This document shows positions 1 through 64,000 of a stretch of 64,000 nt of DNA, in pieces. The translations under genes and the position numbers were made by a program. The DNA is from Saccharopolyspora sp. SCSIO 74807. GTDB lineage: Bacteria > Actinomycetota > Actinomycetes > Mycobacteriales > Pseudonocardiaceae. Location of the stretch: the NCBI RefSeq assembly GCF_037023755.1, contig NZ_CP146100.1:6292501-6356500 (forward strand). Reading direction: 5' to 3'. The notes under the pieces are model-generated. The model was given only the letters and a program-made list of their open reading frames with translations. It was not told the origin of the DNA and ran no database searches. Within the stretch, counting starts at the first letter, position 1, and each line of letters starts with the position of its first letter.

Positions 1-26
1 TGAGCCAGGATCAAACTCTCCAACAA
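1..26 (-). rRNA. rrs: 16S ribosomal RNA, 5' end only (rest lies left of window)
   Basis: Read on the minus strand, the first 19 bases are the universal 16S forward-primer site (AGAGTTTGATCCTGGCTCA). E. coli numbering puts mature position 1 at about base 26. Only the first 26 nt are inside the window. tyrS lies directly upstream on the same strand. The end at base 26 is set by analogy; the true processing site may differ by a few bases. Confidence 0.93.
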
Positions 27-127
27 TGATCAGAGAAAAATCCTGCCCCGAAAAATAAACGAGGCACCCCAACCAAAACAATGGTCAGAGCAAAAACAAA
101 GTAAGTACTACCACTCACCATCATCGG

Positions 128-151
128 CACGCTGTTGAGTTCTCAAAGAAC
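128..151 (-). promoter_or_regulatory. conserved actinobacterial rrn leader element
   Basis: On the minus strand this reads GTTCTTTGAGAACTCAACAG followed by CGTG, the motif found in precursor-16S leaders of actinobacteria and usually linked to antitermination or pre-rRNA processing. It lies about 100 nt upstream of the mature 16S end, as expected. Its role is known from the family and was not shown here. Confidence 0.75.
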
Positions 152-426
152 ACACCCACACCAGAACCCCAGCACCAACCAGGCACCAAAACCCCGGGGA
201 GTCATCTCTTCGTCTTGCTGATGTGAAACACTCTAACTTACCCCCGTTTTCGCGGTTTCGCCGGGGGTCCCTTTTGCTTTCGGGGCCTTCCGGTCCGCGG
301 CGGCGGAGCAATGTTGAGTTCGTTTCACCGGGTCCGCCCACGCTAACACCATCGGCGAAAGCGTTGTTTGCGGTCCCCCCGTCGCGCCCGGTCCGTATGT
401 CGGCCCGTTCCGCGCTGACTCCAAGA

Positions 427-455
427 AAGTTACGCGCTGCCGGGGGCGAAGTCAA
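427..455 (-). promoter_or_regulatory. rrn promoter (TTGACT-N17-TAACTT)
   Basis: Minus strand: -35 TTGACT at 455-450, a 17-nt spacer and -10 TAACTT at 432-427. This is a near-consensus housekeeping sigma promoter about 400 nt upstream of 16S. A second -10-like TAGAGT lies at 235-230 without a clear -35 and may be a second start point. The whole 27-525 stretch between tyrS and 16S holds only this leader and promoter region; I see no gene in it. Confidence 0.6.
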
Positions 456-525
456 GCCAGCCCGCAGCGCCGCCGGAAGATCGCGAACCCGCAGGTCAGC
501 CACCGTTTCCGGCGTCGAGATCAGG

Positions 526-1800
526 CTAGTACAGCACCTTGATCCCCGCAGTGTGACGCTTGCCACGCCGGACGATGAGCCAGCGGCCGTGCAGCAGGTC
601 GTCCTTCGCCACGGACCAGCTCTCATCAGCGATTTTGGTGTTGTTGAGGTAGGCCCCGCCCTCGTTGACGGTGCGCCGGGCGGCGCCTCGGCCCTGGGCC
701 AGGCCGGCTTCGACGAGCAGGTCGACGATGGTGGGCTCGTCGGCGAGGCGGACCTCGCCGGTGGGGATCTCGGCCATCGCGGCCTCCAGCGTGGGCTCGT
801 CGAGTTCGGCGAGCTCGCCGCGGCCGAACAGGGCCTGGCTGGCGGCGATGACTTGGCGGGTCTGCTCGGCGCCGTGCACGAACGTCGTGAGCTCTTCGGC
901 GAGCCTGCGCTGGCCGGCGCGCTGCTGGGGCCGCTCGGCGGTGAGCCGCTCCAGTTCCTCGATCTCCTCGCGGTCGAGGAAGGTGAACAGGCGCAGGTAC
1001 TTGCCGACATCGGCGTCCGCGGAGTTCACGAAGTACTGGTACCAGGCGTACGGCGAGGTCAGCTCCGGATCGAGCCACACGTTGCCGCCGCCGGTGGACT
1101 TGCCGAACTTGCGGCCCTCGGCGTCGGTGACCAGCGGCAGCGTCAGCGCGTGCCCGGTGACGTTCTCCTGCCGGCGCAGCAGGTCCACGCCTGCGACGAT
1201 GTTGCCCCACTGGTCGGAGCCGCCGAGCTGCAGCCGGGTGCCGTGCCTGCGGTAGAGCTGCACGAAGTCGTTGGCCTGCAACAGCATGTAGCTGAACTCC
1301 GTGTAGGACATGCCGTCGCCCTCCAGCCGCCGCTTGACGGTGTCCCTGGCCAGCATGGTGTTGATCGAGAAGTGCTTGCCGACGTCGCGCAGGAACTCGG
1401 TGACCGGCAGTTCGGCGGTCCAGTCGGTGTTGTTGGCCACGACCGCACCGGTCGGTGACTCGTCGAAGTCGACGAATTTGGCGAGCTGATCGCCGATCCT
1501 GGTGGTCCAGTCCCGCACGGTGGACACGTCGTGCAGGTTCCGCTCGCCAACGTCGCGGGGATCGCCGATGAGACCGGTGGCGCCGCCGGAGAGGATCACC
1601 GGGCGGTGCCCGGCGAGCTGGAAGCGGCGCAGCGTGAGGATCGGGATCAGGTGCCCGGCGTGCAGGCTGGACGCGGTCGGGTCGAAGCCCGCGTAGAGGG
1701 TGAGCGGGCCCTCGCTCAGGTCCGCGCGCAGCGCGGTGAGGTCGGTGGACTGCGCGATCAGGCCGCGCCAGGACAGCTCGTCAAGGATGTGCTCGCTCAC
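526..1800 (-). CDS. tyrS: tyrosyl-tRNA synthetase
   Basis: Charges tRNA(Tyr) with tyrosine in the cytosol. The protein (424 aa from the chosen start) is a class I synthetase. The HIGH signature is LHAGHL near residue 48, the KMSKS loop is KFGKS near residue 228, and the last about 70 residues form an S4-like RNA-binding domain ending in VLY. Two in-frame GTGs compete: 1800 gives MSEHILDEL, the usual family N-terminus, while 1806 adds two residues. I chose 1800; neither has a strong ribosome-binding site. It is the last gene of the minus-strand block after the glycosylase gene and lies just ahead of the rRNA operon, a common actinomycete order. Confidence 0.95.
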
Positions 1801-1833
1801 GAGCACCAGTTTCGCGCACCTGCGCCAGCGGTT

Positions 1834-2457
1834 TTACGTCCGGTCCCGGATTCTGCGGCGCCCGCCGAGCCGGTAGGTGCTGACCGACGGCGAGCCGTCG
1901 ATCCAGGACCGCCACGGCAGATCGACCGCGGTGGCGACGCCGACGCGGGGTCCGGTGCGGACGTCGTCCTCGTCGACCGTGTCACCGTTGTAGAGCCTGA
2001 TCGGAGAATCCGGGGAGGTCAGGTCGATGCCGTTGTGCTCGCGGGTGATCCCGAGGACACCTGCGAGTCTGGCGGGCCCGCTGGCGACCGCGCTCTGCTT
2101 GCGCACGGCGGGACGGCGCTGCTTGGCGAGTTCGCCGCCCGCCACGACCTCCCCGGCGCGCAGCAGCACCGCGCCGGGGACGCCGTCGGTCAGGCACACC
2201 ACGTTGATGCAGAAGTGCATTCCGTAGACGAAGTAGACGTACAGGTGCCCGGCCGGACCGAACATCACGGCGTTGCGCTCGGTTCGGCCGCGGTAGCAGT
2301 GCGAAGCCGGGTCGTCGCCCCCGCGGTACGCCTCGACCTCGACCAGCCGCACCCGCACTTCGCCTTCGGGGCCGGTCGAGTGCAGCTCGCAGCCGAGCAG
2401 CCGCCGAGCCACCCGAAGCGGGTCGTGCGCGAGTTCGTCGCTAGTCACCTGATGCAC
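1834..2457 (-). CDS. 3-methyladenine DNA glycosylase (AAG/MPG family)
   Basis: Base-excision repair glycosylase that removes alkylated purines such as 3-methyladenine and hypoxanthine. The 207-aa protein shows the AAG/MPG family pattern: early ARRLLGCEL, the catalytic segment LVEVEAYRG with the general-base Glu near residue 42, SHCYRGRTERN, and YVYFVYGMHFCINVV for the wedge and intercalating-Tyr region. Length matches bacterial members (about 200 aa). The GTG start lies 10 bp after the argH stop, so it is probably read through from the arginine operon. It has no obvious link to arginine; the same neighbourhood (argH-mpg-tyrS) is familiar in actinomycetes. Confidence 0.92.
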   Translation of the reverse strand: MHQVTSDELAHDPLRVARRLLGCELHSTGPEGEVRVRLVEVEAYRGGDDPASHCYRGRTERNAVMFGPAGHLYVYFVYGMHFCINVVCLTDGVPGAVLLRAGEVVAGGELAKQRRPAVRKQSAVASGPARLAGVLGITREHNGIDLTSPDSPIRLYNGDTVDEDDVRTGPRVGVATAVDLPWRSWIDGSPSVSTYRLGGRRRIRDRT

Positions 2458-2467
2458 GGCCCGGACA

Positions 2468-6761
<4,294 letters not shown>

Positions 6762-7937
6762 TCATTCGGCGAGCCGGAGAAGTTCGGGGAGCCGGTCGAG
6801 CAGTTGCCGCACCTGGTCGTGCTGCACGACCAGCGGCGGGCTGAGCCGCAGCACGTCCGGCTGCACGGCGTTGATCAGGAAGCCGGCTTCCTGGGCGGCC
6901 GCGGACACCTTGGCCGCGACGGGTTCGGTCAGGCGCACGCCGAGCAGCAGCCCGTGCCCGCGGACTTCGGCGATCAGCGGGTGGTCGATGGCGCGCACTC
7001 CCGCGGCGAGTTCTTCGCCGACGGACTTCACATGTTCGAGCAGCCCGTCCTCGCGGATGGTGCGCAGCACGGCCAGCGCCGCCGCGCAGGCGACCGGGTT
7101 GCCGCCGAAGGTGGTGCCGTGCTGGCCGGGTTGCAGCAGCTCACCGGTTTCACCGAGGCCGATGCAGGCGCCGAGCGAAAGTCCGCCGCCGAGCCCCTTG
7201 GCCAGCGTGATCACGTCGGGTTCGACGCCGTCGCGCTGGAACGCGAACCATTCGCCGGTGCGGCCGATGCCGGTCTGCACCTCGTCCAGGACAAGCAGCG
7301 CGCCGTGCCGCGAGGTGATCTCGCGCGCGGCGCGCAGATAGCCCTCGGGCGGGACGACCACGCCGTTCTCGCCCTGCACGGGTTCGAGGAACAGCGCGGC
7401 GGTCGTGTCGTCCACCGCGGACTCGAGCGCGGCCACGTCGCCGTAGGGCACGTGCTCGACTCCGCCGGGCAGCGGCTCGAACGGCAGCTGCTTCGCGGGC
7501 TGGCCGGTCAGGGCGAGCGCGCCCATGGTGCGGCCGTGGAAGCCGCCTTCGGTGGCGACGACCTTGCTGCGGCCGGTGAGCCTGCTGATCTTGAACGCGG
7601 CTTCGTTGGCCTCGGCGCCGGAATTGCAGAACAGCACCCGGCCGCTCGCCCCGGCCAGCTCCAGCAGTTGCTCGGCCAGCTGCAAGCCGTTCTCGTGCGC
7701 GTAGAAGTTCGAGACGTGCCCGAGGCTGCCGATCTGCTCGGTCACCGCTTCGACCACCGCGGGGTGGGCGTGGCCGAGCGCGTTGACCGCGATGCCGCTG
7801 ACGAAGTCCAGGTAGTCGCGGCCGTCGGCGTCGGTGACGGTGCAGCCCGAGCCGCGCACCAGGGTCAGCTTCGGGGTGCCGTAGTTGTCCATCATGGACG
7901 TCTGCCACCGCTGGGCGGCGGTGACGTTGCTGGTCAT
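6762..7937 (-). CDS. argD: acetylornithine aminotransferase
   Basis: PLP-dependent class III aminotransferase converting N-acetylglutamate semialdehyde to N-acetylornithine (391 aa). Visible are [26 protein letters not shown] with the PLP-contacting Asp, and the Schiff-base Lys in [10 protein letters not shown]. Start ATG 7937 ([11 protein letters not shown]) overlaps the argB stop as ATGA. A longer in-frame extension to 8081 is low-complexity and rejected. Confidence 0.96.
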
Positions 7938-8857
7938 GAGTTTTCGACCTCGCTTTTCGTGCTGGGCAGCACCATCGTTCCAACGCCGGCGCTGGTGAAG
8001 ACCTCCAGCAGCACCGAGTGCGCGAGCCTGCCGTCGATGACGTGCGCGCGGGGTACGCCGCCGCGCACCGCGCGCAGGCACGCCTCCATCTTCGGCACCA
8101 TGCCGGAGTCCAGGCCCGGCAGCAGCCGCTCCAGCTCGTCCGCGTCCAATCTGGACACCAGCGACGAGCGGTCCGGCCAGTCGGTGTAGAGACCTTCGAC
8201 GTCGGTGAGCACGACGAGCTTTTCCGCGCCCAGCTCCTTCGCCAGCGCACCGGCCGCGGTGTCGGCATTGACGTTGTGCACCACGCCGTCCGCGTCCGGG
8301 GCCACTGTGGACACCACCGGGATGCGTCCGGCGTCGATCAGGTCGTGCACCGCGTCGGAGTTGACCGAGACCACGTCGCCGACCAGGCCCACGTCGACCG
8401 CTTCGCCGTCGACCAGGGCGGTGCGGCGCGCGGCGGTGAACAGCTGGGCGTCCTCACCGGACATCCCCACCGCGTGCGGGCCGTGCTGGTTGATCAGGCC
8501 GACGAGTTCGCGCCCGACCTGGCCGACCAGCACCATCCGCACGACGTCCATGGTTTCCGGCGTGGTGACCCGCAGGCCGCCGCGGAACTCCCCCGCCATG
8601 CCGAGCCGGTCGAGCATCGAGGTGATCTGCGGGCCGCCGCCGTGCACGATCACCGGCCGCAGCCCGGCCAGCCGCAGGAACACCATGTCCTGCGCGAAGG
8701 CGGCCTTGAGCTCGTCGTCGACCATGGCGTTGCCGCCGTACTTGACCACGACGGTCGCGCCGTGGAAGCGCTCCAGCCACGGCAGGGCTTCGACCAGCAC
8801 GCCGGCTTTCTCCCCCGCGCGGGCGAGGCGGTCGGTGCTTTGCGGGTACGTGGTCAT
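7934..8857 (-). CDS. argB: acetylglutamate kinase
   Basis: Phosphorylates N-acetylglutamate; usually the arginine-feedback-controlled step. 307 aa of the amino-acid-kinase fold, with VVKYGGNAM near residue 37, the nucleotide/substrate loop VHGGGPQI and the C-terminal [14 protein letters not shown] segment. The N-terminal extension before VVKYGG (about 35 residues) resembles the helix that forms arginine-sensitive hexamers in other ArgBs, so arginine inhibition is likely (inference). Overlaps argJ (ATGA) and argD (ATGA). Confidence 0.97.
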
Positions 8858-10007
8858 GACGAGTACGCGCTGTTCTCTTCGACGTAGCCGTGCGAGAGGT
8901 CGGTGGACAGGATCGTCGCCTCGTGCTCGCCGAGGTGCAGGTCCACCGCGATCTCGATGTCGCGGCGGGTGAGGTCGGCTTCGCTGCGGTCCCGGTCGGG
9001 CAGGCCGCCCGCGAACAGCCGTACGCCGTTGACGGAGATCTCGGCTTTGCCGACGTCGATGCCGACGCCAGCGCGGCCCAGCGCCATCGCGATCCGGCCC
9101 CAGTTCGGGTCGGAGCCGAACAGCGCGGTTCCGACCAGGTTGTCCTCGGCGATGATCCGTCCGATGCGGACGGCGTCGTCCTCGGTCCGCGCGCCGCGCA
9201 CGGTGATGTCGACGGCCTTGGTGGCGCCCTCGGCGTCGTGCTGCAGGCCGCGGACCAGGTCGGTGCAGGCGTTCTTGAGCTGCTCGGCGAAGTCCTCAGT
9301 GGACGGTTCGATGCCGGAGGCGCCGGAGGCGAGCACGAGCACCGTGTCGTTGGTGGAGGTGCCGCCGTCGACGTCGAGCCGGTCGAAGGTGACGCGGGTG
9401 GCCGCGCGCAGCGCCTCGTCGAGGGATTCCTTGGAGATCACGGCGTCGGTGGTGAGCACGCTGAGCATGGTCGCGAGGTTCGGGGCGAGCATTCCGGCGC
9501 CCTTGGCGAAACCGCCGATGGACCAGCCAGCTCCGGCGGCGTGCGCCTGCTTCGGCACGCTGTCGGTGGTCAGGATCGCGGTCGCCGCGTCGGTCGCGGC
9601 TTGCTCGGTGTCCGCCAGCGACTTCGCCGCACCGTCCACTCCGGACAGAACGGCGTCCATCGGGAGGCGTTCGCCGATGAGGCCGGTGGAGCACACCGCT
9701 ACGTCGATCGCGCCGATTTCCAGGGATTCCGCGACCTTCTCGGCCGTGGCGTGGGTGTCCTGGAAGCCTTCCGGTCCGGTGCAGGCGTTGGCGCCGCCGG
9801 AGTTGAGCACCACCGCGCGCAGGCTCTGCTCCTGCAGCACCTGCTGCGACCACAGCACCGGCGCGGCTTTGACCTGGTTCGTGGTGAACACGCCCGCGGC
9901 GGTGGACTGCGGGCCGTCGTTGACCACGAGCGCCAGGTCTCGGGCACCGCCGGCTTTGATCCCGGCGGCGACGCCTGCCGCGCGGAAACCGGCGGGGGCG
10001 GTGACGC

Positions 10008-10011
<4 letters not shown>
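8854..10011 (-). CDS. argJ: bifunctional ornithine acetyltransferase / N-acetylglutamate synthase
   Basis: Recycles the acetyl group from N-acetylornithine to glutamate. 385 aa; the self-cleavage site is in [14 protein letters not shown], which makes Thr181 the new N-terminal nucleophile of the beta chain. Presence of ArgJ implies the cyclic acetyl pathway and fits the absence of argE in the block. ATG 10011 overlaps the upstream ACT gene by 4 bp and its stop overlaps argB by 4 bp. Confidence 0.96.
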
Positions 10012-11446
<1,435 letters not shown>

Positions 11447-11462
11447 GGATGGGTGGTGCGGG

Positions 11463-11738
11463 CTACAGCCAGACCAACCGGACGTCGCGGATCAGCGAGA
11501 ACATCTCCAGCGTGGACTCGCCCGAGTCGGCGTTGCCCATCATCCCGCCCGGGCCGACGAAAACCGCGCCCGGACCGCGGCCGTCCGGGCTGCGTTGCGC
11601 GCTGACGTCCAGGCCCCAGACGCAGACCTCGGCGTCGACCACCTCGCCGCGTTCCCGCACGAGCTCGTAGAGCGCGAACGGCCGCGGGCGCACACCCTCG
11701 GAGAGTTCGCGGAGCAGTTGAGCCTCACCGTCGGACAT
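11463..11738 (-). CDS. small conserved-looking hypothetical protein
   Basis: 91-aa soluble protein (MSDGEAQLLRELSEGVRPRP...), rich in charged and Gly/Pro residues and ending in SLIRDVRLVWL. I do not recognise a family. GAAGGGAGT upstream of the ATG is a fair ribosome-binding site and codon use is typical of the genome. It sits between the argC promoter and the divergent XRE regulator and could share the 11739-11845 promoter region with it. No membrane segment or signal peptide. Confidence 0.6.
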   Translation of the reverse strand: MSDGEAQLLRELSEGVRPRPFALYELVRERGEVVDAEVCVWGLDVSAQRSPDGRGPGAVFVGPGGMMGNADSGESTLEMFSLIRDVRLVWL

Positions 11739-11781
11739 CGCCGACTCCCTTCACCGGGGATCCTGATGGATTCAGCTTAGC

Positions 11782-11794
11782 GAGCAACTTGCTC
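11782..11794. promoter_or_regulatory. 13-bp palindrome in divergent promoter region
   Basis: GAGCAA-C-TTGCTC, a perfect 6-bp inverted repeat around one base, in the 107-bp space between two divergent genes. It is placed well for autoregulation by the XRE protein that starts at 11846. Short palindromes also occur by chance. Confidence 0.35.
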
Positions 11795-11845
11795 ATAAAC
11801 AGTCGCCGAATCAGGTGATCCAGTTTTCCCGGTGACGGTGGCACC

Positions 11846-12709
11846 ATGATCGGCGTGGCTCCGGACCCGAAGATGCTCAAGATCCAGCTCGGCATAGAAC
11901 TGCGCCGCCTGCGCGAAGAATCCGAACGCACCGCCGCCGAGGCAGCGGCGGTCGTAGGCGGCACCGCGCCGAAGATCAGCAAGATCGAAAGCGGCAAGCA
12001 GGGCGTCACGACCGCAGAGGTCGAGAAGCTGGCCGAGCTTTACAAGGCACCGGCCAAGCGCCGGAAGTACCTGATCGGCCTCGCGAGCCAGTTGCCCAAG
12101 CGCAGCCCGCGTCGCACGACGTATCGGGACGCCGTGCCCGACTGGTTCCAGCGGTTCCACGCGCTGGAGTACGCGGCTACGGACATGCGGATCTACGAAG
12201 TGGAGATCGTTACCGGGCTGCTCCAGACCGAGGCGTACGCCCGCTCAACGATCGAAGCCTGGGAACCGGCTGCGGATCCGCGGTTGATCGAACGGCAGGT
12301 ACAGACGCGGATGGACCGGCAGGAGGTCCTGACCCGGCGGCAAAAGCCGCTCAACTTGCAGGTGGTCCTCAGCGAGGCGGCGCTGCGGCGCGTGCAGGGC
12401 AACTCGGACATCATGCGTGAACAGCTGGATAGCTTGATCGAAGCATCCCATAGACCCAACGTTGAGCTCAGAGTCTTGCCTTTCGCGGTACCGAACCGCA
12501 TCGCCGTGGCATCCGCCGTTTTCCTCCTACGTTTGAAAGAGCAGCAGCTGTCGGCCGTCTACCTCGAAGACGTTCTCGGAGCGAGCTACCTGGACGACCC
12601 TGAGGAGTTCACGCGCTACAACGTCGTTTTCGAGCGACTGCGCTCGGCCTCGCTGCCGGAAGAGGAGTCGCGCGAGTTCACCGCTAAGGTGGCCGGGTCA
12701 TACGGCTAG
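11846..12709 (+). CDS. XRE-family regulator with DUF5753 (Scr1-like)
   Basis: 287 aa. N-terminal XRE helix-turn-helix (about residues 10-70: LGIELRRLREESERTAAEAA, then ISKIESGKQGVT), followed by the DUF5753 domain (IYEVEIVTGLLQTEAYAR at about 113-130, LVLSEAALRRV-type middle, NVELRVLPF near 212). This is the standard actinobacterial partner of DUF397 proteins; the pair is linked to differentiation and has been discussed as a toxin-antitoxin-like module (Scr1/Scr2). The DUF397 gene follows after 22 bp. The ligand is unknown. Confidence 0.93.
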   Translation: MIGVAPDPKMLKIQLGIELRRLREESERTAAEAAAVVGGTAPKISKIESGKQGVTTAEVEKLAELYKAPAKRRKYLIGLASQLPKRSPRRTTYRDAVPDWFQRFHALEYAATDMRIYEVEIVTGLLQTEAYARSTIEAWEPAADPRLIERQVQTRMDRQEVLTRRQKPLNLQVVLSEAALRRVQGNSDIMREQLDSLIEASHRPNVELRVLPFAVPNRIAVASAVFLLRLKEQQLSAVYLEDVLGASYLDDPEEFTRYNVVFERLRSASLPEEESREFTAKVAGSYG

Positions 12710-12731
12710 GTGATCTTCGAGAGTGGTGGCC

Positions 12732-13010
12732 ATGACCCCGGACTTCTCCAATGCAATCTGGCGCAAGTCCAGCCGCAGCGGCTCAAGTGGCGGCGCTTGC
12801 GTGGAAGTTGCCTTCGTCTCGGCCGATGCCGCGTGGCGCAAGTCGAGCCGAAGCCAAGGCAACGGCGGCGCCTGCGTCGAGGTCGCGGTGGAGCCTTCGG
12901 TGGTCGGCATCCGCGACTCGAAGTCCCCCGACGGCCCGGTGCTCGCCTTCGACCGCGGCACCTTCACCACGTTCCTCGACTCGCTCAAATCCCGAGTTCT
13001 CCAGGAGTGA
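12732..13010 (+). CDS. DUF397 protein with an internal tandem duplication
   Basis: 92 aa from ATG 12732 (GTG 12723 is possible). DUF397 proteins are usually 55-70 aa with one copy of the block W-R-K-S-S-R-S...G-G-A-C-V-E-V-A. Here the block occurs twice: IWRKSSRSGSSGGACVEVA, then AWRKSSRSQGNGGACVEVA. After it comes the usual VGIRDSKSPDGPVLAFDRG and a C-terminal helix. It is co-directional with the XRE regulator. The stop codon lies inside a 51-bp palindromic repeat, which would form a hairpin at the end of the message. Confidence 0.9.
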   Translation: MTPDFSNAIWRKSSRSGSSGGACVEVAFVSADAAWRKSSRSQGNGGACVEVAVEPSVVGIRDSKSPDGPVLAFDRGTFTTFLDSLKSRVLQE

Positions 13011-13055
13011 ACGGACCGCTCGTCCCACTAGATTGGACGAACAGTCCGTTCGCTC
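13005..13055 (+). repeat. 51-bp palindromic repeat, copy A
   Basis: 21-bp arms (left begins GAGTGAACGGACC, right ends GTCCGTTCGCTC) match at 18 of 21 positions around the 9-nt centre CACTAGATT. It contains the TGA of the DUF397 gene. The same element, with an identical centre, recurs at 13116-13166 and, inverted, at 33364-33414. Confidence 0.85.
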
Positions 13056-13115
13056 TACGGCCGAACCGCGGGGCGACGCGCGGAGCGACTTCGCCCGATC
13101 CGAGCAAGGTGCTCT

Positions 13116-13166
13116 GAGTGAACGGACTGTTGGTCCCACTAGATTGGTCAAACGGTCCGTTCACTC
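13116..13166 (+). repeat. 51-bp palindromic repeat, copy B
   Basis: Same orientation as copy A. Arms (GAGTGAACGGACTG... and ...GGTCCGTTCACTC) match at 18 of 21 positions around the centre CACTAGATT. Copies A and B start 111 bp apart in the 233-bp gap 13011-13243, which otherwise holds only the promoter (TAAGGT -10 at 13211-13216) and GAGGAGGGG ribosome-binding site of the next gene. Confidence 0.85.
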
Positions 13167-13243
13167 GGGGAGAAATGGGCGAAACGGGGATCTTGGGTGG
13201 CGTGCGCTGCTAAGGTCCGCCTCCGGCACGAGGAGGGGCGCCC

Positions 13244-13543
13244 ATGGGCTACGAGGTCGTGACCGGGGAGTTGGAACGGGCGGCGGATTCCGCGGAATCC
13301 GCTGCTGAGCAGGCGAAGCAGGCGCGGCTGGAAGTGGCGGCCGGGAAGATCGGGCGGGCGTTGCCGGGGTCGGCGTCGGCTCCGGCGGCGAAGGCGACCG
13401 GCGGGAGCTGGCGCGGCACGATCGACGCCTGGTGCCGGGACACCGACGAGTACGCGAACTCGCTGCGGGCCAGCGCCGAGAACTACCGCGCGGGGGAACG
13501 CAACGCCTCGGCAGAGCTGAAGCAGCCCGGTGGTGGCGCCTGA
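13244..13543 (+). CDS. EspC/WXG100-like small helical protein
   Basis: 99 aa, almost entirely helical and Ala-rich (MGYEVVTGELERAADSAESAAEQ...), with a central G-S-W segment and a later helix (CRDTDEYANSLRASAENYR). It resembles ESX-1 secretion-associated EspC/DUF2580 proteins that partner with type VII secretion cargo. The stop overlaps the next start (TGATG), so it is translationally coupled to the hydrolase. Family call from helical pattern, size and context; a classical YxxxD/E export tail is not clear. Confidence 0.7.
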   Translation: MGYEVVTGELERAADSAESAAEQAKQARLEVAAGKIGRALPGSASAPAAKATGGSWRGTIDAWCRDTDEYANSLRASAENYRAGERNASAELKQPGGGA

Positions 13544-15234
13544 TGGTCAACATCGGAGACATCCGCCGCTGGCAACCGGGCCGGCTCGACGAGTCGGCCG
13601 ACGACCTCAAGCGCGAACAGGACTGCCTGGTCCGGCTCGACGACGAACTCGTCCACTCCGGCAAACCCCGCGAATGGCACGGCGAAGCCGCCGACTCCGC
13701 CGCGGGCAAGCATCGCGAACTCGGCGAGCGGATGCGGGAACTCGTCACCGAAGTCTCAACCGTCCGCTCGACGGTGATCGCCACCGCCGACGAGGTCCTG
13801 GCGGTTCGCGAGCAGCTGGCCGAGGCCGATGCGCTAGCCCGCGCGTACAACTTCCGCATCGGCGACGGCGGCGACATCGAAGACCTCGGAACACCGCCGG
13901 ACACCCCGCCCGACCAAGCCCGGGCGGTCGACTCGGACCGACATCGCAAAGTGCGCCCGGAGCTGGCCGACCGGGTCGAGCAGATTCTGCAGCGAGCCGA
14001 CGACGCCGACGGCGAACTCGCCAAAGTTCTCCGCGACGCGGACAAGGATCTGATCGACACCCGCGGAGCGCACAACCTCGCCGAAGCCGCCAAGCTCGGC
14101 GACGCCCGCGGCCTCGGCGAAACGATCGAACCGCCCGCCGGTGGAACTCCGGCGCAGCACGCGGACTGGTGGAAATCCCTGCCCGCCGAGACGAAGTCCG
14201 CGCTGGCGACCGCTCCCCCGCCCTGGCTCGGCAACATGGACGGCATCCCGGCGGCCGTGCGCCACACCGCCAACGTCAACCGCATCGACGACGAGCGCGC
14301 CGCGCTGCAAGCCCGAGCGACGCAGCTGCAAAGCGCGGTCGACAAGCCGCAGGCGGGACCCGGTGGCCACCTCGTCCAGAGCAGATACCAACGCCAGCTC
14401 GACCAGGTGCAGGCGAAGCTGACGTCCCTGGACAACGTGGAATCCACGATGGCGCGCGGAAATCGGCAACTGCTCGTGCTCGACACCTCCGGCGAACGCA
14501 CCAAGGCAGCGGTCGGCATCGGCAACGTCGACACCGCCGAGCACGTCACCGTGTTCACACCCGGCATGGACAGCGCGGTCGAGCGCGGCAGCTTGGGTGA
14601 CTACGACCGGAGCATGGACATGTTGGCGCAAGACGCGCAGTTGCAGTCGGATCAGTACGGCGATGGCGGGAAAGTCGCCGCTGTCACTTGGCTCGGCTAC
14701 GAAGCGCCGCAACTTTCCGAAACCGCTGACCCGAGTGATTCAGTGGCAAGTTCTGGTGGCGCTGAGCGCGGCGGGGAGAAGCTTTCGGACTTCTACCGGG
14801 GCATCAACGAATCAAGGCCCGACGACCCGAACCTGGTCGCGATGGGGCATTCCTACGGCTCGACCACCACCGGGTATGCCTTGCAGGAGAACGGGACCGG
14901 GGTCGATGCAGCGCTGACCATGGGTTCCCCCGGCATCGGAACCCCGATGGCCAGCGACCTCAACGTTCCGGACGACCGGCTCTACAACCTGGAATCGGAC
15001 CAGGACGTCGTTGCCGACCTCGGACACTTCGGCGGAGACCCATCGTGGAAACCAGGAATCGACGAACTGTCTACTGAGGACGCAGTCGCCCCGGACGGGC
15101 AGCAGCTCAAGGAGTCGACCGGACACAACACAGGCGGGCCCGACGGCTACCTCAACCGTGGGAACACCAGCCAATACAACGCCAGCGTCGTCGCGGCCGG
15201 GCTTCCGGACCGTGCGGTGGATGGATGGCAATGA
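13543..15234 (+). CDS. alpha/beta hydrolase (DUF1023) with N-terminal helical domain
   Basis: 563 aa. Residues about 1-270 are charged coiled-coil-like helices (WXG100-like, DESADDLKREQDCLVRLDDEL...). Residues about 290-560 form a DUF1023 lipase/esterase-like domain with nucleophile elbow GHSYGS near residue 429, a later GSPG, and a C-terminal GHNTGGPDGYL region that can supply the catalytic His. Large helical N-terminus plus hydrolase domain is the build of several type VII secretion effectors. Coupled to the EspC-like gene in front and a lipoprotein behind (4-bp overlap). Substrate unknown. Confidence 0.85.
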   Translation: MVNIGDIRRWQPGRLDESADDLKREQDCLVRLDDELVHSGKPREWHGEAADSAAGKHRELGERMRELVTEVSTVRSTVIATADEVLAVREQLAEADALARAYNFRIGDGGDIEDLGTPPDTPPDQARAVDSDRHRKVRPELADRVEQILQRADDADGELAKVLRDADKDLIDTRGAHNLAEAAKLGDARGLGETIEPPAGGTPAQHADWWKSLPAETKSALATAPPPWLGNMDGIPAAVRHTANVNRIDDERAALQARATQLQSAVDKPQAGPGGHLVQSRYQRQLDQVQAKLTSLDNVESTMARGNRQLLVLDTSGERTKAAVGIGNVDTAEHVTVFTPGMDSAVERGSLGDYDRSMDMLAQDAQLQSDQYGDGGKVAAVTWLGYEAPQLSETADPSDSVASSGGAERGGEKLSDFYRGINESRPDDPNLVAMGHSYGSTTTGYALQENGTGVDAALTMGSPGIGTPMASDLNVPDDRLYNLESDQDVVADLGHFGGDPSWKPGIDELSTEDAVAPDGQQLKESTGHNTGGPDGYLNRGNTSQYNASVVAAGLPDRAVDGWQ

Positions 15235-15815
15235 TCGGACGCCCCCACAACCAAGGACGGACCTTGAAACGCATCGCGCTTCTCGCGTTGGTGGCCCTGA
15301 GCATCACCGGCTGCGGAGGCAACAACCTCGGCCCTGAGTTCGGAGGAAGCATGGAAGAGCAACGTGCCGAGCTCATGAGTCGCCCCAGCATCGAAGAAGC
15401 CAGCGCACGCTATCTCGAGATGCACACCAAGATCCGCGATCAGCTCACGGCCGCATACCCCTGGATGCGTTGGGAGCAAACGCGCGAACTCAACAGAGCC
15501 GGCTGCTCCGACTTCGACGCGTTCACCGACATCGGCGAAAGCCAGACCCTCGGCGTGTGGCGGGCCAACGGCAACATCCCCGACGCCGAGTGGCCCCGCG
15601 CCCAGCAGATCGTCGCCGACGTGAGCCGCGAATACGGCTTCGCAGCACCGGAAACCGTCGTCAGCCGACCCTCCGATCACCAGGTCGTAGGCAGCGACCG
15701 CTTCGGCGGCGGATACCGCTTCGGCACCGCCAAGAACACCGTGATCAACGGCAGCACCGGCTGCCACCTCCCCCAAGCCGAAAAGGACAAGCAAGCGCCG
15801 CCGCCAGCGCGGTGA
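15231..15815 (+). CDS. LppA-like lipoprotein
   Basis: 194 aa from ATG 15231, which overlaps the hydrolase stop as ATGA (ATG 15225 also possible). Signal peptide LKRIALLALVALSITGC with a lipobox cleaved before Cys. The mature part has LMSRPSIEEASARYLEMHTKIRDQL and a W-R-W/C-S-x-F pattern like mycobacterial LppA/LppB lipoproteins. It would sit on the outer face of the membrane. Because it is coupled to a possible secreted hydrolase it could be a self-protection protein, as lipoproteins are for some lipase toxins; that is inference. Confidence 0.8.
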   Translation: MIGRPHNQGRTLKRIALLALVALSITGCGGNNLGPEFGGSMEEQRAELMSRPSIEEASARYLEMHTKIRDQLTAAYPWMRWEQTRELNRAGCSDFDAFTDIGESQTLGVWRANGNIPDAEWPRAQQIVADVSREYGFAAPETVVSRPSDHQVVGSDRFGGGYRFGTAKNTVINGSTGCHLPQAEKDKQAPPPAR

Positions 15816-15816
15816 A

Positions 15817-16515
15817 TCAACTCGGGTCGATCGGGCCCGTTCCCAGCGGAGCGTCCTCGGCTCGGGCCAGCAGCCCGGAGATCGTCACCGCCAAGGATCG
15901 CCGCAGCATGTCGGTGAAGTTCATCCGCAGCTCGGCCAGCGCCGGGTCGGCTGCGTAGGCGGCCAGCATCGCCTCGGACGGCCGGCAAAGCGGCCATGCC
16001 GATGCGGCCAGCAGCGCGATCATCGCGACGAGGCGGGTCGCGTCGTGCGCGCCGAGCTCCGGGAGGTATCCGCGGATCAGCCGGGCCTGCTCCTCGAGGG
16101 CGCGCTTGGTCTCGCGCTTGTGCCGAAGGGCGACATCGGTGGAGACGTTGTGCTCCAAGACCGCGGCGTGCGCGCTGTTGAGGTCGCACAGCACCGGCCG
16201 TCGCGCCAGCGACTCGGTCAGGACCGCGGCCAGCCGGTCCTCGCGTTGCCGCTGCGCACCTTCGGCGGGTTCGAGCGACCGCTCCAACTCGGCGATCCAG
16301 TCCTGCATTTCGGCGTCCAGCAGTTCGAGCAGGACGTCCTCGCGCGACTCGAAGTAGCGCAGCACGTTGGACTTGGCCAGCCCGACGCGCCGGCTCAACT
16401 CGTTGAGGCTGATCTTCGCGACCGGCATCTCGGTGAGCATCGCGGCGGCGGTGGCCAGGATCTGGCGCCGCCGTTCGTTCCGCTGCTGCTCGCTGCGGGC
16501 GCGCTGGAAGCACAT
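15817..16515 (-). CDS. TetR-family repressor
   Basis: 232 aa. N-terminal TetR helix-turn-helix at about 15-65 (RRRQILATAAAMLTE..., ISLNELSRRVGLAKSNVLRYFESREDVL); the rest is a helical ligand domain. Divergent from the SDR gene, with three copies of one palindrome between the two starts. Its own promoter looks leaderless: -10 TAGGGT (minus, 16528-16523), 7 nt, then ATG, with one operator copy touching the -10. Ends one base from the convergent lipoprotein gene. Ligand unknown; the target is almost certainly itself and the SDR. Confidence 0.92.
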   Translation of the reverse strand: MCFQRARSEQQRNERRRQILATAAAMLTEMPVAKISLNELSRRVGLAKSNVLRYFESREDVLLELLDAEMQDWIAELERSLEPAEGAQRQREDRLAAVLTESLARRPVLCDLNSAHAAVLEHNVSTDVALRHKRETKRALEEQARLIRGYLPELGAHDATRLVAMIALLAASAWPLCRPSEAMLAAYAADPALAELRMNFTDMLRRSLAVTISGLLARAEDAPLGTGPIDPS

Positions 16516-16526
16516 GCGAGGAACCC

Positions 16527-16602
16527 TAACGAACCGCCGGTCCGTTGTTAACAGACTGGCGGTCTGTTAGGTTCGCCGCTGTAACAGCCCAGCGGTCTCT
16601 TA
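16527..16602. promoter_or_regulatory. three tandem TetR operators
   Basis: Three 21-bp sites of the form TAACNNNC-N5-GTCNNTTN. 16527-16547 is imperfect. 16549-16569 has perfect arms TAACAGAC and GTCTGTTA. 16582-16602 is degenerate (TAACAGCC, GTCTCTTA). Starts are 22 and 33 bp apart, two and three helical turns, so bound dimers would lie on one face. The set covers the tetR -10 and the space before the SDR start at 16613. Confidence 0.75.
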
Positions 16603-16612
16603 GGGGTTCGAC

Positions 16613-17524
16613 ATGTACCAGGTGCACGACCAGAGCGGGAAACTCGCCGTTGTGACCGGCGCGAACAGCGGGACCGGCAAGGAAACCGCCCGGCGGCTGG
16701 CAGGTGCGGGCGCGCACGTGGTGCTCGCGGTGCGCACGCCGGACAAGGGCGAGCAGGCGCGCGCCGACATCCTCGCCGAGCATCCGCGCGCCGAGGTGGA
16801 GGTCCGCCGCGTCGACCTGGCCGAGCTCGCCTCGGTGCAGGAGTTCGCCGATGGCCTGCTCAGCGACGGGCGGCCGCTGGACCTGCTGGTGAACAACGCC
16901 GGCGTGATGATGCCGCCGCACCGGATCGAAACGGCCGACGGCTTCGAGCTGCAGATGGGCAGCAACTACCTCGGCCCGTTCGCGCTGACCGTGCGGCTGC
17001 TGCCGCTGCTGCTGGACGCGACCGCGCCGCGGGTGGCCACGATGAGCAGTGCCGTGGCCAATAGCGGCCGGATCAACTTCGACGACCTGCAATTCGAACG
17101 CGGCTACGGTCCGATCGCGGCCTACGCGCAGTCCAAGCTCGCCGACCTGCTGCTGACCAAGGAGCTCGCGCGGATCTCGGCCGCGCGCGGCTGGCCGCTG
17201 CTGTCCACCGGTGCGCATCCCGGCTACACCCGGACGAACCTGCAGACCTCGGGGCCGAGCCTCGGTGGCGAGCCGAGCGCGCTGATGCGGACCGTAACGA
17301 AGCTGACGCCGTCGCAAGGCGTGGTGCAAGGCTCCGAACCGCTGCTGCACGCAGCGACCGGCCCGGACGTGGTGGCCGGCGGTTACTACGGCCCGCGGTG
17401 GTCGTTGGTCGGCCCGAGCCGGGCCGCTCGCCCGCCGCGCAAGGCGCTGGACAAGGCGGTCGCCGAACGGCTGTGGGCCGAATCCGAACGCCTCACCGGA
17501 GTCGCCCTGCCCGCCCGCACCTGA
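16613..17524 (+). CDS. short-chain dehydrogenase/reductase (retinol-dehydrogenase-like)
   Basis: 303 aa. NAD(P) motif TGANSGTG at 15-22, the NNAG motif (LLVNNAGVM) near 91, the catalytic Ser segment ATMSSAV near 145, and YAQSK (Tyr and Lys) near 169. The Arg after the first beta strand region (VRTPDKGEQ) suggests NADP preference. Longer than classical SDRs because of a C-terminal extension, as in WW-oxidoreductase/RDH-like members. Regulated by the divergent TetR. Substrate unknown. Confidence 0.9.
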
Positions 17525-17626
17525 TGACCCGGGGCACGACGACCACACCCACCTCGCGGGCGGAGGGGACACCTGTTCCGCGCCCGACTGCGGAAGGAGG
17601 CCGAGTGCCGAGCACGCTCAGCGCTT

Positions 17627-18424
17627 TCACTCCGCGGCTTCGAAGAGCGGTTTTCCCGTCTCCAGCAGGGATTTGAGGCTGGCGAGGATTTCCGGCCAGC
17701 CGTGGCCGACCATCTCGCGGACGGTGCTGCCGGGCTCGAAGCCGTCGTGCACCACGGTCAGCTTGACCATGTCGCCGAGCGGTTCGATCTCGAAGGTCAC
17801 CTTGGAGCGCCGCTCCTCGCGCAGTTTCGCCGCGACCTCCTCGCCGACGCCCACGGCCTGCGCCCATTCCGGTGTGAAGGTGTGCCAGGTGTAGGAGAGC
17901 TTGCGGCCCGGCTCGGCTTCGAGGACGACCTGCTGCGGGTCGGTGGTCCGCTGCCCGTTCTCCGTCCAGGTCATCGCCGAGCCGGGAGTCCAGTCGGTGT
18001 CGAAGGTCAAGCCCCAGTAGCGGATGGTGAAGGCCGGATCGGTCAGCGCCTGCCAGAGCTGCTCCGGCGTGGTGCGGATGTAAGTGGTGTAGACGAAAGC
18101 GTCGCTGCTGCTCATCGGCGGCTGCTCCAATGCGGTCTTCAAGTCGGCGAGGGCGTGCGCGCGCTCGCGGTCGTACTGGTTGATCCAGCGCTCGGCGATG
18201 GCGTTGATCGGCTCGGCGTTGAGGTAGTGCAGCTTCTCCCTGCCACGCCGCAACGTGGTGACGAGGTTGGCCGCCTCCAGCACCGCCAGGTGCTTGCTCA
18301 CCGCCTGCCGGGTCATCTCCAGGCCCGCGCACAGTTCGCGCAGGCGTTGCCCGTTGCGGGCGTTCAAACCGTCGAGCAACCTGCGCCGGTTCGGGTCGGC
18401 GAGCGCCCGGAAGACCTCGTCCAT
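17627..18424 (-). CDS. ArsR-type HTH fused to an SRPBCC (AHSA1-like) domain
   Basis: 265 aa from ATG 18424 (GTG 18430 also possible). Residues 1-100: ArsR winged helix (MDEVFRALADPNRRRLLDGL, MTRQAVSKHLAVLE); no metal-site cysteines. Residues about 112-265: SRPBCC/AHSA1 ligand cavity (VYTTYIRTTPEQLWQALTDPA, YWGLTFDTDWTPGS, GWPEILASLKSLLETG). The two parts are often separate adjacent genes; here they are one polypeptide, so ligand binding may control DNA binding directly. A promoter and inverted repeat lie just upstream (18444-18495). Confidence 0.9.
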   Translation of the reverse strand: MDEVFRALADPNRRRLLDGLNARNGQRLRELCAGLEMTRQAVSKHLAVLEAANLVTTLRRGREKLHYLNAEPINAIAERWINQYDRERAHALADLKTALEQPPMSSSDAFVYTTYIRTTPEQLWQALTDPAFTIRYWGLTFDTDWTPGSAMTWTENGQRTTDPQQVVLEAEPGRKLSYTWHTFTPEWAQAVGVGEEVAAKLREERRSKVTFEIEPLGDMVKLTVVHDGFEPGSTVREMVGHGWPEILASLKSLLETGKPLFEAAE

Positions 18425-18443
18425 GTGCACCACGGCCAAACAT

Positions 18444-18495
18444 GCAACCAAACGGCTGCGTCAGTCAGACAAGCAGCCATCCGGTTGCGTGTCAA
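18444..18495 (-). promoter_or_regulatory. promoter and inverted-repeat operator of the ArsR-SRPBCC gene
   Basis: A 16-bp inverted repeat (18444-18459 and 18473-18488, both ending in GGCTGC/GCAACC-type blocks, 12 of 16 matching, 13-nt centre) lies under a minus-strand promoter: -35 TTGACA at 18495-18490, 17-nt spacer, weak -10 TTGTCT at 18472-18467. Position fits autorepression, and it might also affect the divergent nitrilase gene. Confidence 0.6.
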
Positions 18496-18601
18496 CACCG
18501 CCGAGGAGGCGGGTGGCGATGTGTCGACCGGCCGCCGCCGGCGTGGGTAAGTTCTCACCCCGGCCCAGCGGGCGGCAGCACCGAGCAGGCAGGAGAGCGG
18601 A

Positions 18602-19546
18602 ATGAGCAGCGACGAACCGCAGATCGTGCGAGCCGCGGTGGTGCAGGCCGCGCCCGTCGCGTTCGACCGGGACGCCACCCTGGACAAGGCGGCCGAACTC
18701 GTCCGGCAAGCCGCCGCCGGAGGCGCCGAGCTCGTGGTGCTGCCCGAAGCGTTCGTGTCCGCATACCCGCGCGGCATCACGTTCGGCGCAACCGTCGGAA
18801 GCCGCTCCCCCGAAGGCCGCCGCTGGTACCGGCGCTACTGGGAGTCCAGTGTGGACGTTCCGGGGCCGGCGACCGAGCGGCTCGGCGGAATCGCCCGCAA
18901 GCACGGGACCCACCTGGTGATCGGAGTGATCGAGCGCGGCCGGGGCACGCTGTACTGCACCGCGCTGATGTTCTCCGCGGACGGCGAGCTGCTGGGCAAG
19001 CACCGCAAACTCATGCCGACCGGCGCGGAACGGCTGGTCTGGGGATTCGGCGACGGTTCGACGATGCCCGTGGTCGACACCTCGCTGGGACGGCTCGGCG
19101 CGGTGATCTGCTGGGAGAACTACATGCCGCTGATGCGGATGCACATGTACTCGCAAGGCGTCCAGCTCTACTGCGCGCCCACGGCGGATCCGCGCGAAAG
19201 CTGGGTCGCGAGCATGCGGCACGTGGCCGCCGAAGGACGCTGCTTCGTGCTCTCGGCCAACCAGTTCACCCGCCGCAGCGACTATCCGGACGACTACCCG
19301 CTCGACGTGCCCGCGGACGAGGTGCTCTCACCCGGGAACTCGCTGATCGCCTCGCCGCTGGGAGAGCTCATCGCAGGTCCGTCGACCGGCGCGGAAACCG
19401 TGCTGCACGCCGAACTCGACCTCGGCGCGATCCCGGAAGGCAAGTACGACTTCGACGTGGCCGGGCACTACGCCCGGCCCGACGTCTTCCGCCTCACCGT
19501 CGACACCCGGCCGCAGGATCCGGTGGAGCACACCGATCCGGACTGA
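18602..19546 (+). CDS. nitrilase (C-N hydrolase superfamily)
   Basis: 314 aa. Catalytic triad visible: Glu in VLPEAFVSAYPRG near residue 49, Lys in KHRKLMPTGAERLVWGFGDG near 133, Cys in GAVICWENYMPL near 170. The CWEN context and length match true nitrilases (nitrile to acid plus ammonia) rather than amidases. GGAG ribosome-binding site at 18594. Divergent from the ArsR-SRPBCC gene across 177 bp. Natural substrate unknown. Confidence 0.92.
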   Translation: MSSDEPQIVRAAVVQAAPVAFDRDATLDKAAELVRQAAAGGAELVVLPEAFVSAYPRGITFGATVGSRSPEGRRWYRRYWESSVDVPGPATERLGGIARKHGTHLVIGVIERGRGTLYCTALMFSADGELLGKHRKLMPTGAERLVWGFGDGSTMPVVDTSLGRLGAVICWENYMPLMRMHMYSQGVQLYCAPTADPRESWVASMRHVAAEGRCFVLSANQFTRRSDYPDDYPLDVPADEVLSPGNSLIASPLGELIAGPSTGAETVLHAELDLGAIPEGKYDFDVAGHYARPDVFRLTVDTRPQDPVEHTDPD

Positions 19547-19575
19547 GTCACGGTGATTTCTTGGTTCTTGTCTTG

Positions 19576-19716
19576 TCAGCGGTGAAGCCGCTGAGCAGCG
19601 AGCATGCAAGCAACCGGCACCGCCGCGGGTTCTCAGCGGCTTCCTCGCGAGGACAGCGATTTCGCCGCGTATGGGCATACGTCAGAAATCGATCCCACAG
19701 CGAGGAAGCCGCTGAG
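19576..19716. repeat. inverted repeats between convergent genes
   Basis: The 221-bp gap 19547-19767 between the nitrilase and the oppositely oriented oxidoreductase holds a 7-bp hairpin (TCAGCGG/CCGCTGA, 19576-19594). It also holds a perfect 17-bp inverted repeat: 19632-19648 begins CTCAGCGGCTTCC, 19700-19716 is its complement, 51 nt apart. All arms share the core CAGCGGC/GCCGCTG. It probably ends transcription from both sides; no T-run is present. Confidence 0.6.
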
Positions 19717-19767
19717 GTTCCGCTACCCGAACCGCTACGCAAATCCTTCCGAGGGACTCTTGCAACC

Positions 19768-21012
19768 TCAGCGCAGCGGGTTGAAGGGCTTGAGTGGATC
19801 CGGCTGCTTGCCGGTGACGATCTGGTCGGCGAGCAGTCGTCCGGTTTGCGGGCCGAGGGTCAGGCCCCACATGCCGTGGCCGCCCGCGACGAACACTCCC
19901 GGCGCGGCGGTCGCGCCGATCAGCGGCAGCCCGTCCGGGGTGACCGGCCGACCGCCGACCCAGTCGTCGCGGCGCTGATCCCAGTGCACCCCGGTCAGCA
20001 GCGGCTTCGACGAACGCACGATCGCCTCGATGCGCTCCGGGTACACGCGCGCGTCGGGTGAGCGGAACTCCATCGTGCCCGCCACGCGCAGCCCGCCCTG
20101 GTACGGCGTGCAGGCCACGCGCACCGAGGGCAGGTAGATCGGGCCCGGAACGGGCTCGTCGGTGGGCACGGTGAACGAGTAGCCGCGGCCTGCGCGGACG
20201 GGGGTGCGCACGCCGAGCGGTTTGGCCAGCGAACTCAGCCAGGCGCCGGTGGCGAGCACGACCGAGTCGGCCCGCAGGCGCTCGTCGCCGGAGATCAGTG
20301 CGACGCCGCCCTGTTCGCGGCGCACCTCGTCGACGTTGAAACCGGTGCGGATCTCGCCGCCGCGGGCCTCGACCGAACGGGCCAGCGCGCGCACGAACTC
20401 GCCCGGGTCGACGTAGCGCTGCCCCTCGATCCGCATCACCGCGCCGACCTGCTCGGACAGCTGCGGCACCGAAACGTCCGCAGTGGACGGTTCAGCGATC
20501 TGCACGTCCTGGCCGAAGGAGCGGACCAGCTCGAACTCGCGGCGCAGGTCGGCGACCTGCTCGGGGTTCTCGAACGCCGCGGTGATCGGCGCCGGGCGGG
20601 TCGGGGCGTCCACGCCGCCGTCGGTGAGGGCGTCGAACGCCTCCAGGCACTCGTTGTTCATCGGCACGAACGGGCGCATCGCGCGCTGCCAGGCGGGCAT
20701 CGTGCAGTGCTTGGCGAACCGCGCGAGGAACGCCCACAAGCTCGGATCGACCCGCGCGGGCACGTACAGCGGGGCGTTGCGGTCCAGCAGCGAACGCAGC
20801 CCGTAGCGCAGCACGCTCGGCTCCGGCAGCGGGATGGAGAACGCCGGGGCCAGGTAGCCCGCGTTGCCCCAGGACGAACCGGCCGCCACGCCGTCGCGGT
20901 CGACGACGGTCACCTCCACGCCGTGCTCCTGCAAGAACCACGCCGTCGAGAGTCCGACGGCGCCGGCTCCGGCGACCACCACCCGGCGCGGTGCCTGATC
21001 GGTCCCGTTCAT
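19768..21012 (-). CDS. FAD-dependent D-amino-acid dehydrogenase (DadA-like)
   Basis: 414 aa DAO-fold oxidoreductase. FAD dinucleotide motif VVVAGAGAVGLSTAWFL at 10-26, VVDRDGVAAGSSWGNAG, and C-terminal GGHGMWGLTLGPQTGRL typical of DadA. Expected to oxidise D-amino acids to keto acids and ammonia, passing electrons to the respiratory chain. Downstream of a PucR-type regulator on the same strand (117-bp gap). A second D-amino-acid gene group lies at 33449-38350. Confidence 0.88.
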   Translation of the reverse strand: MNGTDQAPRRVVVAGAGAVGLSTAWFLQEHGVEVTVVDRDGVAAGSSWGNAGYLAPAFSIPLPEPSVLRYGLRSLLDRNAPLYVPARVDPSLWAFLARFAKHCTMPAWQRAMRPFVPMNNECLEAFDALTDGGVDAPTRPAPITAAFENPEQVADLRREFELVRSFGQDVQIAEPSTADVSVPQLSEQVGAVMRIEGQRYVDPGEFVRALARSVEARGGEIRTGFNVDEVRREQGGVALISGDERLRADSVVLATGAWLSSLAKPLGVRTPVRAGRGYSFTVPTDEPVPGPIYLPSVRVACTPYQGGLRVAGTMEFRSPDARVYPERIEAIVRSSKPLLTGVHWDQRRDDWVGGRPVTPDGLPLIGATAAPGVFVAGGHGMWGLTLGPQTGRLLADQIVTGKQPDPLKPFNPLR

Positions 21013-21129
21013 GCCTGCTCCCTTCGCTCGGTCCAGCTCCGAGCATGACCGGGAACACAGCGCTGATCGTTGTCATCTGCGCACAATCCGAGCGCGCCGC
21101 GTTGGCATCCGGGCACTACTCCGCGGCCG

Positions 21130-22581
21130 CTAGGCGACGCGCAGCGCGATCACCAGGGCGAGTCGTTCGTCCGGATCGTCCAGGTCGAGCGTGGTCACCT
21201 CGGTCATCTTGCGCAGCCGGTAGCGCACGGTGTTCGGGTGCACGCCCAGCCGCGCCGCGGCCGCGACCTGGTCGCCCTGGGCGTGCAGGACCGCACGCAG
21301 CGTCTCGGTGTAGCGAGTGCCGTTCGCCGCGTCGTGACGGCGCAGGTCGGCGACCGGCCCGCGCGGAGGGATGCGGCCGCCGGAAGCGGCGTTGCGCAGC
21401 CGCCGCAGCAGGATCTCGTGCCACGCGCGCTCGTAGGAAACGATCGGATCGGAGCATTCCAGCGCCAAGCTCTCGTCGGCTTCCTGCCTGCTCACCGGCA
21501 GTTCCAGCGGGCTCGCCGCGCCACCGATCCCGGCCCGCGCGGAGGCAGGCACCCCGCGCATCAACTTGCGCACCCACTCCGCGGCGGGCACCTCGCCGGG
21601 CAGCACCGTGTAGACCGTGTTCGAGAACAGCGCGCTGCGCCCCGGCCTGCCCCAGCCGAAACCGGCGGTGGCCCGCTCGAAGGCGACCAGCACCGCGGTG
21701 TCTTCCGCCTGCAACGCCACGACCTGGAAGTCCTCGCCGCGCAAACCGAGCCTGCTCAGTACCGCCGCAGCGTCGTCCTTGCCCTCCAACAGCTCGATGA
21801 CCAGGTCCGATTCGATCCGCCGCTCGAGGTCGGCCGCGGCCCGCGCGCGCAGCATGTGCAGCGACGCGGTGCCTGCCCCGGTGCGCAGCGCGGACTCCCG
21901 CTCGCCGGTCAACGGCTCCGGGACCTCGACCCAGATCGAACCGAGCAGTTCCCGCCCGGCGCGGACCGCGATGACGACCCGGCCGTGGAAGTCGTGCGCC
22001 GGGATCGGCTCCACGAACAGCGGCGCGTCGGAGGCGGCGAGGTGCGCGTGCACACCGCGGGCGGTGAGTTCGGCGCGGATCTCGTCCGGCACCCGCCTGC
22101 CCAGGATCGTCGCCATCCGCGCCTGGTCGGCGGTCTCCTGCCTGCTCGAATACGCCAGCACGCCGGAATGCTGGTCCTCGATGGTCACCGGGCCGCCGAC
22201 CGAGCCCGCGAGCGCGTCCGCCAGCGCGAACAGATCCGTCGGGCCGCCTTCCCGCGCCTCCAGCACCAGCCCGTACACCACGCCCGCGAGATGACCCCAC
22301 GGCACCTCCGGATCGACGAGCACGACCGCGACGCCGCGTTCGCGTGCGATGTCGAGCACTGCTTCGTCGGCCCGGTGCACGACGACCGCAGCGGCCCGGG
22401 TGGCCGACAGCAGCTCGCCGAGCGCGGTATCCGGCACGCCGACGGTCAGCAGCACCTCGTCCGGACCGGCCGGTTCCTGCAGCGCGACGCTGCGGAGTTC
22501 GACGTCGCGGCCGCGCGGGGCGCAACGCAGCCGCGCGCCGTAGCCGCCGAGGACGTTGATCAACCGGTCCAGGGTGACCAT
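21130..22581 (-). CDS. PucR-family transcriptional regulator
   Basis: 483 aa from ATG 22581. N-terminal PucR-type region (about 1-130), a central GGDEF-like fold (RIESDLVIELLEGKDDAAAVLSRLGL... about 275-390), and a C-terminal HTH (LHAQGDQVAAAARLGVHPNTVRYRLRKM at about 435-462). Starts two bases after the HAD stop, so the two are co-transcribed. Such regulators often control amino-acid or purine catabolism; the D-amino-acid dehydrogenase just downstream is the likely target. Confidence 0.9.
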   Translation of the reverse strand: MVTLDRLINVLGGYGARLRCAPRGRDVELRSVALQEPAGPDEVLLTVGVPDTALGELLSATRAAAVVVHRADEAVLDIARERGVAVVLVDPEVPWGHLAGVVYGLVLEAREGGPTDLFALADALAGSVGGPVTIEDQHSGVLAYSSRQETADQARMATILGRRVPDEIRAELTARGVHAHLAASDAPLFVEPIPAHDFHGRVVIAVRAGRELLGSIWVEVPEPLTGERESALRTGAGTASLHMLRARAAADLERRIESDLVIELLEGKDDAAAVLSRLGLRGEDFQVVALQAEDTAVLVAFERATAGFGWGRPGRSALFSNTVYTVLPGEVPAAEWVRKLMRGVPASARAGIGGAASPLELPVSRQEADESLALECSDPIVSYERAWHEILLRRLRNAASGGRIPPRGPVADLRRHDAANGTRYTETLRAVLHAQGDQVAAAARLGVHPNTVRYRLRKMTEVTTLDLDDPDERLALVIALRVA

Positions 22582-22583
22582 GG

Positions 22584-23222
22584 TCAGACGAGTTCCAGCA
22601 GTTCCGGCAGCGACGGCAGCGACGGCAGCGACGGCAGCGACGGCAGCACGATGTGCGCATCCTCCAGCTCGGACTCCGAGTGGGTCGTGGTCACCGCGGC
22701 GACCATCGCGCCCGCCGCGCGGCCAGCGGCGATACCTGCCGGAGCGTCCTCCACGACGAAGCATCCCGCCGAGGCCGCGCCGAGCGCGTCCGCGGCCGCG
22801 CGGTAGCCCTCCGGATCGGGTTTGCCGCGGCGGACGTCTTCGGCGGCGATCAGCACGTCCGGCTGCGGCAGGCCCGCCGCGCGCAGCCGCTTCGCCATCA
22901 AGTCGCGGCCGCCCGAAGTCACCGCCGCCCAGCGGTCCAGGTTCGCGAGGAGGTGCGCGGCTCCGGGCACGGCGACCACGCCGTCGACGGCGTCGGACTC
23001 CAGCTCGGCGATCTTCGCGAGCACGTCGCCGCGGACCGGCTCGGGGAAGAACTCGGAGACCACGTCCACATCGCGTTTTCCGTGGCACACCGCCAGAATC
23101 GCGGCCGCGTCCGCGTCGAACCCGGCGGCCACCTCCGTCCAGACCCGCTGCACGATGGCGGTCGAATCGACCAGGGTTCCGTCGATGTCGCACAACACTG
23201 CGCGTTCCTGCTGCTCACGCAC
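22584..23222 (-). CDS. HAD-superfamily phosphatase with a C-terminal Leu-Pro-Ser repeat
   Basis: 212 aa. HAD motif I LCDIDGTLVDS at 10-20, motif II VTSGG, motif III Lys in RRGKPDPEGY, motif IV VVEDAPAG. Closest in pattern to beta-phosphoglucomutase/phosphoglycolate phosphatase-type HADs. After the catalytic core the protein runs into six Leu-Pro units, five of them LPS, then ends ELLELV. The repeat is a 9-bp DNA tandem (22605-22649) and looks prone to length change. Substrate not predictable. Confidence 0.88.
   Translation of the reverse strand: MREQQERAVLCDIDGTLVDSTAIVQRVWTEVAAGFDADAAAILAVCHGKRDVDVVSEFFPEPVRGDVLAKIAELESDAVDGVVAVPGAAHLLANLDRWAAVTSGGRDLMAKRLRAAGLPQPDVLIAAEDVRRGKPDPEGYRAAADALGAASAGCFVVEDAPAGIAAGRAAGAMVAAVTTTHSESELEDAHIVLPSLPSLPSLPSLPELLELV
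22605..22649. repeat. 9-bp tandem repeat (five units)
   Basis: Four copies of CGGCAGCGA plus one of CGGCAGCAC, in frame with the HAD gene, encoding Leu-Pro-Ser units on the minus strand. Because the unit is a multiple of three, slippage would lengthen or shorten the C-terminus without a frameshift. Confidence 0.9.
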
Positions 23223-23351
23223 CAGAGCAGACTCTCACGCGCCGCCAGGTGAGACGAGACCGGGCGAAATCACCGCGCCGTGCCGCGAAACCGCGCGCGG
23301 GAGTGCCCGCCTGCGACTTCGTGAGGATTCGGCGTCGTCCCGCACCTGTCC

Positions 23352-24776
23352 TCAGCGGGTGCTGCTGCTGAGCACCGTCGTCGCGGCGATCTTCCACGTG
23401 TCGCCGTCGCGGGACAGCGTGTAGCGGGTGGGTTCTTCGACCACGCGGCCATCGTCGAAGTGGTAGGTGACCGTGGCCTGCGCGGTGTTCGGGCCCTCGG
23501 TCGACACGGCCGAGGTCTGCACGCTCTCGACCGGGTCCCAGAACTCCTCGAAAGCGTCGTAACCGCCTGCGTGGTTGGTCTGGTAGTCCGGGGTGAGCCG
23601 TTGCCAGGCCGCGTCGATGTCCTCCGGCATGAGCGCGTAGTACTCGGACACGACCGACTCCGGCGTCTGCGGTGCAGCGGGCTGCGGCGGCGGGCTCGGC
23701 GCCGGAGCGGGTTCCGGGCGGGGCTGCTCGGCCGGGGCGAGCGGTCCGGCGATGTCCTCGGCGGTCAGCAACCCGGTCAGCACCGCGGCACCGAACCCCG
23801 CGCCGACGACCACCAGCGAACCGGCCAGCACCAGGCCGTAGCGGCGGCGCTTCGACGGTTCCGCAGCGGGCTCCGTCGCGGGCTGCGCGGGTGGTGCGGG
23901 CGTCGCCGCCGGTTCCGGCTTCGGCGGTGCGGCAGGAACCGCCGTGAACGACTCCGGCAGCGACCTGCCGTCCGCCACCGCGGCGAGCGCGTCGGCGGTC
24001 TCCCGCATGGACGGCCGCTGCGCCGGTTCGGTCGCCAGCAGCCGCAGCAGCACCGGAGTCAGATCGCCGCCGTCGGCGGGTGGTTCGAAATCACCGGCGG
24101 CCACCCGGTGCAGCAGCGCGATCGAATTCTCCCCCAGCCCGAACGGCGGATTCCCCTGCAAAGCCGCGTACAACGTGGAGCCCAGCGAGAACACGTCGGT
24201 GCGGAAATCGGCCTTGCCGCCCTGGGCGACCTCCGGCGCCAGGTACGCGGGAGTTCCGGCCAGCACTCCGGTGGTGCTCGCGTCCCCCATGGCGCGGGAG
24301 ATGCCGAAGTCGGTGATCTTGGTGATGTCCTCGGCGACGAGGATGTTGCCGGGTTTGATGTCGCGGTGCACGATCTCCGCGTCGTGCGCGGCCGCGAGCG
24401 CGCCCGCGACGTCCGCGCCGAGCTTGGCCACCTCGGCGACCGGCAGCGTGCCGCGCTCGGCCAGCACCGCGTCCAGGCTCCGCGAAGCCAAGTGCTCCAT
24501 GATCAGGCAGGGGCGGCCGTCGTCTTCGACCACGTCGTAGACGGCGATCGCGTGCCGGTGCATCAACCGCGCGGTGATCCGGCCCTCGCGCATCGCGCGG
24601 CGCTTCATCGCCTGCACGTCCGCGTCGCTGGCCGACTTGCGCAGGTGCAGTTCCTTCACCGCCACGGTGCGGTTCAGGCGCTCGTCCCACGCCTTCCACA
24701 CCACGCCCATCGCACCGCTGCCCAGCCTCGACTCGACCCGGTAACGATCCGCGACCAGCCGATCCTGCGCGCTCAT
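23352..24776 (-). CDS. membrane serine/threonine protein kinase (PknB-like)
   Basis: 474 aa. Kinase domain about 10-265: glycine loop LGSGAMGVVW, VAVKEL Lys, catalytic HRDIKPGN, DFG in ITDFGISRA, GTPAYLAPE. Then a Pro/Ala-rich linker, one membrane segment (YGLVLAGSLVVVGAGFGAAVL, about 317-337), a Pro-rich extracellular stretch and a C-terminal domain of about 115 residues that resembles NTF2-like/lumazine-type sensor domains (SEYYALMPEDIDAAWQRLTPDYQ...). No PASTA repeats. ATG 24776 has GGAGTC upstream. 23223-23351 is an ordinary spacer. Confidence 0.93.
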   Translation of the reverse strand: MSAQDRLVADRYRVESRLGSGAMGVVWKAWDERLNRTVAVKELHLRKSASDADVQAMKRRAMREGRITARLMHRHAIAVYDVVEDDGRPCLIMEHLASRSLDAVLAERGTLPVAEVAKLGADVAGALAAAHDAEIVHRDIKPGNILVAEDITKITDFGISRAMGDASTTGVLAGTPAYLAPEVAQGGKADFRTDVFSLGSTLYAALQGNPPFGLGENSIALLHRVAAGDFEPPADGGDLTPVLLRLLATEPAQRPSMRETADALAAVADGRSLPESFTAVPAAPPKPEPAATPAPPAQPATEPAAEPSKRRRYGLVLAGSLVVVGAGFGAAVLTGLLTAEDIAGPLAPAEQPRPEPAPAPSPPPQPAAPQTPESVVSEYYALMPEDIDAAWQRLTPDYQTNHAGGYDAFEEFWDPVESVQTSAVSTEGPNTAQATVTYHFDDGRVVEEPTRYTLSRDGDTWKIAATTVLSSSTR

Positions 24777-24919
24777 GAGCCGACTCCTGCACACCACTGC
24801 GTAGCGATCACGTCACGATCGACTTTGCCAGGTCCCGCGGGGTGCCGCCGAACCGGGTGCGGCGATCGACCGGCGTTGCGGTGAACGGTCGCCGCGACAA
24901 CGCCATCCGGCGCAACCGC

Positions 24920-25534
24920 CTACAGGCTCGTGTAGGTCGCGTAGAACGCCACCGCGACGAGCGCAGTGCCACCGGCGCCGAGCAGCACATCGCGCGCAGC
25001 GACGCTGCGCTTGACGAGGGTGACGACCAGCAACGCGATTCCCAGCACCGCGATTGCCGTCCAGTAGAACCATCCCGTGCTGCGGGAGACCACGATCAGC
25101 CCGTACAGCCCTTCGCCCACGGCTATGCCGGACAGCAGCGCAGCACCCGCGGCGGCGCGCGGACCGCGACAGCGCAACCAGGCGACGGCGACACCCACGA
25201 ACGGACCGACGACCAACCCGATCACGCCGAACATCAGCGGGTTGTAGGTCAACCCGCGAAGCGCGGCGGCCACCGTGTAGCCCAGCACCAGCGACACGAA
25301 GCTCACCGGGCCGAACACCGCGGACGGCAACGTCGGCTCCCGGGCGAACCAGATGATCAACGCGGTCAGCAGCGTCCAGCCGCTGGAGGAGTTCGCCAGC
25401 GGATCCAGCGGGCCGAGCGAACTCTGCGCGAAGGACGTCAGCCCGCCCAGCAGCAGGCTCGCGAGGACGACGGCCGCCGACTTCACCCCCAGGCGGGCAG
25501 CGGAACCCGCAGCGGCGGTCGATTCAACACTCAT
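24920..25534 (-). CDS. DUF6518 integral membrane protein
   Basis: 204 aa with about six hydrophobic segments. Segment LASLLLGGLTSFAQSSLGPLDPLANSSSGW matches the start of DUF6518 proteins. Six-helix membrane protein, function unknown. The gap 24777-24919 before the kinase gene shows no gene; promoters were not resolved. Confidence 0.8.
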   Translation of the reverse strand: MSVESTAAAGSAARLGVKSAAVVLASLLLGGLTSFAQSSLGPLDPLANSSSGWTLLTALIIWFAREPTLPSAVFGPVSFVSLVLGYTVAAALRGLTYNPLMFGVIGLVVGPFVGVAVAWLRCRGPRAAAGAALLSGIAVGEGLYGLIVVSRSTGWFYWTAIAVLGIALLVVTLVKRSVAARDVLLGAGGTALVAVAFYATYTSL

Positions 25535-25582
25535 GATCAGAGGCTAGTTGCGCCCCGCGGACCGTGGGGCGCGGAACGTGAA

Positions 25583-25616
25583 ACGGCCCGGTGCGCTCGC
25601 AAGCACACCGGGCCGT
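25583..25616 (-). terminator. intrinsic terminator after pheT
   Basis: Perfect 11-bp stem (ACGGCCCGGTG / CACCGGGCCGT) with a 12-nt loop, 34 bp downstream of the pheT stop on the minus strand, followed by TTTCACGTT. Confidence 0.8.
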
Positions 25617-25649
25617 CGCAAGCTCAGCCGCGCAATGCGGCTCGAAAGC

Positions 25650-28142
25650 TCAGCCCCGCAGCGCGGCGCCGAAGCGGGATTCAGCGGCGCGGACCGCGGA
25701 ATCGCGGGCCTCGGTCGCCTCCTCCTGCTTGAGCGTGCGATCGGCCGCGCGGAAGCGCAGCGCCAGCGCCAGCGACTTCTTGCCCTCGGCCAGCTGCTCG
25801 CCCGCGTAGACGTCGAACAGCCGCACATCCTCCAGCAGATCGCCGCCACCGGAGCGCACCACCTCGACCAGCTCCGCCGACTGCACCGCCTGGTCCACCA
25901 CCAGCGCGACGTCCAGCAGCACCGGCGGGTACGCCGAGATCGACGGGGCCGGGCGCGGATCGGTCAGCGGCAGCGCATCCAGGTCGAGCTCCATCGCGCA
26001 GGTCCGCTTGGGCAGGCCCAGCGCCTCCAACGCCTTCGGGTGCAGTTCACCGGCGTGGCCAACGACAGTGCCGTCGACCTTCAAATCGGCGCAGCGACCC
26101 GGGTGCCACGGCGCGAGCGAACCGGTGGTGACCTCCAGCTCGACGTTCGCGGCACGGGCCACGGTGCGCGCGGCCTCGACCGCGTCCGCCCAGCCCGCGG
26201 CACGGCCCGAGCCCCACCAGCCGGCACGTTCGCGCTGGCCGGACAGCACCACCGCCGCGTGCGTGGGCTGCTCCGGCAAGGCCGCGTCGAGCTCGGCGAG
26301 CAGTTCCTCGGACGGGCGCTGCTCGACGCCGACCTCCGGCACCGCGGGCTGCTGCTCGCCCGGCAGCACGACCTGTCCGATGTGGAACAGCGCCAGATCC
26401 CGCTGGCCGCGGGAAACGTTGCGCTGCAACGCATCCAGCAGCCCGGGCAGCAACGTCGTGGCCAGCTCGGAATGGTCCGACTCCAGCGCGTTGAGCAGCG
26501 CGAGGGTGCGGCGGCGCGGATCGTCCTCCGGCACGCCCAGCTTCTCCAGCGTCGCCGACGAGGTGAACGGGAACGGCAGCACCTCGACGTAGCCGTCCGA
26601 GGCGAGCCGCCGCGAGATCGCGCGGCGCCGCCGCTGCAACGCGGTCAAGCCGCGGCCCGCGGGCGCGGGCGGCAGCACCGACGGGATGGTGTGGTAGCCC
26701 TCCAACCGCAGCACCTCTTCGACCAGGTCCGCGGGCCGGGTCAGGTCCGGGCGCCACGTGGGCGGGTACGCGGTGACCAGCCCGACGCCCTCGTCGGAGG
26801 TGCCGACCTCGATCCGGCAGCCGATCTGGTTGAGCCGCCGCGCGGTCACGCCGCGCTCGTAGTTCACCCCGGCGATCTTGTCCGGCAGCGCCAGCGGCAT
26901 CGTCACCGGATCCGGCGCCAGCGGCTCCCCCACGTCCGTGCGGCCCTGCGCGACGCGCCCCTCGCCGTAGCGAACCAGCAGCTGCGCGGCCATCTCGGTG
27001 GCCACCGGCGCCACCGCCGGATCCACCCCGCGCTCGAAGCGCTTGCCCGCCTCGCTGGGCAGTTTGTGCCTGCGGATCGCGCGGGCGATGCTCGCCGGAT
27101 CCCAGTTCGCCGCCTCCAGCAGCACGTCGTGGGTCTCCGCGCCGATCTCGGTCCGCGCGCCGCCCATCACTCCGGCCAGGCTCACCGGGCCGGTCTCGTC
27201 GCAGATCACGACGTCGTCCGGGTCCAGCTCGTGCGACACGTCGTCGAGCGTGGTCAGCTGCTCGCCCTCCGCCGCGCGGCGCACCACCACGTCGCCGGTG
27301 AGCTTGGAAGCGTCGAAGGCGTGCAGCGGCTGCCCCAGCTCCAGCATCACGTAGTTCGTGACGTCCACCGACAGCGAGATCGAACGCACCCCGGCCAGCG
27401 CCAACCGCCGCCGCATCCACCACGGCGTCGGCGCGGTCGGGTCCACACCGGTAACGCGGCGGAACACGAACCGCGAGCACGCGCCCGGGTCGTCGATGCG
27501 CACCGAACGCGACGGGCGCTCGTCCTCCGGCACGTTCCGCGCCGCCGGGTCGCCGAACGGCACGTCCAGCGCGTTGGACAGCTCCCGGGCGAGACCGCGC
27601 ACCGAGAAGCAATAGCCGCGGTCCGGGGTGATGGACAGCTCGATCACCGAGTCGTCCAGCCCCACCAGCTCGGTCGCGTCCGCGCCCGGATCTGCGACGC
27701 CCGCGGGCAGCACCAGGATGCCGCTGTGGTCCTCGCCGATGCCCAGCTCCTTGGCCGAGCAGATCATGCCTTCGCTGACGCGGCCGTAGGTCTTGCGCGA
27801 GGAGATCTCGAAGCCGCCCGGCAGCACCGTGCCCGGCAGCGCCACGACCACCAGCTCGCCCTCGTCGAAGTTCGTGGCCCCGCACACGATGCCCTGGGTG
27901 CGCTGCTCGCCCGCGTCGTCCGCGCCGATCTCCACGCGGCAGAACCGGATCGGCTTCTTGAAGCCGCTCAGCTCCTCGACCTCGGCGACGCGGCCCACCA
28001 CCAGCGGGCCGCTCACCTGCGCCAGGTGAATGACGTCCTCGACCTCCAGCCCGATCCGGACGAAGGCGTCGGCCAGGGTCTCGGCCGTGGCGTCCGCGGG
28101 CAGCTCCAGGTGCTCGGCCAGCCAGGAAACCGGAATCCGCAC
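25650..28142 (-). CDS. pheT: phenylalanyl-tRNA synthetase beta subunit
   Basis: 830 aa, full length. N-terminal tRNA-binding OB fold (about 40-150, GIVCGATNFDEGELVVVALPG), B3/B4 editing domain (about 215-370), B5 domain (about 415-480), core catalytic-like domain, and C-terminal FDX-ACB anticodon-binding domain (YPPVLLDVALVVDQAV..., about 730-830). Works as alpha2beta2 with PheS. GTG start 35 bp after pheS; an intrinsic terminator follows. Confidence 0.96.
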   Translation of the reverse strand: MRIPVSWLAEHLELPADATAETLADAFVRIGLEVEDVIHLAQVSGPLVVGRVAEVEELSGFKKPIRFCRVEIGADDAGEQRTQGIVCGATNFDEGELVVVALPGTVLPGGFEISSRKTYGRVSEGMICSAKELGIGEDHSGILVLPAGVADPGADATELVGLDDSVIELSITPDRGYCFSVRGLARELSNALDVPFGDPAARNVPEDERPSRSVRIDDPGACSRFVFRRVTGVDPTAPTPWWMRRRLALAGVRSISLSVDVTNYVMLELGQPLHAFDASKLTGDVVVRRAAEGEQLTTLDDVSHELDPDDVVICDETGPVSLAGVMGGARTEIGAETHDVLLEAANWDPASIARAIRRHKLPSEAGKRFERGVDPAVAPVATEMAAQLLVRYGEGRVAQGRTDVGEPLAPDPVTMPLALPDKIAGVNYERGVTARRLNQIGCRIEVGTSDEGVGLVTAYPPTWRPDLTRPADLVEEVLRLEGYHTIPSVLPPAPAGRGLTALQRRRRAISRRLASDGYVEVLPFPFTSSATLEKLGVPEDDPRRRTLALLNALESDHSELATTLLPGLLDALQRNVSRGQRDLALFHIGQVVLPGEQQPAVPEVGVEQRPSEELLAELDAALPEQPTHAAVVLSGQRERAGWWGSGRAAGWADAVEAARTVARAANVELEVTTGSLAPWHPGRCADLKVDGTVVGHAGELHPKALEALGLPKRTCAMELDLDALPLTDPRPAPSISAYPPVLLDVALVVDQAVQSAELVEVVRSGGGDLLEDVRLFDVYAGEQLAEGKKSLALALRFRAADRTLKQEEATEARDSAVRAAESRFGAALRG

Positions 28143-28177
28143 TTGCTCAGGTCCTTACTCTCTCGCGGCGGGACGGG

Positions 28178-29278
<1,101 letters not shown>

Positions 29279-29497
29279 TCACCGGTGCTGCGCAGTTCGG
29301 AATCCCGGGCACCCCGGAAGCCCGGCCGCCGGCGCGGTGTGGGTCCGCCGGCGCCGACCGGCGAGTTCCGCACTGCGAGCGCTCACTGGGTGAGTGACAC
29401 GGGCGCGCCGCATCCACCTGAGTCTATGCGACCAGGTCGAGCACATTTCGCGCAGCCGGGTCACCGGCGTGTTCGTCCCGCGGGCGCAATCGCCGCT

Positions 29498-30292
29498 TCA
29501 CCGTCCGTGGCGCCTGGCGCGTGCGGAGCCGTAGAGGCAGACCGCCGCGGCGGTGGCCAGGTTCAAGCTCTCCGCATCCCCGTAGATCGGCACCCGCAGC
29601 GAGGTGTCCAGCTCCGCGGAAACCTCCGGCGGCAGCCCGTGGGCCTCGCTGCCGAACACCCACGCGGTCGGAGTGCTCAGCTCGCCCTGCACCGCGGCGG
29701 TGTCCACGTCGTCCCGCGCGTGCCCGTCCGCACCGACCAAGCGCAGCCCGGCGTCCCGGCAGGCGCGGAGCACTCCGATCGCGTCCCGGTCCCGGGCGAC
29801 GGGCAGGTGGAACAGGCTCCCGGTGGAAGCCCGCACCGCCTTGCCGTTGTACGGGTCCACGGTGTCCCCGGCGAACAGCACCGCGCCGGCACCCGCTGCG
29901 TCGGCGACCCGCACGACGGTGCCCGCGTTGCCCGGATCGGACACTCCCAGCAGCACCGCGACCAGCGCCGGGCGCTGCGCTAGCGCATCCGCCGCGGTGA
30001 CCGCGGGAAGCTCGCAAACGGCGACGAGCCCCTGCGGAGTCACGGTCTCCGACAGCGACGCGGCGGCCTTGTCCGTCACCGTCCGCACCGGCACCCCGGC
30101 GGGGGTCTGCAGCCGTCCGGCCCGCTCGGCGGTGGCGAACACCTCGCGCACCCGGAACCGGCCCGCGGAGTGCGCGGCCAACGCCTCGCCCACCGCACGC
30201 GCGCCCTCCGCCAGGAACGCACCCGCGCGATCCCGGCCGACGCGGCGAGTGAGCTTGCGCGCGACAACGACCCGGGACGAACGCTCCGTCAG
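29498..30292 (-). CDS. TrmH/SpoU-family 23S rRNA 2'-O-methyltransferase
   Basis: SPOUT methyltransferase, 264 aa with the start chosen here. N-terminal substrate-binding region (ARKLTRRVGRDRAGAFLAEG), SpoU core from about 105 with VLLGVSDPGNAGTVVRVADAAGA (motif 1), FGSEAHGLPPEV (motif 2) and IPIYGDAESLNLATAAAVCLY-type motif 3 at the C-terminus. It follows rplT, as in many actinomycetes. The start is a problem: between the rplT stop and the conserved N-terminus there is no in-frame ATG, GTG or TTG. Candidates are CTG 30292 (gives MTERSSRVV, family-like) or CTG 30370, overlapping the rplT stop with GGAAGG six bases upstream. Confidence 0.85.
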   Translation of the reverse strand: MTERSSRVVVARKLTRRVGRDRAGAFLAEGARAVGEALAAHSAGRFRVREVFATAERAGRLQTPAGVPVRTVTDKAAASLSETVTPQGLVAVCELPAVTAADALAQRPALVAVLLGVSDPGNAGTVVRVADAAGAGAVLFAGDTVDPYNGKAVRASTGSLFHLPVARDRDAIGVLRACRDAGLRLVGADGHARDDVDTAAVQGELSTPTAWVFGSEAHGLPPEVSAELDTSLRVPIYGDAESLNLATAAAVCLYGSARARRHGR

Positions 30293-30366
30293 CGGTGTCG
30301 ATGCGCTCGGCGCATCGGCCGCTGGAGCCGTCCTGGGCCGCTGATCAGCGTGCGCGCCCTCGGCGA

Positions 30367-30735
30367 TCAGGCCACACCTTCCGGCAGGTGCTGCTTGGCA
30401 ACGTCCACCAGCGCGGCGAACGCCTGCGGGTCGCGCACCGCCATGTCGGCGAGCACCTTGCGGTCCACCTCGACCTCGGCGGCCTTCAGGCCCTGCACGA
30501 AGCGGTTGTAGCTCAGACCGTTCTGCCGGGTCGCCGCGTTGATGCGGGTGATCCACAGCTTCCGGAAGTCACCCTTGCGGGCGCGCCGGTCGCGGTAGGC
30601 GTAGACGTTCGAGTGGAGCGTCTGCTCCTTGGCCTTGCGGTACAGCCGGGAGCGCTGGCCGCGGTAGCCGCTGGCCTGCTCGAGAATGCTGCGGCGCTTC
30701 TTCTGGGCGTTCACTGCCCGCTTGACGCGTGCCAC
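30367..30735 (-). CDS. rplT: 50S ribosomal protein L20
   Basis: 122 aa. Typical L20: [33 protein letters not shown], then IARINAA-like [22 protein letters not shown] start at 30735. Third gene of the infC-rpmI-rplT cluster; in other bacteria L20 represses this operon. Confidence 0.97.
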
Positions 30736-30850
30736 GGTTCCGTCCTGTCGATCTCATCGGGGGCGGCGGGACCGCCCGGGGGCTGGAAGCACTGGGAAGC
30801 CGGTGCACCGGCGGAAGGTCCGCTCGGGGCGCGGCGTCCGCGCTGCGGTC

Positions 30851-31045
30851 TCAGCGGCCCAGGAGCCGGTTGACCTTCTTGACGTCGTTCTTGGCGACCG
30901 TTTCGGTGCCCTCCAGGCGACGGGTCACCCGGCTGGACTTCTTCTCCAGGATGTGGCGACGGCCCGCCTGCTCGCGGCGCAGCTTGCCACTGCCGGTGAC
31001 CCGGAAACGCTTCTTCGTCCCGCTGTGGGTCTTGTTCTTCGGCAT
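30851..31045 (-). CDS. rpmI: 50S ribosomal protein L35
   Basis: 64 aa. [21 protein letters not shown] start, basic throughout, ending KKVNRLLGR, as in all L35 proteins. Lies between infC (194-bp gap) and rplT (115-bp gap). Confidence 0.97.
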
Positions 31046-31239
31046 CTCTCATCCTTCTCATACGGGGTCCACCGCGCTTCTGGCGAGGCGCAGCGGACCT
31101 GATCGGGCCGATGGCCGACCGGTCGGTGCGCTACCGGCCGGCTGCGACGCCGACCGGTGCTACCGGCCGTCCCATCGTCGGGCTCCCGGTGCCGCGCGGG
31201 CGTCACCGGGTCGTCCGGCGGGAGGCGGGAGGCGAAGCG

Positions 31240-31782
31240 TCAGGACGCGGTCGCCTTCTGCTTGGTCTTGTTGGTCCGGTGCGGAGCCAGGACCATGATC
31301 ATGTTGCGGCCGTCCTGCTTCGGCTTCGCCTCGATGAACCCGAGGTCGGAAACGTCGTCGGCCAGCCGCTCCAACAGCCGGAAGCCGAGCTCGGGACGCG
31401 ACTGCTCGCGACCGCGGAACATGATCGTCACCTTGACCTTGTGACCCTGGCCGAGGAAGCGGGACACGTGGCCCTTCTTCGTCTCGTAGTCGTGCGGGTC
31501 GATCTTCGGCCGGAGCTTCTGCTCCTTGATGACGGTCTGCTGCTGGTTGCGGCGCGATTCGCGAGCTTTCTGCGCACTCTCGTACTTGAACTTGCCGTAG
31601 TCCATGAGCTTGCAGACCGGCGGGCGCGCCTGCGGGGCGACCTCGACAAGGTCCAGATCCGCTTCCTGCGCCAGCCGGAGCGCGTCCTCGATGCGGACGA
31701 TTCCGACCTGTTCGCCGTTGGGTCCGACCAAGCGGACTTCGGGCACGCGGATGCGGTCGTTGATGCGCGTCTCCGTGCTGAT
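31240..31782 (-). CDS. infC: translation initiation factor IF-3
   Basis: 180 aa. N-domain ([24 protein letters not shown]), the linker, and C-domain with [16 protein letters not shown] and [17 protein letters not shown]. Start codon is ATC at 31782: GAGGAGG lies 4 nt upstream, and the next residues [11 protein letters not shown] match IF-3 N-termini, while upstream residues do not. ATT/ATC starts are a hallmark of infC, because IF-3 itself rejects non-canonical starts and so represses its own translation. Confidence 0.95.
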
Positions 31783-32141
31783 GGGGCCTCCTCGGTTCGA
31801 TGGTCGTCGCTGCTGCAGCCTCGGCGCGTGAAGCTCGCCCCTGGACGTGCAGCGATCCCGGCGCATTCCGGATTACCCGGAACAGCGCCGACCCTGCTCC
31901 TGCCGATCGAACCGGTACCGCGATACCGCTCGCACCACCCGTGCGCCGCACCGGTGGGACCGGGACCCGGCGACCTTCAGAAGGCGGTCACTCGGGTGGG
32001 AGCGGGGCTCCACTTGGCGCCCCGAACTACAACGGGGCTCGACTTTCGTCTCTTACTGTTGTGCCGGACCTGGTTTTCGGCCAGGCGCCCGGCCAGCCCC
32101 CGATTGCACGGGAGCTGTTCGTTCATGCCAGGGTAGCAGCC
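31783..32141. other. divergent leader region between infC and the DUF1844 gene
   Basis: 359 bp without a gene that I accept. On the minus strand it can form several stems, for example GCCCCG/CGGGGC at about 32020-32040 and GGAGC/GCTCC at about 31999-32011, which could make a structured infC leader. I could not match it to a named leader family. On the plus strand CAGGGT (32129-32134) lies 7 nt before the GTG of the DUF1844 gene, a possible leaderless start. Confidence 0.4.
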
Positions 32142-32657
32142 GTGAACGAACCGCAGTCGACCCCATCCCCCGGCGAAAATCCGGAGCTCCCGGGCGATTC
32201 CGGTGAGCCCGCGGATTTCGCGGGTTCCTCGGAAGCCGAATCCGCGGCGATGTCCTCGAGCACTGGGCTGCCCAGCGGTGGACTCCCGAGCGGGGTGCCT
32301 TCGAGCGGCGCCTCGGCCGCAGCCGACCCCATGGACAACGTCCGCGAACTCGTGGATGTTCCCAGCGTCGAGGTGATCAGCCGGGCCGCGGTGATGCTCA
32401 TGTCGTCGGCCGCGGAGAAGCTCGGCCTCGGCGACGACGAACCGGACAGCGCGCCCGGCCGGGACCTCGACGAGGCGCGGCGGCTGATCACCGCGCTGGC
32501 CGGGCTGGTCACCGCCTCCGCGGAATACCTCGGGTTGCACGCCGCGCCGATCCGCGACGGGCTGCAGAGCCTGCAACGGGCGTTCCGGGAAGCCAGCGCG
32601 GTGCCGGACCCGCCGGGACAAGGCCCCGGGGAGAAGTACACCGGGCCGGTGCGCTGA
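32142..32657 (+). CDS. DUF1844 protein
   Basis: 171 aa from GTG 32142. Residues about 1-60 are acidic and Ser/Gly/Pro-rich with an SGLPSG-type repeat; the C-terminal half is helical: VRELVDVPSVEVISRAAVMLMSSAAEKLGL, then DLDEARRLITALAGLVTAS, matching DUF1844. The gene is almost always next to infC in actinomycetes. Function unknown. Convergent with the next gene, 4 bp apart. Confidence 0.88.
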   Translation: MNEPQSTPSPGENPELPGDSGEPADFAGSSEAESAAMSSSTGLPSGGLPSGVPSSGASAAADPMDNVRELVDVPSVEVISRAAVMLMSSAAEKLGLGDDEPDSAPGRDLDEARRLITALAGLVTASAEYLGLHAAPIRDGLQSLQRAFREASAVPDPPGQGPGEKYTGPVR

Positions 32658-32661
32658 GGGG

Positions 32662-33186
32662 TCATTCCCCGCCGTAGTGCGGGTGCGTGAGGTTGTCGCG
32701 CTGCTCGACCAGGCGGCGCGCCGCGTCCTTCGGCAGCCCGTGCACCGCCTCGCGCACCGCCAGACCCACCGCTTCGCGCGCCGACCAGCGCACCGCCGTC
32801 TCGTCCTCGGCGTCGTGGTCGAGCCACAGCGAGACGAACACCAAGGTCTCCTGGTCGGGTTCGAGCAGTCCGTCCGCGACCGAGTCCAGCACGCCCTGGG
32901 CCACCCCGACCTGGCAGGCGCCGCCGATCAGCGTGGCACTGCGCGCGGTGTTGGCGACCTCGTGGCCGACCAGCAGCGTCGGCGGCTGCACCGTCTCGCA
33001 GGAGGGGTGGTCCGGGCCCGCCGAGACCAGGATCGGCGCGAGCCGGTCCGCGGGCCGGGTCAGCGTGGTCACCAGACCGGCGACCGCGGTGCCGCTGCGG
33101 CGGGCCAGCACGACGATCGCCCGGCAGGCGTTGGGTTTGCGACCGCCCCAGCCTTGCGCGATCCGGCCGTCCGAGCTGCGGGTCAT
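32662..33186 (-). CDS. divergent formaldehyde-activating-enzyme (Fae)-like protein
   Basis: 174 aa, the size of Fae (about 170). The middle and C-terminus align by eye with Fae: PPTLLVGHEVANTARSATLIGG, ACQVGVAQGVLDSVADGLL (Fae: AVAKAVADSVEEGVIP) and LVFVSLWLDHDAED (Fae: VIIVxVFIHPEAxD). In true Fae the catalytic His lies in an N-E-V-A-H-I-D segment; here the region reads PNACRAIVV and has no His. It is therefore probably not a formaldehyde-tetrahydromethanopterin condensing enzyme and may bind another pterin or act otherwise. GGGAGGGC ribosome-binding site before ATG 33186. Confidence 0.65.
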   Translation of the reverse strand: MTRSSDGRIAQGWGGRKPNACRAIVVLARRSGTAVAGLVTTLTRPADRLAPILVSAGPDHPSCETVQPPTLLVGHEVANTARSATLIGGACQVGVAQGVLDSVADGLLEPDQETLVFVSLWLDHDAEDETAVRWSAREAVGLAVREAVHGLPKDAARRLVEQRDNLTHPHYGGE

Positions 33187-33363
33187 GCGCCCTCCCAGGA
33201 GTCACCGGCCGGGGCGCTGCCCGGCGGGCCGGGTAATGGTCTTGACCTTCCGAGCACCGCACGGGGATGTCAAGGTCGGCGCGACGAGCGGTCACCGGGC
33301 CACGACGAGCACCCGCGAGGCCCTCGCGACTTCAGCCCGGCTCCTCCGCTGCCCACCATCGTC

Positions 33364-33414
33364 GAGCGAACGGACCGTTCGACCAATCTAGTGGGACGAA
33401 CGGTCCGTTCACTC
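33364..33414 (-). repeat. 51-bp palindromic repeat, copy C (inverted orientation)
   Basis: Arms of 21 bp matching at 19 of 21 (GAGCGAACGGACCG... and ...CGGTCCGTTCACTC) around AATCTAGTG, the reverse complement of the CACTAGATT centre at 13005 and 13116. It lies 34 bp downstream of the ridA stop. The rest of the gap 33187-33448 shows nothing else. Confidence 0.85.
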
Positions 33415-33448
33415 ATCGCCGAAGGCGGGCGCGGGGCGGTGGGGCCGG

Positions 33449-33835
33449 TCAGTCGCCGAGCACGGCGAGGGCGTCGATCTCGACGTCGAACCCGGGCAGG
33501 CCGACGTAGACGGTGGTGCGGGCGGGGAACGGCTCACCGACCACGCGGGCGTAGGTCTCGTTCATCTCGGCGAACTGCGACACGTCGGTGAGGTAGACCC
33601 GCAGCATCAGCACGTCCTCGAGCCCGGCGCCGCCGGCGTTGAGCACGGCGATCACGTTGCGCAGCGACTGCTCGGTCTGCTCGGCGACGCCTCCGGGCAC
33701 CAGCTTGCCGGTGGCCGGGTCGACCGGGGTCTGCCCGGAGACCTGCAGGATGTTGCCCTTGCGCACGCCCTGCGACAGCGGGGTGCCCGCGGGCGGGGTC
33801 GGCGCGTCGCCGGTGGTGATCACGGTGCGGGCCAT
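33449..33835 (-). CDS. RidA family protein (reactive enamine/imine deaminase)
   Basis: 128 aa from ATG 33835, with AAGGAG upstream. RidA fold: GNILQVSGQTPVDPATGKLVPGG, VAEQTEQSLRNVIAVLNAGG, LRVYLTDVSQF and C-terminal VEIDALAVL. Hydrolyses enamines released by PLP-dependent dehydratases. It lacks the usual Arg before the Asn/Thr-x-Tyr loop (reads TTVYVG), so it belongs to a Rid subgroup rather than classic RidA. Divergent from a D-serine-dehydratase-like gene, which would make such enamines. Confidence 0.88.
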   Translation of the reverse strand: MARTVITTGDAPTPPAGTPLSQGVRKGNILQVSGQTPVDPATGKLVPGGVAEQTEQSLRNVIAVLNAGGAGLEDVLMLRVYLTDVSQFAEMNETYARVVGEPFPARTTVYVGLPGFDVEIDALAVLGD

Positions 33836-33978
33836 CGGTGCTCCTTCGTGGTGCGTGCTGCGTTCGGCGGCCGACCCGCGGGTCGCGGTGCGGCGGCCGG
33901 AAGATTCCATCAGATTCGTCTGGACCAATGCACTGCGGTGGTGCTTATCATCTCGGCGGCCCGATCTCTGGAGGTTCG

Positions 33979-35292
33979 TTGTCCGCGACGCCCGAAAGTC
34001 CCGGTATCGATGCGTCCGCTGTGGACGCGCTGCGCGAGGAACGGCTCGACTGGCGGTTCAAGGGCGTTCCGGCGGAGGCGTTCGGCCGCACCGCGGGGGA
34101 ATTCCTGAGCGGCCGCCCGCGGCTCTTCGACGCCGGGTTCGTCGGCCCGCTGCTGGTGCTGGACGATTCCGCGCTCACGCACAACCTCGCGACGATGGCG
34201 CGCTGGTGCGAGCGGCACGGCGTGCTGCTGGCCCCGCACGGCAAGACGACGATGGCGCCGCAGCTGTTCCGCCGCCAGCTCGACCACGGGGCGTGGGGCG
34301 TCACGGCGGCGAACATCAGCCAGCTGCGGGTGTACCGGGCGTTCGGCGTGCGGCGGGTGCTGCTGGCGAACCAGCTGCTCGACCCGGCGGGGCTGGCGTG
34401 GCTGGCCGGCGAGCTCGACCGGGACCCGGAGTTCGAGGTGAGCTGCTGGGTGGATTCGGTCGACGGGGTGCGGCTGATGACCGAGGCGCTGGCCGGGCGC
34501 GGTTCCCGGCCGTTGGACGTGCTCGTGGAGCTCGGCTGGGAAGGTGCGCGGACCGGTGTGCGGTCCGTCCCGGAGGCGGTGGAGGTGGCGCGAGCGGTCG
34601 CGGAGTCGCCGGCGCTGCGGCTCGCGGGCGTCGGCGGTTACGAGGGTGCCGCCGCGCACGGCACCGCAGCCGCCGCGCTGTCCACTGTGGACGACTACAT
34701 GGCGCGGATGCGGGAGGTCGTCGGCGAACTCGCGCGGGCGGAGCTGTTCGGCGAGGTGCAGCGGATCATCGTCACCGGCGGCGGCAGCGCCTACTTCGAC
34801 CAGGTCGCCGAAGCCTTCGCCGCCGCGTGGCCGACGGCGAAGCCGGTCGACCCGGTGCTGCGCAGCGGCGCCTACGTGACCCACGACGACGGGCTGTACC
34901 GGCGGAACTCGCCGTTCGGCAGGCCGCACCGGCTGGCGGGCGAGGAGTCGCCGTTCCGCCCGGCGATGCGGATCTGGGCGCAGGTGACCTCGCGTCCCGA
35001 GCCGGGGCTGGCGCTGGTGACGATGGGCCGCCGGGACGTCTCCTTCGACCAGGACCTGCCGGAACCGCAGGTGCATCGCGGCAGCGACGGCGTGGTGCGC
35101 GAACTGCCCGGCTGCAAGGTCACCTCGCTGGCCGACCAGCACGCCTTCCTCGCGGTGGACGAGCCCGGGCCGCGGATCGGCGAATGGGTCGGGTTCGGGT
35201 TGTCGCACCCCTGCACGGTTTTCGACAAGTGGCCGCTGATTCCCGTGGTGGACGGCGAAGAAGTCGTCGACCTCGTCCGCACGTTCTTCTGA
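33979..35292 (+). CDS. D-serine dehydratase / D-threonine aldolase-like PLP enzyme
   Basis: 437 aa of the alanine-racemase fold type III. PLP Lys in LLAPHGKTTMAPQLF near residue 88; C-terminal D-serine-dehydratase-like domain with the metal motif SHPC (HxC) near residue 413 and an upstream His in SLADQHAFLAV. Expected to act on D-threonine, D-serine or related hydroxy D-amino acids. Start is TTG 33979 with GGAGG five bases upstream; the frame is open further upstream but without a site. Shares 143 bp of promoter with ridA; CAGA-TTCG-TCTG at about 33911-33922 is a possible operator. Confidence 0.88.
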   Translation: MSATPESPGIDASAVDALREERLDWRFKGVPAEAFGRTAGEFLSGRPRLFDAGFVGPLLVLDDSALTHNLATMARWCERHGVLLAPHGKTTMAPQLFRRQLDHGAWGVTAANISQLRVYRAFGVRRVLLANQLLDPAGLAWLAGELDRDPEFEVSCWVDSVDGVRLMTEALAGRGSRPLDVLVELGWEGARTGVRSVPEAVEVARAVAESPALRLAGVGGYEGAAAHGTAAAALSTVDDYMARMREVVGELARAELFGEVQRIIVTGGGSAYFDQVAEAFAAAWPTAKPVDPVLRSGAYVTHDDGLYRRNSPFGRPHRLAGEESPFRPAMRIWAQVTSRPEPGLALVTMGRRDVSFDQDLPEPQVHRGSDGVVRELPGCKVTSLADQHAFLAVDEPGPRIGEWVGFGLSHPCTVFDKWPLIPVVDGEEVVDLVRTFF

Positions 35293-35346
35293 GTCCATCG
35301 CCGGGCCAGGCCCGGCCGCAGCCACGCGCCCGATCGGAGGCCAGCC

Positions 35347-36951
35347 ATGGCACCGGAATCCCACCCCGGCACAGTTTTCCGCGCGGCGACGGTGGTCGAC
35401 GGCACCGGAGGGCCCGCGTACCGCGGTGACGTCGTCGTTTCCGGAGACCGCATCACCGCGATCGGCGAGCCCGGGACGCTCGGCGCGCGGCACGTGGTGG
35501 ACGCGGACGGGCTGGTGCTCGCGCCCGGGTTCATCGACATGCACTCGCACTCGGACCTGCAGATCCTCGCCGAACCGGACCACCTGGCGAAGGTTTCGCA
35601 GGGCGTGACGCTGGAAGTGCTCGGCCAGGACGGGCTCTCCTACGCGCCGGTGGACGACGCCACGCTTGCCGCGCTGCGCACGCAGATCGCGGGCTGGAAC
35701 GACGATCCGCCCGGGTTCGACTGGAATTGGCGCAGCGTGCGGGAATACCTGGACCGGCTGGACCGCGGGATCGCGGTCAACGCCGCCTACCTGGTGCCGC
35801 AGGGCACGTTGCGGATGCTGTGCGTCGGGTTCGACGATCGGGAGGCCACCGGCGACGAGCTCGCGGCGATGCGGCGGGTGCTGGCGGAATCGCTGCGCGA
35901 GGGTGCGTTCGGCATGTCGTCGGGGCTGACCTACACGCCCGGCATGTACGCACCGACCTCCGAGCTCGCGGAGCTTTGCCGGGTGGTGGCCGAGCACGGC
36001 GGGTTCTACAGCCCGCACCACCGCAGCTACGGCGCGGGCGCGCTGGCGGCCTACGAGGAGATGATCGAGGTCAGCCGCTGGTCCGGCTGCGCACTGCACT
36101 TGGCGCACGCCACGATGAACTTCGAGGTGAACCGGGACCGCGCCGCCGACCTGCTGTCCATGGTGGACGGTGCGCTGGCGGACGGGGTGGACATCACGCT
36201 GGACACCTACCCGTACCTGCCGGGCGCGACCTCGCTGCACGCGCTGCTGCCGAGCTGGGCGGCCGAAGGCGGCGTCGAATCCACTTTGGAGCGACTGCGG
36301 GATTCCGCGGCGCGGGAGCGGATCCGGCACGTGATGGAGGTGGACGGTTCGGACGGCAACCACGGCGTGCCGATCGACTGGGACAGCATCGAGATCAACG
36401 GCGTGCGCGATGCGGGCAACACCGGGCTGGTCGGGCGCAGCATCGCCGAATCCGCCCGCACGGCGGGGAAAGCTCCGGCCGAGCTGTACATGGACGTGCT
36501 CGTGGACGAACGCCTCGGCACGTCCTGCCTGATGCACGTCGGACACGAGGACAACGTGCGCACGATCATGCGCCACCACGCGCACACCGGCGGCAGCGAC
36601 GGCCTGCTCGTGGGCTCGCGGCCGCATCCGCGCGCGTGGGGCACGTTCCCGCGCTACCTGGGGCACTACGTGCGGGAACTCGGCGTGCTGAGCCTGGAGG
36701 AATGCGTCGCGCACCTGACCGCGCGCGCCGCCGACCGGCTCGGCCTGCCCGACCGCGGCCGGATCCGGGAAGGCGCGGCCGCCGACCTCGTGCTGTTCGA
36801 CCCCGACACCATCGCCGACACCGCGACGTTCGACGACCCGCGCCGGACCGCCGACGGCGTGCACCACGTGCTGGTCAACGGAATCCCGGTGCTGGAACAC
36901 GGAAACCGCACCGAGGCGCTTCCCGGGCGCGCCCTGCGCCGCAACCCCTGA
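35347..36951 (+). CDS. D-aminoacylase-like amidohydrolase
   Basis: 534 aa. Amidohydrolase TIM barrel with the metal motif FIDMHSHSD near residue 63, HHRSYG near 223 and the usual DGVHHVLVNGIPV C-terminal segment. In characterised N-acyl-D-amino-acid deacylases the segment after the first strands reads GNCG, with a metal-binding Cys; here it is GQDG, so metal ligation differs and the substrate may be another N-acyl or carbamoyl compound. Good ribosome-binding site (GGAGG). Second gene of the D-amino-acid group. Confidence 0.88.
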   Translation: MAPESHPGTVFRAATVVDGTGGPAYRGDVVVSGDRITAIGEPGTLGARHVVDADGLVLAPGFIDMHSHSDLQILAEPDHLAKVSQGVTLEVLGQDGLSYAPVDDATLAALRTQIAGWNDDPPGFDWNWRSVREYLDRLDRGIAVNAAYLVPQGTLRMLCVGFDDREATGDELAAMRRVLAESLREGAFGMSSGLTYTPGMYAPTSELAELCRVVAEHGGFYSPHHRSYGAGALAAYEEMIEVSRWSGCALHLAHATMNFEVNRDRAADLLSMVDGALADGVDITLDTYPYLPGATSLHALLPSWAAEGGVESTLERLRDSAARERIRHVMEVDGSDGNHGVPIDWDSIEINGVRDAGNTGLVGRSIAESARTAGKAPAELYMDVLVDERLGTSCLMHVGHEDNVRTIMRHHAHTGGSDGLLVGSRPHPRAWGTFPRYLGHYVRELGVLSLEECVAHLTARAADRLGLPDRGRIREGAAADLVLFDPDTIADTATFDDPRRTADGVHHVLVNGIPVLEHGNRTEALPGRALRRNP

Positions 36952-36967
36952 ATCCGAGGAGTCCACT

Positions 36968-38350
36968 GTGTACAGCGTTGTGCACTGGCTGCAGCACGAC
37001 ACCGCCGGGCTGCTGACGTTATCCGCGGCCGCGATCGCGGCGCTGCTGACGATGATCATGCGGTTCCGGGTGGAGCCGTTCATCGCGCTGATCATCACCG
37101 GGTTGCTGCTGGCGCTGGCCGCCGGATTGCCGGTGCGCGACATCGTGGGCTCTGCGCAGAAGAGCAGCGAATCCCTGCTGGAGAACGGATTCGGCAGCAT
37201 CCTCGGGCACATCACCGCGATCGTCGGGCTCGGCGCGATCCTCGGCGCGGTGCTGGAGAACTCCGGCGGCGCACAGTTGCTCACCCGCAGGCTGCTGGCG
37301 GCGTTCGGGCAGCGGCGCGCGCCGCTGGCGATGGGGCTGGCCGGGCTGGTGTTCGGCGTTCCGGTGTTCTTCGACATCGGGATCTTCGTGCTCGCGCCGC
37401 TGGTCTACGTCGCGGCCCGGCAGGGCGGGCGGTCGATCCTGCTCTACTGCCTGCCGCTGGTGGCGGGACTCTCAATGACGCACGCCTTCCTGCCGCCGCA
37501 CCCCGGGCCGGTGGTTGCCGCCGGGCTGCTCGGGGTGGACATGGGCTGGCTCATCATCATGGGGCTGGCCTGCGGACTCCCCGCGTTCGTCGTGGCGGGC
37601 GTGCTGTACTCGTCGTGGATCGGCAAGCGCATCCACCTGCCGGTGCCGGAAACGGCGGGCGAACCGCCCGAGGACGCCGGCGAACCGCCGCTCGGCGTGG
37701 TGGCGCTGGTGATCGGCTTGCCGGTGCTGCTGATCCTCGGCGGCACCTTCGCAGGCATCACGCTGCCGCCCGGTGCCGCGCTGGACGCGTTGACGTTCCT
37801 GGGAAATCCGGTCGTCGCGCTGACCATCGCGGTGTTGATCGCGTTCTGGCTGCTGGGCACGCGGCGCGGCCTGGGCGGGGCGGACATCGCGGAGCTGACC
37901 GCGCGGGCGCTGCGGCCGCTGGGCATGATCCTGCTGGTCGTCGGTGCGGGCGGATTCTTCGGCGAAGTGCTCTCGGAAACCGGGGTGGGCGATGCGCTGG
38001 CCGGATCGTTGCAGGCCACCGGACTGCCGGTGATCGCATCGGCGTACTTGATCAGCTCCGGGATGCGGATCGCGCAGGGCTCGGCGACGGTCGCGATCGT
38101 GACCACCGGCGGCATCGTCGCGCCGCTGCTGGCCGGATCCGCCTACTCGCAGCCGCAGCTGGCGCTGGTCGCGGTCGCCATCGGCGCCGGGTCGATCATC
38201 GCCTCGCACGTCAACGACGGCGGGTTCTGGATCATCTCGCGGTACTTCGGCATCCCCGTCGCCGAGATGCTCAAGACCTGGACGGTGCTGGAGACGATCC
38301 TGTCGCTGAGCGCGTTCGCGGTGGCGGCCGGGCTGAGCGTGCTGGTCTGA
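36968..38350 (+). CDS. GntP-family permease
   Basis: 460 aa with about 12-14 hydrophobic segments and GntP signatures (FFDIGIFVLAPLVYV, THAFLPPHPGPVVAA). The family carries gluconate and other acids, including D-serine (DsdX), so in this cluster it probably imports a D-amino-acid derivative. GTG start 16 bp after the amidohydrolase stop. 38351-38482 between it and the convergent MFS gene shows nothing clear. Confidence 0.9.
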   Translation: MYSVVHWLQHDTAGLLTLSAAAIAALLTMIMRFRVEPFIALIITGLLLALAAGLPVRDIVGSAQKSSESLLENGFGSILGHITAIVGLGAILGAVLENSGGAQLLTRRLLAAFGQRRAPLAMGLAGLVFGVPVFFDIGIFVLAPLVYVAARQGGRSILLYCLPLVAGLSMTHAFLPPHPGPVVAAGLLGVDMGWLIIMGLACGLPAFVVAGVLYSSWIGKRIHLPVPETAGEPPEDAGEPPLGVVALVIGLPVLLILGGTFAGITLPPGAALDALTFLGNPVVALTIAVLIAFWLLGTRRGLGGADIAELTARALRPLGMILLVVGAGGFFGEVLSETGVGDALAGSLQATGLPVIASAYLISSGMRIAQGSATVAIVTTGGIVAPLLAGSAYSQPQLALVAVAIGAGSIIASHVNDGGFWIISRYFGIPVAEMLKTWTVLETILSLSAFAVAAGLSVLV

Positions 38351-38482
38351 GCGCGATAGTCGCCGATCCGCGTCGCCGCCGGACTCCACGCCGGACCGTG
38401 GTTCCCTCTCCTGTCCCGCCGACTGACGCGCACCGGCCAGGACAGCTGCGCTCATCTCGGTGGCCGTACCGCGTGCGAGCCT

Positions 38483-39682
38483 TCACGACTGCCGTTGAAC
38501 CTGCGGCGCACCCGCGCGCGCCCGCAGCATGAGCGCGAGCACCGAGGCCGCCCCGGCCGCGAGCGCCGCGGTCAGCAGTGCCGCGCGGTGCGAACCGCCC
38601 GACCAGCCGACCAGTTGACCGGCCACGGCGGTTCCGATGCCGTTGCCGCCCCACATGCAGGTGGTCAGCCACGCGAACGCCTCGGTGCGGTGCTCGGCCG
38701 CGGCCGCGCTGCCCAGGACCAGCTGGTGCAGCGTGTCCCGCATCCCGCTGACCAGCCCGAGCAGCAGCAGGACCACGCCCGCGAGCACCGGTCCGGACGT
38801 CGCCGCCACGATCGCCAGCAGCAACGCCGAAACGGCGTGCAACGCCACCAGTCGCGGGCGGGCGGCGGTGTCGCGTTCCCGCATGCCGTAGCACAACGCG
38901 CTGAACACGGCTCCGGCCGAGAAGACGCTCAGCAGCACGCCGGAGGCTTCCGGCGCGGCGGCCGAGGTCGCCAGCGCGGACACCCCCACCAGCAAGCAGC
39001 CGAAGGCCACCATGTCCGCCGCGGCCATGCCGAGCAGCACCCGCACCCGCCCTTGCGCGAGCGGGCCGAGGAAGCCGCGAACGCCACGGGTGCGGACACG
39101 CTCGGCGGGCGCACGCAGGCCCGGCACTGCGATCAGCACGCCGAGGGCGGTGCAGACGCCGGCGACCCCGACCGCCGCGACCGGCGCTGCCAGCGCGAGC
39201 AGGCCGGAGACCACGAGCAACCCGCCCACGACCATCGTCTCGTTCAGCACCGCGTCGAGCGCGTAGGCGGTGCGCAGCTGCTCGGCGGGCAGGATCGCGG
39301 GCCAGCTCGCCCGGATCACCGGCGCGGCAGGCGGGGCGCTGCCGCCGACCCCGATCGCTGCCGCGATCAACAGCACCGGATCGGCCTGCGCGGCCAGCGC
39401 CAGCACCGTTGCCGCGCAGGCCAGGACGTGCACGACCAGCAGGGCGAGCAGCACCGCGCGCGGCCGGAAGCGGTCCACCAGCCTGCCGGAAACCGGCACG
39501 CACACCGCCAGGGCGACCGAGAACCCGGTCAGCACCAGGCCACCGATCGCGTAGCCGTGGGCGGCCGCGGCCGCCAGCAGCAGGCTCAGGTTGAGGATCG
39601 GCGGGGCGATCCGGGTCAGCGCGACCGCGGCGAACAAGCGGGGAACTCCCCGGTGTCCGAACAACGCTCGATAGGCCCGCAT
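38483..39682 (-). CDS. MFS transporter (probable exporter) downstream of the radical SAM/mini-ORF
   Basis: 399 aa with about 12 hydrophobic segments (LFAAVALTRIAPPILNLSLLL..., ALAVCVPVSGRLVDRFRPRAVLL between TM2 and TM3). Resembles small actinobacterial drug/peptide exporters. The start ATG 39682 (MRAYRALFGH) is preceded by GGGGGC; the frame is open to 39868 but the extension is low-complexity. Same strand as the radical SAM gene and the 11-codon ORF, hence a candidate product exporter. About 320 bp and a strong stem-loop separate it from the mini-ORF, so it may have its own promoter. Confidence 0.88.
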   Translation of the reverse strand: MRAYRALFGHRGVPRLFAAVALTRIAPPILNLSLLLAAAAAHGYAIGGLVLTGFSVALAVCVPVSGRLVDRFRPRAVLLALLVVHVLACAATVLALAAQADPVLLIAAAIGVGGSAPPAAPVIRASWPAILPAEQLRTAYALDAVLNETMVVGGLLVVSGLLALAAPVAAVGVAGVCTALGVLIAVPGLRAPAERVRTRGVRGFLGPLAQGRVRVLLGMAAADMVAFGCLLVGVSALATSAAAPEASGVLLSVFSAGAVFSALCYGMRERDTAARPRLVALHAVSALLLAIVAATSGPVLAGVVLLLLGLVSGMRDTLHQLVLGSAAAAEHRTEAFAWLTTCMWGGNGIGTAVAGQLVGWSGGSHRAALLTAALAAGAASVLALMLRARAGAPQVQRQS

Positions 39683-40001
39683 ACGCCCCCAGATCTCTGC
39701 GCCGGCCTTCCCCGGTGGCCTGGTCCCCAGTGCTTCGTTGCCGGCCTTGTCTCGTTCCCCGGCAGTGCCTTGATCCCCGGCGATGCCCGGTTCCGGGAGG
39801 CACTTCGTCGCCGGCTGAGACCTGTTCCCGGCTGCCCCGTGCCTGCTGCCCCCGTCCCGGTCCCGCAACGGCCGGTTCCCCAGTTTCCGGTCGGCGTCCG
39901 CGGTTGTCCCATCGACAGGCCGGAGTCGTTCAAGATCACCCGCACGGGTCCGAGCGGCGCCCGCGGCAGAGCAACCGGGGCGCCGCTCGGCACGGCCCGC
40001 C
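39683..40001 (-). other. G-rich leader between mini-ORF and MFS gene
   Basis: 319 bp without a convincing gene. On the minus strand the part next to the MFS gene is a run of degenerate copies of GCCGGGGAACNA/GCCGGCAACGAAG-like sequence (about 39690-39800), and two frames are open through it, one Gly/Thr-rich. Codon bias is weak, so I read it as an untranslated leader. It may be a transcript leader regulating the exporter. Confidence 0.4.
39950..39990 (-). terminator. 13-bp perfect stem-loop just after the mini-ORF
   Basis: Arms CCGAGCGGCGCCC (39950-39962) and GGGCGCCGCTCGG (39978-39990) are fully complementary with a 15-nt loop, beginning 12 nt after the mini-ORF stop. No T-run follows. It may be a partial terminator or a 3' stabiliser of the short message. 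Confidence 0.65.
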
Positions 40002-40037
40002 TCAGCGAATGCCTTCCGGCCAGGACGGCCACGCCAT
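40002..40037 (-). CDS. 11-codon ORF, candidate ultra-short RiPP precursor
   Basis: Encodes MAWPSWPEGIR. The reason to take so short an ORF seriously is its ribosome-binding site: on the minus strand AGGAGGTGATC, an uninterrupted complement of the 16S anti-SD tail, ends three bases before the ATG (8 nt from GGAGG to ATG). It is the best site I saw in the window. The ORF lies 71 bp downstream of a radical SAM gene on the same strand and is bracketed by two perfect stem-loops (40071-40093 upstream, 39950-39990 downstream). Two Trp-Pro units (W-P-S-W-P) offer aromatic side chains for radical crosslinking. It could instead be a leader peptide controlling the MFS gene. Start, stop and frame were checked base by base. 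Confidence 0.55.
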   Translation of the reverse strand: MAWPSWPEGIR

Positions 40038-40070
40038 GACGATCACCTCCTCCCCCGCTCGCGGGACACC

Positions 40071-40093
40071 GAACGCGCCGGTGCGGCGCGTTC
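40071..40093 (-). promoter_or_regulatory. 10-bp perfect stem-loop between radical SAM gene and mini-ORF
   Basis: GAACGCGCCG-GTG-CGGCGCGTTC: perfect 10-bp stem with a 3-nt loop, 15 nt after the radical SAM stop and 12 nt before the Shine-Dalgarno region of the mini-ORF. It could end part of the transcripts or act as a processing or stability element. Confidence 0.65.
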
Positions 40094-40108
40094 ACGCCGG
40101 ATCCGCCG

Positions 40109-41122
40109 CTACGGCGCGAAGGCCGGGCGGCGGTCGATGCGGGCGCGGACCTGCTCGGAACCGAAGTGCCGATCGAGCGTGCGGGCGGCCTCGGCCCACT
40201 GCTGGACGGTGCGCACACCGGAGAGGACTTCGACGACGAAGGGGTCGCGGCGGCGCTGAAGCGCGCGCTGCCAGAGCACGTCGCCCGGTTCCGACAGCAG
40301 CGTGCCGACGGTGCCCTCGTAAACGGGCATCGCCCGCACCGCACCGTCGGGTTCGACCTGGACCACGGGCAGCTCATCCGGTGCGTCCGGTCCCATCCGC
40401 AGCTCGAGGTTGTCGGTGCAGCCGACCTGCACCGAATCGGGCGCCAGCGACTGCAGGCGGCGCGGCAGTTCGGCACCGCCGAGCGCGGACATCTGCCCTT
40501 CGCTCAGCAATTCGTGCTCGCCGAATCCGGTGCGACTGGCCAGCCCGGCGGGGACCACCGCGCCGAATTCGAGCGCGCTCAACCGCGGGAATCGCGGCGC
40601 GATTTCCGTGCAATACCGCTCCAGCTGGTCGAAATTGCTCCGCAGCACGACGCCGTCGACGCCCATTTCGGCGCGCGCGCCCGATTCGATGGCGCTATCG
40701 AGCATGGAAAGCGCGGACATCGCCGCGGCGAACGAGCCCGGTCTGCCCCGGATGCGGTCGTGCACCTCCGCAGTCGCTCCGTCGAGGCTGACCACCACGG
40801 TGTCGCAGACGCGCAGGAGTTCGCCGACCATCTCGGCCCGCAACGACCACCCGCCGGTGAACAACGCGACCTGCACACCCGCGGAGCGCAACCGCGCTGC
40901 CACCTCGAAAATGCCGTTGACCAGCAACGGTTCGCCGCCGGCCAGCGCGACGGACTCCGGACCGAGTTCGATGATCGCGTCGGTGACGCGCAGCAGCCCC
41001 TCCCGGCCGAGCCGCCGCGACGGCCTCCTGCCCGACTCCGAGTAGCAGTGCACGCACCGCAGCGGGCAAGCGTAGGTGACGTCCCAAATCACTTTCTGCG
41101 GACCGGCCGCCGAGCCGCTCAT
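40109..41122 (-). CDS. radical SAM protein, probable peptide-modifying enzyme
   Basis: 337 aa. Radical SAM cluster motif YACPLRCVHCY (CxxxCxxC, about residues 17-27), GGEP motif (ALAGGEPLLV near 62), SLDG segment (VVVSLDGA near 111). The C-terminal part has the layout of a SPASM/twitch domain (CTDNLELRMGP..., VQVEPDGAVRAMPVYEGTVGTLL) but only one Cys, so auxiliary Fe-S clusters are probably missing. Start at the second of two ATGs (41122), which has GGAGG at 5 nt. Expressed from an AT-rich promoter unlike its neighbours. With the mini-ORF and MFS gene it makes a possible RiPP cassette. Other radical SAM roles cannot be excluded. Confidence 0.85.
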   Translation of the reverse strand: MSGSAAGPQKVIWDVTYACPLRCVHCYSESGRRPSRRLGREGLLRVTDAIIELGPESVALAGGEPLLVNGIFEVAARLRSAGVQVALFTGGWSLRAEMVGELLRVCDTVVVSLDGATAEVHDRIRGRPGSFAAAMSALSMLDSAIESGARAEMGVDGVVLRSNFDQLERYCTEIAPRFPRLSALEFGAVVPAGLASRTGFGEHELLSEGQMSALGGAELPRRLQSLAPDSVQVGCTDNLELRMGPDAPDELPVVQVEPDGAVRAMPVYEGTVGTLLSEPGDVLWQRALQRRRDPFVVEVLSGVRTVQQWAEAARTLDRHFGSEQVRARIDRRPAFAP

Positions 41123-41206
41123 CATTCCCTCCGAACCATTCCGCAACGCGCCGAATCAGCGCGCAAGCCGAACCGGCGGAAAACCGTGCAGACCTGTCAG
41201 ACACAG

Positions 41207-41235
41207 AGAATACGAGCGGGAAAACCGCGCAACAA
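41207..41235 (-). promoter_or_regulatory. promoter of the radical SAM gene
   Basis: Minus strand: -35 TTGTTG (41235-41230), 17-nt spacer, -10 TATTCT (41212-41207), about 85 nt before the start codon. The stretch 41160-41310 is clearly richer in A+T than the rest of the window. It includes repeated ATGCA/TGCAT words (for example 41304-41323), which may be a regulator site. 41311-41413 up to the uvrA stop holds only a small hairpin (CCGCA/TGCGG). Confidence 0.6.
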
Positions 41236-41413
41236 TACGCTGAACGAATGAGGAGAACGGCGACGAAATACAGCGCAATGCAAATGCAACAATAATCCTG
41301 AATCATGCACAGCAGGATGCATCACTGCAGGCCGGGTGAACGCCGCATTCCGGTGCGGTCGGGCAAGAACCCGCGCCCCGGCCCGCGGTGTCCCCGCGAG
41401 CCGGGACCGCGGC

Positions 41414-44275
41414 TCAGCTCTCCGCGAGCATCGGCGCCAGGAAGCGGCCCGTGTAGCTGCCGTCCACCTCGGCGACCTGCTCCGGGGTGCCCTCGGCGAC
41501 CAGCTCGCCGCCACCGGAACCGCCCTCCGGGCCGAGGTCGAGCAGCCAGTCGGAAGTCTTGATGACGTCCAGGTTGTGCTCGATCACGATCACCGTGTTG
41601 CCCTTGTCGACCAGCCCGTTGATCACGCCGAGCAGTTTGCGGATGTCCTCGAAGTGCAGCCCGGTGGTCGGCTCGTCGAGCACGTAGACGGTCTGGCCGG
41701 TGGAACGCTTCTGCAGCTCGCTGGCCAGCTTCACCCGCTGCGCCTCGCCGCCGGACAGCGTCGGCGCCGGCTGGCCCAGCCGCACGTAGCCCAGCCCGAC
41801 GTCCACCAGGGTCTTGAGGTGCCGGTGGATCGCCTTGATCGGCTCGAAGAACTCCGCGGCCTCCTCGATGGGCATGTCCAGCACCTCGGCGATGGTCTTC
41901 CCCTTGTAGTGCACCTCGAGGGTCTCGCGGTTGTACCGCGCACCGCCGCACACCTCGCACGGCACGTACACGTCCGGCAGGAAGTTCATCTCGATGCGCA
42001 GCGTGCCGTCGCCCGCGCACGCCTCGCACCGGCCGCCCTTGATGTTGAACGAGAACCGGCCCGGCTGGTAGCCGCGGACCTTCGCCTCGGTGGTGGCCGC
42101 GAACAGCTTGCGGATGTGGTCGAACACGCCGGTGTAGGTCGCCGGGTTCGACCGCGGGGTGCGCCCGATCGGCGACTGGTCCACCTGCACCAGCTTGTCC
42201 ACGTGCTCCAAGCCCTTGATCCGGGTGTGCCTGCCCGGGACCTGGCGCGCGCCGTTGAGCTTGTTCGCCAGGCTCGACGCCAGGATGTCGTTGACCAAGG
42301 TGGACTTGCCCGAGCCGGACACGCCGGTCACCGAGATCATGCAGCCCAGGGGAAACGACACATCGATCTTGCCGAGGTTGTGCTCGCGGGCACCGACCAC
42401 GGTCAACTGCCGCTTCGGGTTGCGCTCCCGGCGGCTCTGCGGCAACGGGATCCGCTTGCGGCGGGCGAGGTAATCGCCGGTCAGCGACTCCTCGTTGTCC
42501 AGCAGCTGCTTGTACGGGCCGGAGTGCACGACGTGGCCGCCGTGCTCACCGGCGCCCGGCCCGATGTCGACCACCCAGTCCGCGCTGCGCACGGTGTCCT
42601 CGTCGTGCTCGACGACGATGAGGGTGTTGCCCAGGTCGCGCAGTCGGCTCAGCGTCTCCAGCAGCCGGTGGTTGTCCCGCTGGTGCAGCCCGATCGACGG
42701 TTCGTCCAGCACGTAGAGGACGCCGACCAGGCCGGACCCGATCTGCGTGGCCAGCCGGATGCGCTGCGCCTCACCGCCGGACAGCGTCCCGGCCGCGCGG
42801 TCCAGCGACAGGTAGTCCAGGCCCACGTCCAGCAGGAACCCCAGCCGGGCCTGCACCTCCTTGAGCACCCGGCCGGCGATCATCTCCTCCCGGTGGCCCA
42901 GCACCAGGCCGTTCAGGAAATCCGCGCAGTCCTGCACGCTCAGCGCGCTGACCTGCGCGATCGAGAGCTCGCCGCGATCGGCGCCCTGCATGGTCACCGC
43001 GAGGATCTCGGGCTTGAGCCGGGTTCCCTCGCAGGCCGGGCAGGGCACGTCCCGCATGTAGCCCTCGTACTTCTCGCGGGCGTAGTCGGACTCGGTCTGC
43101 TCCAGCCGCCGCTCCAGGAACGGGATCACGCCCTCGTAGGAGGCGTAGTAGGAGCGCTGCCGCCCGTAGCGGTTCCGGTAGCGCACGTGCACCTGATCGC
43201 TGGTGCCGTGCAGGACCGCCTTCTTCACCTTCGTCGGCAACCGCTTCCACGGCGTGTCCATCCGGAAACCGACCGACTCGGACAGCGAGGTCAGCAGCCG
43301 GGTGAAGTACTCGGCGGTGTGCCCACCGGCCCACGGCGCGATGGCGCCATCGCCCAGCGGCAGGTCCTCGTCCGGCACGACGAGCTCGGGATCGACCTCC
43401 TTGCGGATGCCGAGCCCGGCGCATTCCGCGCAGGCGCCGTAGGGCGAGTTGAACGAGAACGAGCGCGGTTCCAGCTCGTCCACGCCCAGCGCGTGCCCGT
43501 TCGGGCAGGCCAGGTGCTCGGAGAAGCGGCGCTCGCGGTTCGGGTCGCCCTCTTCGACGTCGACGAACTCCAGCACCACCAGCCCGTCGGCCAGCCGCAG
43601 CGCGGTCTCGATCGAATCGGTGAGCCGCTGCTTGGCGTTCGCCTTCACCGTCAGCCGGTCCACGACCACGGCGATGTCGTGCTTCTCCTGCTTCTTCAGC
43701 TTCGGCGGCGACTCCAGCTGGTGCACCTCGCCGTCCACCCGGGCGCGCGCGTAGCCCTGCGACTGCAGCTGCTCGAACAGGTCGACGTACTCGCCCTTGC
43801 GGCCGCGGATCACCGGGGCGAGCACCTGGAAGCGGGTGCGCTCCGGCATCTCCAGCACCTGGTCGACGATCTGCTGCGGGGTCTGCTTGCTGATCGGCTC
43901 ACCGCAGGTCGGGCAGTGCGGGTTGCCCGCGCGGGCGTAGAGCAGCCGCAGGTAGTCGTGCACCTCGGTGATGGTGCCCACCGTGGAGCGCGGATTGCGG
44001 CTGGTCGACTTCTGGTCGATCGACACCGCGGGCGAGAGGCCTTCGATGAAGTCCACGTCGGGCTTGTCCATCTGCCCCAGGAACTGCCGCGCGTACGCCG
44101 AGAGCGACTCCACGTAGCGCCGCTGGCCCTCCGCGAAGATGGTGTCGAATGCGAGGCTGGACTTGCCGGAGCCGGACAGCCCGGTGAACACGATGAGGCT
44201 GTCGCGCGGCAGGTCGAGGTCGATCCCGCGCAGGTTGTGCTCACGGGCGCCGCGGACGACGAGGCGGTCGGCCAC
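41414..44275 (-). CDS. uvrA: excinuclease ABC subunit A
   Basis: 953 aa, full length. Two ABC ATPase modules: Walker [10 protein letters not shown] near 30 and GVSGSGKST near 640; signatures [13 protein letters not shown] and [13 protein letters not shown]; zinc fingers CPTCGEP-type, CPACEGTRL and CEACAGDG...CEVCGG. Damage recognition in nucleotide excision repair with UvrB/UvrC. GTG 44275 gives [15 protein letters not shown], the family start; the 17-residue upstream extension is rejected. No LexA box recognised upstream. Confidence 0.97.
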
Positions 44276-44825
44276 TGTGATCCCTTCGGAGGTTCTCGCC
44301 GGTTCGGTGCAGGCACGCCCGGACACCGCGCCTGCGGGCGGTACCGGTCACCGGTGGGACTCGGAGTGCTTCCCCAGCCGAATGGTCCCACCGGGGGCCG
44401 TGCCGGTTCCGCGACCCCGCCGGTGCCCGGAGGCCGCGCTCGCGGACCGCCGGTACCGGCCCGGTGTCCCGGGTTGACGGCAGCCGGGCCGAACCCGGAC
44501 ATCTCGGGCCGGACATCCGGTTTCGGAACATCCCGGCCGGGCCGGTCGCGGTGCGTCCCGGTGACGCTCGGACGTCGCCGCGCCATGCTAAGCCGAGGCA
44601 CCGACAATTCCTGGAATCCCGGACTCGTCCCTCGTCACACGGCTCTCGCACGCACAACGCGGGCGGCCGCGGCGGGCATTCCCGGCCCGGCGGCGCCTGC
44701 CCCGCCCGCCGCGACGATACGCAAATTCCCCCGGAATGGGCACTGTCGGCCCGGCCACGTCTGCCCCTACCCTCGGACACCCCTCGTGGGTCCGGAAATT
44801 CGCTGCACAAGTCAAGGAATTGCCG
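44276..44825. other. 550-bp divergent intergenic region, no gene seen
   Basis: Between the divergent starts of uvrA and the next gene. Several open frames cross it but none has gene-like features. It must hold both promoters: an ACAGTG start context with AAGGGAT for uvrA, and a TACCCT -10-like word at about 44767-44772 for the plus-strand gene. No convincing operator was found. Confidence 0.4.
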
Positions 44826-45599
44826 ATGGCTGACACCGTCCTCGGCGCCGGCGGCGCGCACGCGCCCACCGGAGCCCCGCAGCCGACCGAACAGGTCACC
44901 GCCGCACTGTCCGCGATCGAACGCAGCACGCAGCACCTGCTGGCGACGGCCGAGGCACTCGACGACGCCAGCGTTCGCGCGCCGAGCCTGCTGCCCGGCT
45001 GGCGGCGCTCGCACGTGCTGACCCACCTCGCCCGCAACGCCGACGGCCTGGTGAACCTGCTGACCTGGGCGAAGACCGGCGCGGAGCACCCGATGTACCC
45101 GAGCGCCGCGGACCGGGCCGCGGACATCGAGGAAGGCTCGGTGCGCCCGCACCGGCTGCTGGTGGAGGACCTGGCCGCCGCGCACGGCCGGTTCGCGCAC
45201 GCGGTTCGCACGCTGCCCGCGTCGGCATGGGAAGCGGAGGTCGATGCCGGCGGCGAGCCGATGCCCGCGCGTCACGTGCTGCGCAAGCGCCTGCTGGAGC
45301 TGTGGGTGCACTCGGTCGACCTGGACTGCGGCCTCGGGTTCGACGAGATCCCCGGCGCGGACGCCGAACAGCTGCTGGAAGACGTGGTGCAGCGGTTCGG
45401 CGGCCGCTCGGACGTGCCCGCGGTGACGGTCGTGGCGGACTTCGCCGACGGGCGCACCCGCTCCTGGGAACTGCGCGGCACGACCTCGGTGCCCGCCCAG
45501 GTGCGCGGCACTCCCGGCGCGCTGCTGGGCTGGCTGCTCGGCCGGGAACGCGGCGAGCAGCTGGAAGGCGAAGTGCCCGACCTGCCGACGTGGCTGTGA
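44826..45599 (+). CDS. maleylpyruvate isomerase family / DinB-like mycothiol-dependent protein
   Basis: 257 aa from ATG 44826 (AAGGAA upstream). N-terminal four-helix mycothiol-binding domain: LPGWRRSHVLTHLARNADGLVNLLTWA with the metal His, and LELWVHSVDLDCGLGFD with the second His pair. C-terminal region resembles the MDMPI_C/SCP-like domain (VTVVADFADGRTRSWELRG). Family members are mycothiol-dependent isomerases or transferases. Next gene is a glyoxalase-II-like hydrolase 35 bp downstream, so a thiol-adduct detoxification pair is likely (inference). Confidence 0.85.
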   Translation: MADTVLGAGGAHAPTGAPQPTEQVTAALSAIERSTQHLLATAEALDDASVRAPSLLPGWRRSHVLTHLARNADGLVNLLTWAKTGAEHPMYPSAADRAADIEEGSVRPHRLLVEDLAAAHGRFAHAVRTLPASAWEAEVDAGGEPMPARHVLRKRLLELWVHSVDLDCGLGFDEIPGADAEQLLEDVVQRFGGRSDVPAVTVVADFADGRTRSWELRGTTSVPAQVRGTPGALLGWLLGRERGEQLEGEVPDLPTWL

Positions 45600-45634
45600 G
45601 CCGCACCTCGCGCAATACCGATAGGGTTCGCGGC

Positions 45635-46300
45635 GTGGAGTACACCGGACACGTGGAACCCGGCGGAGCGCCCGCCAAGCGGGTGCTGGACGCGCTGACC
45701 GTCACGAAGCTGTCGGTCGGCCCGATGGACAACAACGCCTACCTGCTGACCTGCCGCCGCACCGGCGACGCGCTGCTGATCGACGCGGCGAACGACTCGG
45801 AACGGCTCGCGGACCTGCTCGGCCACGACGACGACCGGCCGCGGCTGCGCACCATCGTCACCACCCACCAGCATCCCGATCACTGGCAGGCGCTGGGACC
45901 GGTCGCGGGCCAGACCGGCTGCTACACCGTGGCGCACCCGAAGGACGCGGCGGAGCTGCCGGTGCCGCCGGACCGGCTGGTCGAGCACGGCGAGACGGTG
46001 CAGGTCGGCGAGTCCGCGCTGGAGGTCATCCACCTGCGCGGGCACACCCCCGGCTCGATCGCGCTGCTCTACCGCGACCCGGCCGGGCATCCGCACCTGT
46101 TCACCGGGGACTCGCTGTTCCCCGGCGGGGTGGGCAAGACGAACTCGCCGGAGGACTTCCGGTCGTTGCTGGACGACGTCGAGAACCGGGTGTTCGCGGA
46201 GCTGCCGGACGACACGTGGTTCTACCCCGGGCACGGCGACGACTCGACGCTCGGCGAGCAGCGGCCGCAGCTCGCGCAGTGGCGCGAACGGGGCTGGTGA
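45635..46300 (+). CDS. metallo-beta-lactamase-fold hydrolase (glyoxalase II-like)
   Basis: 221 aa. HxHxDH motif THQHPDHW near residue 76, GHTPGS near 135, FTGDSLF near 156 and C-terminal PGHGDDSTLGEQ. Hydrolyses thioesters of low-molecular-weight thiols in this subgroup, plausibly mycothiol adducts given the gene in front. The promoter looks leaderless: -10 TAGGGT at 45622-45627, 7 nt, then GTG 45635. A T-tailed terminator follows at 46316. Confidence 0.9.
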   Translation: MEYTGHVEPGGAPAKRVLDALTVTKLSVGPMDNNAYLLTCRRTGDALLIDAANDSERLADLLGHDDDRPRLRTIVTTHQHPDHWQALGPVAGQTGCYTVAHPKDAAELPVPPDRLVEHGETVQVGESALEVIHLRGHTPGSIALLYRDPAGHPHLFTGDSLFPGGVGKTNSPEDFRSLLDDVENRVFAELPDDTWFYPGHGDDSTLGEQRPQLAQWRERGW

Positions 46301-46315
46301 GCCGCACACTTCCGC

Positions 46316-46352
46316 AACGGGGTCGTCCGCATCGGCGGGCGGCCCCGTTTTC
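46316..46352 (+). terminator. intrinsic terminator after the MBL hydrolase gene
   Basis: AACGGGG (46316-46322) pairs with CCCCGTT (46343-46349) and is followed by TTCG, with an inner CCGC/GGCGG stem. It starts 16 bp after the stop. Confidence 0.65.
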
Positions 46353-46436
46353 GTCGTGCGAGCCCGTCTCGCACGTCAGCAGCGGCCGCGCAGCGCGTGC
46401 GACGACGCATGTGACTGAGCAGACCGCGCAGCGGCA

Positions 46437-46468
46437 CTGACACCCGAGTTGAAGTTAGCCTACCCTTA
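46437..46468 (+). promoter_or_regulatory. IdeR/DtxR-type iron box over a promoter
   Basis: The 19-bp site 46450-46468 matches the DtxR/IdeR consensus (TTAGGTTAGGCTAACCTAA) at 15 of 19 positions on the minus strand; GGCTAAC is intact. It covers the -10 TACCCT (46461-46466) of a plus-strand promoter whose -35 is CTGACA (46437-46442), spacer 18. No protein gene follows on the plus strand before the next, convergent gene. Confidence 0.65.
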
Positions 46469-46472
46469 CTTT

Positions 46473-46559
46473 CATGAAGATCTGGTGAGAACACCCGCGA
46501 ACAGCAACGACGACGTCCTGCCGAGACCAGCCCGGGGTGCGCGAACGGCGCACCCCGGG
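46473..46559 (+). ncRNA. candidate iron-responsive small RNA
   Basis: A transcript from the promoter above would start near 46473 and end at a perfect 12-bp stem-loop (46531-46559), about 87 nt. It has a 4-codon ORF, MKIW, at 46474-46488 without a ribosome-binding site. Iron-box-controlled sRNAs exist in mycobacteria (MrsI is under IdeR). The 3' end is also the terminator region of the convergent phosphoesterase gene. Existence of the RNA is inference. Confidence 0.4.
46531..46559. terminator. bidirectional 12-bp stem-loop
   Basis: CCCGGGGTGCGC (46531-46542), 5-nt loop, GCGCACCCCGGG (46548-46559). Follows the phosphoesterase stop (46585) on the minus strand by 26 bp and would also end the candidate sRNA on the plus strand. 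No long T-run on either side. Confidence 0.75.
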
Positions 46560-46584
46560 CCGAGGCGGGCTCACCGGTACGGGT

Positions 46585-47508
46585 TCACAGCGACAGGTCG
46601 ACGGTGAAGTCGTCGCCCTGGTCGAAGTAGTTCGAGTCGTCCAGCGACGGCGAGTAGGTGTCGACGATCATCTTGTTCGCGTCCACGTCGAACTGCAGCA
46701 GCCGCAGGTAGCCCAGGCCGCCCTCGTCGGCGCTCTGGTAGTCGGCCAGGATCTCGGAGACCTTGCGGCCGCCGCCGAGGTCCTTCTCGTTGTGCGCGAC
46801 GCCGTGGTTGTGCCCGCACAGCACGGCCTTGACGTTGTCGTGCGGCTTGACGATCCGGTCGAAGATCTCCTGGCCCTGCTGGTCGTAGGAGCCGTCGGTG
46901 TTCAGGTAGGCGTGCACGTTGACGATCGCGGGCACGTCCGGGTGCTCGGCGAGCACGCGCTGCGCCCAGGCGAAGTCCTCCTCCTGCATGTCCCAGGTCA
47001 GGTACAGCATCATGACCTGCTTGCCGCCGACGTCGACCAGGTCGAAGTGCTGGCGGTTGTCCTCGCGCTGCTCGCCGTAGACCGGGGAGTCCGCGAAGCG
47101 CTCCTGCCCGAAGTAGTTCTCGTAGTTCTCGCCGCCGCGGTCGTGATTGCCCTCCACGACGCCGTAGGGCAGCCCGGCCTCGTCCAGCTTCTGCATGCTG
47201 GCGTCGGCGTTCTTCCACTGGTTCTCGAGCAGGGCGCTGTCGACGATGTCGCCGGTGTGCGCGGCGTAGCCGATCTTGCGGGCCGCGGCGTTCTCGGCGA
47301 GCCAGCGGGTTTGGTTGTCGAAGTGCTCGGGGTGGCTCGCGGAGTAGTACTGCGTGTCCGGCAGCCAGGCGATCGCGGAGTCATAGGTGCTCGGGTCGGG
47401 CAGTTCGTTGGCCTTGGTCCCCGCGAAGGCGGTGGGCGCCGCCAGCGCGGCCACGGCGCCGAGCGTGGTCGCGGTGAGGGCGATGGGCAGACGGCGGTGC
47501 GGTTTCAC
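46585..47508 (-). CDS. secreted calcineurin-type metallophosphoesterase
   Basis: 307 aa from GTG 47508. Signal peptide MKPHRRLPIALTATTLGAVAALAAPTAFAG. Metal-site motifs in order: PDTQYY, HTGDIVD, VEGNHDRG, VNVHAYL and CGHNHGVAHN. An extracellular phosphoesterase; substrate unknown. The frame extends to 47577, but that puts the signal peptide inside the protein. The gap 47509-47643 holds its promoter; nothing specific seen. Confidence 0.9.
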   Translation of the reverse strand: MKPHRRLPIALTATTLGAVAALAAPTAFAGTKANELPDPSTYDSAIAWLPDTQYYSASHPEHFDNQTRWLAENAAARKIGYAAHTGDIVDSALLENQWKNADASMQKLDEAGLPYGVVEGNHDRGGENYENYFGQERFADSPVYGEQREDNRQHFDLVDVGGKQVMMLYLTWDMQEEDFAWAQRVLAEHPDVPAIVNVHAYLNTDGSYDQQGQEIFDRIVKPHDNVKAVLCGHNHGVAHNEKDLGGGRKVSEILADYQSADEGGLGYLRLLQFDVDANKMIVDTYSPSLDDSNYFDQGDDFTVDLSL

Positions 47509-47643
47509 GGCGGCTCCTGGATCTCGGCATCGGGCGGCCTCATCGTTGCGCCGGTACGTGTAGATCGTCCGAAACACGGACTTCGGGGCAGTGAACCACG
47601 GTTGAACACGAAATATGTTCGCGTTTTTCCCGGAGCCGACGCC

Positions 47644-48879
47644 TCAGAGCGCGCGAACCGCCTCCAGGACCTCGACCAGAGTCGTCGGGGAACCGACGTT
47701 GCCGGGGACGACGGCGTAGGGCAGCCCGTCCGGAGCGAGGTCGTAGATCGAAACACCCGGCAGCACCTGGCCGCGCACCACCGCCGAATCGGCGCCGAGA
47801 CCGCTGGTGGCGACCTCGGCGGAGGTGATGCCGCCCTTGGCGACCACCACCGAGACCGCACCGGCCAGCCGCCGCACGGCCGTGGTCAGGCCCGTCATGA
47901 CCTGCCTGCCGTGGTCGAGCGTGCCGTGACCCGCCGCGCGCACCCGCTCACTGCTCAGCACCGCGACACCGCCTCCGAGCTGCTGCCGCAGCGGGCCGAC
48001 CACCTCGTCGGCCGCCCGTTCCGGATCGTCGATCGCGGTTTCGGTGCTGAGCACGACAGGTTCGCCGGTCCGCCCGGCGAGCTCGGCGAGCTGGGCCGTG
48101 GCCGCCTCGGTGTGCGAGCCGCACACCACCAGCACCGGCCCGGCCGGGCGCTGGATCGGGGTGGTGAGCAGACCTGGGCTGACCGCGTCGGCGCAGCGCG
48201 CCGCCAGCGGTGCTCCGCAGCGCACGACCACCGCGCGTCCGGCCTGCTCGGCTTCGCGCAGCCCGGTGTGGATGAGGTCGACGTCCTGCTCGGTCACCGC
48301 GTCCGGAACGACGACCGAACCCGCCGGAGCTTCCAGCAGCGCGCGGGCCACTCCCCCGGACTCGCGCACCTGCTCCAGGTCCACGGGCACGCCGACGCGG
48401 TCGCCCTTCTCCGCGACGTAGTCGGCCAGCGCGGAGCTGCGGTAGCCGAACACCGGGTCGCGGGCGAACTCCGTCTCCCCCGCCGGAAGTTCACGGTCGC
48501 CGAGGCGCACGTAGTGGACTCCCCCGCGCGTCGTGCGCCCGCCCGCGGGGAACGCGGGCACGAACAGCAGCACGCCGTCCGGTGTGGCGAACACGTCGCT
48601 TTCCGCGAAAACGTGCCCGCGCAGCGTGGAATCGCCGCGGAGCACGAAACGCACCGGAGCGCCTGCGGTCTCCTGCACGGTGCGGCGGATGTGCTCGACC
48701 AGCTCGACGGCCTCCGGCTCGGGCAACGCGCGGCTGTTCGTCTGCACGTAGACCGAACGGTTGCCGCGGACGGCTTCGGCGATGTGGCTGCGGTCGGTGC
48801 GCAGCAACACCGCGACGCCGGAGGCCGATTGGGTGCCGGTGGGGTCGTCGTCCAGGACGACGGTCTTGAGCTCGCTCAT
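47644..48879 (-). CDS. four-carbon acid sugar kinase (DUF1537, OtnK/DtnK-like)
   Basis: 411 aa. N-terminal VVLDDDPTGTQSASGVAVLL (the DDDPTG motif, residues 7-26), substrate loop RGDSTLRGH near 82, C-terminal nucleotide domain with VVVAKGGITSAEVAT and VVPGNVGSPTTLVEVL. Phosphorylates 4-carbon sugar acids such as 3-oxo-tetronates in known members. Usually next to PdxA2/aldolase genes; here it stands alone, so the pathway is unclear. Good ATG at 48879. Confidence 0.9.
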   Translation of the reverse strand: MSELKTVVLDDDPTGTQSASGVAVLLRTDRSHIAEAVRGNRSVYVQTNSRALPEPEAVELVEHIRRTVQETAGAPVRFVLRGDSTLRGHVFAESDVFATPDGVLLFVPAFPAGGRTTRGGVHYVRLGDRELPAGETEFARDPVFGYRSSALADYVAEKGDRVGVPVDLEQVRESGGVARALLEAPAGSVVVPDAVTEQDVDLIHTGLREAEQAGRAVVVRCGAPLAARCADAVSPGLLTTPIQRPAGPVLVVCGSHTEAATAQLAELAGRTGEPVVLSTETAIDDPERAADEVVGPLRQQLGGGVAVLSSERVRAAGHGTLDHGRQVMTGLTTAVRRLAGAVSVVVAKGGITSAEVATSGLGADSAVVRGQVLPGVSIYDLAPDGLPYAVVPGNVGSPTTLVEVLEAVRAL

Positions 48880-49057
48880 CGCATTCCTCTCCGCCGGACT
48901 CCGGCCACTTCACTTGCGCCGCGGCGCGCTCGCCCGCCGGATCCCACGTGATCGCATACCGCCGCTGAACCGGACGTCAAGACCGGATCCCGGGGGCAGC
49001 AGCGACGTCCTTGTGGGCAGCAGCGGAGGTGCTTCCGCGCGGGATTAGGGTCGACGG

Positions 49058-49678
49058 GTGGCCAGGTACTACGACGTGCACCCGGACAACCCGCAACCCC
49101 GCTCGATCGGCAAGGTCGCCGACGTCGTGCGCGGCGACGGGGTGATCGCCTACCCCACCGACTCGTGCTTCGCGCTCGGCTGCGGGCTGGACAACAAGAG
49201 CGGGGTGGATCGCATCCGGTCCATCCGGAAGCTCGACGAGCGGCACCACTTCACGCTGGTGTGCCGGAACTTCGCGCAGCTCGGCCAGTTCGTGATCGTG
49301 GACAACGCGGTGTTCCGCGCGATCAAGGCGTGCACGCCGGGCGGTTACACGTTCATCCTGCCCGCCACCAAAGAAGTGCCGCGCAGGCTGATGCATCCGA
49401 AGCGCAAGACCGTCGGGATCCGCATCCCGGACCACGTCACGGCGCAGGCGCTGCTGGCCGAGCTCGGCGGGCCGCTGCTGTCGAGCACGCTGCTGCTGCC
49501 GGACGAGGAAGAACCGCTCACCCAGGGCTGGGAGATCAAGGACCGGCTGGACCACGTCGTGGACGCGGTGGTCGACTCCGGCGATTGCGGCACCGAGCCG
49601 ACCACCGTCATCGATTTCTCCAGCGGTGAACCGGAAATCGTGCGGCGCGGCTCGGGGGACACCGCGCGGTTCGAGTGA
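49058..49678 (+). CDS. YciO/Sua5-family (YrdC-domain) protein
   Basis: 206 aa. YrdC fold: GVIAYPTDSCFALGCGLDNKSGVDRIRSIRKL near 29-62, GGYTFILPATKEVPRRL, KTVGIRIPDH and LLSSTLLLPDEEEPLTQG. Resembles YciO more than the tRNA threonylcarbamoyladenosine enzyme TsaC/Sua5, so its role is uncertain. Leaderless promoter: -10 TAGGGT at 49046-49051, 6 nt, GTG 49058. Confidence 0.9.
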   Translation: MARYYDVHPDNPQPRSIGKVADVVRGDGVIAYPTDSCFALGCGLDNKSGVDRIRSIRKLDERHHFTLVCRNFAQLGQFVIVDNAVFRAIKACTPGGYTFILPATKEVPRRLMHPKRKTVGIRIPDHVTAQALLAELGGPLLSSTLLLPDEEEPLTQGWEIKDRLDHVVDAVVDSGDCGTEPTTVIDFSSGEPEIVRRGSGDTARFE

Positions 49679-49741
49679 GCCGCGCGCGGGCGCCGGGAGG
49701 CCGCCGACCTCCCGGCGTCCGCCGTGCAGTGCCGAAGCGCC

Positions 49742-50125
49742 TCAGCGAACGGGCGGGGCCGGGCTCGGCGGCACACCCGGCCCGGGGTCAGGAGCCGGAG
49801 CCGGCGCCGGCGGCACACCCGGTCCGGGATCAGGAGCCGGGGCCGGTGGCACGCCAGTTCCAGGAGCAGGAACCGGAGCCGGCTGTGCGGGCACGGCCAC
49901 GACGGAGCCCGGGTCAGGAGCCGGGCCCGGCTTCGCGGGCACGACCACGAAGGACCCCGCAGCAGGGACCGGTTCCGTCACGGGTGACGGAGCAGCGGCC
50001 TCCGGGGCATTCGGGATCGGCCGCGGCGCCGCCTGTTCGGCCGAAGCGATGCCGAGACCGCCGATGCCGAAGGCGGCACCCGCCGTCACCAGCACCGCAG
50101 CGCGGGTCACTCGCTTGCTGGGCAT
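49742..50125 (-). CDS. secreted Pro/Ala-rich repeat protein
   Basis: 127 aa. Signal peptide (MPSKRVTRAAVLVTAGAAFGIGGLGIASA, cleavage after ASA), then a mature chain made almost only of Pro, Ala, Gly, Val and Asp, with three copies of P-A-P-x-P-D-P-G-P-G-V-P-P-like units (about 85-125). No domain. Could be a wall-spanning or surface protein. Divergent from a two-component system that may control it, since both share the 50126-50239 region. Confidence 0.7.
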   Translation of the reverse strand: MPSKRVTRAAVLVTAGAAFGIGGLGIASAEQAAPRPIPNAPEAAAPSPVTEPVPAAGSFVVVPAKPGPAPDPGSVVAVPAQPAPVPAPGTGVPPAPAPDPGPGVPPAPAPAPDPGPGVPPSPAPPVR

Positions 50126-50191
50126 GATCGAACTCCTTGTCGTCGGTTGTCGCGGCCGTTCCGCGACACCGAAGACGTTGCCCGGCGGGCG

Positions 50192-50228
50192 CTGAAGCGG
50201 ACCTGGACGAACCTGAAGACCGCTTCAG
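50192..50228 (+). promoter_or_regulatory. response-regulator box (direct and inverted CTGAAG repeats)
   Basis: CTGAAG at 50192-50197 and 50213-50218, 21 bp apart (two helical turns), typical of OmpR/PhoB-type direct-repeat sites. CTGAAGCGG (50192-50200) is also an exact inverted repeat of CCGCTTCAG (50220-50228). It lies just before the response-regulator start at 50240, so autoregulation is likely. Confidence 0.55.
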
Positions 50229-50239
50229 GAACCGGTGTC

Positions 50240-50938
50240 ATGCTGATCCACATGCGGGTGCTCGTGGTGGAGGACGAACAACGGGTCGCGGAGGCGCTGC
50301 GGACCGGGCTGAACGCCGAAGGTTGGGCGGTCGACGTGCTCGGCGACGGGCACGAGGCGCTGTGGCAGGCCGAGCACACCGATTACGCGGCGATCCTGCT
50401 GGACATCATGCTGCCCGGGCTCAACGGATATCGGGTGTGCGCGCGATTGCGGGCGGCGCAGAACTGGACGCCGATCATCATGCTGACCGCCAAGGACGGC
50501 GAGTACGACGAGGCCGACGCGCTCGACGCGGGCGCCGACGACTACGTCACGAAACCGTTCTCGTACGTGGTCCTGCTCGCGCGGCTGCGCACCGCCGTGC
50601 GGCGCCGCGCGGTCGCGCGACCGCCGCTGCTGCACGCGGGCGATCTGGTGCTCGACCCGGCGCAGCGGACCTGCTCCCGCGCGGGCCAGGACATCACGCT
50701 CACCGGCAAGGAATTCGCCGTGCTGGAGCTGCTGGCCCGCAGCAAGGGTCAGGTGGTGTCCAAGCAGCAGCTGCTCGACGGCGGCTGGGACTTCGCAGCC
50801 GAACCCGACGCCAACCTCGTCGAGGTGCACGTCAGCTCGCTGCGCCGCAAGATCGACGCGCCGTTCGGCCGCCGCAGCATCCGAACCGTGCGCGGCTACG
50901 GCTACCAGCTCGTCCCGGAAGGCACCGCGGATGAGTGA
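50240..50938 (+). CDS. OmpR/PhoB-family response regulator
   Basis: 232 aa from ATG 50240 (ATG 50252, MRVLVVEDE, is an alternative). Receiver domain: acidic VVEDE, phospho-acceptor Asp in AILLDIMLPG near residue 55, Thr in IIMLTAKD, Lys in DYVTKPF. C-terminal winged helix: LTGKEFAVLELLARSKGQVVSKQQLL and VHVSSLRRKIDAPFGRRSIRTVRGYGYQL. Its stop overlaps the kinase start by 8 bp. Confidence 0.95.
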   Translation: MLIHMRVLVVEDEQRVAEALRTGLNAEGWAVDVLGDGHEALWQAEHTDYAAILLDIMLPGLNGYRVCARLRAAQNWTPIIMLTAKDGEYDEADALDAGADDYVTKPFSYVVLLARLRTAVRRRAVARPPLLHAGDLVLDPAQRTCSRAGQDITLTGKEFAVLELLARSKGQVVSKQQLLDGGWDFAAEPDANLVEVHVSSLRRKIDAPFGRRSIRTVRGYGYQLVPEGTADE

Positions 50939-52310
50939 GCGGCCGCGGCGGTTGTCCGTGCGCACCCGCACGACGCTGACGGCCACCGCCATCGTCGCGC
51001 TGGCCACGGTCGGCATCGGGCTGCTGCTGGTCGGGTACCTGCAGTCCCGGCTCACCAGCGATCTGGAAGCCACGGTGCACGAACAGCTCTCCGAAGCGAC
51101 CGAGGCGGTCCGGCGCGGCGCTGCGCTGCCGGACGGCGGGAACGAGATCTCGGTCCGGCTGATGCGGCCGGAGGACCGCTCGGCCGCTGTGCCACCGGCG
51201 GGACCGAGCCCGTCGGAGCGACCTCCGCTCGCCGAGTCCAACGTGGCGCCGCAACCCGCTGCACCCAACGAGACGAGTGCTGCGCCGCAACCCGCTCCGT
51301 CCGCCGAACCGGTCGCGGCACCGGCGAGGCAGGTCGCGGCCACGACGACCGTCGTCGGCCCTGGCGGCACCGCGACCCTGGTCGCCAGCGCCTCCACCCG
51401 TTCCGTGCAGCAAGCAACGGCGGCAGCGACCGCGGCGCTGCTGCTCGCCTCGCCGGTACTGCTGGCCATCGTCGCCGCGCTCACCTGGTTCAGCACCGGC
51501 CGGGCATTGCGGCCCGTGGAGGAGATCCGGGACGAGTTCGCCCGGCTGTCCGCGCACGACCTGCGCGGGCGGATGCCCGTACCGGCCGGGCGGGACGAAG
51601 TGGCGCGCCTGGCGGGCACCCTCAACGAGACGCTGGACCGGCTGGACCACTCCGTGCGGCGGCAGCGGCAATTCGTCGCCGACGCCTCGCACGAACTGCG
51701 CAGCCCGCTCGCCGCGCTGCGCACACCGCTGGAGGTGGCCTGCGCGCACCCGGACCGGGTGGAGTGGCCGGACATCGCCGCGGGCACGCTCGAAGACCTC
51801 GGGAGGCTGGAGCAGCTCACCGGCGATCTGCTGGCGCTCGCGCGCCTGGACGGGACGCCGGCGACCGGCGGAACCGCGATCGACCTCGGCGAACTGGTGC
51901 GGGACGTGCTGCAACGCCGGGCACCGGGTGACATCGAGTGGGACACCGCCCTCGAAAGCGGAGTCGTCATCGACGGCCACCGCAGCCACCTGGTGCGGCT
52001 GATCACCAACCTCGCCGACAACGCCGAGCGGCACGCGGCGCGAAGCGCGCGGATCAGCGTGCGCGCCGAAGACGGGCACGCTCGCCTGAACGTCGCCGAC
52101 GACGGACCCGGCGTCCCTGCCGAGTCGCGCGAGTACGTCTTCGAGCGCGCGGCTGGACAGCGCACGCGGCCGCGGCGAAGGCGGCGCGGGGCTCGGCCTC
52201 GCGCTCGCCCGGGAGATCGCCGCACTGCACCAAGGAACTCTGGGCATCACCGATTCCGGCCGAGGCGCGAACTTCGCGGCGCGGTTCCCGCTCGCCGAGG
52301 ATCGCGCTGA
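50931..52310 (+). CDS. sensor histidine kinase, frameshifted before the G-box
   Basis: The open frame gives 459 aa. Two membrane segments (about 17-39 and 165-187) flank a Pro/Ala-rich sensor loop, then HAMP (STGRALRPVEEIRDEFARLS), H-box FVADASHELRSPLAALR near 245-261, N-box ITNLADNAERHA and VADDGPGVP. After EYVFER the frame runs into a basic, Arg-rich tail that is not kinase-like (AAGQRTRPRRRRR...). The missing G-box and C-terminus are found one frame over at 52147-52365. As read here the protein cannot bind ATP properly. Either a true mutation or a base-calling error. Confidence 0.8.
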   Translation: MSERPRRLSVRTRTTLTATAIVALATVGIGLLLVGYLQSRLTSDLEATVHEQLSEATEAVRRGAALPDGGNEISVRLMRPEDRSAAVPPAGPSPSERPPLAESNVAPQPAAPNETSAAPQPAPSAEPVAAPARQVAATTTVVGPGGTATLVASASTRSVQQATAAATAALLLASPVLLAIVAALTWFSTGRALRPVEEIRDEFARLSAHDLRGRMPVPAGRDEVARLAGTLNETLDRLDHSVRRQRQFVADASHELRSPLAALRTPLEVACAHPDRVEWPDIAAGTLEDLGRLEQLTGDLLALARLDGTPATGGTAIDLGELVRDVLQRRAPGDIEWDTALESGVVIDGHRSHLVRLITNLADNAERHAARSARISVRAEDGHARLNVADDGPGVPAESREYVFERAAGQRTRPRRRRRGARPRARPGDRRTAPRNSGHHRFRPRRELRGAVPARRGSR

Positions 52311-52365
52311 CGCGGCTGATCCCGCGCTCAGCGCGGCGGCGAGAAGGTCGCCGGTGGCGGAGTGA
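52147..52365 (+). pseudogene. out-of-frame C-terminus of the histidine kinase
   Basis: In the +1 frame the DNA encodes ARLDSARGRGEGGAGLGLALAREIAALHQG, then LGITDSGRGANFAARFPL and a tail ending in PVAE. These are the G-box and last strands missing from the frame above. The family pattern ...FERFARLD... suggests that about five bases (TTCGC-like) are absent between 52146 and 52149. Its 3' end overlaps the convergent dioxygenase gene by 38 bp. Confidence 0.8.
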
Positions 52366-53131
52366 CCGCAGGGTTCACGCCGAGGGTGATCGAGGCCGTG
52401 TGGCCCGCGCCGACGTCCTGGCCCGCCGGTTCGACCGCGAGCGTGCTCTGCGGTCCGCCTTCCTGCTGGAACAGGAAGTCGGTCTCGTTGGTGACGCGCT
52501 GCAGCGGACGATCGGCGTATCCGGGTGTCCGCTCGATGCGGGTGTTGAGGTCTTCCGGGAAGTAGAGCTGGCCGGTGTGCACCCGTTTGCCGCCCGCGTG
52601 GACCATCACGTGGATGTGGATCGCGCGGCCGAAGTACCAGCCCGGGTGGATGGTGCGGAACTGCACGTTCCCGTCCCGGTCGCTGATCTGGGTGCCGCGC
52701 AGGAACGTCGACGGGTCGGTCGGGTCGACGTGCGGGTCCGGCATCGGCGCCGCGTTCGGGTCCAGGTCCAGGTGGCCCGAGTAGTAGCCGCGCGCGTCGC
52801 AGTGCCAGATGTCCACGGCGGCGCCCTGCAACGCGGTGCAAGCCGCCCCGTCGACGATGCGCAGGCGAAGCGCGACCGGGATTCCGCCGCGATCTTCCAC
52901 GATGTCGGAGCGGACCAGGTCGCGGTCGATGTAGTACGGGCCTTCGATGGCCTCCGGGGCCAGCACGCAGGCAGGTGCGGGCACGTCCGCGGCGGCGCCC
53001 GCGGGCTGGGCCTGGTTCGGCGCGCACGCGGCGCCGAGACCGCCCGCTGCGCCGAGACCGAGGGCGGTCAGCACGAAGCGGCGGGTGGGGTGGGCAGGTC
53101 GTTGCTCCGGAGTCGTTCGGTGCTCGTCCAT
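52328..53131 (-). CDS. secreted intradiol ring-cleavage dioxygenase
   Basis: 267 aa from ATG 53131. Twin-Arg signal TRRFVLTALGLGAAGGLGAAC with a possible lipobox Cys, so exported and perhaps lipid-anchored. Dioxygenase core: IEGPYYIDRDLVRSDI (first Tyr), VDIWHCDARGYYSGH (second Tyr), FRTIHPGWYFGRAIHIHVMVH (His ligands), the non-haem Fe(III) set of catechol 1,2-dioxygenases. Exported members cleave catechols from lignin or plant phenolics outside the cell. Promoter lies in 53132-53196. Confidence 0.9.
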   Translation of the reverse strand: MDEHRTTPEQRPAHPTRRFVLTALGLGAAGGLGAACAPNQAQPAGAAADVPAPACVLAPEAIEGPYYIDRDLVRSDIVEDRGGIPVALRLRIVDGAACTALQGAAVDIWHCDARGYYSGHLDLDPNAAPMPDPHVDPTDPSTFLRGTQISDRDGNVQFRTIHPGWYFGRAIHIHVMVHAGGKRVHTGQLYFPEDLNTRIERTPGYADRPLQRVTNETDFLFQQEGGPQSTLAVEPAGQDVGAGHTASITLGVNPAVTPPPATFSPPR

Positions 53132-53196
53132 GAACGCCGAACCTAGGTCGGGCCGAGCGCGTCGATCCGCGCCTGGACCAGAAGTTCCGGCCGCTT

Positions 53197-54120
53197 TCAC
53201 GGGTGGAACCAGGTCAGCTCCATGGACCGCTGGGCACTGCACTTGCGCACCGCGCGGGCCAGCACCGACAGCGGCGTGTCCCCCGGAGCGCGGCAGCCCG
53301 GCGGCAGTGCGGTGAAGTGGCGCTCCACCAGTTGCAGCCAGAACTCCTTCGTCGGCGGGAAGTGGACGTGCAACGAAGCGTGCCGCTCCTGCCAGCGGCG
53401 GATCGCCTCCAGGCGGCGCGTCGGGCTCCCGTGGCAGATCAGGTGCACCTCGTGGTCGCCGAACAACCGCGGTTCCAGGTTCCGCAGGAACCCGCGGAGA
53501 TCGCCCAGCGCGGTGCAGCGCTGCGACAAGGTGGCGGCGAGCTGTTTGCGCAGCACCGCGTCGTAGTTGCGCGCGGCCGGGGAGCCGGTCCCGCGCGCGT
53601 CCTCCGGGCCGTCCGCGCCGCGCACCGCCAGCACCATGATCGACTCGGGTGGTGCCACGTACAGCGCCGACCACGGCGTGGCTCGATCCGGATCACCGCC
53701 GCTTTCGCCGGGCAAGATGCGCAGGCGCCGCCAGATGCGCGTCACCGACGAGGCCGAGATGCCGGTGCGGGCGGCCATGTCCCGCTTGGTCCAGCGCCGC
53801 CCGTTCGGCGGCGGCTCGGTGAACGTGGCCTGCTGCACCAGCCGCACCTGCTGCTCGGTGATCGACCGGGGAGCACCCGACCGCGGCCGGTCCCGCAGCG
53901 CGGGCAGCCGCCCCTCCAGGAAACGGCCGCGCCACCGGCCGACGACCCGCGCGGACACGCCGAGCTGGCGGGCCACCACCGCGTTCGCCGGCCCCTGCGC
54001 GCAAGCCAGCACGATGCGGCAGCGCAGCGCGATGGCCGGTGACGTGGACGGCAGTTGCAGCCAGCGCAGCAGCGCGGCCCGTTCCGGCTTGCTCAGCACC
54101 AGCGGAGGCGGCGAACTCAT
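53197..54120 (-). CDS. IS630-transposase-derived protein lacking catalytic Asp residues
   Basis: 307 aa from ATG 54120. N-terminal HTH pair as in IS630 transposases (LSKPERAALLRWLQLPSTS, ARQLGVSARVVGRWRGRFLEGRLPALRDRPRSG, WTKRDMAARTGISASSVTRIWRRL). The DDE half aligns by position: where IS630 has LYL-PPE...VDEKSQ this has LYVAPPESIMVLAVRGADG; where IS630 has the second Asp (MDNYGTH) this has ICHGSPT; only the final Glu (LVERHFTAL) remains. Full length, normal codon use, and no inverted repeats noticed at its ends, so it looks domesticated, perhaps as a DNA-binding protein. Confidence 0.8.
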   Translation of the reverse strand: MSSPPPLVLSKPERAALLRWLQLPSTSPAIALRCRIVLACAQGPANAVVARQLGVSARVVGRWRGRFLEGRLPALRDRPRSGAPRSITEQQVRLVQQATFTEPPPNGRRWTKRDMAARTGISASSVTRIWRRLRILPGESGGDPDRATPWSALYVAPPESIMVLAVRGADGPEDARGTGSPAARNYDAVLRKQLAATLSQRCTALGDLRGFLRNLEPRLFGDHEVHLICHGSPTRRLEAIRRWQERHASLHVHFPPTKEFWLQLVERHFTALPPGCRAPGDTPLSVLARAVRKCSAQRSMELTWFHP

Positions 54121-54215
54121 CGGATCAAGACTATGCGTCCGGCCCGGAAAGTCGATGCGCCAGCGGGCGGTCGAGAGCACGACCGCCCGCCGCACGGTTC
54201 ACCGCCCGCCGAGGA

Positions 54216-55442
54216 TCACGGCCACAGCCGCCGCGTCGCCAGCTCGGCACCGGCCGCCAGCGACTCCAGCTTCGCCCACGCGATCTGCGGGTGCACCCGC
54301 CCGCCGAGGCCGCAGTCGGTGGAGGCGAGCACGTTCTCCCTGCCGACGCACTCGGCGAACCGCACGATCCGGTCGGCGACCAGCTCGGGATGCTCGACGA
54401 CGTTGGTGGCGTGGCTGACCACGCCGGGCAGGATCAGCTTGCCCTCGGGCAGCGGGACGTCGCGCCACACCTTCCACTCGTGCTCGTGGCGCACGTTGCC
54501 CGCCTCGAACGAGTAAGCGCGCACGTCGATGGCCAGCAGCACCTCGATCAGCTCGGCCAGCGGCAGGTCGGTGGTGTGCGGGCCGTGCCAGCTGCCCCAG
54601 CACAGGTGGAAGCGGATGCGGTCCTTCGGCAGATCGCGCAGCGCGTAGTTGAGCGCTTCCACGCGCTGCATGGTGAACGCGCGGTAGTCCGCCACCGGCG
54701 GCTCCGGGTTGATCTGGTCCCAGTTCTCCGCGATCGCCGGGTCGTCGATCTGCAGGATCAGGCCCGCGTCCAGGATCGCCTTGTACTCCTCGCGCATCGC
54801 GTCCGCGCAGGCGTAGAGCCATTCCTCGTCGTCGCGGTAGTACTCGTTGCCGATGCGCGAACAGCTGCCCGGGCCGATCGAGGTCATGAAGCCTTCGTCG
54901 ACGCCGGCCGCGCCGAGCGCGCGCTTGAACCCGGCGATGTCCGAGTTGATCGCGTCGTGGCCGGTGTAGTGCAACGGTCCAGTGCACACCGGGAAGGTGA
55001 GGGGTTTGCGCCCGGTGTCGACGCCGGATTCCGGGTCGCCGTAGGCCTCGGCGAAGCGCTCCCGGTCGCGGCGGTTGCCGAAGCTGGTCAGCCGGATGCC
55101 GGCCGCGCCGGAGCGGTTGGTGTCGATGTCGGACAGCGACGCCTTGCCGAGCTCGAGCCCGCCGAGGCGCTGGAACGAGTACGACCACCAGGCTCCGTAG
55201 TCCACCTGCTGGCTGGTGGCCTTGCCGAACTCGCCGTCGCCGACGAGTCCGATCCCGATGTCGCGCTGCCTGGCGACCAGCGACGTCAGTTCGTCGTCGA
55301 GTTTCGCCCGGTAATGCGCCGTCCGCTCACCGCCTGCGGCCGGGGCCGCGTCGGCGCCCGCGGCGTTGAGCGCGATCAACTCGTCCGGGCGCGGCAGGCT
55401 GCCCGCCTGCGTGGCCACGATGCCTTCGCTGCTGGATCGCAT
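54216..55442 (-). CDS. cobalamin-independent methionine-synthase-like (MetE C-terminal domain) protein
   Basis: 408 aa, the size of single-domain MetE-like proteins rather than full MetE (about 750). Zn-ligand regions visible: FHLCWGSWHGPH near 274-285, SFEAGN near 310 and ASTDCGLGGRVHPQIAWAKL near 372-391. N-terminal ATQAGSLPRPDEL start is typical. Such proteins transfer methyl or alkyl groups to thiols in various contexts. Strong GAGGGAGG site before ATG 55442. The 237-bp gap 55443-55680 contains the terminator of the next gene and no further gene. Confidence 0.85.
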   Translation of the reverse strand: MRSSSEGIVATQAGSLPRPDELIALNAAGADAAPAAGGERTAHYRAKLDDELTSLVARQRDIGIGLVGDGEFGKATSQQVDYGAWWSYSFQRLGGLELGKASLSDIDTNRSGAAGIRLTSFGNRRDRERFAEAYGDPESGVDTGRKPLTFPVCTGPLHYTGHDAINSDIAGFKRALGAAGVDEGFMTSIGPGSCSRIGNEYYRDDEEWLYACADAMREEYKAILDAGLILQIDDPAIAENWDQINPEPPVADYRAFTMQRVEALNYALRDLPKDRIRFHLCWGSWHGPHTTDLPLAELIEVLLAIDVRAYSFEAGNVRHEHEWKVWRDVPLPEGKLILPGVVSHATNVVEHPELVADRIVRFAECVGRENVLASTDCGLGGRVHPQIAWAKLESLAAGAELATRRLWP

Positions 55443-55642
55443 GACACGGTCCTCCCTCGTCGAAACGGCCGGTACGCAGTTTTTTCAGCAGCGACGCCGA
55501 ACGGCAAACACCCAGCCCACGACGTGCGCGCGGGATGACGAGGGAAGTCGTCGCGGGGGCGGTACGCCGCCGGACTTCGGGGCCGGGCCACAAATCCCGT
55601 GCAGCCGGAGCCCGGCGGCCGCATCCGGCACGGCGACGAGCA

Positions 55643-55672
55643 ACGCACCACCGGGCGAACCCGGTGGTGCGT
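55643..55672 (-). terminator. terminator after the endonuclease gene
   Basis: Perfect 13-bp stem ACGCACCACCGGG / CCCGGTGGTGCGT with a CGAA loop, 8 bp after the endonuclease stop on the minus strand. Confidence 0.8.
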
Positions 55673-55680
55673 GCCGGTGA

Positions 55681-56520
55681 TCAGCGCCAGATCTCGCCCG
55701 CCCACTCGGGGTGGTCGACGAACGGGTTCCGGTTGTGCTGGAACTGGTCGAAGATGACCTGGTTGCGGTTGCGCTCGAAGTCGTCCGGCGGGTCCTGCGC
55801 GTTCCACTGCAGCAGCACCGACTGCCTGCCCATCAGCGGCGCTTCGCCGTTGTCGACGTTGTCGTTGAGCTCCAGGTCCGGTGCGCCGTCCTCGCCTTCG
55901 TAGCGCACCGCCATGTACATGATCATCCGGGCGACGTCGCCCTTGACCGCGTCCCGCGGCTCGTAGGAGTCGTCGTCGGTGAAGTTGCCGGGCGCCTCGC
56001 CGACCTCGCTGCCGCCCATGTCGAAGTCCTTGTTGCCGCGCTCGGAGTTCACCGACACGTCGGTGGGCCGCAAGTGGTGCACATCCGTACCCGGGCCGAC
56101 GTCGGTGCCGAAGTCACCGTGCGACTTGGCCCAGGTGTGCTCGCGGTTCCACTGGTCGGCGTCGCCGCCGTTGGTGTCCTTGCCCTGGGAGCGGCCGGTG
56201 TAGAGCAGGACGACGTTGTCCGGGTTCGCCGGGTCCTGGTCGGTGACCTTCAGCGCGTCCCACACCTGGTCGTAGGTGAGCTGGTCGTTGGTGCTGATGA
56301 TGTCGTTGAGCGCGACCTTGAGCTCTTCGCCGGTCTTGCCCAGCGCCGGCTGGTAGTAGGAGTCGTCGTAGGCGGTCACCGGAGCCGGTTGCGCTGCCGG
56401 ACCCGGTTGCGCTGCAGAGGCCGGTTGCGCTGCAGGAGCCGCCGCGGCGGGCAGGGGCAGCGCGAGCGCGAGCGGCAGCGCCCCGGCCAGCGCGGCGCGT
56501 TTCCAACGGGTGTTCAGCAC
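55681..56520 (-). CDS. secreted endonuclease I-family nuclease
   Basis: 279 aa from GTG 56520 (GAGAGGA upstream). Signal peptide WKRAALAGALPLALALPLPAAAAPA, then a short AQPA-type repeat. Catalytic His-Me finger: NREHTWAKSHGDFG near 127-140 and DVHHLRPTDVSVNSERGNKDFD near 147-168. Non-specific extracellular nuclease for nucleic-acid scavenging, as in EndA/BsnI families. A strong terminator follows. Confidence 0.9.
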   Translation of the reverse strand: MLNTRWKRAALAGALPLALALPLPAAAAPAAQPASAAQPGPAAQPAPVTAYDDSYYQPALGKTGEELKVALNDIISTNDQLTYDQVWDALKVTDQDPANPDNVVLLYTGRSQGKDTNGGDADQWNREHTWAKSHGDFGTDVGPGTDVHHLRPTDVSVNSERGNKDFDMGGSEVGEAPGNFTDDDSYEPRDAVKGDVARMIMYMAVRYEGEDGAPDLELNDNVDNGEAPLMGRQSVLLQWNAQDPPDDFERNRNQVIFDQFQHNRNPFVDHPEWAGEIWR

Positions 56521-56706
56521 GGTGCGTTCCTCTCCCCAGAACGGCCGCACCGACCGGGATCGCCGGCCGTGCGGCACGGTGGACTCAGGACAAGGCGAAA
56601 GTTTTTCAGGAGAAGGCGAACCGGCGCGTGAATCGGGCGGACCAATCAGATGTACGCGTGACGGCGTAGCGGTTACCGGCTTTCCCGATAAACACACCGA
56701 TCGACC

Positions 56707-56737
56707 ATTTTGCGAAAATCGCAAAATCAGCTATCTT
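56707..56737 (+). promoter_or_regulatory. palindromic operator and leaderless promoter of the XRE-ImmA gene
   Basis: ATTTTGCG-N5-CGCAAAAT (56707-56727), a perfect 8-bp inverted repeat, lies directly upstream of the -10 TATCTT (56732-56737). The start ATG 56745 follows 7 nt after the -10. The site is unusually AT-rich for this genome and is where the XRE domain of the gene product would bind. Confidence 0.7.
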
Positions 56738-56744
56738 GGCGGTC

Positions 56745-57872
56745 ATGGATATCTCGGAGCGAGTACGCGAGGTGATCGAGAAGACCGGCCTCAACCGGAC
56801 CGCCTTCGCGGAGCAGGCCGGGCTCGACGCTTCGAAGCTGTCCAAGTCGCTCAGCGGAGCGCGCCGCTTCAGCTCGCTGGATCTGGCCAACATCGCCGAA
56901 ATCGGCGGCGTCACCGTCGATTGGCTGCTCGGCACCGAACGCTCGAAACCCGCGGTGGCGGCACGTGCGGCAACGCCGGCCGGATCCGTCGCGGACAAGG
57001 CGATCGAAACCGCCGAGACCATCTCGGAAGTCCGGGCCGGACTGGCCGGACTCGGCTATCGCGCCCGATCGACTCCGGAGCTGCGGTTCGCACCCGCAGA
57101 ACTCGGCATCCGGCAAGGTGCGGACCTGGCACAGCAAGCACTGGCACGGCTACCCGAGGGCCCGCCAGGTGTCGGTGCGGACCTTTTCGCCACGCTCGAA
57201 CGATGCTTCGGAATCGAAGTGGCTGTGCAGCACCTCGACGGGCGGTTCGACGGCCTGGCCTGGATCGACGACGACGCCCGGGTGATCGTCGTGGGCACGA
57301 CCGAAGTACCGACCCGGCAACGGTTCACGCTCGCGCACGAACTCGCGCACATCCTGGCCGGAGACGATCAGCTGCACGTCGACGAGGACGTCATGGAGTG
57401 GCGGCGCGCGGTCAGCGAACTGCGTGCCAACTCCTTCGCCGCCCACTTCCTCATGCCCGAAGCCGTGATCGCCGGGCGGCTGGCCACGGACGCACCGATC
57501 GACCGGAGGGCCTTCGCAGAACTGGTCATGCACCTGGCCGTTTCGCCGGACGCGCTCGCCTGGCGGTTGCACAGCCTGGCGCGAGTCAGCCCGGCACAAC
57601 GCGATCAATTCCGACGCATGAGCACCGTGCAATGCGCGCATCTGACCGAACGCACGGACCAGTACGGCGAATGGCGCAACGCCAGCAAGCACTCGCGCTC
57701 CCCCGCGGCGCTGACCGGCGACGCTCTCGACGCCTATCTGGAAGGCAAGATCACCTTGCGCCCGGTCGCCCAGCTCTGCGGCCTACCGGTGGAAACCCTT
57801 CGCGACACGCTCGATTCCGGCGCGTGGTCCGGTCCGTACCCCGCCGACGAGGAGCCCGTCTTCAACCCATGA
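56745..57872 (+). CDS. XRE-ImmA/IrrE fusion: DNA-binding zinc metallopeptidase
   Basis: 375 aa. N-terminal XRE HTH (residues 1-65: RVREVIEKTGLNRTAFAEQAGLDASKLSKSLSGARRFSSLDLANIAEIGG), then an ImmA/IrrE domain with the zinc motif HELAH (RFTLAHELAHILAG, about 192-205) and the follow-on LRANSFAAHFLMPEA. C-terminal about 80 residues contain a second HTH-like pattern (GKITLRPVAQLCGLPVETLRD). Such proteins cleave a repressor or antitoxin on a signal, as ImmA does in ICEBs1. ATGA overlap with the PIN-domain gene. Confidence 0.92.
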   Translation: MDISERVREVIEKTGLNRTAFAEQAGLDASKLSKSLSGARRFSSLDLANIAEIGGVTVDWLLGTERSKPAVAARAATPAGSVADKAIETAETISEVRAGLAGLGYRARSTPELRFAPAELGIRQGADLAQQALARLPEGPPGVGADLFATLERCFGIEVAVQHLDGRFDGLAWIDDDARVIVVGTTEVPTRQRFTLAHELAHILAGDDQLHVDEDVMEWRRAVSELRANSFAAHFLMPEAVIAGRLATDAPIDRRAFAELVMHLAVSPDALAWRLHSLARVSPAQRDQFRRMSTVQCAHLTERTDQYGEWRNASKHSRSPAALTGDALDAYLEGKITLRPVAQLCGLPVETLRDTLDSGAWSGPYPADEEPVFNP

Positions 57873-58411
57873 ACCGGCCGTACCTGTTCCCCGACAACAC
57901 GGTGCTTTGCAACTTTGCAGCCGTGGACCGGCTGCAACTCCTCCAAGACACGCTGGACGGGCGCGGACGCTGGGTGGAAGCGATCGCCTACGAGGCGCGC
58001 ACTTCCAGCAGGCACCACCCGGCGTTGAGCCGGATCGAGTACGAAGGCTGGCTCGGCGTACCGATCGAGATCGACACCACCGCGGAGATCAGACAAGTAG
58101 AGACGATCCGCCGGACGGTGTTCGGCGGTCTCGCACGGCGGCCGAGGGCGCATCTGGGTGAGGCGCAGACCTGCCACGTGATCCTCAACCGCGCCGAGTT
58201 GCGCGGTTCGCATTGGATCAGCGACGACCAGGAAGCCGTGTGCTACGCGAGCAGGCAGGGAATCCCCACGAGGCAGACCGCCGGACTCATGCAGGAAGCC
58301 GTGGCGCGGGAGCTGATCGACCCGGACAAGGCGTGGGACGTGCTCATGGACATGCTGCAGGAAGAACGGCGCATCCGGATGCCCGCGACGGCGGACGAAC
58401 TGTTCGGGTAG
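57869..58411 (+). CDS. PIN-domain protein partnered with XRE-ImmA
   Basis: 180 aa. PIN nuclease pattern: Asp in YLFPDNTVLCNFAAVDRL near residue 9, Glu in RAHLGEAQTCHVILNRAEL near 98, Asp-Asp in HWISDDQEAVCYASRQGIPTRQT near 121. Probable Mg-dependent RNase. ATG 57869 overlaps the XRE-ImmA stop (ATGA), so the two are made together; this is a toxin-antitoxin-like or defence-type pairing. Convergent with the lipid-kinase gene, 4 bp apart. Confidence 0.85.
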   Translation: MNRPYLFPDNTVLCNFAAVDRLQLLQDTLDGRGRWVEAIAYEARTSSRHHPALSRIEYEGWLGVPIEIDTTAEIRQVETIRRTVFGGLARRPRAHLGEAQTCHVILNRAELRGSHWISDDQEAVCYASRQGIPTRQTAGLMQEAVARELIDPDKAWDVLMDMLQEERRIRMPATADELFG

Positions 58412-58415
58412 CGCG

Positions 58416-59414
58416 CTACTCGCCGTCGGTCCAGGTCGGTGGTGCGATCACGTGCAGGGCGTTGCGGGCGACCGTGAAGCGCTGCGGCGTGGTGGCGACG
58501 AGTTCGCCGTCCACGTTGATCGCCAAGTTGACGTCGGTGCGCAGGTCGACCGAGCGGGTCTGCACGTGGGTCACCAGTTTGCTGTCGGTGCTGCTGCCCG
58601 TGCGCAGTTCGCGCATCACCGAAAGCAGCTGCAGCGGGCTTCCTTGCCGCAGCACCGAAACGTCGAGGGTGTCGTCGTCGATTCCGGCGTCCGGCCCGGC
58701 GACCTGGCCGCCGCCGAAATAGCGACCGTTGGCCACCGACACCTGCAACAGGTCCGGGAACTCCATCGGCTCGTGGTCGCCGTCGGGGAATTCCAGCGTC
58801 GCGGTGAACGGGCGGTGCTTGCGCAGCGCTTGCACCGTGGCGACCGGGTAGGCCAGCGCGCCGACGCGCTTCTTCAGCGACGCCGACATGTGCTGCGCCA
58901 CGGCTGCACCGAGACCGGCCGAAGCACGGTTGACGTAATAGTTCCCGCCGCACAGCCCGAGGTCGACGTCCACCACGTGGCCGCGCGCGATGGTGCGGCA
59001 AGCGGCGTCGAGGTCGTCCGGAATGTGCATGGTGCGGGCGAAGTCGTTCGCGGTGCCCAGCGGCAGCAGGCCCATCGGCACCTCGCGGTGCGCGAGCACG
59101 TCGACCACCGAACTCACCGTGCCGTCGCCCCCGCCCAGCACGATCAGGTCGTGCCCGTCGTCGACCGCGGACTCGACGGTCTCCACCAGCCGCGAGGCGT
59201 CCTGCAGCGGGTACGCCGCGTGCAGCGGCACGTCCAGCTCGCGCAGCCGATCCCGCGCGTACTCGAACGCGCGCCCGCCGGTGCGGGAGTGGGCGTTGAC
59301 GATCAGAGCGGCCTTGGCCGCGGACCCGTCGTAGCGGATGGTGACCTCCTTCGGCTGCCGCGCGAGACTACCGGGCTCGGACCACCGGGGGTTCGCACCG
59401 GTGAGGACGCTCAC
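58416..59414 (-). CDS. diacylglycerol-kinase-family lipid kinase (YegS/DgkB-like)
   Basis: 332 aa from GTG 59414. Catalytic domain: ALIVNAHSRTG near 36-46, LIVLGGGDGTVSSVVDVL near 89-106, LPLGTANDFARTMHIP near 115-130, then a C-terminal beta-sandwich with DDDTLDVSVL. Phosphorylates a membrane lipid such as diacylglycerol. The GTG overlaps the TGA of an upstream remnant frame (GTGA). A second possible site is odd: AAGGAGG followed by TCACC and ATC at about 59340, which would drop about 24 residues, but ATC starts are almost confined to infC. Confidence 0.9.
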   Translation of the reverse strand: MSVLTGANPRWSEPGSLARQPKEVTIRYDGSAAKAALIVNAHSRTGGRAFEYARDRLRELDVPLHAAYPLQDASRLVETVESAVDDGHDLIVLGGGDGTVSSVVDVLAHREVPMGLLPLGTANDFARTMHIPDDLDAACRTIARGHVVDVDLGLCGGNYYVNRASAGLGAAVAQHMSASLKKRVGALAYPVATVQALRKHRPFTATLEFPDGDHEPMEFPDLLQVSVANGRYFGGGQVAGPDAGIDDDTLDVSVLRQGSPLQLLSVMRELRTGSSTDSKLVTHVQTRSVDLRTDVNLAINVDGELVATTPQRFTVARNALHVIAPPTWTDGE

Positions 59415-59556
59415 GCGGGCTGGATGAGCTCGACGGTAGTGCCGTCCGGGTCGCGCGCGTGAGCCCGATCGAGGACCGTCCGGAGCCAGCTGGCGGTGCT
59501 GCCCGTGCGGTCGGTGGCCGTGATCCGGAACCTCACCCGGGGATGCTCGCGCAGCA
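59411..59556 (-). pseudogene. remnant of a glyoxalase/VOC-family gene
   Basis: The minus-strand frame ends RAHARDPDGTTVELIQPA; DPDG-x-x-VELI is the C-terminal signature of VOC/glyoxalase proteins. Upstream the frame is interrupted by a 15-bp terminator hairpin at 59557-59596, so no full VOC domain is present. Its stop overlaps the kinase start as GTGA, suggesting the kinase was once coupled to a complete VOC gene now mostly deleted. Confidence 0.5.
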
Positions 59557-59596
59557 ACGGACCCCGCCTGCATTCGGGGTAGCAGGCGGGGTCCGT
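59557..59596 (-). terminator. terminator after the lysozyme gene
   Basis: Perfect 15-bp stem, arms 59557-59571 (ACGGACCCCGCCTGC) and 59582-59596, with a 10-nt loop, about 100 bp after the lysozyme stop on the minus strand. No T-run. Confidence 0.7.
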
Positions 59597-59699
59597 TTCC
59601 GGTGTCGCCACCGGTCTGCGGGCCACGACGGTTCGGGGCACGTCGCGGCCTGCGGTTCCGGACGGGGTCAGGCCGCCCGGAACCGCACTGCTCGGCACC

Positions 59700-60923
59700 T
59701 CACTGCTCGGCGAGGTTCTGCAGGTCGCCGACGCTGCCGTTGAAGTGGTCCAGGTCGACCTTGCCCTGCACGCCGTCGACCTTGCCCTTGTCCGTGTACT
59801 GCCAGAAGTTCCAGTTGTGGAACCCGGCAGGCGGAGTCGGCTGGTCCACGCCGTAGGAGGCGACCCACAGCGGGTGGTCGGCGAACTTGTCCGTGCCGCC
59901 CGCGCATTGCTTCCAGAACGACGGGTTGGCGTAGACGATCACGTCCGTGCCGGTTGCGGCCTTGATGCGGTCGTTGAACTTCTGCGTCCACTGGTGCATC
60001 TGGTCGGGCGAGAGGCCGTAGCACTTGCTGCCGGAGGAGTTCGGCTCCAGGTCGAGCACCGGCGGCAGCGTCTTGCCGTCCTTCTTGTAGTCGATGACCG
60101 ACAGCATCTTGTCGGCCTGCGCCTCGGCGGACTCGTCGGGGCGGGCGAAGTGGTAGGCGCCGGCGATCATCCCGGCGTCCTTCGCACCGTGGTACTGCTG
60201 GTCGAACTTGGGACTGGCGAAGTCGGTGCCGTCGGTGGAGAGCACGAACGCGAAGTTCTGCCCGGCGCCGGCGACCCGCTTCCAGTCGATCGGGCCGTTG
60301 TGGTTGGACACGTCGATGCCGTGCGCCGGCGGTCCCGGCACCGGCCCTGGCGGCTCCTCGGAGTCGTCGCCGCCGAACAGGCCGCCACCGGACCCGTCGG
60401 CCTGGGACTTCTGCTGGCCGGCCGAGGGCATGTCGTCGACATGCGCGGCGGTGCGGACGTCATCGGACGAGGAACCGGTGCCGATGCTGACCAGCGCCAC
60501 GCCGAGCACGCCGACCGCTGCCACGACGCCACCGGCTTGCAACGCCCGCAGCCGCGGGTGCTGCTTGCGGTGTTGCCCGGCGGTCGACTCGGACGTCGCG
60601 GAACGGACCCGGCCGGAGAGGTCGCGGGCCAGCGGGCGCACCCGCTGCTCGGCGCGCTGCCAAGCAGCCGTGCCCTGCACGCGCTTCACCAGCGGCAACA
60701 GCGCCAGCCAGATGCGGCGCAGCAGCGGAAGAACCCGCTGCCAGGCCCGGTGGGCGTGCGGACGCACCCGGTCGACACCGGAGCGCACCGCGTTGTCGGC
60801 GCGCAGCGCCGACGCCCGCCAGCTGTTGTCCGCGGAAACGTCTTGGTTCTGCGGTTGATCGGGGGTCGGGGTCGATGGCCCGCGGCCATCTTCGGGGTTC
60901 GTGTGTTGATCGGGGGGTGTCAC
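59700..60923 (-). CDS. membrane-anchored GH25 lysozyme (muramidase)
   Basis: 407 aa. N-terminal cytoplasmic, Arg-rich region (about 1-125), one membrane segment (LQAGGVVAAVGVLGVALVSIG, about 128-148), a Gly/Ser/Asp linker, then a GH25 catalytic domain (about 200-400): HGIDVSNHNGPIDWKRV, AYHFARPDESAEAQADKML, PPVLDLEPNSSG with the catalytic acid pair, WNFWQYTDKGKVDG. Type II topology puts the enzyme outside, acting on peptidoglycan. GTG start. A 150-nt upstream region holds an 8-bp inverted repeat. Confidence 0.92.
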   Translation of the reverse strand: MTPPDQHTNPEDGRGPSTPTPDQPQNQDVSADNSWRASALRADNAVRSGVDRVRPHAHRAWQRVLPLLRRIWLALLPLVKRVQGTAAWQRAEQRVRPLARDLSGRVRSATSESTAGQHRKQHPRLRALQAGGVVAAVGVLGVALVSIGTGSSSDDVRTAAHVDDMPSAGQQKSQADGSGGGLFGGDDSEEPPGPVPGPPAHGIDVSNHNGPIDWKRVAGAGQNFAFVLSTDGTDFASPKFDQQYHGAKDAGMIAGAYHFARPDESAEAQADKMLSVIDYKKDGKTLPPVLDLEPNSSGSKCYGLSPDQMHQWTQKFNDRIKAATGTDVIVYANPSFWKQCAGGTDKFADHPLWVASYGVDQPTPPAGFHNWNFWQYTDKGKVDGVQGKVDLDHFNGSVGDLQNLAEQ

Positions 60924-60948
60924 GAGACCCCAGACTCCGGCACGGAGG

Positions 60949-60978
60949 GTGTACGTGCATCCCGGTAATTACGTACAC
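60949..60978. promoter_or_regulatory. inverted repeat upstream of the lysozyme gene
   Basis: GTGTACGT (60949-60956) and ACGTACAC (60971-60978), perfect 8-bp arms with 14 nt between, about 26 bp before the lysozyme start. A further -10-like TAGGGT lies on the minus strand near 61076-61071. Could be a repressor site or a hairpin in the 5' leader. Confidence 0.45.
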
Positions 60979-61112
60979 AGGTACCTAGTTTGCTCAGTAC
61001 GGGGGACGAGGTGACCGCCAAATCGTCACAGCCCGTGTAGGCAATCCGCCCGAGCGGAGACCGCGCTCACCCTACCGGACCGCCGATCAATGCTCGCGCA
61101 GGGTCCGGACCG

Positions 61113-63437
61113 CTACTGCTGCCGTCCGCGCAGCCAGTCCTCGATCTGCTCGCGGTCGCGGAAACCCAGCCGCGCCAGCACTCCCTCGAGCAGCTGCTCG
61201 GCCGACCGCCGTTCCATGCCCAGGCGCGCGGCGAGGTCGGCGCCGGTGACGCCTTCTCCGAACAGGACCGCGGCGCGCAGCTCGTGCGGACTCAGCCCGC
61301 CGGGGGCGGAACGACCCGGCTCCGGACGAGCCGGTTCCGGGCGGCCGATGCCTTCCTCCAGCACGTAGGCGAACAGCTCCTCCCGGCTCCATTCCGCTCC
61401 GCGCTGGTAGGCCGCCTGGAACTCCCGCTCGCCCAGCACTTGCCGCCCCCACGCGAGCGCCGCCGCGTTGTAGTCGTCGAAGTAGGTCGACTCGCCCATC
61501 CGGCCACCGCTGATCCGGCGCAGCGCATCCGCGGCCCCAATCAGGTGCGCATTCCGGTGCGGCTGGTCGGCCGCGGTGGTGCACCACGACAGCACGTCCA
61601 GGTAGACCGCCAGCCCGTTGAGGTCCCGCGCCGAGCGGTTCAACCGGACGGCTTGCTGCACCAGCAACGCCGCCTCCCGGTGATCACCGGCGAGCCAGCG
61701 GTGCAGCGCCACCACCCACAACGCGTAGCACTTGGTCCACGTCGCGCCGCTGCTCTCGCACAACCGCAGGCATTCCACCGCTGCGGTCGCGCCCCGCGGA
61801 TCGCCCGAGACGAAGGCGACGCTGGAGAGCAGGATCATCGCATTGACGTAGCCGAACGCATCGCCGTCCACCTTCTCCGCGGCCGCGGCCTGCTCCAGCA
61901 AGTCGGCGGCCTCCCGCATCCGTCCCTCGGCCATCGCCACCATGCCGTGCACCATGCCCATCCGGGTGCGCAGTGCCGTTCTGCCGAGCTCGTCAGCGAT
62001 CTCGTCCGCAGTGGCCAGCGAACTGCGGGCCACGTCCAGCTCCCCCAGGTGCAGGCCCACGAATGCAGCGGTGGACAGACCGACCGCTCGGGGTCCGGTC
62101 CGCTCGGTGAGCAGCTCCAGCGAACGCCGCAACCACCCGTAGCCCTCGCGCAACGCGTTCCCGGAGAACCAGTACGGCCACAGCAGTACGGAAGTCCACA
62201 CCGCCATCTCCGCCCATTCCGGCTCGCGCAGATCCGCGGCCAGCACTTGGCGGATGTTCGGGTGAATCCGGATCATGTGCTGGATCCACTCGAGTTGCTG
62301 CGGGCCGAACTGCTCGGCGCTGTAGCGCTCGGCCAGCCGGTGGAAGCAGTCCCGGTGCCGCCCCCGCAGCGAATCCTCCTCTCCCGCCATGCGCAGCTGG
62401 GACAGGCCGTATTCCCGGATGTTGTCGAACATGCGGTAGTAGGCGCGGCCCTCGTGCTCCTCGCGCAACACGATCGACTTGGTGACCAGCACGTCGAGCA
62501 GCTCCGCGACCCGGTGGGCGGACAACCGCCCGAAGGCGCAGACCTCCTGGGCCGCGGCGCTGTCGAAGCCGCCGATGAAAACGGCCAGGCGCGCCCACAG
62601 CAGCTGCTCGTCGGCGGTGCACAACCCGAAGCTCCAGCCGATCGACTCCGCCAGCGCGTCGTTGCGGGAGGAATCATCGCCGCTGGTCAGCAGGCTGAAC
62701 CGATCGTCGAGCCTGCGCAGCACCTCGCGCGGGGAGCAGTCGGCCAGCTGCGCCGCGGCCAGTTCGATCGCCAGCGGCATCCCGTCCAGCCTGCGGCAGA
62801 TCCGCACCACCGTGTCCCGGTTGTGCTCGTCGAGCGCGAACCCGGGCTGCACCGCCGCGGCGCGGTCGACGAACAGGCGGATCGCGTCGGCGAACACGTC
62901 GCCGTGCACCGAGGCCGGCCTGGAACCGCCCTGCGGCACCGAAAGCGGCGCGACCGGCAGCACCCGCTCACCCGCCACGCCGAGCGGCTCGCGGCTGGTC
63001 ACCAGCAAACGCACTTCGGAGGGCACCGCCAGCACGTTGCGCACGAATCGGGCGGTGGCCTGCAAGACGTGGTCGCAATCGTCCAGGATCAGCAGCAGCC
63101 GGGCGTCCTTGAGCCCTTCAAGCAGGTCGGCGGTGGGATCGCCCGCTTTCGGGCGCAGTCCGAACACGGCCGCGACCGTCTGCGGCACCAGCTCGGGGTC
63201 CTGCAACGCGGCCAGGTCGACCCGCCGCACACCGTCCGGGAACGCGCGGCGGACCTTGCGGGCCAGCCGCAGCGCCAGCCGGCTCTTGCCGACGCCGCCG
63301 GGGCCGGTCAGCGTCACCAGCCGCCCGAAGTACATCTGCCTGCGGGCTTCGGCGAGTTCGCGGCGCCTGCCGACGAAGCTCCCGGGCTCGGGCGGGAGTC
63401 CGCTGATCGAGCCGCCCGCGGTGGTTGCCGACTCCAT
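61113..63437 (-). CDS. large ATPase regulator with degenerate C-terminal LuxR-type HTH
   Basis: 774 aa. After a short N-terminus, [13 protein letters not shown] opens an NTPase of the AfsR/NB-ARC type: Walker [18 protein letters not shown] near 45-61, Walker [11 protein letters not shown] near 115-124, sensor [13 protein letters not shown] and [10 protein letters not shown]. Middle about 400-690 is helical repeat (TPR-like). The last 65 residues have a LuxR-type pattern ([45 protein letters not shown]) with weaker DNA-contact residues than usual. No BTAD/SARP domain. GGAGGTGGGC before ATG 63437. Likely a transcription factor; targets unknown. Confidence 0.88.
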
Positions 63438-63603
63438 GCCCACCTCCCTCGATGAGGATATTCCGCAGGTCACAGCCGCACTCGCGCGCGAGGAAGGCAC
63501 TGCGACCGACACGCCGACGTGTGTCCCGGGCAGGCGGATTCGCGCGGTCGGGCAGAATGCCGCCGACGACCCCGCGAAGATCAGGAAAGGTCGGTTGGAA
63601 ATC

Positions 63604-64000
63604 GTGACGACGGCTGTGCATCAACGGATCGCCGAGGAGCTCGGCGTGCAGGAGCGGCAGGTGGACGCTGCCGTGAACCTGCTCGACGGCGGCGCCACGG
63701 TGCCGTTCGTCGCCCGCTACCGCAAGGAGATCACCGGGGCGCTCGACGACGCGCAGCTGCGCACGCTCGAAGAACGGCTGCGGTACCTGCGGGAGCTCGA
63801 AGAGCGCCGGAACACCGTGCTGGAGTCGATCGACTCGCAGGGCAAGCTGGACGACGAGCTGCGCGCGCGGGTGCTGGCCGCCGACTCGAAGGCCCGGCTG
63901 GAGGACATCTACCTGCCCTACAAGCCGAAGCGGCGCACCAAGGGCCAGATCGCCCGCGAGGCCGGGCTGGAGCCGCTGGCCGACCTGCTGCTGTCGGACC
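63604..64000 (+). CDS. tex: Tex-family RNA-binding transcription accessory protein, 5' part
   Basis: The first 132 codons lie in the window and the gene runs off the right edge. GTG 63604 gives [49 protein letters not shown], then [31 protein letters not shown] and [32 protein letters not shown], the N-terminal Tex signature (YqgF and S1 domains would follow outside). Divergent from the ATPase regulator across 166 bp. Confidence 0.93.

Follow-up and report, generated by a model that had tools for sequence, protein, structure and literature searches.

A candidate minimal RiPP cassette in Saccharopolyspora: an 11-codon aromatic-Pro mini-ORF beside a radical SAM enzyme

Introduction

RiPP precursors normally carry a leader. 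In the triceptides, an aromatic residue defines the modified motif, with Trp and Phe motifs among those found; their enzymes have SPASM auxiliary clusters, and their precursors are longer and have leaders. Motifs with Tyr and His are named in the title of one paper on this group. Some radical SAM enzymes of RiPP pathways need the leader while others have been reported to be active without it, and a large share of them has SPASM or twitch domains with further clusters (passages of PMC8326336). Proteusin and epipeptide epimerases belong to those described there as active without a leader, and the proteusin type has one cluster. Radical SAM enzymes also occur in lanthipeptide clusters (available part of PMC7268733). 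The biarylitides have a five-residue precursor encoded by a tiny gene that evades automatic detection, with aromatic residues in the core and cytochromes P450 as crosslinkers (available part of PMC13417212).

The cassette described here is located on the minus strand of a 64-kb window, the whole stretch of DNA that was analysed, in the genome of Saccharopolyspora sp. SCSIO 74807, which is a single contig of 6.69 Mb. Its candidate precursor gene is tiny and its peptide has aromatic residues, as in the biarylitides, but here and in related loci the peptides have 10–12 residues and are encoded beside a radical SAM gene rather than one for a cytochrome P450. The aromatic motif is reminiscent of the triceptides, although neither SPASM auxiliary clusters nor a leader is found in the window cassette. 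Relatives of the enzyme occur in ALQxL class IV and class III lanthipeptide clusters, where aromatic-Pro sits at the boundary of leader and core. Unlike such lanthipeptides, the window peptide has 11 residues, with no ALQxL or LxLQxL leader and no Cys, and ORF clustering finds no lanthionine synthetase within about 9 kb of the cassette. The critical cysteine of the proteusin and epipeptide epimerases has no strictly conserved counterpart in the window enzyme family.

Organization of the cassette

The order on the minus strand is the radical SAM gene, a 71-nt spacer, the mini-ORF, a 13-bp hairpin and the MFS gene (Table 1). The mini-ORF has the codons ATG GCG TGG CCG TCC TGG CCG GAA GGC ATT CGC TGA. 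The initial annotation had placed this ORF 71 nt past the stop codon of the radical SAM gene, with a full-length Shine-Dalgarno sequence and flanking perfect stems of 10 and 13 bp, and all of these elements can be read from the sequence. When the 13 bases upstream of each ATG, GTG and TTG start are scanned on both strands of the window, a Shine-Dalgarno match of at least 10 nt occurs only once, ahead of the mini-ORF. In the 13-bp stem, 39990–39978 pairs with 39962–39950, and the stem is also present in the computed fold (z −3.9). Strong hairpins are found 3′ of the related mini-ORFs in loci L043, L044 and L045 too. A 138-codon ORF with a GTG start overlaps the mini-ORF in another frame, both in the window and in L057; it is taken as noise, and none like it is listed in L043, L044 or L045.

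Table 1. Coordinates of the features of the cassette in the window
Feature	Position	Strand	Remarks
MFS transporter, 399 aa	38483..39682	-	Proposed exporter; Pfam MFS_1
13-bp hairpin 3′ of the mini-ORF	39950..39990	-	Sequence and fold
11-codon ORF MAWPSWPEGIR	40002..40037	-	Proposed leaderless precursor
Shine-Dalgarno AGGAGGTGATC	40041..40051	-	11-nt match
10-bp perfect hairpin	40071..40093	-	In the 71-nt spacer after the radical SAM gene
Radical SAM enzyme, 338 aa	40109..41125	-	SPASM-like tail without conserved cluster cysteines
AT-richer stretch 5′ of radical SAM gene	41150..41330	-	Presumed promoter region

The identity of the transporter is confirmed by Pfam. Its relatives favour a start at 39682 over one at 39868, and it shares a BLAST cluster with genes of L044, L045 and L057. 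The region before the radical SAM gene had been described as AT-rich and unlike its surroundings, which is borne out by 150-base windows: GC is 0.53–0.61 over 41075–41374 and 0.63–0.79 in the other windows of 38300–41974. No sigma-70 consensus is found in the AT-richer stretch.

The radical SAM enzyme

The enzyme has the CxxxCxxC and GGEP motifs that had been noted for it. Across an alignment of 44 rows, each an enzyme of this family, the only invariant cysteines are Cys20, Cys24 and Cys27, all in the SAM motif (44/44), and there is no conserved set of SPASM auxiliary-cluster cysteines. This set of rows leaves out L093, listed without a precursor, and L158. By eye, the tail resembles SPASM without its cysteines, in agreement with the earlier description; it has a cysteine, Cys236, that recurs in only 5 of the 44 rows, and none that is invariant. 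Cys172 is present in 41 rows. L109 and L056 lack it and yet have motif-bearing precursors, and the L109 enzyme has no cysteine at all outside the SAM motif. Invariance of the SAM-cluster cysteines only, unlike in many RiPP radical SAM enzymes, is a point against a RiPP enzyme.

MftC (the mycofactocin maturase), SkfB and PqqE are among the nearest described sequences and share the radical SAM barrel, but their alignments with the window enzyme span the N-terminal half or less. The same limit applies to all 10 sequences obtained in a PDB profile search, and the score with NCBIfam TIGR03962 (mycofactocin maturase) is 93.3 bits, far below the cut-off of 265. A single-sequence structure model of the window enzyme is too poor for use (pLDDT 41).

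Distribution of the enzyme and placement of the cassette

Matches to the enzyme at E ≤ 1e-30 occur at 17 places in 13 of 390 genomes of the window's family. Four other species of the genus have no match at this threshold; their best matches, at about 1e-20 to 1e-21, are other radical SAM proteins aligned over the barrel. The genes that flank the cassette, uvrA and a permease which we take to be of the GntP type, are about 5 kb apart in these four Saccharopolyspora species, and the stretch retrieved there gives no radical SAM or MFS protein match. The cassette therefore lies at a variable site.

Profile searches at E ≤ 1e-60, with genome draws that overlap, find the enzyme in 6 of 397 genomes (order), 5 of 394 (class), 21 of 220 (family f31), 3 of 121 (genus of G658), 1 of 150 (family of G1059), 1 of 3 (family of G393) and 13 of 160 (order of G722). 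A scan of genome contigs gives two loci. One of them, L004, is on a contig of Saccharopolyspora sp. HNM0986, the same species as the window, and matches at 100% over 338 residues; the other, L005, matches at 30% over residues 9–171. A plasmid search gives 100 matching records and no close full-length relative, the one record with at least 80% query coverage having 28% identity.

Mini-ORFs beside related enzymes

Two clades of the enzyme family have mini-ORFs. In the window clade (five rows, four species, support 98/96), the ORF directly after the enzyme gene encodes MAFWPPAKGTHA in L043, MAYWPPTKVSH in L044, MAYWPPTTVSH in L045 and, as in the window, MAWPSWPEGIR in L057, which is from the same species. 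Clade 2 (L050, L052, L053 and L054, support 100/100) has MAYPPTGVGR, MAYPPTGLGR, MAYPPTGLGR with a GTG start, and MAFPPTTLGGTR, which was read by eye from the sequence and has a less perfect ribosome-binding site. The clade 2 mini-ORFs lie 5′ of the enzyme gene, on the other strand, and are followed by two genes of the ABC-transporter cluster. Met-Ala, followed by one or two aromatic residues and then Pro, is kept across both clades, and aromatic-Pro is present in all nine mini-ORFs. The tree comparison is compatible with a single origin of both ultra-short clades (p-AU 0.19).

The expectation that homologous enzymes would keep a mini-ORF at their side thus holds in the window clade (five rows) and in clade 2 (four rows), and the contrary pattern, an enzyme kept with no mini-ORF or with freely drifting codons, is not borne out, aromatic-Pro being kept in nine. 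Two other points find no support. Among the rows found, the W-P-x-W-P pattern, and with it the basis for a Trp-Trp link, is confined to the species of the window. Nor is the MFS exporter a universal partner, since clade 2 has ABC-type genes and the next gene in L043 encodes an M28 peptidase.

A search that ignores the motif (6–20 codons, Shine-Dalgarno match of at least 7 nt, within 350 nt after the gene or divergent within 450 nt before it) gives 10 flanking ORFs in the 44 rows against 0.69 expected, a comparison that carries no formal probability, as the rows are related and include near-copies; the flank regions were chosen after the mini-ORFs were known, and the expectation is derived from all other DNA of these loci, both coding and non-coding. 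Nine of the 10 ORFs start with Met-Ala, and eight have aromatic-Pro, against 3 of 29 in the background. The tenth, in L071, has 15 codons and a GTG start, without aromatic-Pro. Among short ORFs taken as precursors, nine of 10 have the motif. The exception, a 12-codon ORF in L047 with a strong Shine-Dalgarno sequence and the peptide MALPKLDPRKTW, was considered as one of the same kind and rejected; it lacks aromatic-Pro and is outside both short clades.

Close pairs are less informative. Two bases distinguish the ORF of L044 from that of L045, and one of these changes is silent; ahead of the ribosome-binding site, the spacer is largely unalignable, and the stretch after the ORF is well kept too. 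Between the window and L057, two one-base gaps and adjoining bases differ in the upstream spacer, and the ORF and at least 100 bases after it are identical. Since both pairs are alike beyond the ORF, they are by themselves no proof of codon selection, and it is the deeper, cross-genus comparison that supports the peptide.

Longer precursors and an enzyme-free control

Other members of the enzyme family adjoin peptides of 27–55 residues, and many of these loci have a lanthionine synthetase or an ABC transporter. A lanthionine-synthetase cluster is present in 23 of 44 rows, as counted by an ORF rule that may miss genes and with L048a and L048b on one contig; one representative has RamC_N, Pkinase and LANC_like domains. 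Four of six peptides submitted match NCBIfam NF038157 (ALQxL class IV lanthipeptide leader), three of them above the cut-off. In the neighbouring clade, which groups with the window clade (90/91) in a tree whose root serves for display only, all seven rows have HPC and leaders that are class III-like. Altogether, nine rows have a short precursor with aromatic-Pro, one has a short ORF without it (L047), 30 have a longer precursor with it, and in four (L048a, L055, L072 and L074) no own precursor is found. Five of the longer peptides come from a motif-based search and the mini-ORF of L054 was found by position, so that the fair figure is 33 of 34 rows, with peptides picked by eye from lists. The residue before Pro in the precursors found is W, Y, F or H.

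A control, in which ALQxL precursors were sought regardless of the enzyme, covers one family of genomes, with class III-like leaders outside it. Aromatic-Pro precedes the first Cys in 18/18 ALQxL-type loci with the enzyme and in 0/11 without it (Fisher p 3e-8), or 13/13 and 0/8 without near-duplicates; L105 and L111, among the 18, are motif-selected, and without them the figure is 16/16. Counted by peptide, 27 of 28 with the enzyme and none of 14 without it have the motif at this position, the exception being one of the three peptides of L071. The site is mostly L-[WYF]-P-C with the enzyme and LRGC, LRDC, LQIC, LRPC and others without it. In enzyme-free peptides, Pro alone occurs at the site, whereas an aromatic residue before Pro does not; two of the 14 have Phe-Pro further on. 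Both forms can occur in one cell, as in genome G759, with LWPC beside the enzyme and QLRGC on a different contig. The control links the enzyme to the aromatic residue that precedes Pro, which is what the mini-ORFs have retained.

Proposed function and alternatives

The cassette is best explained as a minimal RiPP locus in which the mini-ORF would encode a leaderless precursor that is modified by the radical SAM enzyme and exported by the MFS protein. Comparison of the loci makes this reading decidedly probable, and it is very probable that a leaderless RiPP is truly encoded here; a ribosomally encoded precursor ORF is conserved beside the modifying enzyme. The original proposal of an unusually short leaderless precursor as the enzyme's substrate is therefore supported, with the modification itself still putative. 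With its strong ribosome-binding site, the mini-ORF would be translated at a higher level. The GC-rich hairpin 3′ of it probably reduces read-through towards the transporter gene or shields the 3′ end. Without a leader, the peptide would be bound directly by the enzyme, and a leader-free substrate fits an enzyme that reads the core only. Most likely the enzyme acts on the aromatic-Pro unit, where it would modify the aromatic residue preceding proline (Trp-Pro in the window). Met, and perhaps Ala, would then be removed before the MFS protein exports the product. A peptidase cluster is common to L043, L044 and L045, with M28 assigned by Pfam in L043, the one tested, and a signal-like N terminus recognised by eye; the window row has no gene of this cluster. 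Such an M28-type peptidase could trim the N terminus after export. We infer co-transcription, the peptide as substrate, the exact residue, the chemistry and export.

As to the chemistry, we rank ring formation first, through a bond between the aromatic side chain and a neighbouring residue (most likely that following Pro), and epimerisation second, without strong confidence. The ring is a tentative choice, of rather less than even probability, favoured because the residue before Pro is restricted to W, Y, F and H. The single cluster would favour a redox-neutral step, and a leader-independent epimerase that converts the aromatic residue before Pro to the D form is possible but doubtful. Proteusin epimerases with a single cluster and leader-independent activity have been reported (passages of PMC8326336), and Cys172 would be a candidate hydrogen donor; against this, L109 and L056 have motif precursors without Cys172, and a position limited to W, Y, F and H speaks for a reaction at the side chain. 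Chemistry of some third kind has appreciable weight, although it too falls short of being probable.

The Trp and Pro codons, the strong ribosome-binding site and the hairpin between mini-ORF and transporter could also belong to a regulatory leader peptide, with stalling at these codons leading to attenuation of the transporter gene. This is quite improbable: the next gene differs (an M28 peptidase in L043, an ABC-type gene in clade 2), the clade 2 peptides have no Trp, and the partner that stays the same is the radical SAM gene; the motif also recurs in longer lanthipeptide-type precursors. Export of the unmodified peptide, for example as a signal, while the enzyme acts elsewhere, is a shade less credible still. 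Short exported peptides can serve as signals, but most of the 44 rows have a RiPP-type precursor beside the enzyme, and the motif tracks the enzyme, not one transporter type. Short ORFs are common in this sequence, but a chance ORF can practically be dismissed in view of the excess of flanking ORFs with strong Shine-Dalgarno sequences (10 against 0.69) and the similar peptides across genera.

Implications

The minimal cassette may represent a RiPP class without leaders, in which a radical SAM enzyme with a single cluster would recognise aromatic-Pro only. The class would descend from class III/IV lanthipeptide tailoring enzymes through loss of leader and synthetase, once or twice; on the sequences compared, this reading is slightly favoured. 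Among the matches listed from openly licensed literature (titles and abstract beginnings), there is no radical SAM partner for so short a precursor, which is weak evidence, as is the absence of five of the peptide strings from the matches listed. Nor do the matches listed give an account of an aromatic-Pro tailoring step in class III/IV lanthipeptide clusters. If the class is real, its precursors would be, to our knowledge, the shortest type for a radical SAM enzyme, and the reaction one not yet described.

One enzyme family apparently acts on natural substrates with and without a leader, so that the need for a leader can be tested directly. A substrate of this length can be synthesised, and a cassette of two or three genes allows a simple assay. 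If the class is real, precursors of 10–12 codons would be easily missed by gene callers, and the aromatic-Pro motif is a handle for genes whose length puts them below the reach of annotation pipelines. The same motif suggests which residue is modified when a radical SAM enzyme acts as a tailoring enzyme in class III/IV lanthipeptide clusters.

Genomic setting of the window cassette

Compared with four other species of the genus (L154-L157), the cassette occupies a variable spot flanked by a permease gene, presumably of the GntP type, and uvrA, between which those four species carry about 5 kb of different DNA. Within the cassette, a spacer of about 320 nt separates the 11-codon mini-ORF from the MFS gene. 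GGGGAAC- and CCGG-rich words recur in this spacer, which is longer than its equivalents in L044 and L045, two loci of the same radical SAM clade.

Positions of the regions discussed in the window
Feature	Position
Mini-ORF-to-MFS spacer	39683-40001
Cassette region compared across the genus	38400-41400

Short peptides and gene arrangements at other loci

In L047, whose radical SAM protein is a distant member of the same family, MALPKLDPRKTW lies 15 nt past the radical SAM stop codon in the orientation of that gene. It is preceded by a 10-nt Shine-Dalgarno sequence, lacks the aromatic-Pro motif, and is followed by a gene whose product we take to resemble the biotin transporter BioY. In L048 (G049:C149) the radical SAM gene occurs twice within one cluster, which also encodes an ABC transporter and a lanthionine synthetase of the RamC type.

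Near the radical SAM genes of L096 and L114 are peptides of 51 and 52 residues that share the N terminus MSTELLMEGADAYTSLAEVATV, have RWPDQ or AFPPN at mid-peptide and Cys toward the end, and perhaps represent a further precursor type. In the ALQxL lanthipeptide precursors of L122 and L127, which have no such enzyme nearby, LRPC occupies the position of LWPC, as if Pro predated the aromatic residue at this site.
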